Positions 1 to 39,638 of a stretch of 39,638 bases of DNA are shown one piece after another. The stretch comes from a virus. How positions within the stretch are numbered: the stretch's first letter is position 1; the number at the start of each line of letters is the position of its first letter. The translations under genes and the position numbers were made by a program. The stretch is taken from positions 1 through 39,638 of IMG/VR virus record IMGVR_UViG_3300048925_000595. One strand, 5' to 3'. The notes under the pieces are model-generated. The model did not search any database. It was not told where the DNA came from and saw only the letters and a list, made by a program, of their open reading frames with translations.

Positions 1-216
1 TTAAATAATGTGCATCCAGGTTATAACCCCTTCAAGACTATGTTCAGCAATTGCTTCGGTCTCTGTCAGATTAGCGTTAATAATTTCCGACAGTATTAAA
101 AATGCCACCATGGTGTGAAGAATACGAAAAAAATTAGCGTATTCATGGGGTAACAGACTCCAGACTCGCAATTTCATTAAGGAGCTCTTAGCATATTTAC
201 CCATAGTCTGAATCAT
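1..216 (-). CDS. Small hydrophobic protein, possibly truncated cytochrome b561-like
   Basis: A 71-residue reading frame with its stop exactly at the window edge. It has a basic N-terminus, then one hydrophobic stretch (about residues 32-48) with a histidine in the segment FFRILHTMVAF, and ends with WMHII. A membrane helix with histidines recalls the N-terminal part of cytochrome b561-type proteins, which are much longer, so this could be a truncated copy. It lies outside the prophage, on the host side of attL. The family guess is weak and the frame may not be expressed. Confidence 0.35.
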   Translation of the reverse strand: MIQTMGKYAKSSLMKLRVWSLLPHEYANFFRILHTMVAFLILSEIINANLTETEAIAEHSLEGVITWMHII

Positions 217-463
217 ACAAAAGAATTATTAGCATAACCTTAATTCTGAAAATTTCAGCAGACATTAGTTCACTTCATGATACTGATATCCATGAAATAG
301 GAATGATAACTATTATTATGATTTATTCTCTTCTGTTCTTGTTACTCAGCAGAGCCCCTATATATAATTTTAGTTTGCAGAATAATAATACTGAGTTCAT
401 TCTCAGTTCTGCCAGCAGAAAAACCGGCTGGCAGCCCGGCACGCTTCGAGCGGATAGCATTAC

Positions 464-646
464 CCAAGCATTCTGGCGCGCGGTAAAAAAGCGGTGTATC
501 ACAGAGCAAAAGCCCGCAGTCTTGCTTCCCGGCTTTACGAGCGGGAATACGGCGCGGAATTTGCTCAGAAACCATTGGGGCATAAATCGATGAAAATGAC
601 GAACGTTTATCCTGATAGCCGCGGTACCGAGTGGACGGAGATATAG
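464..646 (+). pseudogene. C-terminal remnant of a lambda-type phage integrase
   Basis: Read in the frame that ends at TAG 644-646, this stretch encodes the end of a tyrosine recombinase: a region like ARSLASRLYEREYG, then FAQKPLGHKS, then the tyrosine segment NVYPDSRGTEWTEI. It parallels the lambda integrase C-terminus (FAQHLLGHKS, then a catalytic Tyr, then RGREWDKIE). Only about 60 codons remain, there is no start, and the Arg and His-x-x-Arg part of the active site is missing. It differs from the P2-type integrase at 35897, so it is a scar of another prophage at this locus. An unrelated frame (303-593) overlaps it and is not credible. Confidence 0.7.
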
Positions 647-650
647 ACCG

Positions 651-741
651 GATTTAGGATTTAGGATTTAGGATTTAGGATTTAGGATTTAGGATTTAGG
701 ATTTAGGATTTAGGATTTAGGATTTAGGATTTAGGATTTAG
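651..741. repeat. Perfect tandem heptamer repeat, 13 copies of GATTTAG
   Basis: Thirteen uninterrupted copies of the 7-bp unit GATTTAG fill 651-741, starting five bases after the stop of the integrase remnant and ending 35 bp before attL. Copies are identical, which points to recent expansion by slippage. A 7-bp unit would shift the frame if it were in a gene, but no convincing gene spans it. Copy number is likely to vary between isolates. Confidence 0.97.
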
Positions 742-776
742 GGAGATGATAAAATTATCTTTATAAATCAAATAGT

Positions 777-794
777 AAAAAAAAGACCGAATAC
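777..794. other. attL core: left copy of 18-bp attachment repeat
   Basis: Eight A residues followed by GACCGAATAC. The same 18 bases occur at 39057-39074, where they are the 3' arm and U-tract of the SdsR terminator. The left copy has only half of that hairpin, as expected for a duplicated attachment core. Everything between the copies is a full P2-type phage, so they mark the prophage ends. Confidence 0.92.
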
Positions 795-832
795 TAGTCA
801 AATCTATATAAATCAATTAATTACATCAAAAA

Positions 833-852
833 ATGGCGATAAGATGGCGGCA
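833..852 (+). promoter_or_regulatory. Putative integrase arm-type site, attL side
   Basis: A 20-base element beginning ATGGCGATAAG and ending TGGCGGCA lies 38 bp inside attL. A copy matching at 17 of 20 positions, in the same orientation, lies at 38951-38970 about 85 bp inside attR. Each contains two spaced TGGCG units. P2-family integrases bind short repeated arm sites on both sides of the core, so these are good arm-site candidates. The role is inferred. Confidence 0.5.
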
Positions 853-954
853 TCCGATTTTTAGCAACTAGTCTTTGTTGCAATGCAGTATCTAATTCTT
901 GTATAACCGTATTTAATGGGGTGTAAGTAGTTAACTTTAAGATCATGTGAGATT

Positions 955-1845
955 ATGAGCAAACAAAATATTATCAGCAATATAGATAACAGAATCTTGG
1001 ATGAGCTTGTCGGAAAAATATCCTTTTTAATAAAAAATGGTTTTAACGACTCACGTAAGGTGATTTTTCTGTGTGGTAAAGATAAAAGCGCAAAAGATAG
1101 TACACGTGCAAAAATATCAGAACTATTAATTTTAGACAAAAACTTCCAACTAGCATATCCAGAAGATTTATTTGAAGATGTTCTTGAGGGGCAAGCAAAG
1201 AATAGTTTATTAGACTTAGAAACTCATTTGGCAGATGCCGTAGATTTAATAGTTCTGATTCCTGAGAGTCCCGGCTCATTTGCAGAGCTTGGCGCATTCG
1301 CAATGAAAACGGAGCTAGCTGAAAAAATGCTTGTTTTAAGGCAAAGCAAATATAAATCAGATAAAAGTTTTATTAATCATGGTCCCATAAGGTTAGTTAG
1401 AGCAGCTAAGGGACAGATACTAGACATTCCTAATGTTTTAAATATTAGAGATAAAGAACACACCAAACCTATTATTGATCAAATCAAAAGCATGCTCCCC
1501 CCAGGGCGACAAAAAAAACACATCGACAATATATTGATGTTTCACGAACATATTCTTTTAATAATTTACCTTTTCGATAAAGCAAGCACTAACTCTATAA
1601 GAATCATACTGAGTAAAATTCTTGCAAGAGATTTTACCATTCAGGATAACATTGGATTTGACGCAGCACTTCATTCTTTAATAAGAGCTTCCCTTATCGA
1701 AAAATCTGGTGAAGTTTTCATTATTACTTCGGATGGATACAATGACATAAATCTAAAATATTATTCTATTAATGAATTAAATAAACTTAGAATAATAATA
1801 ATGAATAAACAATTGTGTAGACACAAGAATTTGATTGATCAATAA
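955..1845 (+). CDS. Retron effector: nucleoside deoxyribosyltransferase-like plus winged helix
   Basis: This 296-residue protein matches the effector of retron Eco1 (Ec86). The N-terminal half is a nucleoside deoxyribosyltransferase-like fold with FLCG (38-41), YPEDLFED (68-75) and the active-site segment ESPGSFAELGAF (104-115). The C-terminal third looks like the winged-helix DNA-binding domain of that family. In Eco1-type systems the effector forms a complex with the reverse transcriptase and msDNA, is held inactive, and acts toxically when phage disturbs the complex. The gene is AT-rich and lies 7 bases before the retron RNA, with the reverse transcriptase behind it. The ATG at 955 has only a weak ribosome site. 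Function by homology is strong; the trigger is unknown. Confidence 0.93.
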   Translation: MSKQNIISNIDNRILDELVGKISFLIKNGFNDSRKVIFLCGKDKSAKDSTRAKISELLILDKNFQLAYPEDLFEDVLEGQAKNSLLDLETHLADAVDLIVLIPESPGSFAELGAFAMKTELAEKMLVLRQSKYKSDKSFINHGPIRLVRAAKGQILDIPNVLNIRDKEHTKPIIDQIKSMLPPGRQKKHIDNILMFHEHILLIIYLFDKASTNSIRIILSKILARDFTIQDNIGFDAALHSLIRASLIEKSGEVFIITSDGYNDINLKYYSINELNKLRIIIMNKQLCRHKNLIDQ

Positions 1846-1852
1846 TAATTTC

Positions 1853-2084
1853 ACTAGCCCCTAAGCGGGATCAAGTTGATGTTGTAGGCCTTTAGCTTCA
1901 TTCAACAAGGTTCAGCGGATAGAGAGTTGTTACTCTATACCCAAGATTAAGCTTTGTATTGGCAACAGGATCTAGGAAACACAACTACGCTCTCGTAGTT
2001 GTGCCACCTAAGTCCTATTGCAGATGAAACGTAAGCCCGCCCCGCGGCCTTCCGTTCCATCTACTTCAGTCGTTAGGGGCTAGT
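1853..2084 (+). ncRNA. Retron msr-msd noncoding RNA
   Basis: The ends form the retron a1/a2 repeat: ACTAGCCCCTAA (1853-1864) and its exact reverse complement at 2073-2084. After a1 comes AAGCGGGA; by comparison with Eco1 the branching guanosine is G1865. The msr part can fold at 1875-1906 and 1919-1938 (ATAGAG/CTCTAT). The msd part holds a long hairpin at 1962-2021 whose tip is a perfect 10-bp stem (1980-1989 with 1994-2003) and CTCT loop, and a second hairpin at 2022-2062 (AGATG and AACG arms, one mismatch). The segment TTCAGTC just before a2 parallels TTCTGAC of Eco1, where msDNA synthesis starts. It lies directly before the reverse transcriptase. Exact msDNA ends are inferred. Confidence 0.9.
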
Positions 2085-2118
2085 ACAAATTTTCTAGTTT
2101 ATTTTATGGAGTATTTGA

Positions 2119-3054
2119 ATGATTGAGCAGGGTCAGGGAATTTACACTCAAAGAATGCTTTCACTACCGCTATTACAAGACATTCATGACCTTTCTACAA
2201 AAACTAGATTGCCATCGATACTTCTTGCGAAATACAATCATAATAACTCTAAATATTACCATCACATTTTAATGCGTAAAAAAAGTGGCGGTTTAAGGCC
2301 AATAGATAGTCCGAATGCAGAATTAAAAGCCATACAGAAATGGATATTACGCAATATACTATCATGTTTAAAACCATCACCCTACGCAAAAGGTTTTATA
2401 TTAGGAAAGTCCATTCACGACAACGCTAAACCTCATTATAACAAGCAATATATACTTTCATTAGATTTAAATAATTTCTTTGGAACTGTTAAGGCAAGCC
2501 ATGTGTTTTCCATATTCCATTCCATTGGATACTCTAAAAAAATATCCTATTTATTAACATCGATATGTACTTTAGACGGTGTCCTACCTCAGGGAGCACC
2601 GACCTCACCATACCTTTCTAATTTAGTTTGCCTCAGACTTGATCATAGGATTGGTAAATATTGTGATAATAAAGCGCTAACGTATACTCGTTATGCCGAT
2701 GATATCTGCATTTCGGGAAATAAGTTGAGTGTGATTAAGAAAGCCCAGGTTACCATTAAGAACATTATAATTAACGAAGGTTATACAGTTAATAAACGTA
2801 AAGAATTACTTTCTGGACCAAAATCAAGTAGACAGGTTACAGGTCTAGTCGTAACTCCTGATATCGGCATTGGTAGGGAAAAGTACAATCATTATAGGAA
2901 AACCATTTTCATGGAATTCAAGAAGAATCCTGCTGAGTCAGAATTTATGATTTCAGGAATACTCTCCTTTGTCAAAAGCGTGGATGTAAAAAGACATAAG
3001 AAATTATACAGCTATTATAAGAGCCTTATAATTAAAAATCCTAGCATGTGCTAA
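2119..3054 (+). CDS. Retron reverse transcriptase, Eco1/Ec86-like
   Basis: A 311-residue retron reverse transcriptase that copies the msd part of the RNA upstream into branched msDNA primed from a 2'-OH. Visible motifs: LDLNNFF (115-121) with the first catalytic Asp, the retron NAxxH motif (NAKPH, 102-106), LPQGAPTSP (156-164), the catalytic RYADD (191-195), and the VTG motif (240-242) followed by IGREKY as in Eco1. Length is normal for the family (Eco1 is 320). GGAG stands 8 bases before the ATG. Its last 14 bases overlap the end of the convergent repressor gene, so the retron is packed tightly against the phage immunity region. Confidence 0.96.
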   Translation: MIEQGQGIYTQRMLSLPLLQDIHDLSTKTRLPSILLAKYNHNNSKYYHHILMRKKSGGLRPIDSPNAELKAIQKWILRNILSCLKPSPYAKGFILGKSIHDNAKPHYNKQYILSLDLNNFFGTVKASHVFSIFHSIGYSKKISYLLTSICTLDGVLPQGAPTSPYLSNLVCLRLDHRIGKYCDNKALTYTRYADDICISGNKLSVIKKAQVTIKNIIINEGYTVNKRKELLSGPKSSRQVTGLVVTPDIGIGREKYNHYRKTIFMEFKKNPAESEFMISGILSFVKSVDVKRHKKLYSYYKSLIIKNPSMC

Positions 3055-3943
3055 ATTTGCCAACAACAACGCCCTTTGGAACAACATCCCCTATTTTGCA
3101 TTCAAAGCTAGCTCCATTGCCAGTTACGTTCAATATATTTCCTGGCTTTCTTACAACAGTGTATATATCTTGAATTCCATCAATATCTAGAAGCCATAAG
3201 CCATTTGATATATCTTCGTGGTTGATATTGATAAGCCAATTCTCAAAAGCTTTTCTTATAAAAATTAATCCATCAATTTTATATTCTTCAGGTAAGAATC
3301 CCTTCCCCATCTTAACCATTCCATTCGGATCCAACCTGCCCATCTGCAACACTTTTTGGGGTATATAAGCCAAATCGTCATGTTCGCTTTGCCGGCTTAC
3401 ACTCTTAGAGAACGGCTCTCCAGCACCTATTGATAACCACTCAAGGGCAACCCCCGTATCTAGCGCACAAGTTATCACTACATCTCCAGGAAAATATTCT
3501 CGGCGAACCCATGTACTTATGGTACCGGTTGATATCCCTAGATATTCACTTAATTCTTTTTGAGTAGCGAATCCGTATGCATTCATGACTCTCTGAAGGA
3601 CAGTCTTTCCGCCGGTTGAAAGCATTTTTTCAATAAGAGCTTTACCTCTCTCTTTTGGTGAGGGGGCACAACCAATACCAACATGATTGATATTTGCATT
3701 TGCAAATTCACCAGTAACTAACCAACGAAGATCCGTATCTGTATCTAAAGCACATTTAATGATCGGGTTACCAGGAACACTATCACGCTGAAGCCAACCA
3801 CTAATGTTATTGGCTGGAATACCAAGCGCCTCAGCTAAGCTTTTCTGAGAGTTTACTCCATAAGCAGACATCAATCTGTTCAGAATTTCCTGACTATCCA
3901 TCTTTTCGCCAATCATAAATGCACCGAAGTGATAAAAAAACAT
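3041..3943 (-). CDS. cI: 186-type CI repressor with duplicated DNA-binding module
   Basis: Lysogeny repressor facing left, divergent from cox. Two homologous N-terminal modules are present: residues 20-79 and 115-174, each running from an (I/V)LxRxMxAYG start through GI..xISxW, PG, CALDT to LxWL. By hand alignment they share 29 of 60 residues without a gap. The C-terminal part (about 210-300) resembles the 186 CI oligomerisation domain (NGLWLLDIDG, then FECKIGDV). 186 CI is 192 residues with a single module, so this protein carries an extra one. Start choice is uncertain: ATGs at 3943, 3916 and 3901 all lack a strong ribosome site, and MDSQEIL at 3901 is the shortest form. Confidence 0.88.
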   Translation of the reverse strand: MFFYHFGAFMIGEKMDSQEILNRLMSAYGVNSQKSLAEALGIPANNISGWLQRDSVPGNPIIKCALDTDTDLRWLVTGEFANANINHVGIGCAPSPKERGKALIEKMLSTGGKTVLQRVMNAYGFATQKELSEYLGISTGTISTWVRREYFPGDVVITCALDTGVALEWLSIGAGEPFSKSVSRQSEHDDLAYIPQKVLQMGRLDPNGMVKMGKGFLPEEYKIDGLIFIRKAFENWLININHEDISNGLWLLDIDGIQDIYTVVRKPGNILNVTGNGASFECKIGDVVPKGVVVGKFSTC

Positions 3944-3969
3944 TTACCAAATCGCTTTTACGATCTAAA

Positions 3970-3991
3970 GTGACAACACACCACATGTCAC
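3970..3991. promoter_or_regulatory. Putative immunity operator (inverted repeat)
   Basis: A perfect inverted repeat, GTGACA (3970-3975) and TGTCAC (3986-3991) with a 10-bp gap, sits in the 87-bp interval between the divergent cI and cox genes. That is where CI and Apl/Cox operators lie in 186-type phages. Which protein binds here cannot be told from sequence. Confidence 0.5.
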
Positions 3992-4030
3992 ACAGTAGAA
4001 CTCAAAACGACTAAAAGGAGATTTTGCTTT

Positions 4031-4447
4031 ATGTCTCATCAGAATGCAATTCAAGTACAAGCCGATAAGACGCCGTTATCTAAGGAACTGTTGAACTCTG
4101 TCGTATCCCAGTTGCTACCGGCCTTGGAGTCAGCCCTGTCTGCAACTATTGTGAACTCAATAAGTTTGCAACTGACTACGCTCGCCAATTCCCCAACAAT
4201 CTCTAAGAAAGATTTTGCTGCAATTAATGGTATCAGCTCCGCAGTCCTCGAAAAGTGGATCGCGAATGGCGTCGTCCTGCTCGCACCTACGCCTTCAACC
4301 ACAATCACCCAGCAACGCAAAAACCGAAAAACAGGTCAAATGCAAACTGTCGTTATGGAACGTCATGGCAATGCCCTGATCAATCTTGAGGCCTGGCGTG
4401 AGAAAAACCGTCAGCAAGCCATCAAGTGCCGCTACATAAATCGTTGA
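4031..4447 (+). CDS. Cox/Apl-like regulatory protein
   Basis: First gene of the rightward early operon, 138 residues, preceded by AGGAG. It fits the phage regulatory Cox family: a helix-turn-helix region around residues 55-80 (ISKKDFAAINGISSAVLEKW) followed by a basic stretch with QQRKNRKTGQ. In P2 and 186 the protein in this position (Cox or Apl) both represses the lysogenic promoter and acts as excisionase. It faces away from cI across the putative operator. The N-terminal 50 residues are a longer extension than in P2 Cox (91 residues). Confidence 0.75.
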   Translation: MSHQNAIQVQADKTPLSKELLNSVVSQLLPALESALSATIVNSISLQLTTLANSPTISKKDFAAINGISSAVLEKWIANGVVLLAPTPSTTITQQRKNRKTGQMQTVVMERHGNALINLEAWREKNRQQAIKCRYINR

Positions 4448-4478
4448 GTCAGATTATTCAAACTATTAGGGACTAACA

Positions 4479-4985
4479 ATGTTTGATTATCGCGTTTCCA
4501 AACACGCTCACTTTGACGATGCATGTAAGGCATTTGTGACTCGTCATAACCTTACCGAGCTTGCCGCGCTGATGGGGACTAAACCCCAAATACTGCGCAA
4601 TAAGTTCAACCCTGAACAACCTCATAAACTTACCTGTGAGGAAGTTCTTTTAATCACTGATCTGACTGAGGACGCTACCCTTCTCGATGGCATGCTGGCA
4701 CAGATAAATTGCCTGCCGTCAGTTCCGGTCAATGAAATTGCTACTTCTAATCTTTCAACCTACGCACTACAGGCAACTGCCGCCGTAGGTTCTATTGCAG
4801 CTGATGCAGTAAAAGGTGGCACTGTAAGTTCTCAGCGTCGAATGTCCTTACTTGAAGGTGTAAATGCCGGTATTCGCCATCTGTCACTGATCGGTTTAGT
4901 CGTACAAGGCCGAGTGCAGGCATCCCCTGCCCTGGCATCCGCAGTTGGTGCCATTGCAAGCGTCACAACAAATGGGCTGATGTGA
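4479..4985 (+). CDS. cII: Phage regulatory protein CII
   Basis: A 168-residue protein of the P2/186 CII family. It begins MFDYRVSKHAHFDDACKAF and contains a helix-turn-helix-like segment (LTELAALMGTKPQILRNKFNP, about 25-45) followed by LTCEEVLLITDLTED. In 186 CII activates the promoter that establishes cI expression. It is the second early gene, between the Cox-like gene and a Fil-like gene, the 186 order (cI, apl, cII, fil). Confidence 0.88.
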   Translation: MFDYRVSKHAHFDDACKAFVTRHNLTELAALMGTKPQILRNKFNPEQPHKLTCEEVLLITDLTEDATLLDGMLAQINCLPSVPVNEIATSNLSTYALQATAAVGSIAADAVKGGTVSSQRRMSLLEGVNAGIRHLSLIGLVVQGRVQASPALASAVGAIASVTTNGLM

Positions 4986-4987
4986 CT

Positions 4988-5158
4988 ATGGCTGTTTCTA
5001 TTGCTCCATTTTTAAAACAGCAAAGCCCATCTCGCCACTTCGGCAATGGTTGCATCGAGTTGCCAGGTGGAAAGCGTTGGAATCCTTCAATGTCACAAGC
5101 CACTGCCCCGCAGGCCGTGAGAAATTCAAAACCGCTTTTGAAGCGTCTGTTTAGTTGA
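4988..5158 (+). CDS. Fil-like small protein (DUF2724-type)
   Basis: A 56-residue frame starting 2 bases after cII stops, so it is probably translationally coupled. It begins MAVSIAPFLKQQSPSRHFGN and continues CIELPGGKRW, which fits the small phage filamentation protein family named after 186 Fil. In 186 Fil is an early protein that causes host filamentation when overexpressed. Family assignment is from memory of the motif. Confidence 0.68.
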   Translation: MAVSIAPFLKQQSPSRHFGNGCIELPGGKRWNPSMSQATAPQAVRNSKPLLKRLFS

Positions 5159-5165
5159 GGTGATT

Positions 5166-5468
5166 ATGTCTTTAGTGAATGAAGAACATATTCAAATAGG
5201 CAAAAAACATCTTTCCCGAATTAAAGAGATGTTTGATTTCAGAAAGAATGTAGCGCAGGAAACATTTGATACTCAGCCGCTGCATATGCGTAGAACAATC
5301 TGTTTTCATGCTGGCTTATCTCGCCGCCATCTTGAGATGAAGTTTGCTGAATTAACACCGACGGAAAGGCATCAAGTAGTTGCGGCGCTAAATTCTTTGC
5401 TTGGTTTAACTGAATCACTGCCGAAATTTATCAGTGAAGATGACTGCAAGATAAACATTAAACACTAA
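5166..5468 (+). CDS. Conserved P2/186-type early protein, unknown function
   Basis: A 100-residue early-operon protein. The ATG at 5166 is chosen because GAGG stands 5 bases upstream; an upstream GTG at 5160 is possible. It is mixed-charge and helical with a central RRTICFHAGLSRRHLEMKF stretch that could be a helix-turn-helix. No cysteines suggest metal binding and no signal peptide is visible. It sits where P2-like phages carry small genes of unknown function between fil and A. Confidence 0.7.
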   Translation: MSLVNEEHIQIGKKHLSRIKEMFDFRKNVAQETFDTQPLHMRRTICFHAGLSRRHLEMKFAELTPTERHQVVAALNSLLGLTESLPKFISEDDCKINIKH

Positions 5469-5533
5469 CCCAAATTCAAATTAACTGGCGTCAACCCGCC
5501 GGTCATTCTTTTGCCCAAAACAGGAGTTCTTAT

Positions 5534-5812
5534 ATGAAAAATATGATTGATAACACCCGTCAGAATATTGTTGATTTGCCAGTTATGGGCATTGATTTAG
5601 CTTCACCAGAACGCGATTACATCTCAGTTCCTGATTTATCGTTGATGCTCGACACTGCTCGTAATGAAGAACGCGCCAATCGAGCGGTTGTATTTGCTGG
5701 CCGCCTGGAAGCGATTGCCAGTTTTATCCTCAAACGTGAAATGACAGGGATTGAAGCTGCGGAGGCACTACGCATTGAAGCTAACCGAATCCAAAGTGAA
5801 GCGGAGGCGTAA
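5534..5812 (+). CDS. DUF2732-type small phage protein
   Basis: A 92-residue acidic, helical protein preceded by a good ribosome site (CAGGAG). The C-terminal half (RNEERANRAVVFAGRLEAIA, then GIEAAEALRIEANRIQSEA) looks like the DUF2732 family found just before the zinc-finger gene and A in P2-like phages. Function is unknown. It overlaps no neighbour; the next gene starts 2 bases after its stop. Confidence 0.75.
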   Translation: MKNMIDNTRQNIVDLPVMGIDLASPERDYISVPDLSLMLDTARNEERANRAVVFAGRLEAIASFILKREMTGIEAAEALRIEANRIQSEAEA

Positions 5813-5814
5813 CA

Positions 5815-6039
5815 ATGGCTGATGTAATCGATACCGCCCAGGAGCGCGCTGATCTCGTCCTTTCCGCCCAAATCCAAGCCGCCCGCGCAACTGTTGCAGG
5901 CGTTTCCGCAATGTTCTGCATCGAGTGTAATCGTCCGATACCAGAGGAACGCCGTGCAGCTCTGCCAGGGGTTGAGCTTTGTGTTTACTGCAAAGAACTG
6001 GCTGAGTTGAACGCCAGACATTACAGAGGAAACAAGTGA
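5815..6039 (+). CDS. TraR/DksA-type C4 zinc-finger protein
   Basis: A 74-residue protein with two CxxC pairs (MFCIECNRPIPEERR and LCVYCKELAE, residues about 35-59), the short TraR/DksA zinc finger found in P2-like phages. Larger members bind the RNA polymerase secondary channel; small phage forms often lack the full coiled coil and their role is unclear. The ribosome site GGAGG lies inside the preceding gene, indicating coupling. Confidence 0.85.
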   Translation: MADVIDTAQERADLVLSAQIQAARATVAGVSAMFCIECNRPIPEERRAALPGVELCVYCKELAELNARHYRGNK

Positions 6040-6119
6040 TCGTTTTCTCAGTGGCATTACTCATCCTGGCCGGTGTTAACGCTGGCTATCTGGTCATTGA
6101 TATCAAAGACGGTATGTAA
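6036..6119 (+). CDS. 27-residue putative membrane peptide
   Basis: A small frame from GTG 6036, overlapping the zinc-finger stop, to TAA 6117-6119, which shares one base with the ATG of gene A (TAATG). It encodes MIVFSVALLILAGVNAGYLV and a short charged tail, one clear hydrophobic helix. The double overlap suggests it couples translation of A to the operon. No tool-based support for expression. Confidence 0.5.
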   Translation: MIVFSVALLILAGVNAGYLVIDIKDGM

Positions 6120-8368
6120 TGCAGACCAGCCGCTTCACTCCGCAGATTGAAACGCCCGAAGTCTGGGCGTTTCCCTGGAACAAACCACGCCAGGCTGTTT
6201 CTGGTCTGGAAAGACCGCTTACCCGTGATGAATACGATCAGGGGCAAGCTGTTTTAGTCAGAGTAAAAAACCTCTCTATCGACCTGCGGGAAATTTTCAC
6301 AGGTCGCCATGCATATCTGCTGAAAACGCAGGGCATTCACGCCGCCAATAAATACCTGATTTATACCCTTGGCCGCAGCATTCTTCCCCGTGTCGAAGCG
6401 GTCAATGCGGCTCACGCAATGAATGTTAAAGCCTCCATGAAGTTTATGTCTGAGGCGGACACCTATCACAGCCTGCCGAGTATGAGCGATAAACCGCTGC
6501 GGCGGTTCGCCCAGGACATTGCCGGACAACTCAAAGAAATCTATGAAGAACGTTGCGATCAGTTGCTTGCGCAGTACAACGGGGATAATTCGATTCTTTT
6601 TGAGCGTGATACCCAGTGCGAGCTGTACAGCGAAATCGCCGGTATGGCGCAGGCTTTCAATGTCACGCCGATGTACTGGACAAGATATTGCAAAGACAAA
6701 CTGGATGCCGTTTCCGCTATCGCTGCCATGTCACGCCTGGTTAATCCGGATTGGTGGTTACGCCAACTGAAAGGCCAGCGCACCCGTTGGCGTGAATCTT
6801 TGCTGATCGCCATCGGCAAAGTGAACCGTGATGCTTCCCCGTATGCCAGCAAGCAGGCTATCCGTGAAGTACGTGCGCACCGTCTGTCGAATCTCGACTA
6901 CCTGAAAAGCTGCGACCTGGAAAACATCGAAACCGGCGAGCGTTTCAGCCTGATCGACAAAGTGATGGCGAGTATTTCAAACCCTGAAATCCGCCGTATG
7001 GAGTTAATGAGCACGATCGCCGGCACTGAAAAATATGCTGCTGCGAATGGCGACGTTGGGATGTTCCTCACTATCACCACCCCGTCCAAATATCACCCGA
7101 CCCGCATGGTGGGTAAGGACGATAAAAAGCGCGTTCAGCGAAATCACGCCTGGGACAAAGAAGCCTATACCCCGAAAGATGCGCAGCGTTATCTGTGCGG
7201 GATCTGGAGCAAAATGCGCACCGCTTTCAAAGATAGTGGCCTGTCCGTTTACGGGATGCGCGTTGTAGAGCCTCACCACGACGCAACGCCACACTGGCAC
7301 ATGATGTTATTCACCAAGCCCGCCATGCGTCAGCGGGTGATCGATATCATGCGCAAATACGCCATGAAAGAAGACGGTGACGAACGCGGAGCGGCAAAGA
7401 ACCGCTTTGACTGTAAGCACCTGAATCGCGGCGGCGCGGCTGGTTATATCGCCAAATACATCGCAAAAAACATTGACGGTTACGCCTTGGAAGGCGAGCG
7501 CGACCACGAAACCGGCGAACTGCTCACAGACTCCGCTGCCGCTGTTACCGCATGGGCTGCCACCTGGCGGATCCCTCAATTTCATCCTATCGGCCTGCCG
7601 ACCATGGGTTCATACCGTGAGTGCCGTCGCATCCGTTCCATCAATCTGACGGAAACCTTTGATGAAGAAGTGGAAGCCGTTCGCGCTGCTGCTGATGCTG
7701 GTGATTTTATGGCGTACATATCAGCCCAGGGCGGCGCTAATGTCCCACGCGACGATCAGACTGTGCGTGTAGCTCGCCGCGTTGCTGAAGAGTTGAATGC
7801 CTACGATGAAGAAGTGAAAAAGGTTGTGGGCATTTTTGCGCCTCACCTCGGCGACTCCCGCGTTTATGAAACCCGTACAACTCAATGGCGCATCGTTTCT
7901 TCCGCCGTTGACGTTGAGGTTTTGACCTTAAAAAGCGCCTCCGGCGCGCCTCGGAGTCCTGTCAATAACTGTGGGTTAGGTGGAAAGAAACAGGCTGCAA
8001 ATAGGCGCGATAGCAAGGCTGGGAGCGACCTTACAACGTCTAATTCTGACAACCTGCGAGTTATTGACTGGACAGACACTGCCGCCGTGAGGGCGATTGT
8101 GGCGCGTATACGTGAAGAAACGCCGAAGGTAAGTAAATCACAGCGAAGTTTTGACCCGACTAAAGGCCGTGATGTTGCCCCATCGGCAAGATTGACGCCT
8201 GAAGAACGGGCGCGATTGCCTCAGATTGAACAGGAATTGCTTAAACACGATATCAAAGCTCAAAGATGGGAGCTGGAAGCATTAACCCGGGGAGCCAAAA
8301 TCAGTTTTGGTGATGTTGTGATCCATCATCCCCCTCTTATGGACTGGCAGGAATTTTATGACGACTAA
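6119..8368 (+). CDS. A: Replication initiation endonuclease gpA
   Basis: A 749-residue P2 A-type rolling-circle initiator that nicks the origin in cis and stays bound to the 5' end. The metal-binding HUH motif is visible as H392-W393-H394 in ATPHWHMMLF, and the paired catalytic tyrosines as Y443 and Y447 in GYIAKYIAKN, spaced as in P2 gpA. Its length is close to P2 gpA (761). The nick site lies inside the gene at 7939-7970. It is the last gene of the early operon, immediately after the 27-codon frame. Confidence 0.96.
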   Translation: MQTSRFTPQIETPEVWAFPWNKPRQAVSGLERPLTRDEYDQGQAVLVRVKNLSIDLREIFTGRHAYLLKTQGIHAANKYLIYTLGRSILPRVEAVNAAHAMNVKASMKFMSEADTYHSLPSMSDKPLRRFAQDIAGQLKEIYEERCDQLLAQYNGDNSILFERDTQCELYSEIAGMAQAFNVTPMYWTRYCKDKLDAVSAIAAMSRLVNPDWWLRQLKGQRTRWRESLLIAIGKVNRDASPYASKQAIREVRAHRLSNLDYLKSCDLENIETGERFSLIDKVMASISNPEIRRMELMSTIAGTEKYAAANGDVGMFLTITTPSKYHPTRMVGKDDKKRVQRNHAWDKEAYTPKDAQRYLCGIWSKMRTAFKDSGLSVYGMRVVEPHHDATPHWHMMLFTKPAMRQRVIDIMRKYAMKEDGDERGAAKNRFDCKHLNRGGAAGYIAKYIAKNIDGYALEGERDHETGELLTDSAAAVTAWAATWRIPQFHPIGLPTMGSYRECRRIRSINLTETFDEEVEAVRAAADAGDFMAYISAQGGANVPRDDQTVRVARRVAEELNAYDEEVKKVVGIFAPHLGDSRVYETRTTQWRIVSSAVDVEVLTLKSASGAPRSPVNNCGLGGKKQAANRRDSKAGSDLTTSNSDNLRVIDWTDTAAVRAIVARIREETPKVSKSQRSFDPTKGRDVAPSARLTPEERARLPQIEQELLKHDIKAQRWELEALTRGAKISFGDVVIHHPPLMDWQEFYDD
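7939..7970 (+). other. P2-type replication origin (gpA nick site) within A
   Basis: The segment GGCGCGCCTCGGAGTCCTGT agrees with the P2 origin sequence as I recall it, and like P2 lies inside A. It can form a small hairpin, CTCCG (7939-7943) with CGGAG (7952-7956), around GCGCGCCT. Coding constraint alone would not require a hairpin here. Confidence 0.85.
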
Positions 8369-8453
8369 AACTGTTGAAACATTCATCTAAGCTATTGGTT
8401 AAAAAGTAACATTCAGTTTTTATTGGAATTTGTTAAGAAATGATAATATTATA

Positions 8454-8469
8454 CTGTATAAATAAACAG
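8454..8469. promoter_or_regulatory. LexA box (SOS operator)
   Basis: CTGTATAAATAAACAG is a full CTGT-N8-ACAG LexA box with an AT-rich centre, flanked by TA and TG. It lies 16 bp before the 63-residue gene at 8486 and would cover the promoter. In 186 the SOS-controlled antirepressor gene tum occupies the same interval between A and cos. Confidence 0.88.
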
Positions 8470-8485
8470 TGCATTGGAGTGAGTA

Positions 8486-8677
8486 ATGGAATCCTCTCAT
8501 GAGCTAAAGATGGCTTTGATAAAAATCCGGCTTATGGCTGACATCACACAGTCAGCCCAGTGCAGAAATGACGAGTATGCGCTGGTGATGGAAATGATCT
8601 CTGACATGGCCGATAGCGTTCTGGATGAAGAAGACACGCCGTCAGTGCCATTCTCTGTTTACGACGATGAAGAATAG
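8486..8677 (+). CDS. SOS-controlled small acidic protein, candidate antirepressor
   Basis: A 63-residue acidic protein (MESSHELKMALIKIRLMADI at the start, many Asp and Glu near the end) placed directly behind a consensus LexA box, with GGAG before the ATG. In 186 the LexA-controlled gene between A and cos is tum, whose product inactivates CI and so induces the prophage. Position and SOS control suggest the same job, but this protein is much shorter than 186 Tum and I do not see clear sequence similarity, so function is inferred. Confidence 0.75.
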   Translation: MESSHELKMALIKIRLMADITQSAQCRNDEYALVMEMISDMADSVLDEEDTPSVPFSVYDDEE

Positions 8678-8813
8678 CCAGGAACGCGGGCGATCTCACT
8701 TTGATAGCTCTGCATGCAGTGAGTGCATGATTTTGCATTGTGATCGCCCTGCTCTTTTCTCCCCGCGACACCAGTGCTGGCGTGGATCACAGTGGATCAC
8801 GCAACTGCATTAA
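8667..8813 (+). CDS. 48-residue Cys/His-containing protein before cos
   Basis: A short frame starting inside the end of the preceding gene (8667) in another frame. It contains CSECMILHCDRP and RHQCWRGSQW: four Cys plus His residues that could bind zinc. It may be translationally coupled to the SOS-controlled gene. A longer start at 8625 exists but would overlap more. Low similarity evidence; included because of the cysteine pattern. Confidence 0.45.
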   Translation: MKNSQERGRSHFDSSACSECMILHCDRPALFSPRHQCWRGSQWITQLH

Positions 8814-8834
8814 AAGCGACCCATAAAGCGGGCA

Positions 8835-8853
8835 GGCGTGGCGGGGATAGCAT
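8835..8853 (+). other. cos site (19-base cohesive end)
   Basis: GGCGTGGCGGGGATAGCAT matches the 19-base cohesive end of phage 186 as I recall it (GGCGTGGCGGGGAAAGCAT) except at one base, and the P2 end at most positions. It lies between A and Q, where terminase (P and M) cuts in P2-like phages. The virion chromosome therefore begins here, with the 9049-10767 cassette as its first genes. Confidence 0.9.
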
Positions 8854-8985
8854 TGCGCGCAGTAACAATTGATCATTGAGGCAGGAGTATAAGTGAATGA
8901 AATGCATTTTTTCATATCTCGACAATTGTGCCTTTGCCTATTGAACAAATTCTCACTAAATCATGCGAATTGGCATTAAAGGCTC

Positions 8986-9013
8986 TTGCAAAGCAAGTCT
9001 TTTTTGCTAATCT
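8986..9013 (+). promoter_or_regulatory. Candidate promoter of the TIGR04255 cassette
   Basis: TTGCAA (8986-8991) and TAATCT (9008-9013) are separated by 16 bp and lie 35 bp before the first cassette gene. The same stretch also holds CTTGC-AAA-GCAAG followed by TCTTTTTT, which could act as a terminator for early transcription. Both readings are possible. The remaining interval after cos (8854-8985) shows no gene. Confidence 0.4.
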
Positions 9014-9048
9014 AACTCTAAATTAACGGTTCAATTAAGGGATTATTC

Positions 9049-9795
9049 ATGAGTCAAGCTTTGCCTTCAAGGCTTCATAAAGAGCCTCTTATAAACGTTT
9101 TATTTGAAATGCGTTTTGAGGCAGGCTTGCCCTTGTCAAATATACTACCTGGCATTCTATACATTACATTAGGATGCTCAGATATTGTAAAAACTCCTCA
9201 TGCAGAACTGCCAGAGTTTGTAAGAAATAGCGATCCTAATTTAGCATATGCACCTTTATTATATTTAACATGGGATAACTATGAGATTCATATTAGCGAC
9301 CGTTCTGTTCTGCTCGCTTGTAAGCTTCCATATAAAGGTTGGACTCAATTCAAAGGGAAAATACTTGAACTCCTTGAGAAAATAAATGAAGCTAGTGTAG
9401 CCCAAGGTGTTGAGCGATATTCACTTAAGTACGTTGATCTAATTAAGCCTAGTGATGATGTGAATATATCATCACTCTTAAACATAAACGTAGTGATGGG
9501 TGGTAATGATTTCAACCTTTCTTCACTCCAGCTTAGGGCTGAGAGGAATGAAGGTGATACCATAATTATTATGCAATTATTAGGACAAGCCACTGCATAC
9601 TTATCTGACAATAGTGAGAGGTCAGGTCTTCTGATCGATATTGATTGTATTAATAATTTAAATAATCCCAAATTACCTACAATAATGCCAAGTTTTTCAG
9701 CATCAATTGATAAACTTCATACGGTCAATAAAAAGGCTTTTTTTAGCCTCTTAACATTGCAAGGCACTGAGTATTTGGAGCCGTCTTATGAGTGA
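9049..9795 (+). CDS. TIGR04255-family protein
   Basis: A 248-residue protein resembling the TIGR04255 family, scattered through bacteria and of unknown function. Visible family traits: the start LHKEPLINVLFEMRF, the central VERYSLKYVDLI (about residues 121-132) and the C-terminal LHTVNKKAFFSLLT segment. No membrane helix or catalytic motif is apparent. It is the first gene of an AT-rich three-gene operon inserted between cos and Q, and its end overlaps the next gene by 8 bases. Position among known cargo sites of P2-like phages suggests a phage-competition role, which is inference. Confidence 0.75.
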   Translation: MSQALPSRLHKEPLINVLFEMRFEAGLPLSNILPGILYITLGCSDIVKTPHAELPEFVRNSDPNLAYAPLLYLTWDNYEIHISDRSVLLACKLPYKGWTQFKGKILELLEKINEASVAQGVERYSLKYVDLIKPSDDVNISSLLNINVVMGGNDFNLSSLQLRAERNEGDTIIIMQLLGQATAYLSDNSERSGLLIDIDCINNLNNPKLPTIMPSFSASIDKLHTVNKKAFFSLLTLQGTEYLEPSYE

Positions 9796-10312
9796 TATGG
9801 TAATTATCAGTAACAACACAGTTTCATCTATGAGAATTTCTTCTGCTACTCAAAAAAATGAGGATGCTAAGCTAATTACAAAAAATTTAGGAAGCTTACC
9901 TTCTTACTCTTTAAAGAAAAATAATATGGCCTCCGCATCTCAATCATACGCTGCAACCGTACATTATAACTTTGCTTTGTCAAAAGTTGATGGATTTACA
10001 GATTTATCAGTAGGATGGGATGGTTTTGATGCTAACCCACCAACTCTACAAGCAATTCACGATGCTAAGTTTTTTATAGATAATAATATTAGAAAGTTAG
10101 GTTTGGTTATGCCCATAATCCGAGCTATTACGGATGGTGAAATTAATTTATTCTGGGATTTAAGAGACATAATTTTAGATGTTGCAATATTTGGAGACGG
10201 GAACTTCTCATACTACTCTAATTTAAAAAAATTAAATGAGGAGAATTACGACGACTTACCTATAAATGAATCTCTCCCGTATGAGTATATTGAAATGTTA
10301 AAAGTGAAATAG
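9788..10312 (+). CDS. Unknown protein with GWDGFDANPP motif (cassette gene 2)
   Basis: A 174-residue protein overlapping its upstream neighbour by 8 bases. The N-terminal 60 residues are polar and low-complexity. The middle has LSVGWDGFDANPPTLQAI (about 77-94), then a segment with PIIRAITDGEINLFWDL. A W-D-G-(Y/F) followed by A-x-x-P pattern is, to my recollection, frequent in proteins encoded beside TIGR04255 genes. No enzyme family is recognised. Co-encoding suggests a partner of the first protein. Confidence 0.7.
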   Translation: MSDMVIISNNTVSSMRISSATQKNEDAKLITKNLGSLPSYSLKKNNMASASQSYAATVHYNFALSKVDGFTDLSVGWDGFDANPPTLQAIHDAKFFIDNNIRKLGLVMPIIRAITDGEINLFWDLRDIILDVAIFGDGNFSYYSNLKKLNEENYDDLPINESLPYEYIEMLKVK

Positions 10313-10314
10313 GT

Positions 10315-10767
10315 ATGGATGAAGAAAAAATTGTCATTGACGATAATGATGAATTGCTTCGATTACTTTTTTCTTCGGAGCACTTTGACAACGGAATAAT
10401 TAAAGATCAAGGAATACCAACACAAGATCTACAAAAAAGGGGCTATAGTTTAGATTTAAAAAAAATAGCCTCAAAAGCAGTGCTGGAACAAAGAGCTTCC
10501 ACTCAGTCTTCAAAGGCTAAAAGCCCAGAAGATAGAAAGGATGCATATATATCTTATCTATTAAAAGGTGATGCAATACAAGCTACTGACCCTGATGGCA
10601 CATCATTATTCAAAGTACTGCACTCACCTATTGATGATAACCCAGCACACACTTCGTTGCTTTGCATAGAAAGCGAACAGACAAAATCTTATTATGTAAT
10701 GGCAAGAAATAAATTAAGGCCTTTATTATTAAGAAAAATCATTAGCATTAAAGATTTCCTTTCTTAA
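10315..10767 (+). CDS. Unknown protein (cassette gene 3)
   Basis: A 150-residue protein starting 2 bases after the second cassette gene. It opens with an acidic stretch and the segment DELLRLLFSSEHFDNGIIKDQG, and later has SYYVMARNKLRPLLLRK. It is soluble-looking, with no recognised catalytic motif. Its stop overlaps the stop of the convergent portal gene Q by 4 bases at CTTAAG, so the insertion is exactly fitted to the phage backbone. Confidence 0.68.
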   Translation: MDEEKIVIDDNDELLRLLFSSEHFDNGIIKDQGIPTQDLQKRGYSLDLKKIASKAVLEQRASTQSSKAKSPEDRKDAYISYLLKGDAIQATDPDGTSLFKVLHSPIDDNPAHTSLLCIESEQTKSYYVMARNKLRPLLLRKIISIKDFLS

Positions 10768-11780
10768 GCTAGGGCATAAGCTAAAAACTCCACAATATAA
10801 ACTGATGTCCAAGTATTCACCTCCTTCATCCTCTCCTGCAGCGGCGTCAGTTCGTTCCTAACGAACACCTGCGCCGCCTTCTCCACATCCCCAAATCCAC
10901 CCGCATTATCAGGGATAATCCCCATCATCTGCGGTGGCACACGGTGCGCGCTTAACAGGTCATCACGGCTGGATTTTTTGATATTGAAGAAATCATCCTT
11001 AGTGGCGACTTCACTCAGCGGCAGAATCTGGATGCCGTCTTTTTTGCCGTTCGGCGCGTACATGAACAGGTTGCGGAAGTTGCCCAGGCCTTTTGTGTCT
11101 CGCATCGCCTTACGCATGGAGTCAATATCACTGCTGCTCTGCGCTGCGTCGGTCATATACAGGATGTAACCTGCATGAGCGCCGTTCTGATAATACTTGC
11201 GGCGAAACAGTGTCGCTGCTTCGTTTAGCCAGGCAGAGTTAAGAGCGCTCAGGTATTCCGGCAAGCCATAAATCTCCTGGTTAATGTCCGGTTCGATCAG
11301 ATGGAAGATGCTACCTGCTGCGAATTGATGCGGCTCTTTCCAGCCCTGCACAAACCAGTACGTCCCCTCTTCTACTCCGCGACGCACATATTTAGCTGGC
11401 ACGGTCTCAAATCGCAGCGGTTCGCCGAGCTGGTTGCGGATCAGTTCCAGGTACGCATTCCCGAACACCAGATAGTCCAGCACGAATTTGCTGAACTCCT
11501 GCTGGCTCAACAACGGATGCGGGATAAACGTCGAGGCCAAAATATTCCGCTTCACGTAAATAGGTGAGCTGTGGTGAACTGCGGCGCGCAGGCTACGAGC
11601 AAGGCCGTCGAAACTGACCGGTGGCTCATACCAGCGGCCGTTACCGGTGCATTCGATGTAATCCAGAATCTCTCGGCGGTCTAACACCGGCGTAGGGTCA
11701 CCAAAGCTGAACATCTCTGCGCCCTGCTGGTTTTCTGCGGTGGTGGTCTGCGTGGCTTTACGGTATTTGCGCTTGCTCAT
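10764..11780 (-). CDS. Q: Portal protein gpQ
   Basis: A 338-residue P2 Q-type portal, the ring through which DNA enters and leaves the head. It opens with a basic start and FSFGDPTPVLDRREILDYIE, and has the family segments NAYLELIRN and PPQMMGIIPDNAGGFGDVEK. It is transcribed leftward together with P from the divergent late promoter region near 13600, as in P2. Length is as in P2 (344). Confidence 0.97.
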   Translation of the reverse strand: MSKRKYRKATQTTTAENQQGAEMFSFGDPTPVLDRREILDYIECTGNGRWYEPPVSFDGLARSLRAAVHHSSPIYVKRNILASTFIPHPLLSQQEFSKFVLDYLVFGNAYLELIRNQLGEPLRFETVPAKYVRRGVEEGTYWFVQGWKEPHQFAAGSIFHLIEPDINQEIYGLPEYLSALNSAWLNEAATLFRRKYYQNGAHAGYILYMTDAAQSSSDIDSMRKAMRDTKGLGNFRNLFMYAPNGKKDGIQILPLSEVATKDDFFNIKKSSRDDLLSAHRVPPQMMGIIPDNAGGFGDVEKAAQVFVRNELTPLQERMKEVNTWTSVYIVEFLAYALA

Positions 11781-13544
11781 TTAGTAGAACTCCAAAATGT
11801 TCGGGCTTTGTCCGCCATTGGCGGCGGTCAGCGGTTCGTTTAACAGGGCGTGCATGATTGCCCACGCGACGTCGGCGTGGCTGGCCTCTTCACTGCGGCT
11901 GGCTTCGTAGGTTGAACGGTTGCCGCTAGCGGTCATCGTTTTGCGGATAGCCATAAACGATGCGGTGATATCGGTATGGCCAGTGTCATATTCCAGACGA
12001 CCGGAGCTGATGGTGTCTTTTGCTTTAAGTACCAGCGCGGTTTTCACCTCGGGGCTATATCGGATCTCACGCGCAGCCGGAAAGAACTGCTGCACAAGCT
12101 GGAATACACCCTGCCCGATGCCAGTCGCATCGATGCCGATGTACTCCACCGCATAACGATTGGTGAGTTCCTCGATGCTTCTGGCCTGCGCGGCAAAATC
12201 CATGCCTTTCCACTGGTGACGCTCGAGCACCCGGAACTTGCCGCCGGAAACTACCGGCGGCGCGATGACCGCGCAGCCTGCGCTGTCGCCGGTATGTGAC
12301 GGGTCATAACCAATCCACACAGGACGATAGGCAAATGGCCGTTTCAGGTACGGGTCGAAGTCTTCCCACTCGTCCAGACTGTCCACCATGCAGCCCTGCA
12401 ACTCGGCGAACGGGAACACAGATGCCTGATCGTCCACGAACTCACACATCAGCAGGTTTTCATATTCGGCGGGGCTGTATTCCAGTTGCAGTTGTTCCAG
12501 ATCGAACAGGTTACAGCCACCAGACAGCGCATCTTCAACCGTCACAATCTGCCGCCACTGGCCGTCATCGCACAGCACGCCTTTCGACAGGTGGGAGTGC
12601 GTCAGATCCAGGTCAATCCTGTCGGATTTATTGCGGCGGCCTTTGTTGAACAGTTCGCCCGACCAGAATGGATAGGCACTGTGTGCCAGGCTGGACGGCG
12701 TTGAGAAGTAGGTGCTTCGCCATTTCTTATGCAGCGACATACCGGATGCGACTTTACGCAGCTCCTGAAACTTGGGGATCCAGAAGTATTCGTCCAGGTA
12801 CAGATTGCCGGTGTAGCTCTGCGCGGTGCGGACGTTGGTGCCGAGGAAAATCAGCCGTGCACCGTTCGGCAGCACAATCGGGTCGCCTTTTAAATCGACA
12901 TCCACCTGCCTCGCAAAGTCGATGATGTAGTTTTTAAAGACGTGCGCCTGCGCCTTACTGGCTGACAGGAAAATCTGATTACGGCCGGTGGTCAGCGCAT
13001 CAATCAAAGCTTCCCGGGCAAAGTAGAAGGTTGCGCCAATCTGGCGGGACTTGAGGATGTTGCGGATACGGTGCTGAAGCCCTGCCTGATGCCATCCACG
13101 CTGATACTCAAACGACGTTTCAATGAAGATGTCGCCGAGTTTCTCAATGGCCTCATCACTGAAAACATTCTTATCGGCTACCTTTCGTTCGCCCTTGTTA
13201 CGGTTAGCGACGTTCGGGTTTAAATCAGCCTCGCTGCCGGTCTGGTTGTAACGGTTTACCCGTGCCAGGCGTTCAATCTGTCGGCCTAACAGGTCGATCT
13301 CTTTGTAGTCCTTCCCCTCCTTCACATCTTTCATGACGAGTTGGATCAGCCGCGCTTCCATGCTGGTTTCCACGCGGGAAATGGGCGCAATGGCCTCCCA
13401 CTGATCGCGAGTTTTCCAGCTCTGCACGGTCGGCGTTTTTTGGCTCAGCATCTCCCCGATTTGCCGCACAGAAAATCCCTGCCAGTAAAGCAGTGCCGCC
13501 TGTCGGCGCGGGTCGCTGATGATGGTGGAGTTTGAAATATTCAT
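11781..13544 (-). CDS. P: Terminase large ATPase subunit gpP
   Basis: A 587-residue P2 P-type terminase ATPase that powers DNA packaging. An N-terminal helix-turn-helix like region (FSVRQIGEMLSQKTPTVQSW) is followed by the ATPase domain with a Walker A-like segment (SRQIGATFYFAREA) and Walker B-like LYLDEYFW, and a C-terminal nuclease-like part (WIGYDPSHTGDSAG). Length agrees with P2 P (590). Its stop is immediately followed by the Q start. Confidence 0.97.
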   Translation of the reverse strand: MNISNSTIISDPRRQAALLYWQGFSVRQIGEMLSQKTPTVQSWKTRDQWEAIAPISRVETSMEARLIQLVMKDVKEGKDYKEIDLLGRQIERLARVNRYNQTGSEADLNPNVANRNKGERKVADKNVFSDEAIEKLGDIFIETSFEYQRGWHQAGLQHRIRNILKSRQIGATFYFAREALIDALTTGRNQIFLSASKAQAHVFKNYIIDFARQVDVDLKGDPIVLPNGARLIFLGTNVRTAQSYTGNLYLDEYFWIPKFQELRKVASGMSLHKKWRSTYFSTPSSLAHSAYPFWSGELFNKGRRNKSDRIDLDLTHSHLSKGVLCDDGQWRQIVTVEDALSGGCNLFDLEQLQLEYSPAEYENLLMCEFVDDQASVFPFAELQGCMVDSLDEWEDFDPYLKRPFAYRPVWIGYDPSHTGDSAGCAVIAPPVVSGGKFRVLERHQWKGMDFAAQARSIEELTNRYAVEYIGIDATGIGQGVFQLVQQFFPAAREIRYSPEVKTALVLKAKDTISSGRLEYDTGHTDITASFMAIRKTMTASGNRSTYEASRSEEASHADVAWAIMHALLNEPLTAANGGQSPNILEFY

Positions 13545-13588
13545 GCCGCCACGTTACCGGCCAGACAGCCGTTTTTCGCGCTGCCCAC

Positions 13589-13609
13589 GTTGTGCCATCG
13601 GGCAACAAC
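13589..13609 (+). promoter_or_regulatory. Probable Ogr-dependent late control site, P/O divergent region
   Basis: Begins with GTTGTGCCA and ends with CAACAAC, an imperfect dyad. It lies in the 142-bp interval between the divergent P and O genes. The same 9-mer appears upstream of V (20714) and FI (28126), the late operon starts in P2, so it is the likely site for the Ogr activator. Two late promoters, one each way, are expected here. Confidence 0.65.
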
Positions 13610-13686
13610 CCGCATCGGCTGGCGGCCTGCGGCGACTCTCTGGAAACTAACTCCCGTTCTCAACACTCATTACCGGAGTCAGTTAC

Positions 13687-14535
13687 ATGGCAAAGAAAGT
13701 ATCGAAATGGTTCCGCATCGGGGTCGAAGGTGACACCTGCGATGGCCGCGAAATTGATGCTAACGACATCAAACAAATGGCGGAGACATACAGCGCGAAA
13801 GCCTACGGTGCCCGCGTCAATCTGGAGCACATCAAAGGCGTTTTACCGACCAGTGATTTCCGCCGTTATGGCGACGTGATCCAGCTTAAAGCCGAACAAA
13901 TTGATGACGCGGCTGAACCGCTGCTGCATGACAAATGGGCGCTGTACGCAATGATCAGCCCGACCGCGGATTTAACGCAGATGGTCGGCGACGGACAGAA
14001 GGTTTACACCTCGATGGAGATCAAACGTAACTTCGCCAACTCCAATAAATCCTACCTGGTCGGTCTGGCCGTCACCGATGACCCCGCAAGCCTCGGCACT
14101 GAAATGCTGGAGTTCAGCCGCACAGCCAAACAGAACCCGCTCGCCGGTCGTAAATCCGATCCTGACAGCCTTTTCACGGTTGCCACCGAAGCACTGATTG
14201 AGTTTGAAGATGCACCGGAAACTGCCCCTTCTCTTTTCGCGCTGGTGAAACAAAAGCTTTCACGTAAGCAGGCGTCAGACGATGCCCGCCTGGCCGATGT
14301 TCACGAAGCCGTAAGCGAGGTCGCTCAATACGCTCAGACCGGACTGGATAAGCATGAAAACAGCCTGACCGACCTGCTGAGCCGCGTCGATACCCTGGAA
14401 AAATCCACCGCTGCCGAACATGAAGCTCTCAGTGAATTGAAAGGCAAGCTTGCGCAGACACCGGCGCAGATCTTTAACCAGCGCCCGCACGCAACCGGCG
14501 GCACAGGCGCTGACGAGACAGTGACCGACTGCTGA
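13687..14535 (+). CDS. O: Capsid scaffold and maturation protease gpO
   Basis: A 282-residue P2 O-type protein that scaffolds procapsid assembly and cleaves itself and the capsid protein. The serine protease triad reported for P2 (Asp19, His48, Ser107) is matched by D19 in TCDGREID, H48 in VNLEHIKG and S109 in VYTSMEIK. The C-terminal third (about 195-255) is a helical, coiled-coil scaffold region. First gene of the rightward O-N-M-L block. Confidence 0.96.
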   Translation: MAKKVSKWFRIGVEGDTCDGREIDANDIKQMAETYSAKAYGARVNLEHIKGVLPTSDFRRYGDVIQLKAEQIDDAAEPLLHDKWALYAMISPTADLTQMVGDGQKVYTSMEIKRNFANSNKSYLVGLAVTDDPASLGTEMLEFSRTAKQNPLAGRKSDPDSLFTVATEALIEFEDAPETAPSLFALVKQKLSRKQASDDARLADVHEAVSEVAQYAQTGLDKHENSLTDLLSRVDTLEKSTAAEHEALSELKGKLAQTPAQIFNQRPHATGGTGADETVTDC

Positions 14536-14570
14536 TCCGACACATTTAATTCACCCTCAGGAAATAAGTC

Positions 14571-15710
14571 ATGAAAAAAGAAACGCGCTTTAAATTTAAT
14601 GCGTTCCTCTCCCAGCTCGCCAAGCTCAACAACGTTGACGTCGGTACGCTGGATAAAAAATTTAACGTCGAGCCGTCCGTCACCCAGACGCTGATGACCC
14701 GCCTGCAGGAATCCTCAGAGTTTCTGACCCGTATCAACATCATTCCGGTGGACGAAATGATGGGTGCGAAAGTGGGCGTTGGCGTGACCGGCACGATTGC
14801 CAGTACCACCAACACTGATGCGGGTGACGAGCGCGAAACTGCTGATTTCACCAAGCTGGATCAGGAAGGCTACCACTGCACCAAAACCAACTACGACTTC
14901 CACTGGATGTACAGCAAACTGGACTTGTGGGCGCGCTACAACGATTTTCAGACCCGTCTTCGCGACGCCATTATCAAGCGTCAGGCGCTGGATCGCATCC
15001 TGGTCGGCTTTAACGGTGTTTCCCGCGCACCGACGTCTAACCGTGTACAGAATCCGCTGTTGCAGGATGTCGGCGTGGGCTGGTTGCAAAAATACCGCCT
15101 GAATGCCCCGACCAAAGTGATGGGCATGATTGTCGCCGAAGACGGCACCGTGACCAATGAGGCGGTGAAAGTCGGTGGCGAAGGTGAGTACAAAAACCTC
15201 GACGCGCTGGTCTTTGATGCGGTGAATGAACTGATCGACCCAATCTATCAGGACGACACCGAACTGGTGGTGATCTGCGGCCGCAAGCTGCTCGCGGATA
15301 AGTATTTCCCGCTGATCAACAAACAGCAGCCAAACACTGAGGCGATGGCCGCCGATCTGATTGTCAGCCAGAAACGCATCGGCAATCTGCCCGCCGTTCG
15401 GGTGCCCGGCTTTCCTGCTAACGCCATGTTGATCACCCGTCTGGATAACCTGTCCATTTACTGGCAGGACGGCACGCACCGCCGCCACGTTGAGGAAGTA
15501 CCAAAGCGTGACCGTATCGAAAACTACGAATCCATTAACGAGGATTACGTGGTGGAAGATTACGGCTGCGGCTGTCTGATCGAGAACATCGAAGTGACCG
15601 CCGGAGAAGACGACACAGCTGAAAAAGCCGAACTCAGCAAATTCACCTCGGCGATCGTTGATGCCATCAAAACTGCATCCGGTGCCACCGCACCGGCAGC
15701 TCAGGAGTAA
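14571..15710 (+). CDS. N: Major capsid protein gpN
   Basis: A 379-residue P2 N-type HK97-fold capsid protein. It starts with a basic, helical N-terminal region that in P2 is removed by gpO, then conserved segments such as YNDFQTRLRDAIIKRQALDR and WLQKYRLNAPTKVM. It follows O by 35 bp with a good ribosome site (CAGGAA). A long opposite-strand frame (14715-15737) is a codon-bias shadow. Confidence 0.97.
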   Translation: MKKETRFKFNAFLSQLAKLNNVDVGTLDKKFNVEPSVTQTLMTRLQESSEFLTRINIIPVDEMMGAKVGVGVTGTIASTTNTDAGDERETADFTKLDQEGYHCTKTNYDFHWMYSKLDLWARYNDFQTRLRDAIIKRQALDRILVGFNGVSRAPTSNRVQNPLLQDVGVGWLQKYRLNAPTKVMGMIVAEDGTVTNEAVKVGGEGEYKNLDALVFDAVNELIDPIYQDDTELVVICGRKLLADKYFPLINKQQPNTEAMAADLIVSQKRIGNLPAVRVPGFPANAMLITRLDNLSIYWQDGTHRRHVEEVPKRDRIENYESINEDYVVEDYGCGCLIENIEVTAGEDDTAEKAELSKFTSAIVDAIKTASGATAPAAQE

Positions 15711-15713
15711 GTC

Positions 15714-16370
15714 ATGACCAGCCCTGCCCGACGTCACTTGTTGCGGCAGTCAGCGATCGAAGCCGCGCAGCAGGATACCAGCCTGCTGCGTCATGCCACC
15801 GGCTATGAACTGCTGCTGCAAAAGCTTAATGCTGACCAGAAAGCCCTGAAGAAAGCCTATTCCGCTGAGAAAAAGGCAGAACTCAAACGCAAGATGCTGC
15901 CCGAATATGCGCCGTGGGTGGCGGGCGTTCTCGCTGAGGGTAAAGGCGCTCAGGACGCCATCCTGATGACCATCATGATTTGGCGTATTGATGCCGGTGA
16001 CTACACCGGTGCGCTGGAAATCGCCCGCTATGCGCTGCATTACAAGCTGGCGATGCCGTTCGGCAAACGTCCTGCCGGTTATGCACTAGCGGAGGAAATC
16101 GCCGACATGAGCACCCGCGCTCATGCTGCCGGTGAGCCGGTCAGTCTCGATGTACTGATGACCACGATGGAACTGACGGAAAACCAGGACATGCCGGATC
16201 AGGTGCGCGCCAAGTTGCACAAAATCACCGGCTACCTGTATCGCGACGCGGAGAAACTACCGCTCGCCCTGCAACACCTGAAACGCGCCTTCCAGCTAAA
16301 CAGCAACTGCGGCGTTAAAAAGGATATTGAGCGGTTGGAGTCAGCCATCAAAAAGGCGGCCAACGGCTAA
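15714..16370 (+). CDS. M: Terminase small endonuclease subunit gpM
   Basis: A 218-residue P2 M-type small terminase subunit, which recognises and cuts cos with gpP. It opens with SPARRHLLRQSAIEAAQQ and has KKAYSAEKKAELKRKMLPEYAPWV. Slightly shorter than P2 M (247). It begins 3 bases after the capsid gene stop. Confidence 0.95.
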   Translation: MTSPARRHLLRQSAIEAAQQDTSLLRHATGYELLLQKLNADQKALKKAYSAEKKAELKRKMLPEYAPWVAGVLAEGKGAQDAILMTIMIWRIDAGDYTGALEIARYALHYKLAMPFGKRPAGYALAEEIADMSTRAHAAGEPVSLDVLMTTMELTENQDMPDQVRAKLHKITGYLYRDAEKLPLALQHLKRAFQLNSNCGVKKDIERLESAIKKAANG

Positions 16371-16465
16371 ACAGAACGCGCCCCGCGCCGGACGGCACGC
16401 CAGCCGCGACAGGTCTGTGACCTCGTTCAACGCTGGCGTCCACCGTCCCCTATTCAGAGGTCACT

Positions 16466-16936
16466 ATGTCTCTTGTTGTACCTGCACCAAAGCCGGACGC
16501 CGCGACGGAACCCGCGATCAAAAACACGCACTTCTGGCCGGATATCAATCCGGTGGAGTTACGCGACACGCTGCGCCTGGAAGGAACGGTGACCGCCAAA
16601 CGACTGCGAGCCGTCATTAAGTACGCGCTGACCGAAGTTAATGCCGAACTGTACAGCTACCGCGTCGCACAGCTGGCTCAGGGATACAAACCCCTCGCTG
16701 ATGTCCCGGCAGACCAGATTGATGACGAAAGTATCAAAGTCTGTGCCTACCTGCGGGCGGTTTCATCCCTTACGGCTGCCATTCTTGCGGAACGGTATCC
16801 GAACAGTGATACCACCGATGCTGGCAGCAAAAAAGCCGAGATTGTCGAGAGCACGGTTGATGAGCTGTGGCGTGATGCCCGCAACGCGATCAGCGATGTC
16901 GCCGGTGTGTCGCACTGTGTGATCGGGCTGCTCTGA
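16466..16936 (+). CDS. L: Head completion protein gpL
   Basis: A 156-residue P2 L-type protein that stabilises filled heads and forms the neck with the portal. Segments such as FWPDINPVELRDTLRLEGTV and VTAKRLRAVIKYALTEVNAE fit the family. The stop overlaps the start of X. The 95-bp gap after M shows no other gene. Confidence 0.95.
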   Translation: MSLVVPAPKPDAATEPAIKNTHFWPDINPVELRDTLRLEGTVTAKRLRAVIKYALTEVNAELYSYRVAQLAQGYKPLADVPADQIDDESIKVCAYLRAVSSLTAAILAERYPNSDTTDAGSKKAEIVESTVDELWRDARNAISDVAGVSHCVIGLL

Positions 16937-17139
16937 TGAAAGTCTACGCCGAACAAGGTGACACAGTGGATTCGCTCTGCTGGCGGTATTACGGGCGTAC
17001 CGAGTCGGTGATGGAACAGGTTTACGCGGCTAACGTTGGCTTAGCCGCACAGGGGGCAATTTTGCCCCATGGCTACGCGGTGGAGCTGCCGGATATTACC
17101 CCGGCCGCAGTCAGTGAAACCGTCTCACTTTGGGACTGA
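16936..17139 (+). CDS. X: Tail protein gpX (LysM-like)
   Basis: A 67-residue P2 X-type tail protein: MKVYAEQGDTVDSLCWRYYG, then ILPHGYAVELPD and a final SLWD. The first half is a LysM-like fold. Its ATG overlaps the L stop by one base (TGATG), and its own stop overlaps the holin start. Confidence 0.95.
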   Translation: MKVYAEQGDTVDSLCWRYYGRTESVMEQVYAANVGLAAQGAILPHGYAVELPDITPAAVSETVSLWD

Positions 17140-17354
17140 TGACCATGGAGCGCATCACCTCGTTTATTTGTTACTGCGTCGCGGCCTTTCTTGCCTGGCT
17201 CGGCGCAATGTCACCGCAGGATATCGCCTTTCTGGTGGGGGCAGGCGTCGGCGTCGCGACCTTCCTGGTGAACTGGTACTACCGCCGCAAAACGTACCGC
17301 CTGCTGAAAGCCATGGGCGTCAGGGGAGAAATCAATGCAGCCATCAATCGTTAG
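17139..17354 (+). CDS. Y: Holin gpY
   Basis: A 71-residue class II-like holin with two membrane helices (SFICYCVAAFLAWLG and IAFLVGAGVGVATFLV) separated by a short turn, and a basic tail (YYRRKTYRLLK). It forms inner membrane lesions at lysis. The ATG at 17139 overlaps the X stop; MERIT at 17145 is an alternative start, which might give a dual-start arrangement. The endolysin gene begins inside its last codons. Confidence 0.9.
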   Translation: MTMERITSFICYCVAAFLAWLGAMSPQDIAFLVGAGVGVATFLVNWYYRRKTYRLLKAMGVRGEINAAINR

Positions 17355-17844
17355 ACGCTGCGCCGTCGCCGCGGTCCTTACGATTGCCGCGCTGCTGCCG
17401 CAAACGCCCACGTTGAAAACGTCCGCCGCCGGTCTGGCACTGATTGCCGATTTTGAAGGCTGCCGCCTGTCCGCCTATCAGTGCAGCGCGGGCGTCTGGA
17501 CAAACGGCATCGGGCACACCGCAGGCGTGAAGCCGCAGACGCACATCAGCGAACGGCAGGCCGCCGTTAACCTGGTGGAAGACGTGATGCGGGTGGAGAA
17601 AGGCATTGCGCGCTGTATGCCGGTTGCCATGCCGCAGCCGGTGTATGACGCCGTGGTGTCCTTTGCCTTTAACGTCGGCGTGACGGCGGCCTGTAAATCC
17701 ACCCTGGCGTTTTTCATCAACAAGGGGGAATGGCGAAAAGCCTGCGAACAGCTGCCGCGCTGGGTGTTTGTGAACGGCGTGCGAGTCACCGGGCTGGAAC
17801 GCCGCCGCGCGAATGAGCTGACCTACTGCCTGCGGGGTGTCTGA
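17335..17844 (+). CDS. SAR endolysin, GH24 lysozyme
   Basis: A 169-residue lysozyme with an N-terminal signal-anchor-release segment (RRCAVAAVLTIAALLPQT) instead of a cleavable signal. The active site follows the E-x8-C-x5-T pattern: E41, C50, T56. C9 in the SAR segment and C43, seven residues before C50, match the layout of phage P1 Lyz, where a disulfide cages the active-site Cys until the SAR segment leaves the membrane. P2 itself has a different endolysin (K), so this module has been swapped. It is in the holin-endolysin-spanin order. Confidence 0.93.
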   Translation: MQPSIVRRCAVAAVLTIAALLPQTPTLKTSAAGLALIADFEGCRLSAYQCSAGVWTNGIGHTAGVKPQTHISERQAAVNLVEDVMRVEKGIARCMPVAMPQPVYDAVVSFAFNVGVTAACKSTLAFFINKGEWRKACEQLPRWVFVNGVRVTGLERRRANELTYCLRGV

Positions 17845-18269
17845 TGCGCATTTTACTTGTTTTGCTTCTGGCAGCCTGCGCCCTGGCGGGGCTGCAAACC
17901 TGGCGTATCGGTGGCCTGCATGATGAAGCCGACCAGGCGCAGCGCATTATCAGCACGTTGTCCGCCGGTATTGAAAGCCGCGACAACGCCATTCACCGCC
18001 TGAACGATGAGGCACTGAGGCGCGAACGCCAGGAACAACGCCTGCGCACCCAGCTCGCACGGGCAGGTGAGCAGGCACGCGTCCGTGAAGTTCACATTCA
18101 AAGGTTACTTAATGAAAATCAGGAAATGCGCGACTGGTATGGTGCTCGTCTGCCTGACGGTATTGGCCGGATGCACGCCCGCCCCGCCTTTGCCAGCGCC
18201 GCAGATTATTTACGTTGGCTGTCCGGCGGTAACCAGTTGCCCGATACCGGCAAGCGCACCGGTCACTAA
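17844..18269 (+). CDS. lysB: LysB-like inner-membrane spanin
   Basis: A 141-residue protein with an N-terminal membrane helix (MRILLVLLLAACALAGLQTW) and a long helical, Arg/Glu-rich periplasmic part, the i-spanin layout. It bridges to the outer-membrane spanin to disrupt the outer membrane at lysis. Its ATG overlaps the endolysin stop (TGATG), and the o-spanin gene is embedded in its 3' half in another frame. Confidence 0.88.
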   Translation: MRILLVLLLAACALAGLQTWRIGGLHDEADQAQRIISTLSAGIESRDNAIHRLNDEALRRERQEQRLRTQLARAGEQARVREVHIQRLLNENQEMRDWYGARLPDGIGRMHARPAFASAADYLRWLSGGNQLPDTGKRTGH

Positions 18270-18402
18270 CGGCGATTTAAGCAGTGATGTCAGAAACCTG
18301 GAGGCCGCGCTGACCGCCTGCGGCCTCCAGGTGGAAGCGGTCAAACAATGCCAGGAGGAATACCGTGTTAAAACCCGCTCAACTGCGAAAAGCGTTAACT
18401 GA
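18112..18402 (+). CDS. lysC: LysC-like outer-membrane lipoprotein spanin
   Basis: A 96-residue frame starting at ATG 18112, overlapping lysB in another frame as Rz/Rz1 pairs do. It has a lipoprotein signal (MKIRKCATGMVLVCLTVLAG followed by Cys) with lipobox LAGC and a proline-rich segment after it. The ATG at 18112 (AAGG upstream) is preferred over an upstream start at 18067, which would spoil the signal peptide. The end overlaps R. Confidence 0.85.
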   Translation: MKIRKCATGMVLVCLTVLAGCTPAPPLPAPQIIYVGCPAVTSCPIPASAPVTNGDLSSDVRNLEAALTACGLQVEAVKQCQEEYRVKTRSTAKSVN

Positions 18403-18832
18403 CGCCGTGCCGGTGCTGCAAACCAGCCCCGACCAGCTGCGGATGTTTGTGGACAATGGCCGCATCGTTTCCACGTTAGCCCGCTCGCTGTCGTTTGAAT
18501 ATCAGTATCAGGTCGAACTGTTGATCACCGACTTTACCCAGGACAGCGATCTGATTATTGTGCCGATCCTCGCCTGGCTGCGGGAGAACCAGCCGGACAT
18601 TATGGCGACACCGGAAAAGCAGCAGACCGGCTTTAAATTTAAGGCCGATATGCTCGATGATGGTGCCTACGATATCGCGATTGATGTGCAGCTCACCGAG
18701 CGCGTGATCGTCAAACAGGTTGAAGCCGGTCTGTATGTGGAGCATTTCCCTGAACCGCCGCTTCCGGAGCCAGTGGAAAGGCCGCGTGAGCTGTACCTGC
18801 ACGGCGAGTTAGTGAGTCAGTGGAATGAGTGA
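18365..18832 (+). CDS. R: Tail completion protein gpR
   Basis: A 155-residue P2 R-type protein, the same length as in P2, beginning at GTG (MLKPAQLRKALTDAVPVLQT). It contains ILAWLRENQPDIM and ends LYLHGELVSQWNE, both typical of gpR. Needed with gpS to finish the tail. CAGGAGG precedes the GTG; the gene overlaps lysC by 38 bases and S by 8. Confidence 0.96.
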   Translation: MLKPAQLRKALTDAVPVLQTSPDQLRMFVDNGRIVSTLARSLSFEYQYQVELLITDFTQDSDLIIVPILAWLRENQPDIMATPEKQQTGFKFKADMLDDGAYDIAIDVQLTERVIVKQVEAGLYVEHFPEPPLPEPVERPRELYLHGELVSQWNE

Positions 18833-19274
18833 GCTGACTGCGTTTGATACCCGCCTGGCGGGGCTGATTGCCGCCCTGTCACCGCAAAATCGTAAAGCCA
18901 TGGCCTCTACCATTGCAAAGCGGCTGCGAAAACACCAACAGCAGCGTATTAAGCAGCAGGTTACACCCGACGGTAACCCCTTCACGCCACGCCGCCCGCA
19001 GCCGTTGCGTGCAAAGAAAGGCCGCATTAAGCGCGAAATGTTCGCCAAACTGCGCACAGCAAAATACATGAAGGCCAAAGGCACCGCAGACGACGCCGTG
19101 GTGGAATTCAACGGACAGGTGCAACGGATGGCTAAGGTGCATCAGTACGGGCTGCGGGACCGCCCGTCTGTCCGTGCGAAAGAAATGCAGTATCCGGCGC
19201 GCCCGTTGTTAGGGCTGGACGCGGAGGATATGAAGATAGCAGAGGAAGAACTTATGAACTTGTTGAACACGTAG
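18825..19274 (+). CDS. S: Tail completion protein gpS
   Basis: A 149-residue P2 S-type protein: basic middle (NPFTPRRPQPLRAKKGRIK) and VHQYGLRDRP near the end, matching the family. It is the last gene of this late block; the inserted leftward gene at 19321-20637 follows directly. Confidence 0.96.
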   Translation: MSELTAFDTRLAGLIAALSPQNRKAMASTIAKRLRKHQQQRIKQQVTPDGNPFTPRRPQPLRAKKGRIKREMFAKLRTAKYMKAKGTADDAVVEFNGQVQRMAKVHQYGLRDRPSVRAKEMQYPARPLLGLDAEDMKIAEEELMNLLNT

Positions 19275-19320
19275 TCTGATTTGACTTCACGTGCCGAAAT
19301 TATGGCATGTGATATATATA

Positions 19321-20637
19321 TTAACTTTTAGACAAACTTTTACCAGTAGTGGTTATTTTACCGCTACCTAATGGCAACTCAATTTTTTCTGCACTTTTTA
19401 TTAATGCAGCAGCTAATTGTTCGACAGGATGATTAATTTCTCCAGCGGTTTTGTACTCAGCATCAGTGAAAATCCCAGAGGTTAGTGATGAAAGTAATAC
19501 ATTGGGGATTTCTCCATCTTTTTTATCACTCCATTCTAAACACATCTCTATTGTTAAATCAGCACGATTAAGATCGCGGGAGAACTTCTGATAGTCAAGT
19601 TCAATGTCGGCAATTTTATTAGCCCACTGATTCATCCACTTCATTAAATACAAAACACTTGTGATAAAAAGAATAGACCCAGTTACAGCTTTACCAACAT
19701 TAAACCAGTCTGTGACGCTGAAAATGTATGGTTCAAGCGTCAAACTTGATTGTGTTTGAGGTAACTTAGATAATAGGACAGAGGCTTCATAAGCATTGAA
19801 AATTCCAAACAGCCCTAAAATTGCACACAGGAAAACTATTAAATACCCACGAACATTAACTCCACTTGAAAATGAAAACCTCTCTGCCCTGGCTATAACA
19901 GATTTTAAAAGCTCGCGTGTAGTAATCCTTCGAGCTGTAGTATTATCCTCATCAATGATTCTTTTTTCTCTTTCTGAAAGTTCTGAATTTTTCTCTTCAT
20001 AAATATTAGACAAAGCACTTTCTTTATCTAAATATTTCTGTTCAAGCTCTTTTATTTTCTCCATTAGAAATCTTTGAGATTCTTCTAAATGTTTTTGCTT
20101 ATCCTCCTCTATTCTCCTCAGGTGCTCATGCTGCTTTGAAATTAGATCAGCTGATATTCCTTCTAATTTCGCGAGCACTACATCGTGGCTCACTCCTTCT
20201 GATATATTTGGTGAGCTATATCTAATTAAGGTTTCATTAATTTTCGATAGAACTCTTGCATCAGAGCTATTCAAAACATAAGCAGGGGCTGACCCGTAAC
20301 TATCGTGAGGTTTTGTTTTAACAATTATTTCATCAACAAATCCCGAACTCCCCCTTACATACGAGAACGAAAAACTCCCTCCTTCAACATTCAATGTAAT
20401 CTCATTAATTGACTCTGAGTTTTTACCCTCTAAAAAATCTACTTTATCTACCTTACCTGACTCGGAATTAACATCATCCTTGGAAATTGTAAAAGGTGCG
20501 CCATGAACCAGAATACTTACTGAGTTAAAATTCACCGAACCAGCAAACTGATTACCCAGTAGAATATTATAAATAAATTCAGTAATGAGATGGTTGTCTG
20601 TTATGCGGTTAATTGAAATTTTAGATTTAATGTCCAT
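19321..20637 (-). CDS. Unknown coiled-coil membrane protein (S-V cargo gene)
   Basis: A 438-residue protein read against the late genes, between S and V where P2 has its small orf30 interval. Residues 1-150 are a polar domain of unknown type, about 160-235 a Glu/Lys-rich coiled coil, followed by two membrane helices (about 265-285 with YLIVFLCAILGLFGIFNAY, and about 318-336 with SILFITSVLYLMKW) and a C-terminal cytoplasmic domain. AT-rich, with GGAAG before the ATG. I do not recognise the family. Its placement, orientation and base composition mark it as cargo, and exclusion or abortive infection is possible but unproven. Confidence 0.82.
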   Translation of the reverse strand: MDIKSKISINRITDNHLITEFIYNILLGNQFAGSVNFNSVSILVHGAPFTISKDDVNSESGKVDKVDFLEGKNSESINEITLNVEGGSFSFSYVRGSSGFVDEIIVKTKPHDSYGSAPAYVLNSSDARVLSKINETLIRYSSPNISEGVSHDVVLAKLEGISADLISKQHEHLRRIEEDKQKHLEESQRFLMEKIKELEQKYLDKESALSNIYEEKNSELSEREKRIIDEDNTTARRITTRELLKSVIARAERFSFSSGVNVRGYLIVFLCAILGLFGIFNAYEASVLLSKLPQTQSSLTLEPYIFSVTDWFNVGKAVTGSILFITSVLYLMKWMNQWANKIADIELDYQKFSRDLNRADLTIEMCLEWSDKKDGEIPNVLLSSLTSGIFTDAEYKTAGEINHPVEQLAAALIKSAEKIELPLGSGKITTTGKSLSKS

Positions 20638-20713
20638 TCAAACTTCCGTTTAAAATTAAGGTTGATAAATGATACGACTCATATGTGGGATAAAACAACT
20701 CTTAAAATCTCTC

Positions 20714-20734
20714 GTTGTGCCACCTGCCATCAAC
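20714..20734 (+). promoter_or_regulatory. Probable Ogr-dependent late control site before V
   Basis: Begins GTTGTGCCACCT and ends ATCAAC. It lies 47 bp before the V start, shares the 9-mer GTTGTGCCA with the P/O and FI regions, and stands where P2 has its PV promoter. It is kept intact next to the inserted gene. Confidence 0.65.
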
Positions 20735-20780
20735 CCGTCTCAAATTGTATGACGCCTGACAGGGCGGCATTCTTTTATCC

Positions 20781-21422
20781 ATGAATACATCCATCCCAAA
20801 CCACGACATTCCGCGCCTGCTGCGCAATCTGATCCGCATTGGCACCGTTGCCGAGGTGAATTTGGAGGCAGCAACTTGTCGCGTAAATACCGGCGGTAAC
20901 GTCACTGATTGGCTGCACTGGCTGACGTCTCGCGCTGGGCGTTCCCGTTCCTGGTGGGCACCGGCTGCCGGTGAACAGGTTCTGCTGTTTTGCCTGGGCG
21001 GTGAGCTGAATACCGCCTTTGTGATGCCAGGCGTTTTCTCTGATGACTATCCGGCACCGTCGGCGTCAGCCGATGCCGTACATGTCACCTTCCCTGACGG
21101 CGCGGTAATTGAGTACGAACCCAAAACCGGCGCGCTGCTGGCAACCGGCATTAAATCCGCCACGGTGAATGCCTCGGAAAAAATCGCGGCTACAGCACCG
21201 AATATCACCTGTACGGCATCAACCCGTATCACCCTCGACACGCCGGAAGTGGTCTGCACGAACAAACTCACCACGGGCAGTCTGGAGGTGAAACAAGGCG
21301 GCACCCTAACCGGCAACCTCACCCATTCAGGCGGGAGCCTGACGTCAAACGGCATCGTTGTTCATACCCATAAACACGGCGGCATCCAGACGGGCGGCGG
21401 TCAGACGCAGGTGCCTTCATGA
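20781..21422 (+). CDS. V: Baseplate spike gpV
   Basis: A 213-residue P2 V-type membrane-piercing spike: an OB-fold N-terminal part (IRIGTVAEVNLEAATCRVNT) and a repetitive beta-helix C-terminal part. The tip carries HTHKH, matching the HxH iron-binding tip of P2-type spikes. First gene of the baseplate operon; its stop overlaps the W start. Confidence 0.96.
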   Translation: MNTSIPNHDIPRLLRNLIRIGTVAEVNLEAATCRVNTGGNVTDWLHWLTSRAGRSRSWWAPAAGEQVLLFCLGGELNTAFVMPGVFSDDYPAPSASADAVHVTFPDGAVIEYEPKTGALLATGIKSATVNASEKIAATAPNITCTASTRITLDTPEVVCTNKLTTGSLEVKQGGTLTGNLTHSGGSLTSNGIVVHTHKHGGIQTGGGQTQVPS

Positions 21423-21769
21423 CAAATGCAAAATACATCGGGCTGGCTCGCGACACGGGACGCAGCGTCGAAGACCTGGCACACATTCAGCAGTCGGTCA
21501 GCGACATTTTGCGCACGCCCGTCGGTTCCCGCGTCATGCGCCGTGACTATGGTTCACTGCTATCGATACTGACTGACCGCCCGCAGAATGCGGCGCTGCG
21601 CCTGCAAATCATGGCGGCCTGTTACAGCGCGATCCTCAAGTGGGAGCCACGCGTCAGCCTGACCGGCATCACCTTTGAAACGACGTTCGACGGGAAAATG
21701 GTGGTAGAACTCACCGGCACCCGCAAAGACACGTCCGCCGCTATTTCATTAACTTTACCCGTGAGCTAA
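21419..21769 (+). CDS. W: Baseplate wedge protein gpW
   Basis: A 116-residue P2 W (T4 gp25-like) baseplate protein with LARDTGRSVEDLAHIQQSV and the family core PVGSRVMRRDYGSLL. Overlaps V by 4 bases (ATGA) and is followed 2 bases later by J. Confidence 0.96.
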   Translation: MTNAKYIGLARDTGRSVEDLAHIQQSVSDILRTPVGSRVMRRDYGSLLSILTDRPQNAALRLQIMAACYSAILKWEPRVSLTGITFETTFDGKMVVELTGTRKDTSAAISLTLPVS

Positions 21770-21771
21770 CC

Positions 21772-22680
21772 ATGGCAACTATCGACCTGAGCCAGTTACC
21801 CGCCCCCGACGTGGTGGAGGTACTAGATTACGAAATCCTTCTGGCTGAACGCAAAGCCACGCTGGTATCGCTTTATCCCGAAGACCAGCAGGCCGCTATT
21901 GCCCGCACGCTGACGCTGGAGTCTGAACCGATTGTGAAGCTGCTGGAGGAGAACACCTACCGCGAAGTGATCCTGCGTCAGCGGGTTAACGAGGCGGCTC
22001 AGGCGGTCATGCTGGCCTATGCCGCCGGAACAGACCTGGACAATATCGCCGCCACGTTCAGCGTGGAACGCCTGACGATCACCACTGCCGATACGGTCAG
22101 CGTGCCCGCTGTGGCGGCGGTGATGGAAAGCGATGCGGATTTGCGTATCCGTGCGCAGCAGGCGTTCGAAGGGCTGAGCGTGGCCGGTCCGGTCGGTTCC
22201 TATGAGTATCACGGGCGCTCGGCTGACGGGCGGGTAGCGGATATTTCGGTCATCAGTCCGTCGCCCGCCTGCGTAACGATTTCCGTGCTGGCACAGACCG
22301 GCAACGGCACCGCGCCCGCCGACCTGCTGGCGAAAGTACAGGCCGCGCTCAATGACGAGAACGTGCGCCCCGTGGCTGACCGCGTGACCGTCCAGTCAGC
22401 AACCGTGGTGAATTACACCATTGACGCCGTGCTGTATCTGTTTCCGGGTCCGGAAGCCGAACCTATCCGCGAAGCTGCCGAAGCGAAGCTTATCGCCTAC
22501 ACCACCGCGCAGCACCGTTTAGGCCGCGACATCCGGCTGTCCGCCATTTACGCCGCGCTGCACGTGGAGGGCGTGCAACGGGTGGAGCTGAAAAGCCCCG
22601 CCGCTGACATCGAGCTGGATAAAACCCAGGCGTCATTCTGCACCGCGTACACCCTGAAAGTGGGCGGTTACGATGAGTGA
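21772..22680 (+). CDS. J: Baseplate protein gpJ
   Basis: A 302-residue P2 J-type (T4 gp6-like) baseplate wedge protein, same length as P2 J. It opens IDLSQLPAPDVVEVLDYE and contains AAQAVMLAYAAGTDLDNIAA. Overlaps I by 8 bases. Confidence 0.97.
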   Translation: MATIDLSQLPAPDVVEVLDYEILLAERKATLVSLYPEDQQAAIARTLTLESEPIVKLLEENTYREVILRQRVNEAAQAVMLAYAAGTDLDNIAATFSVERLTITTADTVSVPAVAAVMESDADLRIRAQQAFEGLSVAGPVGSYEYHGRSADGRVADISVISPSPACVTISVLAQTGNGTAPADLLAKVQAALNDENVRPVADRVTVQSATVVNYTIDAVLYLFPGPEAEPIREAAEAKLIAYTTAQHRLGRDIRLSAIYAALHVEGVQRVELKSPAADIELDKTQASFCTAYTLKVGGYDE

Positions 22681-23200
22681 TCGCCTGCTGCCCGCCGGTT
22701 CCTCGGCTCTTGAGGTTGCCGCCGCCGATGCCTGCGCTGCGCTTGAAAACGTGCCGGTGCCGCTGCGGCAGCTCTGGGATCCGCTGACCTGTCCGGGAAA
22801 GTTTTTACCGTACCTGGCGTGGGCGCTGTCGGTTGACCGCTGGGATGAAAACTGGCCGGTCGCCACCAAGCGCCGCGTCATTCAGTCGGCCTGGTTCATT
22901 CATTGCCACAAGGGAACCATTGGTGCCATCCGGCGCGTGGTGGAGCCGCTCGGCTACCTGATTAACGTGACCGAGTGGTGGGAAACCAATGACGAGCCTG
23001 GGACGTTTCGGCTGGATATCGGCGTGCTGGAAACCGGCATCACCGAAGAAATGTATTTAGAGATGGAAAGACTGATTGCCGACGCCAAACCGGCCAGCCG
23101 CCATCTGATCGGACTGACCATCACCCAGGATATTAAGGGCGATGTTTACATTGGCGCAGCGCAGTACACCGGCGAGCTGCTGACCGTTTACCCCGCATAA
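22673..23200 (+). CDS. I: Tail protein gpI
   Basis: A 175-residue P2 I-type baseplate component, close to P2 I (176). Typical segments are LPYLAWALSVDRWDENWP and GTIGAIRRVVEPLGYLI. Located between J and the fibre gene H. Confidence 0.97.
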   Translation: MSDRLLPAGSSALEVAAADACAALENVPVPLRQLWDPLTCPGKFLPYLAWALSVDRWDENWPVATKRRVIQSAWFIHCHKGTIGAIRRVVEPLGYLINVTEWWETNDEPGTFRLDIGVLETGITEEMYLEMERLIADAKPASRHLIGLTITQDIKGDVYIGAAQYTGELLTVYPA

Positions 23201-23209
23201 GAGGACGCT

Positions 23210-25954
23210 ATGAGCACATTTAAATCCGTCGTCACCACGCTCGGCCAGTCGCGTATCGCGGCAGCCATTGCGGCGGGGACTGACATCAACATTACGCAGC
23301 TTGCCGTCGGTGACGGCAACGGCAAGGCGACCACGCCCGTCGCCACCCAGACCAAACTGGTTAAAGAGGTGTACCGCACGCCGCTCAACTCCTTAAAGCT
23401 CGATCCGACTCACGGCAACTGGGTGATTGCCGAGGCGGTGATTTCGGCCAGCGTCGGCGGTTTCTGGATGCGCGAAATGGGGCTGTTCAGCAGCGACGGC
23501 GCGCTGATTGCCGTCTGCAACATGGCGGACACGTACAAGCCGACACTGGCGGAAGGTTCAGGTCGCACGCAAACTTTACGTATGGTGATTGCCGTCAGTA
23601 ACACCGAAGTCATCAGCTTGCTGATCGACGACTCGGTGATTATGGCAACGGAACAGTATGTGAATGACCTGCTGGCCGCGCATGAAAAATCACGCAACCA
23701 CCCCGACGGCACGCTGACGGCAAAGGGTTTTGTCCAGCTAAGCAGCTCGGTCAGCAGTACCAGCGAAGTCCTGGCCGCCACGCCGAAAGCGGTGAAGGCC
23801 GCCAACGACAATGCGAATACACGCGTACCCTCCACCCGCAAGGTGAATAATAAGCCGCTGAGCGCCGATATTACCCTAGAGGCGGCGGACGTCGGGGCAA
23901 TGAGCAATCTGATGCTGGCAACGGACACGACGAAGGTTAAGCGTCTTGATGACCCGTCCATTATTGACGTCACGAATCCCATCAGTATTTCTGCCACGTT
24001 TGAAGACCACCCTCTGGGGGCGACCTATGTCGTTGCCGGTCAGTTGCACAACTGGCGGCGCTACTGGGCGGCGGGTGCGGCAGCCTATCAGCGGCTGATT
24101 AATAACGACGGGCAGATTTTTGAGCGCATCGGTTCATACACTGCGGCGGGCGGCTGGAAGTGGTTCCTCAGCGAAAGCGGTTATCCGTTCGGCTGGCGGA
24201 AAATTATGGACAGCGGCAGCATGACGCTGGCGGACTTAACGCGGCTGGGCGTCGCCCGATCGGGCGAGAACGCGGATATTACCGGTCTCAGCAAACTCAC
24301 CAGTATTGCGTCCAACGTTAAAATGGCGTCTAACCTGGAGGTCGCCAGTTCGATCCAGGCGAATTACCGGATGGCTGTTTTCCGGGCAAATGATTATGAA
24401 GCCTATATGTCATTTACCAGCCGTCTCGGTTCAGTCTCGGCGAACAACTTACCCTCTGCATTAACGTCCATGGGGAATATTTATTTTCGTCTGCCTAACA
24501 CGCTGACAGATACCGACCCGCACGCTGGGCGCGCGCTGGGTGGCTTGTCCGCCGCAATTTATCCGGCAGGCGAAGGCGTGATGCGTATGGATGCCAGGGA
24601 TGAAACCGGCACCATTAAAGCCCGCATCGTCTGCGACGGGCAGACCGACAGCGTACAAATCGCAAACGGCGTTTTACGGCCTGAATCAGGCATTACCCTT
24701 TCCTCTACTAACGCGAATTCAGTGATCCGCGGACGTAACGATGCCGTCATTCTGCGCGACCATAACAACGGCAATGTCACGCTTTCAGCCAGTGTGAAAG
24801 ATGCAGGCTCCGGCGTCGGCGGTACGCTGTATCTGGGATATAACAGGGATACGGCCAACATCTACACGTCGGCGGTTTCCATTGATTCGCCGCTGACAAT
24901 CAATGACACCATGAAGGCGGTAGGCGATGCGACCTTTGCGGCTGGGATGACCGTGGCCGGAGAAGTCAATTTTAACGGCCTGGTGAAATTCAACCGGCAT
25001 GACGCTACCTGTCAATTTAGCTCGTCAAATGCGGCACACCCGTTAATCAACGTGAGCTACTCCAGCGCCGGTAACTTTGGTTTTTGGGATGCTACTGGCG
25101 GCAGGTGGGTACTTCGTAAAAGAGCGTCGAACCTGACAGACGGTACTGCGGATAATTGGGTTATGGACGGCGGGCTTGAAATCGCCGGTGCGTATGGCCT
25201 GACATTATCGACGGCGCTGCCTGTTTCCAGCGGTGGCACCGGTGCAAAAACCGCAGCCGATGCAGTAAAAAATCTCGGTGCCCTCCCTGCAAACGGCACT
25301 GCCGTCGCCGCGTCCAAACTCGCCACCGCCCGCAAAATTGCCGGTGTAGCGTTTGATGGCACGAGTGACATTTCACTTAATGCTGACAACGTCGGGGCAT
25401 TTCCCCGCGCCGGTGGGGATGTAAAAGGCGGTGTTACCGCGAATTTTCTGCGTGCAATAACCCTTCCTCAGCCAGGCAACGGACAAGGGACATATCTGGG
25501 ATGGAATGAGAGTAACGGCCAGGGCGAATCTAACTTTGTTAATAACAAGGGCGGCGGCGTGGGCGGATTTGTTTTCCGCACTGTTAACGTCAATAACTCC
25601 GTGCAAACGGGATACGTCAGAATTTCCGGCACGGGAGACCTGAGCACGCAGGGGAATTTGTACACTGACGGCGGCGGGATTTATGAGATGGGGCAGCGTG
25701 TATCAACTCAGAATGATGCGCAAAACCGGGCGAATAACGCTGAAAATAATGCCCGCAACTGGGCTTATGGGAACTGTGTGCAGGATATCCGTTTCGGCAC
25801 ATCCTCAGAGTTCAAAGAACGCAGCAACAATGAAAACATGAACGGCGGCGTGATGACGTCCTTCAAAGATGCAGGCAGCTCTAACTATTGGATCCGCATG
25901 CGTCCTTTGCAGAAAGCCGTCGGCGGCAACTGGTATACGGTGGGTTATGTATGA
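23210..25954 (+). CDS. H: Tail fibre protein gpH
   Basis: A 914-residue receptor-binding fibre, longer than P2 H (669). The N-terminal about 160 residues are the conserved baseplate-attachment region (STFKSVVTTLGQSRIAAAIA, GGFWMREMGLF). The shaft carries repeated S-G-G-T-G-A and VGA motifs (LPVSSGGTGAKTAADAVKNL, about 665-684), and the C-terminal end differs strongly from P2, as expected for host-range variation. Its stop overlaps the G start (ATGA). Confidence 0.95.
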   Translation: MSTFKSVVTTLGQSRIAAAIAAGTDINITQLAVGDGNGKATTPVATQTKLVKEVYRTPLNSLKLDPTHGNWVIAEAVISASVGGFWMREMGLFSSDGALIAVCNMADTYKPTLAEGSGRTQTLRMVIAVSNTEVISLLIDDSVIMATEQYVNDLLAAHEKSRNHPDGTLTAKGFVQLSSSVSSTSEVLAATPKAVKAANDNANTRVPSTRKVNNKPLSADITLEAADVGAMSNLMLATDTTKVKRLDDPSIIDVTNPISISATFEDHPLGATYVVAGQLHNWRRYWAAGAAAYQRLINNDGQIFERIGSYTAAGGWKWFLSESGYPFGWRKIMDSGSMTLADLTRLGVARSGENADITGLSKLTSIASNVKMASNLEVASSIQANYRMAVFRANDYEAYMSFTSRLGSVSANNLPSALTSMGNIYFRLPNTLTDTDPHAGRALGGLSAAIYPAGEGVMRMDARDETGTIKARIVCDGQTDSVQIANGVLRPESGITLSSTNANSVIRGRNDAVILRDHNNGNVTLSASVKDAGSGVGGTLYLGYNRDTANIYTSAVSIDSPLTINDTMKAVGDATFAAGMTVAGEVNFNGLVKFNRHDATCQFSSSNAAHPLINVSYSSAGNFGFWDATGGRWVLRKRASNLTDGTADNWVMDGGLEIAGAYGLTLSTALPVSSGGTGAKTAADAVKNLGALPANGTAVAASKLATARKIAGVAFDGTSDISLNADNVGAFPRAGGDVKGGVTANFLRAITLPQPGNGQGTYLGWNESNGQGESNFVNNKGGGVGGFVFRTVNVNNSVQTGYVRISGTGDLSTQGNLYTDGGGIYEMGQRVSTQNDAQNRANNAENNARNWAYGNCVQDIRFGTSSEFKERSNNENMNGGVMTSFKDAGSSNYWIRMRPLQKAVGGNWYTVGYV

Positions 25955-26496
25955 AAACGAATATTTACGGCGCGTTCTCCTTACGCGCACCGAATAATGA
26001 AGACGAAACGTTACTGGCTAAATCTCACGGCGTAGTTTTCCTTTGTGATCCGCAGGGAAATGACTGGTACGGATTGCTCAAGCAGTTTTCTGACGAGACG
26101 GTGAAAATTGCCTTTGATGAGAGCGGGCTGATTAACTCGGCCAGTTATGACGCCTCCACGATGTGGCCGCAGTCCTTTAGCGTGGCGGAGGTGTCGGACT
26201 GTCCTGACACGTTTCTTTCGCAGCCTGGCGGCGGCAAGTGGGTCTTTGACGGCGAAAGCATTGTGGCGCGGGTATTATCCGCCGCCGAACTGACCGAACA
26301 GGCCAAAGCCACAAGAGACGCACTGCTGGCCGAAGCCTCACAGAAAATCAGCCCGCTACAGGACGCAAAAGAGCTCGACATTGCCACGGATGACGAACTT
26401 TCGCAGCTCAGGGAATGGATGCTGTACCGCGTGCAGCTGAGCCGCATCGAACCCGCCCGCGCACCGGATATTACCTGGCCTGAAATCCCCGCTTAA
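25951..26496 (+). CDS. G: Tail fibre assembly chaperone gpG
   Basis: A 181-residue tail fibre assembly protein (P2 G is 175). The C-terminal part (LREWMLYRVQLSRIEPARAP, ending DITWPEIP) is the typical chaperone end. Start at ATG 25951, overlapping the H stop; a longer frame from 25888 would run deep into H and is rejected. Confidence 0.95.
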   Translation: MKTNIYGAFSLRAPNNEDETLLAKSHGVVFLCDPQGNDWYGLLKQFSDETVKIAFDESGLINSASYDASTMWPQSFSVAEVSDCPDTFLSQPGGGKWVFDGESIVARVLSAAELTEQAKATRDALLAEASQKISPLQDAKELDIATDDELSQLREWMLYRVQLSRIEPARAPDITWPEIPA

Positions 26497-26501
26497 TCCT
26501 C

Positions 26502-26521
26502 GCCCCGAAAGGGGCTTTTTT
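26502..26521 (+). terminator. Rho-independent terminator after G
   Basis: GCCCC-GAAA-GGGGC hairpin (26502-26515) followed by six T residues, 5 bp after the G stop. It ends the V-G operon before the inverted cargo genes. The interval to 26668 is AT-rich and shows no gene. Confidence 0.9.
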
Positions 26522-26667
26522 GTATCGAGTGCAGCCAAGTTTTACTATACTGATCAGCAATAGGTTGCTCTCAAAAGTGGAACGGGGATATACCACGCTC
26601 AATAATTTAAAAAATCTCAGTATAAAATATCTTACAACAGTCTCTTTATGTAAAATCACCACATTAA

Positions 26668-27462
26668 TCAGTTCGTGTTATTTTTATTTAAAAAGTCATA
26701 TATTTGCATAATTGGGCTCTTGTACAGTAGCAGTAAAAACACACCCACCGCACCTACGACATTAGCTTTTACCACCCCAAAATCAAAATTAATACTAGAA
26801 TCAAATGGTAAGGAAAATATAGTCATAGGTAGAGTTACATAAAAGACAAGCGACAGCAAAAGTATTTTCTCTCTAGATGAAAACATCATTATTAAAATTA
26901 TATAAAGAGTATTGAAAACCAATCCATACATAAAGAACAAGTTATCACTCTTATTAACTGCCATCATGAAAATAATTGCACAAGCAATAACCGCCAAAGC
27001 ACTAAATGTTAATTTTTTTTGAGTTTGAATTGTCATGAACTTTAATCCGTAAATTGGGATTTCGAGATATCTGAAATCGTCAATGTATTTTTTTATTTGT
27101 TTTTTCTTTTCTCTACTATTTATTTTTCGTGCCAATCTCATTAAGTCCGAGTAGGCCGTCTTACTTATTATAGTATTTTCATTTTTTTCGTTCCGCAGAT
27201 AAGTAAAATGGAACTTCATAAATTCCAAGCTATCAAAACATGTTTCAACAACATATTGATAATCTATGTGTTCCTCACCTTGATCAGTGTTGTATTTACT
27301 TGCTATAGTATCAACATAGGTTAATATTTCTCTAGCTTTATCGTCCAAATCATCTAAATTCGATTCTGATTTATTTGACTGATAATTAACATAAGAATTT
27401 CGATATTCTAAATTTAGCTCCTCCTGTTTATTTTTTATTTGTTTTCTTGATTCAGTAATCAT
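26668..27462 (-). CDS. Unknown four-helix membrane protein (Z/fun-site cargo)
   Basis: A 264-residue AT-rich protein. The first about 145 residues are soluble and charged, with helical Lys/Glu-rich segments; then come four hydrophobic helices (about 150-168, 174-193, 199-219, 229-247) and a short tail. No family is recognised. It is the second gene of a leftward pair in the G-FI interval, which in P2 holds the exclusion gene Z/fun. An AAGGG ribosome site stands 6 bases before the ATG, directly against a 10-bp-stem hairpin. A membrane effector partnered with the polyQ protein upstream is a reasonable hypothesis. Confidence 0.8.
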   Translation of the reverse strand: MITESRKQIKNKQEELNLEYRNSYVNYQSNKSESNLDDLDDKAREILTYVDTIASKYNTDQGEEHIDYQYVVETCFDSLEFMKFHFTYLRNEKNENTIISKTAYSDLMRLARKINSREKKKQIKKYIDDFRYLEIPIYGLKFMTIQTQKKLTFSALAVIACAIIFMMAVNKSDNLFFMYGLVFNTLYIILIMMFSSREKILLLSLVFYVTLPMTIFSLPFDSSINFDFGVVKANVVGAVGVFLLLLYKSPIMQIYDFLNKNNTN

Positions 27463-27473
27463 TTTAAACCCTT

Positions 27474-27498
27474 ATCCCTTTTGGGTTTCAAAAGGGAT
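27474..27498 (-). promoter_or_regulatory. Intercistronic hairpin before the membrane protein gene
   Basis: A perfect 10-bp inverted repeat, ATCCCTTTTG (27474-27483) and CAAAAGGGAT (27489-27498), with a 5-base loop in the 43-bp gap between the polyQ and membrane protein genes. No U-run follows; instead the ribosome site of the downstream gene comes next. It could regulate translation or mRNA processing and set the ratio of the two proteins. Confidence 0.6.
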
Positions 27499-27505
27499 AG
27501 TTATG

Positions 27506-27871
<366 letters not shown>

Positions 27872-28125
27872 TGTGATTTTCCTTTCTAAAGTTAGATTTA
27901 AATGTTGCCAATACCATTCACCCACTCTCTGCCACGGATAATTCCTGTAGCAAAGGACACATATTTATTTAGAGGCTTAGAGCAAAGAGGTTAACATAGT
28001 GTTACGCACGAAGTTGGCCCCCACAGCTCATGCCATAATGTTAATTATGCTTACCAAATTTTCTTTGAAGTCTGACTTTAATACTTTTAACCAATCGTAG
28101 TCAAATTCGACTTTTAAGCTGCCCC

Positions 28126-28146
28126 GTTGTGCCATTCCCCACACTC
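28126..28146 (+). promoter_or_regulatory. Probable Ogr-dependent late control site before FI
   Basis: Begins GTTGTGCCATTCCCCACAC. It lies 69 bp before FI, where P2 has its PF promoter, and shares the 9-mer GTTGTGCCA with the other two late starts. The rest of the 344-bp interval 27872-28215 is AT-rich on the left, carrying the leader of the polyQ pair, and shows no further gene. Confidence 0.65.
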
Positions 28147-28215
28147 CCCGCCCGCCGTGCCTGCGCGTACACAACACGCGATGATTGACCTCACCCCAAT
28201 CACAGGAAAAACACC

Positions 28216-29385
28216 ATGGCTGATTATCATCACGGTGTGCGCGTTGTTGAAATCAATGACGGCACCCGCGTTATCTCCACCGTTTCCACCGCCATCATCG
28301 GGATGGTCTGCACCGGCGACGATGCCGACGCGGCAACCTTCCCGCTGGATACGCCCGTACTCATTACTAACGTGCTGACCGCCGCCGGTAAGGCCGGTAA
28401 AACCGGCACGCTGCGCGCCTCCCTGATGGCTATCGCCAACCAGGCTAAACCGGTTGTTGTCGTGGTACGCGTCGCCCAAGGCGAAACCGAGGCGGAAACC
28501 ACCTCCAATATCATCGGCGGTTCGGACGACACCGGCATGTATACCGGCATGAAAGCCCTGCTGTCTGCGCAAACTGAACTCGGCGTAAAGCCGCGCATTC
28601 TCGGCGTGCCGGGTCTGGATAATCAGGAGGTCGCGACGGCGCTCGCCGCCGTCTGTCAGCAATTGCGTGCATTCGGCTACGTCAGCGCCTACGGCTGCAA
28701 AACCGTGTCCGATGCCATCAAGTACCGCGACAATTTCAGCCAGCGTGAGCTGATGGTGGTCTGGCCGGATTTTGTCTCCTGGAACACCGCCACCAACGCC
28801 AGCGACATCGCCCCCGCGACGGCCTACGCGCTCGGCCTGCGTGCCAAAATCGACGCCGAAACCGGCTGGCATAAAACGCTTTCTAACGTCGGCATCAACG
28901 GCGTGACCGGCCTGTCTGCCAGCGTGTACTGGGATTTGCAAACCACCGGCACCGATGCCGACCTGCTGAACCAGGCGTGCGTCACCACCCTTATCCGCAA
29001 GGATGGCTTTAAATTCTGGGGGCAGCGCACCTGCTCGGATGATCCGCTGTACCTCTTTGAGAACTACACCCGCACCGCGCAGGTGCTGGCGGACACCATC
29101 GCCGAAGGGCATATGTGGGCATCAGATAAGCCCGTTACCCCGACGCTTATCAAAGACATGATTGCGGGCATTAACGCCAAGCTGCGCGAAATGAAAACCG
29201 CCGGTCTGATCATTGATGGCAACTGCTGGTATGACCCCGAAGCGAACACCGTCGAAACCCTGAAAGCGGGCAAGCTGTTCATTGATTACGACTATACGCC
29301 GGTGCCGCCGCTGGAAGATTTAACCCTGCGTCAACGCATCACCGATCAGTACCTGGCGACGTTCGCCACCTCCGTTAACAGCTAA
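28216..29385 (+). CDS. FI: Tail sheath protein gpFI
   Basis: A 389-residue P2 FI-type contractile sheath protein (P2 is 396). It opens MADYHHGVRVVEINDGTRVI and has FAFGYVSAYGCKTVSDAIKY-like sheath segments and a C-terminal DYDYTPVPPLEDLTLRQRIT. First gene of the FI-D late operon. The long opposite-strand frame here is a shadow. Confidence 0.97.
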   Translation: MADYHHGVRVVEINDGTRVISTVSTAIIGMVCTGDDADAATFPLDTPVLITNVLTAAGKAGKTGTLRASLMAIANQAKPVVVVVRVAQGETEAETTSNIIGGSDDTGMYTGMKALLSAQTELGVKPRILGVPGLDNQEVATALAAVCQQLRAFGYVSAYGCKTVSDAIKYRDNFSQRELMVVWPDFVSWNTATNASDIAPATAYALGLRAKIDAETGWHKTLSNVGINGVTGLSASVYWDLQTTGTDADLLNQACVTTLIRKDGFKFWGQRTCSDDPLYLFENYTRTAQVLADTIAEGHMWASDKPVTPTLIKDMIAGINAKLREMKTAGLIIDGNCWYDPEANTVETLKAGKLFIDYDYTPVPPLEDLTLRQRITDQYLATFATSVNS

Positions 29386-29398
29386 GAGGCGCTAAAAC

Positions 29399-29908
29399 AT
29401 GGCACTGCCTAAGAAACTGAAATACCTGAACCTGTTTAACGACGGGAACAGCTACCTCGGCATGGTCAGCGCGCTGACGCTGCCGAAACTCGCCCGCAAG
29501 CTGGAGAACTATCGCGGCGGCGGCATGACCGGTTCGGCCTCGATTGATTTTGGCCTGGACGATGACGCGCTGACCTTTGAGTGGACGGTGGGCGGGCTGG
29601 ATGAGCTGGTGCTGAAACAGTGGGGCGCAGTGGATGCCGTGCCGCTGCGCTTTGCCGGTTCCTTCCAGCGCGACGACACCGGTGAAACCTCCGCCGTGGA
29701 AGTCACGATGCGCGGACGCCACAAGGAAATGGACTTCGGCGAGTATAAACAGGGTGAAGACACCGAAACCAAAATCACCACCCAGTGCACCTATTTCAAG
29801 CTGGTGATTGACGGCAAAGACATGATTGAAGTCGATACCGTGAACATGGTGGAAATCGTCGGCGGCGTTGACCGCGTGGCGGAACACCGCAAAAACATCG
29901 GCCTGTAA
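29399..29908 (+). CDS. FII: Tail tube protein gpFII
   Basis: A 169-residue P2 FII-type tube protein (P2 is 172): ALPKKLKYLNLFNDGNSYLG at the start and ETKITTQCTYFKLVIDGKDM near the end. Follows the sheath gene by 13 bp. Confidence 0.97.
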   Translation: MALPKKLKYLNLFNDGNSYLGMVSALTLPKLARKLENYRGGGMTGSASIDFGLDDDALTFEWTVGGLDELVLKQWGAVDAVPLRFAGSFQRDDTGETSAVEVTMRGRHKEMDFGEYKQGEDTETKITTQCTYFKLVIDGKDMIEVDTVNMVEIVGGVDRVAEHRKNIGL

Positions 29909-29966
29909 CCCGTACCCCGCGCCGGACTCCGGCGCGAAAACTTCCCTTTGAATAAGAGACACCGCT

Positions 29967-30248
29967 ATGTCAGAACACAATGAAAACATCGTAATCCTGG
30001 AAGAACCGATCAAACGTGGCGACACCCTGATTAACCAGGTTGAAGTCATTAAACCCAATGCCGGACACCTGCGCGGAATTGGCCTGGCGGCGCTGGCGAA
30101 TGCCGACGTTGACGCGCTGACCGTCATTCTGCCGCGCATTACCGCCCCGAACCTGACCGCCCAGGACTGCAAAAGCCTGAACCTGCCCGACCTGATTGCC
30201 CTGGCGGGTAAGGTGATTGGTTTTTTATCGCCGAAATCGGAACAGTAA
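29967..30248 (+). CDS. E: Tail protein gpE (tape-measure chaperone, short form)
   Basis: A 93-residue P2 E-type protein, the unshifted product of the frameshifting pair that chaperones the tape measure. It ends GKVIGFLSPKSEQ. The slippery site lies seven codons before its stop. Confidence 0.94.
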   Translation: MSEHNENIVILEEPIKRGDTLINQVEVIKPNAGHLRGIGLAALANADVDALTVILPRITAPNLTAQDCKSLNLPDLIALAGKVIGFLSPKSEQ

Positions 30249-30400
30249 AACTTCCCCCGACCCTGACGGTCGATGACCTGATGGCGGATATCGCGGTGAT
30301 CTTTCACTGGCCGCCGTCAGAAATGAACCTGATGACGCTGACCGAGCTTTGCGCGTGGCGTCATAAGGCCATGCAGCGCAGCGGAGCCGACAGTGAGTAA
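29967..30400 (+). CDS. gpE+E' fusion by -1 ribosomal frameshift
   Basis: A -1 shift at T TTT TTA (30221-30227) joins the first 87 codons of E to the E' frame, which runs from ATC 30227 to TAA 30398-30400 for a protein of 144 residues. The E' part (IAEIGTVKLPPTLTVDDLMA, then IFHWPPSEMNLMTLTELCAW) matches the P2 E' end. A -1 shift between E and E' is established for P2 and general in tailed phages before the tape measure gene. The E' stop overlaps the T start by 8 bases. Confidence 0.92.
30221..30227 (+). promoter_or_regulatory. Programmed -1 frameshift slippery heptamer
   Basis: T TTT TTA read in the E frame as GGT TTT TTA. Both tRNAs can re-pair one base back (TTT and TTT). The heptamer fits X XXY YYZ and is in the place of the P2 slip site. 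Confidence 0.88.
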
Positions 30401-32867
30401 TTTAAAAGTAGAGGTGCTGTTAAAGGCGGTTGACCAGGCGACCCGCCCGTTTAAATCGGTGGAGAACGCCAGTAAGGCGCTGTCCGGAGATATTAAAAAC
30501 TCCCAGACCGCGCTCAAAGACCTGAACGCCCAGGCCGGAAAGATTGACGGCTTCCGCAAATCCAGCGCGCAGCTTGCCGTCACCGGTCAGAAACTCAAAG
30601 ACGCCAAAGCGGAAGCGGCGGCGCTGGCTATCCAGTTCAAAAACACCGCCAACCCCACCCGCGCACAGGCGCAGGCCATGGAGTCCGCGAAGCGCACCGC
30701 CGCGCAGTTGCAGACTAAATTCAATGGGCTTCGGCAGTCGGTGCAGCGTCAGCGCACCGAGCTGTCGCAGGCGGGGATAAGTACCCGCAACCTGGCTGAG
30801 TCTGAGCGCCGCCTGAGAACCTCTATCAGTGAAACCACCGCGCAGCTCAACCGCCAGCGTGAATCCCTGGCACGCGTCAGCGCGCAGCAGGCCAAACTCA
30901 ACGCGGTGAAAGGTCGTTATCAGGCCGGTAAACAGTTCGCCGGTAGCGTGACAGGTGCGGGGGCTGCGGGTGTCGGGATTGCGACGGCGGGGACGGTAGC
31001 CGGTGCCGGGATGCTCAAGCCCGGCTATGACTTTGCGCTGAAAAACTCAGAGTTACAGGCAACGTTAGGGTTAGAAAAAGACTCCGCCGACATGACCGCG
31101 CTGCGCACCCAGGCGCGGCAGCTCGGCGACAACACCGCCGCCTCTGCTGACGATGCTGCCGCCGCGCAAATCATCGTTGCCAAATCCGGTGCGGACAAAG
31201 ACGGCATTCTGGCGGCGACGCCGACCATCCTGAATCTGTCCCTGGCGAACAAGCGCACCATGGAGGAGAACGCCACCCTGTTGATGGGCGTGAAATCCGC
31301 GTTTGGCATGACTAATGGCACGGTGTCACACATCGGTGATGTGCTTTCCACGGCCATGAATAAGTCTGCCGCCACCTTTGAAGGGCTGTCTGACACCATG
31401 ACCTACGCCGCGCCGGTGGCAAAGCAGGCCGGTATCAGCGTCGAAGAAACCGCCGCGATGGCCGCCGCCCTGGCGGATGCCAAAATCACCGGCTCGATGG
31501 CGGGCACCGGTGCCCGTGCGGTGATCACCCGCTTACAGGCACCGACGGGCACCGCTGCCGCCGCGCTGGGTGAGCTGAAGGTGAAGACGGCGGACGGGAA
31601 AGGCAACATGCGCCCGCTGTTTACCATCCTGAAAGAAATGCAAAAGAGCTTTGAGAAAAACAAGCTCGGGACGTCGCAGCGTGCGCAGTACATGAAAGCC
31701 ATCTTTGGCGAGGAAGCCAGCTCAGCGGCGGCGGTGCTGATGACGGGTGCATCTTCCGGCAAACTGGATGAACTCACCAAAGCACTGAAAACCTCGGACG
31801 GTAAAACAGAGGCGCTGGTGGCGGTGATGCAGGACAACCTGGGCGGCGACTTTAAGGAATTCCAGTCTGCCTATGAGGCCGTCGGGACTGACCTGTTTGA
31901 TCAGCAGGATTCATCGCTGCGCAAACTGGTACAGACCGCCACCGGCTACGTGCTGAAATTGGATAAGTGGATTGTGAACAATAAAGCCCTGGCGACCACC
32001 CTCGGCAAGGTGGCGGGCGGTGCGCTGCTGATCATTGGCGCGCTCGGCGTGTTTGGCCTGGTGGCCGGTCCGGTGATCAGCGGTATCAATCTGATCGTCG
32101 CCGCTGCCGGTGTGCTCTGGACAATCCTCGGCACCGTAGGCGGTGCGATTGCGACGGTGATCGGCGGGCTTACGTGGCCGATAGTCGCGATTGGCGTGGC
32201 GATTGTCGCCGGTGCCCTGCTTATCCGTAAATACTGGGAGCCGATCAGTGCCTTCTTTGCGGGCGTCATTGAAGGGCTGGGGATTGCATTCGAACCGGTA
32301 AAAGAGATGTTCGCGCCGCTCCAGCCTGTGTTTGACTGGCTTGGTGACAAGCTCAAAGTCTTGTGGCAGTGGTTCAAAGACCTGATTGAGCCCGTGAAAT
32401 CCACGCAGGAAACGCTGAACAGTTGTAAAGATGCAGGCGTGTCGTTCGGTCATCTGGTCGCTAACGCCTTGACCGCACCGTTGCAGGTGGCGAATAAGCT
32501 GCGTAGCAGCGTGGTCTGGCTGCTGGAGAAGCTCGGCATCATCAAAGATGAATCCGCAGACATTGATAAGGCAGCAGACAAAGCTGACCGGCGCACGAAA
32601 CAAAATAGCGATGCAGATCCGGAAGCGCATCCGCTTGACAATCCCGCGCCGGTCACGCCACCGCCTGGCGGCCTGCTGGGCGGCAGTTATACGCCGGTGT
32701 CCGTCGGCGGCGGGCGCAGCTATATCGACCGCAGCACGCACAATTACACCATTGCCGCCGGTGACGGTTTGGGTGCTCAGGATACCAGTCGTCAGATCCG
32801 CGCCGAGCTGGAAGCCCGTGACCGCGCCCGCGTCGCACAGCAACGTTCCCGTATGGATAATGATTAA
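30393..32867 (+). CDS. T: Tail tape measure protein gpT
   Basis: An 824-residue P2 T-type tape measure (P2 is 815) that sets tail length. GTG start inside E'. Residues 1-180 are helical, coiled-coil rich (VEVLLKAVDQATRPFKSVEN); then a Gly/Ala region; then the tape-measure core (KNSELQATLGLEKDSADMTA, about 215-235), hydrophobic segments around 540-600 and a charged C-terminus. The tail should be about as long as that of P2. Confidence 0.96.
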   Translation: MSNLKVEVLLKAVDQATRPFKSVENASKALSGDIKNSQTALKDLNAQAGKIDGFRKSSAQLAVTGQKLKDAKAEAAALAIQFKNTANPTRAQAQAMESAKRTAAQLQTKFNGLRQSVQRQRTELSQAGISTRNLAESERRLRTSISETTAQLNRQRESLARVSAQQAKLNAVKGRYQAGKQFAGSVTGAGAAGVGIATAGTVAGAGMLKPGYDFALKNSELQATLGLEKDSADMTALRTQARQLGDNTAASADDAAAAQIIVAKSGADKDGILAATPTILNLSLANKRTMEENATLLMGVKSAFGMTNGTVSHIGDVLSTAMNKSAATFEGLSDTMTYAAPVAKQAGISVEETAAMAAALADAKITGSMAGTGARAVITRLQAPTGTAAAALGELKVKTADGKGNMRPLFTILKEMQKSFEKNKLGTSQRAQYMKAIFGEEASSAAAVLMTGASSGKLDELTKALKTSDGKTEALVAVMQDNLGGDFKEFQSAYEAVGTDLFDQQDSSLRKLVQTATGYVLKLDKWIVNNKALATTLGKVAGGALLIIGALGVFGLVAGPVISGINLIVAAAGVLWTILGTVGGAIATVIGGLTWPIVAIGVAIVAGALLIRKYWEPISAFFAGVIEGLGIAFEPVKEMFAPLQPVFDWLGDKLKVLWQWFKDLIEPVKSTQETLNSCKDAGVSFGHLVANALTAPLQVANKLRSSVVWLLEKLGIIKDESADIDKAADKADRRTKQNSDADPEAHPLDNPAPVTPPPGGLLGGSYTPVSVGGGRSYIDRSTHNYTIAAGDGLGAQDTSRQIRAELEARDRARVAQQRSRMDND

Positions 32868-32879
32868 GGAGATAGGCGC

Positions 32880-33350
32880 ATGATGTTAACGCTCGGATTG
32901 TTTGTGTTTCAGTTGCAGACCGTCCCTTACCAAAGTTTGCAGCGCGACGTCGATTACCGCTGGCCGGTAAACAACCGCGTCGGCCTGCGCCCGCTGCCGC
33001 AGTTTCTCGGCGTGAATGAGGAGAAAATTACCCTGTCCGGCGTGCTGATGCCGGAAATCACTGGCGGGAAATTGTCACTGCTGGCACTGAACCTGATGGC
33101 TGACGAAGGCAAGGCGTGGCCGCTGCTGGAAGGCAGCGGCACCATTTACGGGATGTTCGTGGTGAACAGTGTCAGCGAAACCCATACAGAATTTTTCTCC
33201 AACGGCGCGCCGCGAAAGATTGAGTTTACGCTGACGCTGACCCGCGTGGATGAATCCCTGGCGGCGATGTTTGGCGATATGAAAGCCCAGGCCGACGGGC
33301 TGCTGGATCAGGCCGGTGGTTTAACCGGTCAGATGGGAGGCTTGCTGTGA
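32880..33350 (+). CDS. U: Tail terminator/baseplate-linked protein gpU
   Basis: A 156-residue P2 U-type protein (MLTLGLFVFQLQTVPYQSLQ, then LSGVLMPEITGGKLSLLAL). AAGGAG precedes two adjacent ATG codons (32880 and 32883), so either could be used. Overlaps D by 4 bases. Confidence 0.95.
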   Translation: MMLTLGLFVFQLQTVPYQSLQRDVDYRWPVNNRVGLRPLPQFLGVNEEKITLSGVLMPEITGGKLSLLALNLMADEGKAWPLLEGSGTIYGMFVVNSVSETHTEFFSNGAPRKIEFTLTLTRVDESLAAMFGDMKAQADGLLDQAGGLTGQMGGLL

Positions 33351-34501
33351 TTACGGATATGACCATCGGCGCCGGTGCGCAGTTTGCACCGGATTTCACG
33401 GTGACCGTCGGCGGCAAAGACATCACGCAGGACGTCAGCAACCGGCTGATTTCGCTGACGCTCACGGATAACCGCGGCTTTGAAGCTGACCAGCTCGACA
33501 TCGAGCTAAGCGACACCGACGGCCTGCTGGACATGCCGCCACGCGGTGCGGTGATTAATATCGCGCTGGGCTGGAAAGGCCAGGCGCTGACGAACAAAGG
33601 CGACTTTACCGTGGATGAGGTGGAGCACCGAGGAACGCCGGACACGCTGACCATTCGCGCGCGCAGTGCGGACTATCGCGGCAGCCTGAATTCCCGCCGC
33701 GACAACTCTTATCACGACACGACGTTGGAGGCGGTGGTGTCTGCCGTCGCAGCGCGCAATAACCTCAAGCCCGCCATCGCCGAGCCGTTCAGGGGCGTGA
33801 AGGTGTCGCACATCGACCAGACGCAGGAAACGGACGCGAAGTTTATTACCCGCCTGGCGGAGCTGAACGGCGCAGTTGTTGCCATCAAGGCCGGTAATCT
33901 GCTGTTTATCAAACCAGGCGCGGCTAAGACGGCCAGCGGGAAGCCTATCCCGCAGATGACGATTGTCCGCAGCGACGGCGACGGGCACACGTTTAATATT
34001 GCTGACCGTGGGGCGTATACCGGCGTGTCGGCAAGCTGGCTGCATACCAAAGACCCTAAGCCTAAAAAAGTGAAGGTGCAGCGGAAACCGAAAGTGCAAT
34101 ACCTGCGCGCACTGCAACACCCGAAAGCAAAGAAGACCAGCGCGAAAGTGCAGAAAACGCCAGAAGCGAAGGAAGGGGATTACCTGGCGGGCAGTGATGA
34201 AAACGTGTTTGCACTCACCACCATCTACGCCACGCAGAAAGCGGCCATGCGGGCAGCACAGGCAAAGTGGGACAAACTCCAGCGCGGTGTTGCCGAGTTC
34301 TCGATCTCCCTGGCTCGCGGGCGGGCTGATTTATTTCCTGAGACGCCGGTGGCCGTGTCCGGATTTAAATCCGTGATCGACGCGCAGCCGTGGATAATCA
34401 GCAAGGTGACACACAGCCTGGGCGGCAGTGGCTTTGTGACGGCGCTGAATCTGGAGGTATTGCTGTCGGATGTGAGTTATGAGGCGACGGAAAACAACTA
34501 A
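33347..34501 (+). CDS. D: Tail hub protein gpD
   Basis: A 384-residue P2 D-type hub protein (P2 is 387), from GTG 33347. Conserved segments: LTDNRGFEADQLDIELSDTD, FTVDEVEHRGTPDTLTIRAR, and AMRAAQAKWDKLQRGVAEFS. It closes the tail operon. A convergent fosA gene ends 16 bp behind it. Confidence 0.97.
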   Translation: MITDMTIGAGAQFAPDFTVTVGGKDITQDVSNRLISLTLTDNRGFEADQLDIELSDTDGLLDMPPRGAVINIALGWKGQALTNKGDFTVDEVEHRGTPDTLTIRARSADYRGSLNSRRDNSYHDTTLEAVVSAVAARNNLKPAIAEPFRGVKVSHIDQTQETDAKFITRLAELNGAVVAIKAGNLLFIKPGAAKTASGKPIPQMTIVRSDGDGHTFNIADRGAYTGVSASWLHTKDPKPKKVKVQRKPKVQYLRALQHPKAKKTSAKVQKTPEAKEGDYLAGSDENVFALTTIYATQKAAMRAAQAKWDKLQRGVAEFSISLARGRADLFPETPVAVSGFKSVIDAQPWIISKVTHSLGGSGFVTALNLEVLLSDVSYEATENN

Positions 34502-34516
34502 CCTGAGCCACTCACA

Positions 34517-34918
34517 TCAGAAGAATTCCATTTCATCGTATGGACTTATTTTGCAGGAACGGAGCCGGCTTTCAAGATCACCACAATGAACCTCTAACTG
34601 ATGGCCATCGGGATCGAGAAAGTAAATTGACTCCCCTTCACTCTTATTGGTTTTCCACTCGATAGCACCGGCATGCTGTATTTTCTCTCGAAATGACGGC
34701 ATGTCGGCTGATTCGATAGTAAAGGCGTAATGAGTGTAATCCGCCTTAGGGTCTATGGAAGTGTCTAAGGATAAACATAACCACAGGTCACCAAGTGACA
34801 GGTAAGCCCCTCTCGCCCATTTAGCCCGAGGCGTAAAACCAAGAACATCTACATAGAAACTAAAACTGAGCGGTAAATGACTGACCGCGAGAGTGAGGTG
34901 ATTCAATCCGGACAGCAT
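34517..34918 (-). CDS. fosA: FosA-type fosfomycin glutathione transferase
   Basis: A 133-residue enzyme of the vicinal-oxygen-chelate superfamily that adds glutathione to fosfomycin. Metal ligands are in place: H7 (GLNHLTLAV), H63 (DYTHYAF) and E109 (HQLEVH). Further FosA features are T9, W46, the KSEGES potassium loop (92-97), Y99 and R118. It begins like known FosA proteins (MLSGLNHLTLAVS) but is diverged in the middle. It stands between D and ogr, reading left, so it is a cargo gene in the prophage. Activity on fosfomycin is predicted, not shown. Confidence 0.88.
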   Translation of the reverse strand: MLSGLNHLTLAVSHLPLSFSFYVDVLGFTPRAKWARGAYLSLGDLWLCLSLDTSIDPKADYTHYAFTIESADMPSFREKIQHAGAIEWKTNKSEGESIYFLDPDGHQLEVHCGDLESRLRSCKISPYDEMEFF

Positions 34919-35058
34919 AACACCCCTTTTGATTTGATTGAGTTATCTTGAATTACCAAGATTTTGAATAGTGTAAATCACTGTAATTTAAGATGTATGC
35001 TGAACGCGATAACATACAATGACCGCATCTGATTAAAAGTGATTACATGGTGATTGTT

Positions 35059-35280
35059 ATGATGCACTGCCCTAAATGCCAGCACGCAGCACACGCCCGT
35101 TCAAGCCGTTATCTGAGCATCAATACCAAAGAACGCTATCACCAGTGTCAGAACATCAATTGCAGTTGTACGTTCAAAACGCATGAATCCATTGCGGACA
35201 TTATTGTTGAACCTGGCACCGTTCATGCTGTTCAGTTGCATCCGGATAAACATCAGCAACAATCTTTGCAGATGCATTAA
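35059..35280 (+). CDS. ogr: Late transcription activator Ogr
   Basis: A 73-residue Ogr/Delta-family activator (P2 Ogr 72). Zinc ligands C4, C7, C30 and C35 form C-x2-C-x22-C-x4-C, and the conserved HCPKCQHAAHARSSRY and ERYHQCQN segments are present. It switches on the late promoters via the RNA polymerase alpha subunit. The ATG at 35059 (MMHCPKC) fits the family length; an upstream ATG at 35047 is possible. Confidence 0.95.
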   Translation: MMHCPKCQHAAHARSSRYLSINTKERYHQCQNINCSCTFKTHESIADIIVEPGTVHAVQLHPDKHQQQSLQMH

Positions 35281-35286
35281 AACAAG

Positions 35287-35310
35287 AAACCCGCCAATGG
35301 CGGGTTTTTT
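35287..35310. terminator. Terminator after ogr
   Basis: AAACCCGCC-AAT-GGCGGGTTT hairpin followed by T residues, 6 bp after the ogr stop. Its A-rich left side makes it usable from both directions, serving also the convergent gene at 35322. Confidence 0.9.
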
Positions 35311-35321
35311 AACATTCATGA

Positions 35322-35687
35322 TCACCAACTAAGTTGCTCACCGCTGGCTTTCAGATTTTGTTTGTACATCATATCCAGAGTCGCGTAAGTGCACATATTA
35401 ACCGCACCTTCACAATAATCCCCGATAACCTTATCTAATATTCCTTTATTTTTGGCTTTGGTCAGATTTTTAAAAGCGGTCAGATTTTGCTTTTCCATCA
35501 TACGAAGCGTTGTTGGTTGGCACATATTAACGGCACCATCACAGTAATCAGCCTTCACCCTCGCCTTGATGTATTCAATTACTTCTTGTTTTTGCGCTTC
35601 GGAACCATCGAATTCCATAGGGTTGACAAATGCAGCACTCACGGCAAACGGAAGCACTAAAGCAGCAAATCCCAGAACAAACTTCAT
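35322..35687 (-). CDS. Secreted small protein with duplicated YCxGAVNMC motif
   Basis: A 121-residue protein, start at ATG 35687 because AAGGA stands 7 bases before it. A signal peptide is clear (MKFVLGFAALVLPFAVSA, cleavage probably before AFVNP). The mature part has two repeats: YCDGAVNMCQPTTLRMMEKQNLTA and YCEGAVNMCTYATLDMMYKQ, each with a Cys pair likely to be disulfide-bonded. I do not recognise a family. It sits between ogr and int reading left; an expressed lysogenic (moron) gene is likely. Confidence 0.8.
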   Translation of the reverse strand: MKFVLGFAALVLPFAVSAAFVNPMEFDGSEAQKQEVIEYIKARVKADYCDGAVNMCQPTTLRMMEKQNLTAFKNLTKAKNKGILDKVIGDYCEGAVNMCTYATLDMMYKQNLKASGEQLSW

Positions 35688-35849
35688 CATTAAGTCCTTA
35701 TAGTGAAAGCAAACTGTTAAGACTAATCTTAACAACCTGACATTAAAATTTCACCGTTTCCGCCGAAACCTTTCCAAAGATATTTGCTTAGACAAACCAA
35801 TCGGTTGCTACCCTTGCATGTATACGACTGACTAAATCAAACATTTACA

Positions 35850-35865
35850 CTGGTTTTATATACAG
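35850..35865. promoter_or_regulatory. Near-consensus LexA box before int
   Basis: On the minus strand the site reads CTGTATATAAAACCAG, flanked by TA, one base from the umuDC-type box and with the CCAG arm seen in the dinI box. It lies 32 bp before the int ATG and could place int under SOS control. Confidence 0.6.
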
Positions 35866-35896
35866 TAAAATTCACATTCTCAAAAAGGAGGATGTG

Positions 35897-36922
35897 ATGA
35901 GTGTAAGAAAACTGTCTACAGGCAAATGGTTATGTGAGTGCTACCCGAACGGACGCGAGGGCAAGCGATGCCGCAGGCAGTTTGATTCCAAGGGTGAAGC
36001 TGTTTCTTTTGAAACTTACACCATGGAACAGGCGAAAAACAAACCCTGGCTGGGTGAGAAGGAAGACCGGCGGAAGCTGAGCGAACTGGTCGATCTCTGG
36101 TACAGCCTGCACGGCTGTTCTCTGAATGATAAAAAGGGACGGTTGGGAAAACTGAAGATTATCAGCGCGGGAATGGGTGACCCGATCGCCAGCACAATCA
36201 CACCAAAGGACTGGGCGCACTATCGTGATCAGCGGCTGCGCGGCGAGATTGATAATGGCTACAGTACCAGTCTGGCGACTCGTAAAGTTTCCACCGGCAC
36301 GGTGAACTGTGAGCATGCTTTTCTGCGGGCGGTGTTCAATGAGCTGAAACGCCTGGGGGAATGGTCGTTACCTAACCCGCTGGAAAATATCCGCGAGTTT
36401 GATCAGCCGGAACGTGAAATGGCATGGCTGACTCAGGAACAAATCCTGAGACTCATGTCGGCATGTGAACAGCATGGAAATGACGAATTAACGCTTATTG
36501 TTAAAGTCTGCCTTTCGACCGGCGCACGCTGGAACGAGGCGGCAAAAATCAAAAGCTCGCAAATCTCCCCGTATAAACTCACCTTCATCAATACCAAAGG
36601 AAAAAAGAACCGTACTATTCCCCTTTCCCGCCCTTTATATGACGAACTGATCGCCCGTAAAGGTGCGCCCTTCTCGCCCTGCTATAAACAGTTCTATCGG
36701 GTGATCCGGCTGGCCGGTATCGAGCTGCCGGAAGGACAGATGACGCACGTTCTGCGACATACGTTCGCCAGTCATTTCATGATGGCCGGTGGCAATATCA
36801 TCGTGCTGCAACGCATCCTCGGGCACTCAGATATCCGCGTCACGATGCGCTATGCGCATTTCGCTCCCGATCACCTGGAAGACGCTATTCACCTGAATCC
36901 GCTGGCTCAAATTGCAGTTTGA
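35897..36922 (+). CDS. int: P2-type tyrosine integrase
   Basis: A 341-residue tyrosine recombinase (P2 Int 337). N-terminal arm-binding part (RKLSTGKWLCECYPNGREG), then core and catalytic domain: Arg in STGARWNEAAK, HVLRHTF (His-x-x-Arg), GHSD and the nucleophile Tyr in MRYAHF. Start at ATG 35897, 5 bases after a strong AAGGAGG. It reads rightward, toward attR, with a three-gene cassette between it and the attachment site. In P2 int reads leftward beside the repressor, so the module is relocated here. Confidence 0.96.
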   Translation: MSVRKLSTGKWLCECYPNGREGKRCRRQFDSKGEAVSFETYTMEQAKNKPWLGEKEDRRKLSELVDLWYSLHGCSLNDKKGRLGKLKIISAGMGDPIASTITPKDWAHYRDQRLRGEIDNGYSTSLATRKVSTGTVNCEHAFLRAVFNELKRLGEWSLPNPLENIREFDQPEREMAWLTQEQILRLMSACEQHGNDELTLIVKVCLSTGARWNEAAKIKSSQISPYKLTFINTKGKKNRTIPLSRPLYDELIARKGAPFSPCYKQFYRVIRLAGIELPEGQMTHVLRHTFASHFMMAGGNIIVLQRILGHSDIRVTMRYAHFAPDHLEDAIHLNPLAQIAV

Positions 36923-36937
36923 AATATATTTAAGCTA

Positions 36938-37483
36938 TTAATGAGTTTGTAGACCTTGCGGGGTTTCATTAAGCTCAGCTACAAATTGTTCCAAGGTTTG
37001 CGCTTCGCCTAAAGGTGGGTATTTTGCGTCAAAGATTTCAAAAGCATGAGTGATTAGATTCATTGCTGCATTTAAGCATAATTGACTATGAATCGCTTGC
37101 TCGCTCATAGAGATAGCGCCAACATTTTCACAATTTAAAGTTGCATAATTACTTAAATCCTCAAGGTAAATGTCTTCAATATCAATACCTCTTCTTTTGA
37201 GAACTTTAATAAATTCATATGATTGGCCAATTTTTGACATGATAACCATTGTATAGTGTTGGACATTTTGATGTGTCTTACCACCAGATAACCAGTATGC
37301 AATGCTCACATCAGATGTCTCATTCACTATTTTTATAAGGCTGTCGATTGCCGTTTTACTCTCAGACCGTGTTGCCATCCGTTTGGCGTTTCGATAAACA
37401 ACTTTCCAGCCGATAAAAACTAGCAGAAAGCTGCAAAGGCTAATAATCCAAGCATAATCCTTCATTGCTGCAACATCTTCCAT
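36938..37483 (-). CDS. Membrane-anchored protein of GHKL/STAS cassette
   Basis: A 181-residue protein with one N-terminal membrane helix (WIISLCSFLLVFIGWKVVY, about 12-30) and a helical cytoplasmic domain of about 150 residues containing many His and Gln residues. No family is recognised. It is the third gene of a tight leftward operon: its ATG follows the stop of the STAS-like gene with no gap. The layout suggests an output protein at the membrane controlled by the two upstream proteins. It ends 15 bp from the convergent int. Confidence 0.78.
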   Translation of the reverse strand: MEDVAAMKDYAWIISLCSFLLVFIGWKVVYRNAKRMATRSESKTAIDSLIKIVNETSDVSIAYWLSGGKTHQNVQHYTMVIMSKIGQSYEFIKVLKRRGIDIEDIYLEDLSNYATLNCENVGAISMSEQAIHSQLCLNAAMNLITHAFEIFDAKYPPLGEAQTLEQFVAELNETPQGLQTH

Positions 37484-37819
37484 CTACTCAGTTACCTTCT
37501 TAGGCTCAGCTTCCAATATGAATTTTTTGATTTGGTTTTGATAAATAGGCAGTTTTGTCTGAATTTTCAATCTGTTAAGAACATCTTTTTTATCAACACC
37601 TTCGACGCGGACTAATCCCCCGAAAGCCTCTTCTAAAAAAGATGAACCAATGCCTAGTGCAACACCGGTAAAATCCACGATGATATCTTCATCATCATGT
37701 TTTAAAAATTCAGGTAAAAGGATTTCCTTTCTGAAGCGCTCTGCACTGTTCGGCCCATCGGAAGGAAATCGTCCAAAAGGTGTAGCAGAAAATTTTTTAG
37801 CTATTGATATATATGACAT
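37484..37819 (-). CDS. STAS-like DUF4325-type protein
   Basis: A 111-residue protein fitting the STAS-like DUF4325 family: FGRFPSDGPNSAERFRKEIL, then DIIVDFTGVALGIGSSFLEE, which is the strand-helix core of a STAS fold. STAS proteins commonly bind GHKL kinases and are switched by phosphorylation of a Ser or Thr; S59 or nearby is a candidate. ATG 37819 with AGAGGG upstream is preferred to TTG 37825. It begins 2 bases after the ATPase gene and ends flush with the membrane protein gene. Confidence 0.82.
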   Translation of the reverse strand: MSYISIAKKFSATPFGRFPSDGPNSAERFRKEILLPEFLKHDDEDIIVDFTGVALGIGSSFLEEAFGGLVRVEGVDKKDVLNRLKIQTKLPIYQNQIKKFILEAEPKKVTE

Positions 37820-37821
37820 AG

Positions 37822-38760
37822 TCAATCCCTCTTAGGTACTAAAGACCACTGAACAATTGTGCCCTGGATTCTTGCTGGTAAATATTCTGATACCGGTGCA
37901 TATCCTGCGCTAGTTCCTGGTTCATAACGATAAAGTGCGCGTCCTGTAAATACAAGTAGCCGCTCATTTTGAGTGCATCCTGAACCGATAGGCCTCTTAA
38001 TGTCCTCCGATCCATTACCTCTCCCTGGAGCATGAAAACGAGAACACCCACTAGTTAAGGCCTTTTCTACGCTACTTAGTTCCGCAAAAAGATTCTCATC
38101 GGAAGTAAGGTCCTTATTTGCATAGGAATTACCTATTCCAATACCTAAGTCACATATAATAAAGACTACCCGATCATTAACTTCATCGAACCAAGCACAC
38201 TGCCACCATCGCTTCCCCCCCAAAAACTCCAAAGAACTTTGTGAACGAGAATCTTCATATGCATGGTTTCGTACATTTAGCATCGCTTCATTGATTCCCA
38301 TAGCGAGAAAAAGTACTTGCTCTTCTGTAAACAAAGCTTTCTCGGCTAGCATGTTTACAGTTTTAACTAAAGCCTGCTCCGGATCGACTGATGACTGGAA
38401 ATATCTCTTTTCGTTAACCAGTGCTTCTAATTTTTCAGAACTATTAGCTAAAAGGGCTTTTCCTAAACCCGTGCTAACAATCCATCTGTAACCTTGTGGG
38501 TTTGTGCTTTTTTTAGGGAGAGAAATTCTAATCAAAAGTGAATCTCCCATTAAGAATTGCGCTCGATTAAGCACTGCGAACAAAAGCACTGAAGCGGCAG
38601 CGCTAGCAAAAGTCACCTCACTCAGGTCAACCTTAACGTTTAACCCCTGTGTATAGATAACCCTGTCAATTTCTCGGATGAAACTTAGCGTCTCAAATCG
38701 AAGCTTAGCTTGATAGATGCATAGTTGCGGTGGAGCTTTTAAAGGAACAATGTTTACCAC
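37822..38760 (-). CDS. GHKL-type ATPase with N-terminal STAS-like region
   Basis: A 312-residue protein, first of the leftward cassette, from GTG 38760 with GAGG 5 bases upstream. Residues about 1-100 look STAS-like (VKVDLSEVTFASAAASVLLF). The C-terminal part is a histidine-kinase-type ATPase: N box with E158 and N162 (GINEAMLNVRNHAYED), G1 box D204-x-G-x-G (CDLGIGI), G2 box GRGNGSEDI (246-254). No dimerisation helix or phospho-His is visible, so it looks like an anti-sigma-type (RsbW-like) Ser/Thr kinase or ATP switch. Paired with a DUF4325 protein, it forms a partner-switching module. Confidence 0.86.
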   Translation of the reverse strand: MVNIVPLKAPPQLCIYQAKLRFETLSFIREIDRVIYTQGLNVKVDLSEVTFASAAASVLLFAVLNRAQFLMGDSLLIRISLPKKSTNPQGYRWIVSTGLGKALLANSSEKLEALVNEKRYFQSSVDPEQALVKTVNMLAEKALFTEEQVLFLAMGINEAMLNVRNHAYEDSRSQSSLEFLGGKRWWQCAWFDEVNDRVVFIICDLGIGIGNSYANKDLTSDENLFAELSSVEKALTSGCSRFHAPGRGNGSEDIKRPIGSGCTQNERLLVFTGRALYRYEPGTSAGYAPVSEYLPARIQGTIVQWSLVPKRD

Positions 38761-39056
38761 TCAAACCTCACAGACATTTTTTGAGCCAATCTTTTGAATA
38801 CTATAGCAAAAAAATGCATTTACATCTAAAACAAACCCAGAATAGCAGGAACTTACATACTCTCAAGAAGGATATGTTGTGCCAGTAGTAAATAGTATAG
38901 TTTTCAAATTACCCCCTACATCGGCCCATATGGGATAGAGCGAATATACCATGGCGACAAAGTGGCGGCAGAAAGTCCAAATGAGTAGCATTGAAGGTAA
39001 CAGGAAGTGATGTAAGTGATTGTTTTAACGATAAGTTATTGAATTAAGAAATGTTC
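38761..39056. promoter_or_regulatory. Cassette leader and attR arm region
   Basis: This 296-bp AT-rich stretch holds the upstream region of the leftward GHKL cassette, an isolated GTTGTGCCA (38876-38884) like the late control sites but without their right half, and the arm-like element at 38951-38970. No open reading frame of note is present. Confidence 0.5.
38951..38970 (+). promoter_or_regulatory. Putative integrase arm-type site, attR side
   Basis: ATGGCGACAAAGTGGCGGCA, matching the attL-side element at 833-852 in 17 of 20 positions and same orientation. It lies about 85 bp from the attR core. Confidence 0.5.
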
Positions 39057-39074
39057 AAAAAAAAGACCGAATAC
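39057..39074. other. attR core: right copy of 18-bp attachment repeat
   Basis: Identical to 777-794. It forms the 3' arm and U-tract of the SdsR terminator on the minus strand. The host sequence continues to the right with the rest of sdsR, so integration leaves this RNA gene whole. Confidence 0.92.
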
Positions 39075-39160
39075 GATTCCTATATTCGGTCTAGGGAAAT
39101 GGCTCTTGGGAGAGAGCCGTGCGCTAAAAGTTGGCATTAATGCAGGCGGTTAAGCCGTAC
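39057..39160 (-). ncRNA. sdsR: SdsR (RyeB) small RNA
   Basis: On the minus strand this reads through CTGCATTAATGCCAACTTTT, the segment AGCGCACGGCTCTCTCCCAA, CATTTCCCTAGACCGAATA and a terminator hairpin ending in GTATTCGGTC plus U-tract, which matches E. coli SdsR as I recall it. The length of about 104 nt also fits. SdsR is a stationary-phase, sigma-S-dependent, Hfq-bound RNA. Only the 5' about 18 bases differ from E. coli. TACTCT lies 8 bases before the 5' end as a likely -10. The last 18 bases come from the phage attachment core. The antisense RNA SraC/RyeA is expected on the other strand but not resolvable here. Confidence 0.9.
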
Positions 39161-39302
39161 AACTTAAAGAGTAGACGACAGATGACTATTTTCCACCCAG
39201 TTTGAAACATAGTGATAATAACAATGATGTATTATTTTCATTGTGTGACAACATACGCAAAACATGGGATTTACATCAGTCAGTTATCGTCGGCACGGCT
39301 GT

Positions 39303-39638
39303 TCAGCAAAGCGACTGAGCTTTGGCAATAAAAGGGGCCAGACTCATTTTTTGCCCTGGGTTCTGCGGGTCGTCCAGCCAGATTTTCTCCAGTGGCACAG
39401 CCTGAACCTGATGGTTTTTTACCTGCTCTTTCGCCACGTCATTGAGAGGATATTGCGCCAGCGTGCTGTCGTTAATCACATACAGCGCATTACCGGGACG
39501 GCATTGCAGCATGACTTCTTCACGGGTAAAGGCCCAGGCTTTGCCGTATTGCAGACGGCTGATCGTTTCCAACTGGGGTGCCGCAAAGCTGCTGGCAGAT
39601 AAGGTCAGCAGCACACAAGCTAGCAGTGTTTTCCTCAT
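39303..39638 (-). CDS. yebY: YebY-like DUF2511 periplasmic protein
   Basis: A 111-residue exported protein whose ATG is the last codon of the window. Signal peptide [20 protein letters not shown]; conserved [20 protein letters not shown] and [10 protein letters not shown] segments with two Cys match E. coli YebY. In E. coli yebY lies next to the sdsR/sraC locus, which fits this as the right host flank. Confidence 0.93.

Follow-up and report, generated by a model that had tools for sequence, protein, structure and literature searches.

The closest described relatives of the locus analysed here pair a GHKL kinase with a STAS protein. In the CapK/CapS pair, the GHKL kinase CapK senses single-stranded DNA (ssDNA) from DNA damage, is activated by it, and transfers phosphate to a serine residue of its STAS partner CapS (EMBO J 2026, PMC13373217). 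In the VapKSC operon, VapS serves as the STAS antitoxin of a PIN toxin and is switched by phosphorylation, as proven experimentally; the phosphomimetic substitution S48E abolishes its inhibition, and the operon is reported to protect E. coli against one phage, Bas42, by about 2 logs (PMC13373217). Here, we analysed a virus record of 39,638 bases (the window) and characterized a cassette of three genes, K, S and M. We consider it probable, at roughly 0.6, that K-S-M is a kinase-switch-membrane-effector module, a sister type of VapKSC, that acts in the manner proposed below.

The window represents a P2-like prophage with two identical 18-bp att repeats, attL at 777-794 and attR at 39057-39074. 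The cassette occupies 36938-38760 on the minus strand and is read leftward between attR and int, the tyrosine integrase gene that adjoins it (35894-36922, plus strand; phrog_1 integrase, E 1.5e-73; Pfam PF00589, E 3.3e-22). The open reading frame coordinates confirmed the arrangement given in the original prediction, namely three leftward genes separated by gaps of 2 bp (K/S) and 0 bp (S/M). K (37822-38760) encodes a 312-aa STAS and GHKL serine-kinase-like protein from a GTG start, S (37484-37819) encodes a 111-aa DUF4325 STAS switch protein from an ATG start, and M (36938-37483) encodes a small membrane protein of 181 aa, the proposed effector. An in-frame TTG at 37825 provides an alternative start for S and would make it overlap the K gene by 4 nt. 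The region upstream of the cassette (38761-38866, minus strand) contains promoter-like hexamers at 38866-38839, and the GTG is closely preceded by a Shine-Dalgarno-like GAGG motif; this promoter-like site was the sole one found in the region, fewer than in shuffled sequences, and is hence weak. Downstream of M lies int, on the opposite strand.

As its integration site, the prophage uses the 3' end of the host small-RNA gene pair SdsR/RyeB (SraC/RyeA), in the region 39054-39199. attR is located at the 3' end of the SdsR/RyeB gene, and since the full SdsR model still matches there (SdsR_RyeB, 39058-39157, minus strand, E 1.2e-20), the small-RNA gene survives integration intact. The opposite end of the prophage carries a type II-A (St85-like) retron, a known defense system, at 955-3054, comprising an effector (955-1845), a reverse transcriptase (2119-3054) and a likely msr-msd region in between. 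Further cargo includes a FosA-type fosfomycin resistance glutathione transferase gene (34517-34918, minus strand; Fos_GSH above cut-off) between late gene D and ogr, and, between ogr and int, a gene whose short product has an N-terminus resembling a signal peptide and matches no family (35322-35735, minus strand). A short tandem array of the 7-mer GGATTTA (650-745) adjoins attL just inside the left flank. No near match of the window DNA was detected in 5,426 complete E. coli genomes.

Family searches with K yielded sub-threshold matches only (HATPase_c_2, E 4e-4; STAS_2, E 0.06), together with a full-length match to phrog_3364 (E 5e-45). An AlphaFold2 model built from a 62-sequence alignment was confident (pLDDT 93.2, pTM 0.92) and displayed a STAS-like alpha/beta domain at the N-terminus and a GHKL domain after it; Foldseek matches of the model include SpoIIAB (TM 0.71-0.74 normalised to target) and CheA P4. 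A PDB profile search additionally matched the GHKL part to RsbW (E 0.006). The N, G1 and G2 boxes read by the original prediction were invariant in all 62 homologues, with E158 and N162 in the N box, D204 and G206 in G1, and G248 and G250 in G2. RsbW, SpoIIAB and serine kinases like them rely on this Glu-x3-Asn pair of the N box. The predicted fusion of the ATPase to a STAS-like region was likewise recovered in the model, at the N-terminus; the switch-serine position of this domain, by contrast, is mostly occupied by alanine, glycine or cysteine, and K's own STAS domain is for this reason probably not the phospho-acceptor. In 33 of the 62 kinases, roughly one half, the N-terminus is extended by 30 residues or more; Lys and Arg make up 32% of the extension, a basic composition consistent with nucleic-acid binding; the K protein of the window does not have this extension.

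S was assigned to DUF4325 (PF14213) in Pfam above cut-off (E 2.2e-11), in agreement with its earlier description as a free STAS-like protein. The best PDB match to its profile was Escherichia VapS (9Z7O, E 0.015), and the VapS stretch of 9Z7O itself matches DUF4325 (E 3e-14). Across the 82 S proteins, an N-terminal motif of R17, F29 and R30 was invariant, while Ser59 was retained in 79 and Ser60 in 81. The switch serine of VapS aligns onto Ser59, and the predicted phospho-acceptor of S is Ser59 or its neighbor Ser60.

M proved to have one N-terminal hydrophobic helix, as anticipated for a single-helix membrane protein. In its model (pLDDT 92.6), helices span residues 2-65, 74-97, 104-115, 118-123, 126-154 and 164-172, such that a 64-residue N-terminal helix holds the membrane segment and is followed by a small helical bundle. 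Among 82 M proteins, the hydrophobic segment starts at a median of residue 10, the hydropathy peak reaches 1.3 or more in 72, and in 74 the 15 residues that follow the transmembrane segment carry more positive charge than those that precede it, so that by the positive-inside rule the bundle is predicted to be cytosolic. In about five of the 18 loci of a genome sample described below, the most hydrophobic segment of the protein at the M position is located further from its N-terminus, indicating that M topology varies. M is also the least conserved member of the cassette, with a mean column identity of 32%, compared with 41% for K and 53% for S in 11-sequence alignments. Searches of Pfam, NCBIfam and PHROGs with the M sequence gave chance-level or unknown-function matches only, and Foldseek against PDB and BFVD returned no match at E <0.001; the bundle weakly resembles generic four-helix bundles, several of which are sensor domains, QseE and LytS among them. 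The cassette proteins match phrog_3364, phrog_5816 and phrog_30059, which are all listed with unknown function as separate families and are not described as one system.

To compare the cassette with VapKSC, we used operons from outside the window. Searching plasmids, phages, IMG/VR and Enterobacteriaceae genomes for the published operon with a VapS fragment gave no true match, and VapKSC-type relatives were then located by DUF4325 profile, which provided three K-S-PIN operons from genome draws (L216, L228 and L218). The PIN domain was detected in L216 (E 5e-8) and DUF4325 above cut-off in L216 and L228, whereas the third protein of L228 is PIN-like by position and a DTN motif only, and the S protein of L218 is known only as a genome-level family match. 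In hhalign comparisons, K aligned with the K-S-PIN kinases over 266 columns spanning both the STAS and GHKL parts (probability 98.6, E 1.1e-15), and S aligned with the VapS proteins of these operons at E 5e-5, a similarity at the profile level only. M and the PIN protein of a K-S-PIN operon were unrelated (probability 1.1%), and M matched no PIN family in Pfam, PADLOC-DB, NCBIfam or PHROGs. In a phylogenetic tree, the membrane-type kinases formed one clade (70 rows, support 96/89) apart from the PIN-type kinases, with long branches that leave the deeper order unsure.

K-S-M therefore shares three defining features with VapKSC, which is associated with phage defense: a STAS-GHKL kinase without a helix-turn-helix (HTH), a STAS/DUF4325 partner with a conserved Ser/Thr, and the operon order of kinase, STAS protein and third protein. 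It differs in having a small membrane protein where VapKSC has the VapC/PIN nuclease, and on this account we did not file it as VapKSC; in addition, the R17, F29 and R30 motif of S was not seen in the aligned VapS stretch. The cassette also follows the logic of CapK/CapS, a GHKL kinase with a STAS substrate associated with immunity. However, K begins directly with the STAS fold and lacks the N-terminal HTH of CapK, S consists of DUF4325 only and lacks the winged HTH of CapS, and, in contrast to the siting of CapK/CapS upstream of a separate immune operon, M is followed by int. With RsbW/RsbV and SpoIIAB/SpoIIAA, K-S-M has in common the GHKL serine-kinase fold and a STAS partner bearing a switch serine, but its kinase has an extra STAS domain, its third partner is a membrane protein, and neither a sigma factor nor a PP2C phosphatase is nearby. 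The original prediction knew of no described antiviral system of this make-up; there is precedent for the kinase and switch, as both belong to the VapKSC/CapKS kind. Its layout of sensor, switch and output, on the other hand, agrees with the full-length homology of K to VapKSC-type kinases and with the near-invariant gene linkage described next, the membrane output and an antiviral function being the parts that we infer. Identity with a catalogued defense system was rejected, given that PADLOC-DB 2.0.0 (2023), a library that predates VapKSC, contains no profile that K, S or M matched at E up to 1. In a search of openly accessible published papers and of defense catalogues up to 2023, we found no description of the K-S-M trio as a system, and we provisionally regard it as undescribed.

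The linkage of the three genes was assessed in 82 distinct viral S loci, obtained by an IMG/VR search with the S alignment together with other loci. K lies immediately upstream of S in 77 of them; the five remaining cases comprise three loci cut by a contig end (L068, L099 and L107), one with K beyond the distance filter (L092) and one outlier with neither partner (L076). An open reading frame with a hydrophobic segment is found downstream in 81 of 82 loci, and the K-S-M order is compatible with 81 of 82, K being seen in 78. In an independent sample of 395 genomes from the order of one host, 18 carried S, one of which was previously known, and in every one of these 18, S is flanked immediately upstream by K (E 1e-34 or better) and immediately downstream by a small membrane protein. 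Such conservation of gene order across many loci led us to reject chance or artefact as the origin of the trio. The cassette is carried by phages, by P2-like prophages and by plasmids, in hosts from the Alpha-, Beta- and Gammaproteobacteria as well as Leptospira; named carriers include plasmids or phage-plasmids of Pasteurella, Vibrio, Acinetobacter, Novosphingobium and Leptospira and genomes of Serratia, Budvicia, Enterobacter, Oceanospirillaceae and Chitinibacter. In a P2-like prophage of E. coli A41, the cassette again lies at the prophage end, beyond ogr. The same three-gene layout occurs beside CI/Cro genes in Marinobacter phage AS1 (genes 39-41) and in Francisella phage KIRK (Fhv_0046-0048; PMC7924643), where the proteins are annotated merely as hypothetical, DUF4325 and transmembrane proteins.

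The original prediction had named sigma-factor or housekeeping loci as the surroundings that would speak against it. Neighbors proved to be phage immunity and replication genes, toxin-antitoxin modules and a few known defense genes, and a housekeeping anti-sigma system was rejected on this genomic context. Phage replication O/P, CI-type S24 repressors, CII, antirepressors and integrases lead the neighbor families across 17 genome loci. Neither a sigma factor nor a PP2C phosphatase was present beside the window cassette or among the 25 commonest neighbor families of these loci. PADLOC families, including PD-Lambda-5 and HEC-01, were found at some of the genome loci, and known defense families cover only part of the flanking genes. 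On two Acinetobacter plasmids, a RelE/NadS toxin-antitoxin pair lies close to the cassette.

Based on these comparisons, we propose the following mechanism. At rest, S would bind the cytosolic helical domain of M and hold M inactive. A stress signal would activate K; by analogy with CapK, this may be ssDNA from phage replication or DNA damage. Active K, with ATP, would then phosphorylate the conserved serine of S (Ser59, or neighboring Ser60), and phosphorylated S would release M, which may halt growth or the invading phage through an action on the inner membrane. A corresponding phosphatase gene was not found next to the cassette. The switch therefore probably works in one direction only, a behavior befitting abortive infection.

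Three other explanations were considered, each of them weaker than a VapKSC-like switch with a membrane effector, the simplest account. M could mediate superinfection exclusion, blocking DNA entry or development of related phages to the benefit of the resident prophage, while K and S just control how active or how abundant it is. In keeping with this, M is a small protein that is anchored in the membrane and evolves fast, and the cassette is often found in the immunity region beside CI, a usual site of exclusion genes. We nevertheless regard exclusion as unlikely: the cassette also resides on plasmids seemingly unrelated to phages and beside toxin-antitoxin genes, and we know of no exclusion protein governed by a kinase/STAS switch. 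Moreover, the closest studied relative, VapKSC, acts through a toxin (PMC13373217). Residence mostly in prophages, adjoining CI, replication or integrase genes, would also suit a role in the phage's own life cycle, with K sensing DNA damage and M, through S, aiding induction or lysis of its prophage, much as the related CapK senses DNA-damage ssDNA (PMC13373217). Yet the cassette is present on plasmids, and in P2-like prophages (the window and E. coli A41) it occupies the cargo end, away from lysis and repressor genes. A partial DNA match at best was found in only one of the 5,426 E. coli genomes, which marks the cassette as accessory and not a core phage gene and makes the life-cycle role decidedly improbable.

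Finally, K-S-M could be an RsbW/RsbV-type relay in which M is the input, K and S relay the signal, and the output is a transcription factor or sigma factor encoded elsewhere. The resemblance of the GHKL part to RsbW and SpoIIAB points in this direction, and because M has no named relative and its bundle shows a weak likeness to sensor domains, M might be a sensor rather than an effector. However, the bundle is predicted to be cytosolic, the listed neighbors include no sigma factor or PP2C phosphatase, and the sister operons encode a PIN toxin in third place. Hosts ranging from Leptospira to Gammaproteobacteria also make reliance on one host sigma factor unlikely, and we give such a relay very little credence.

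If the VapKSC-like reading with a membrane effector is right, the STAS-GHKL kinase and its phospho-switch constitute a modular cassette with at least two unrelated outputs, a PIN RNase and a membrane protein, and partner switching, best known from sigma-factor control, extends to membrane-acting immunity or addiction borne by phages and plasmids. Functions would thereby be suggested for phrog_3364, phrog_5816, phrog_30059 and most of the free-standing phage DUF4325 proteins found here. The model singles out E158 and N162 of K, Ser59 and Ser60 of S, and the juxtamembrane region of M. We see about an even chance that K-S-M represents a class of immune module that is widespread, undescribed and switched by a kinase; in it, sensing of DNA damage or phage replication would free a membrane-acting effector, and together with VapKSC it would couple one kinase/STAS switch to unrelated effectors.

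Several variant loci were also observed. In Vibrio, S and a membrane protein occur with no adjoining kinase (L166, 6001-6723), and similar S proteins are present in at least four Vibrio records; this is a degraded or rewired form of the cassette. A divergent trio of kinase, STAS protein and membrane protein (L120, 118-1986), with a membrane protein that the M profile fails to match, suggests further effector variety. Pairs of a kinase and a DUF4325 protein from another clade were found in L230 (1408-3164) and L140 (1444-2681). In L230, the pair immediately follows a CI-like S24 repressor, and a third gene is not obvious. Solitary STAS-GHKL proteins of about 330-365 aa were seen in L126 and L161, with no DUF4325 neighbor in the stretch seen. 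DUF4325 by itself was rejected as a marker of the cassette, because in many bacterial proteins this domain forms the C-terminal part of a wHTH-GHKL fusion, which is a distinct architecture; such single proteins of about 340-390 aa, combining a wHTH, a GHKL ATPase and a C-terminal DUF4325, are frequent (L128, L129, L130, L132 and L134) and are probably regulators.
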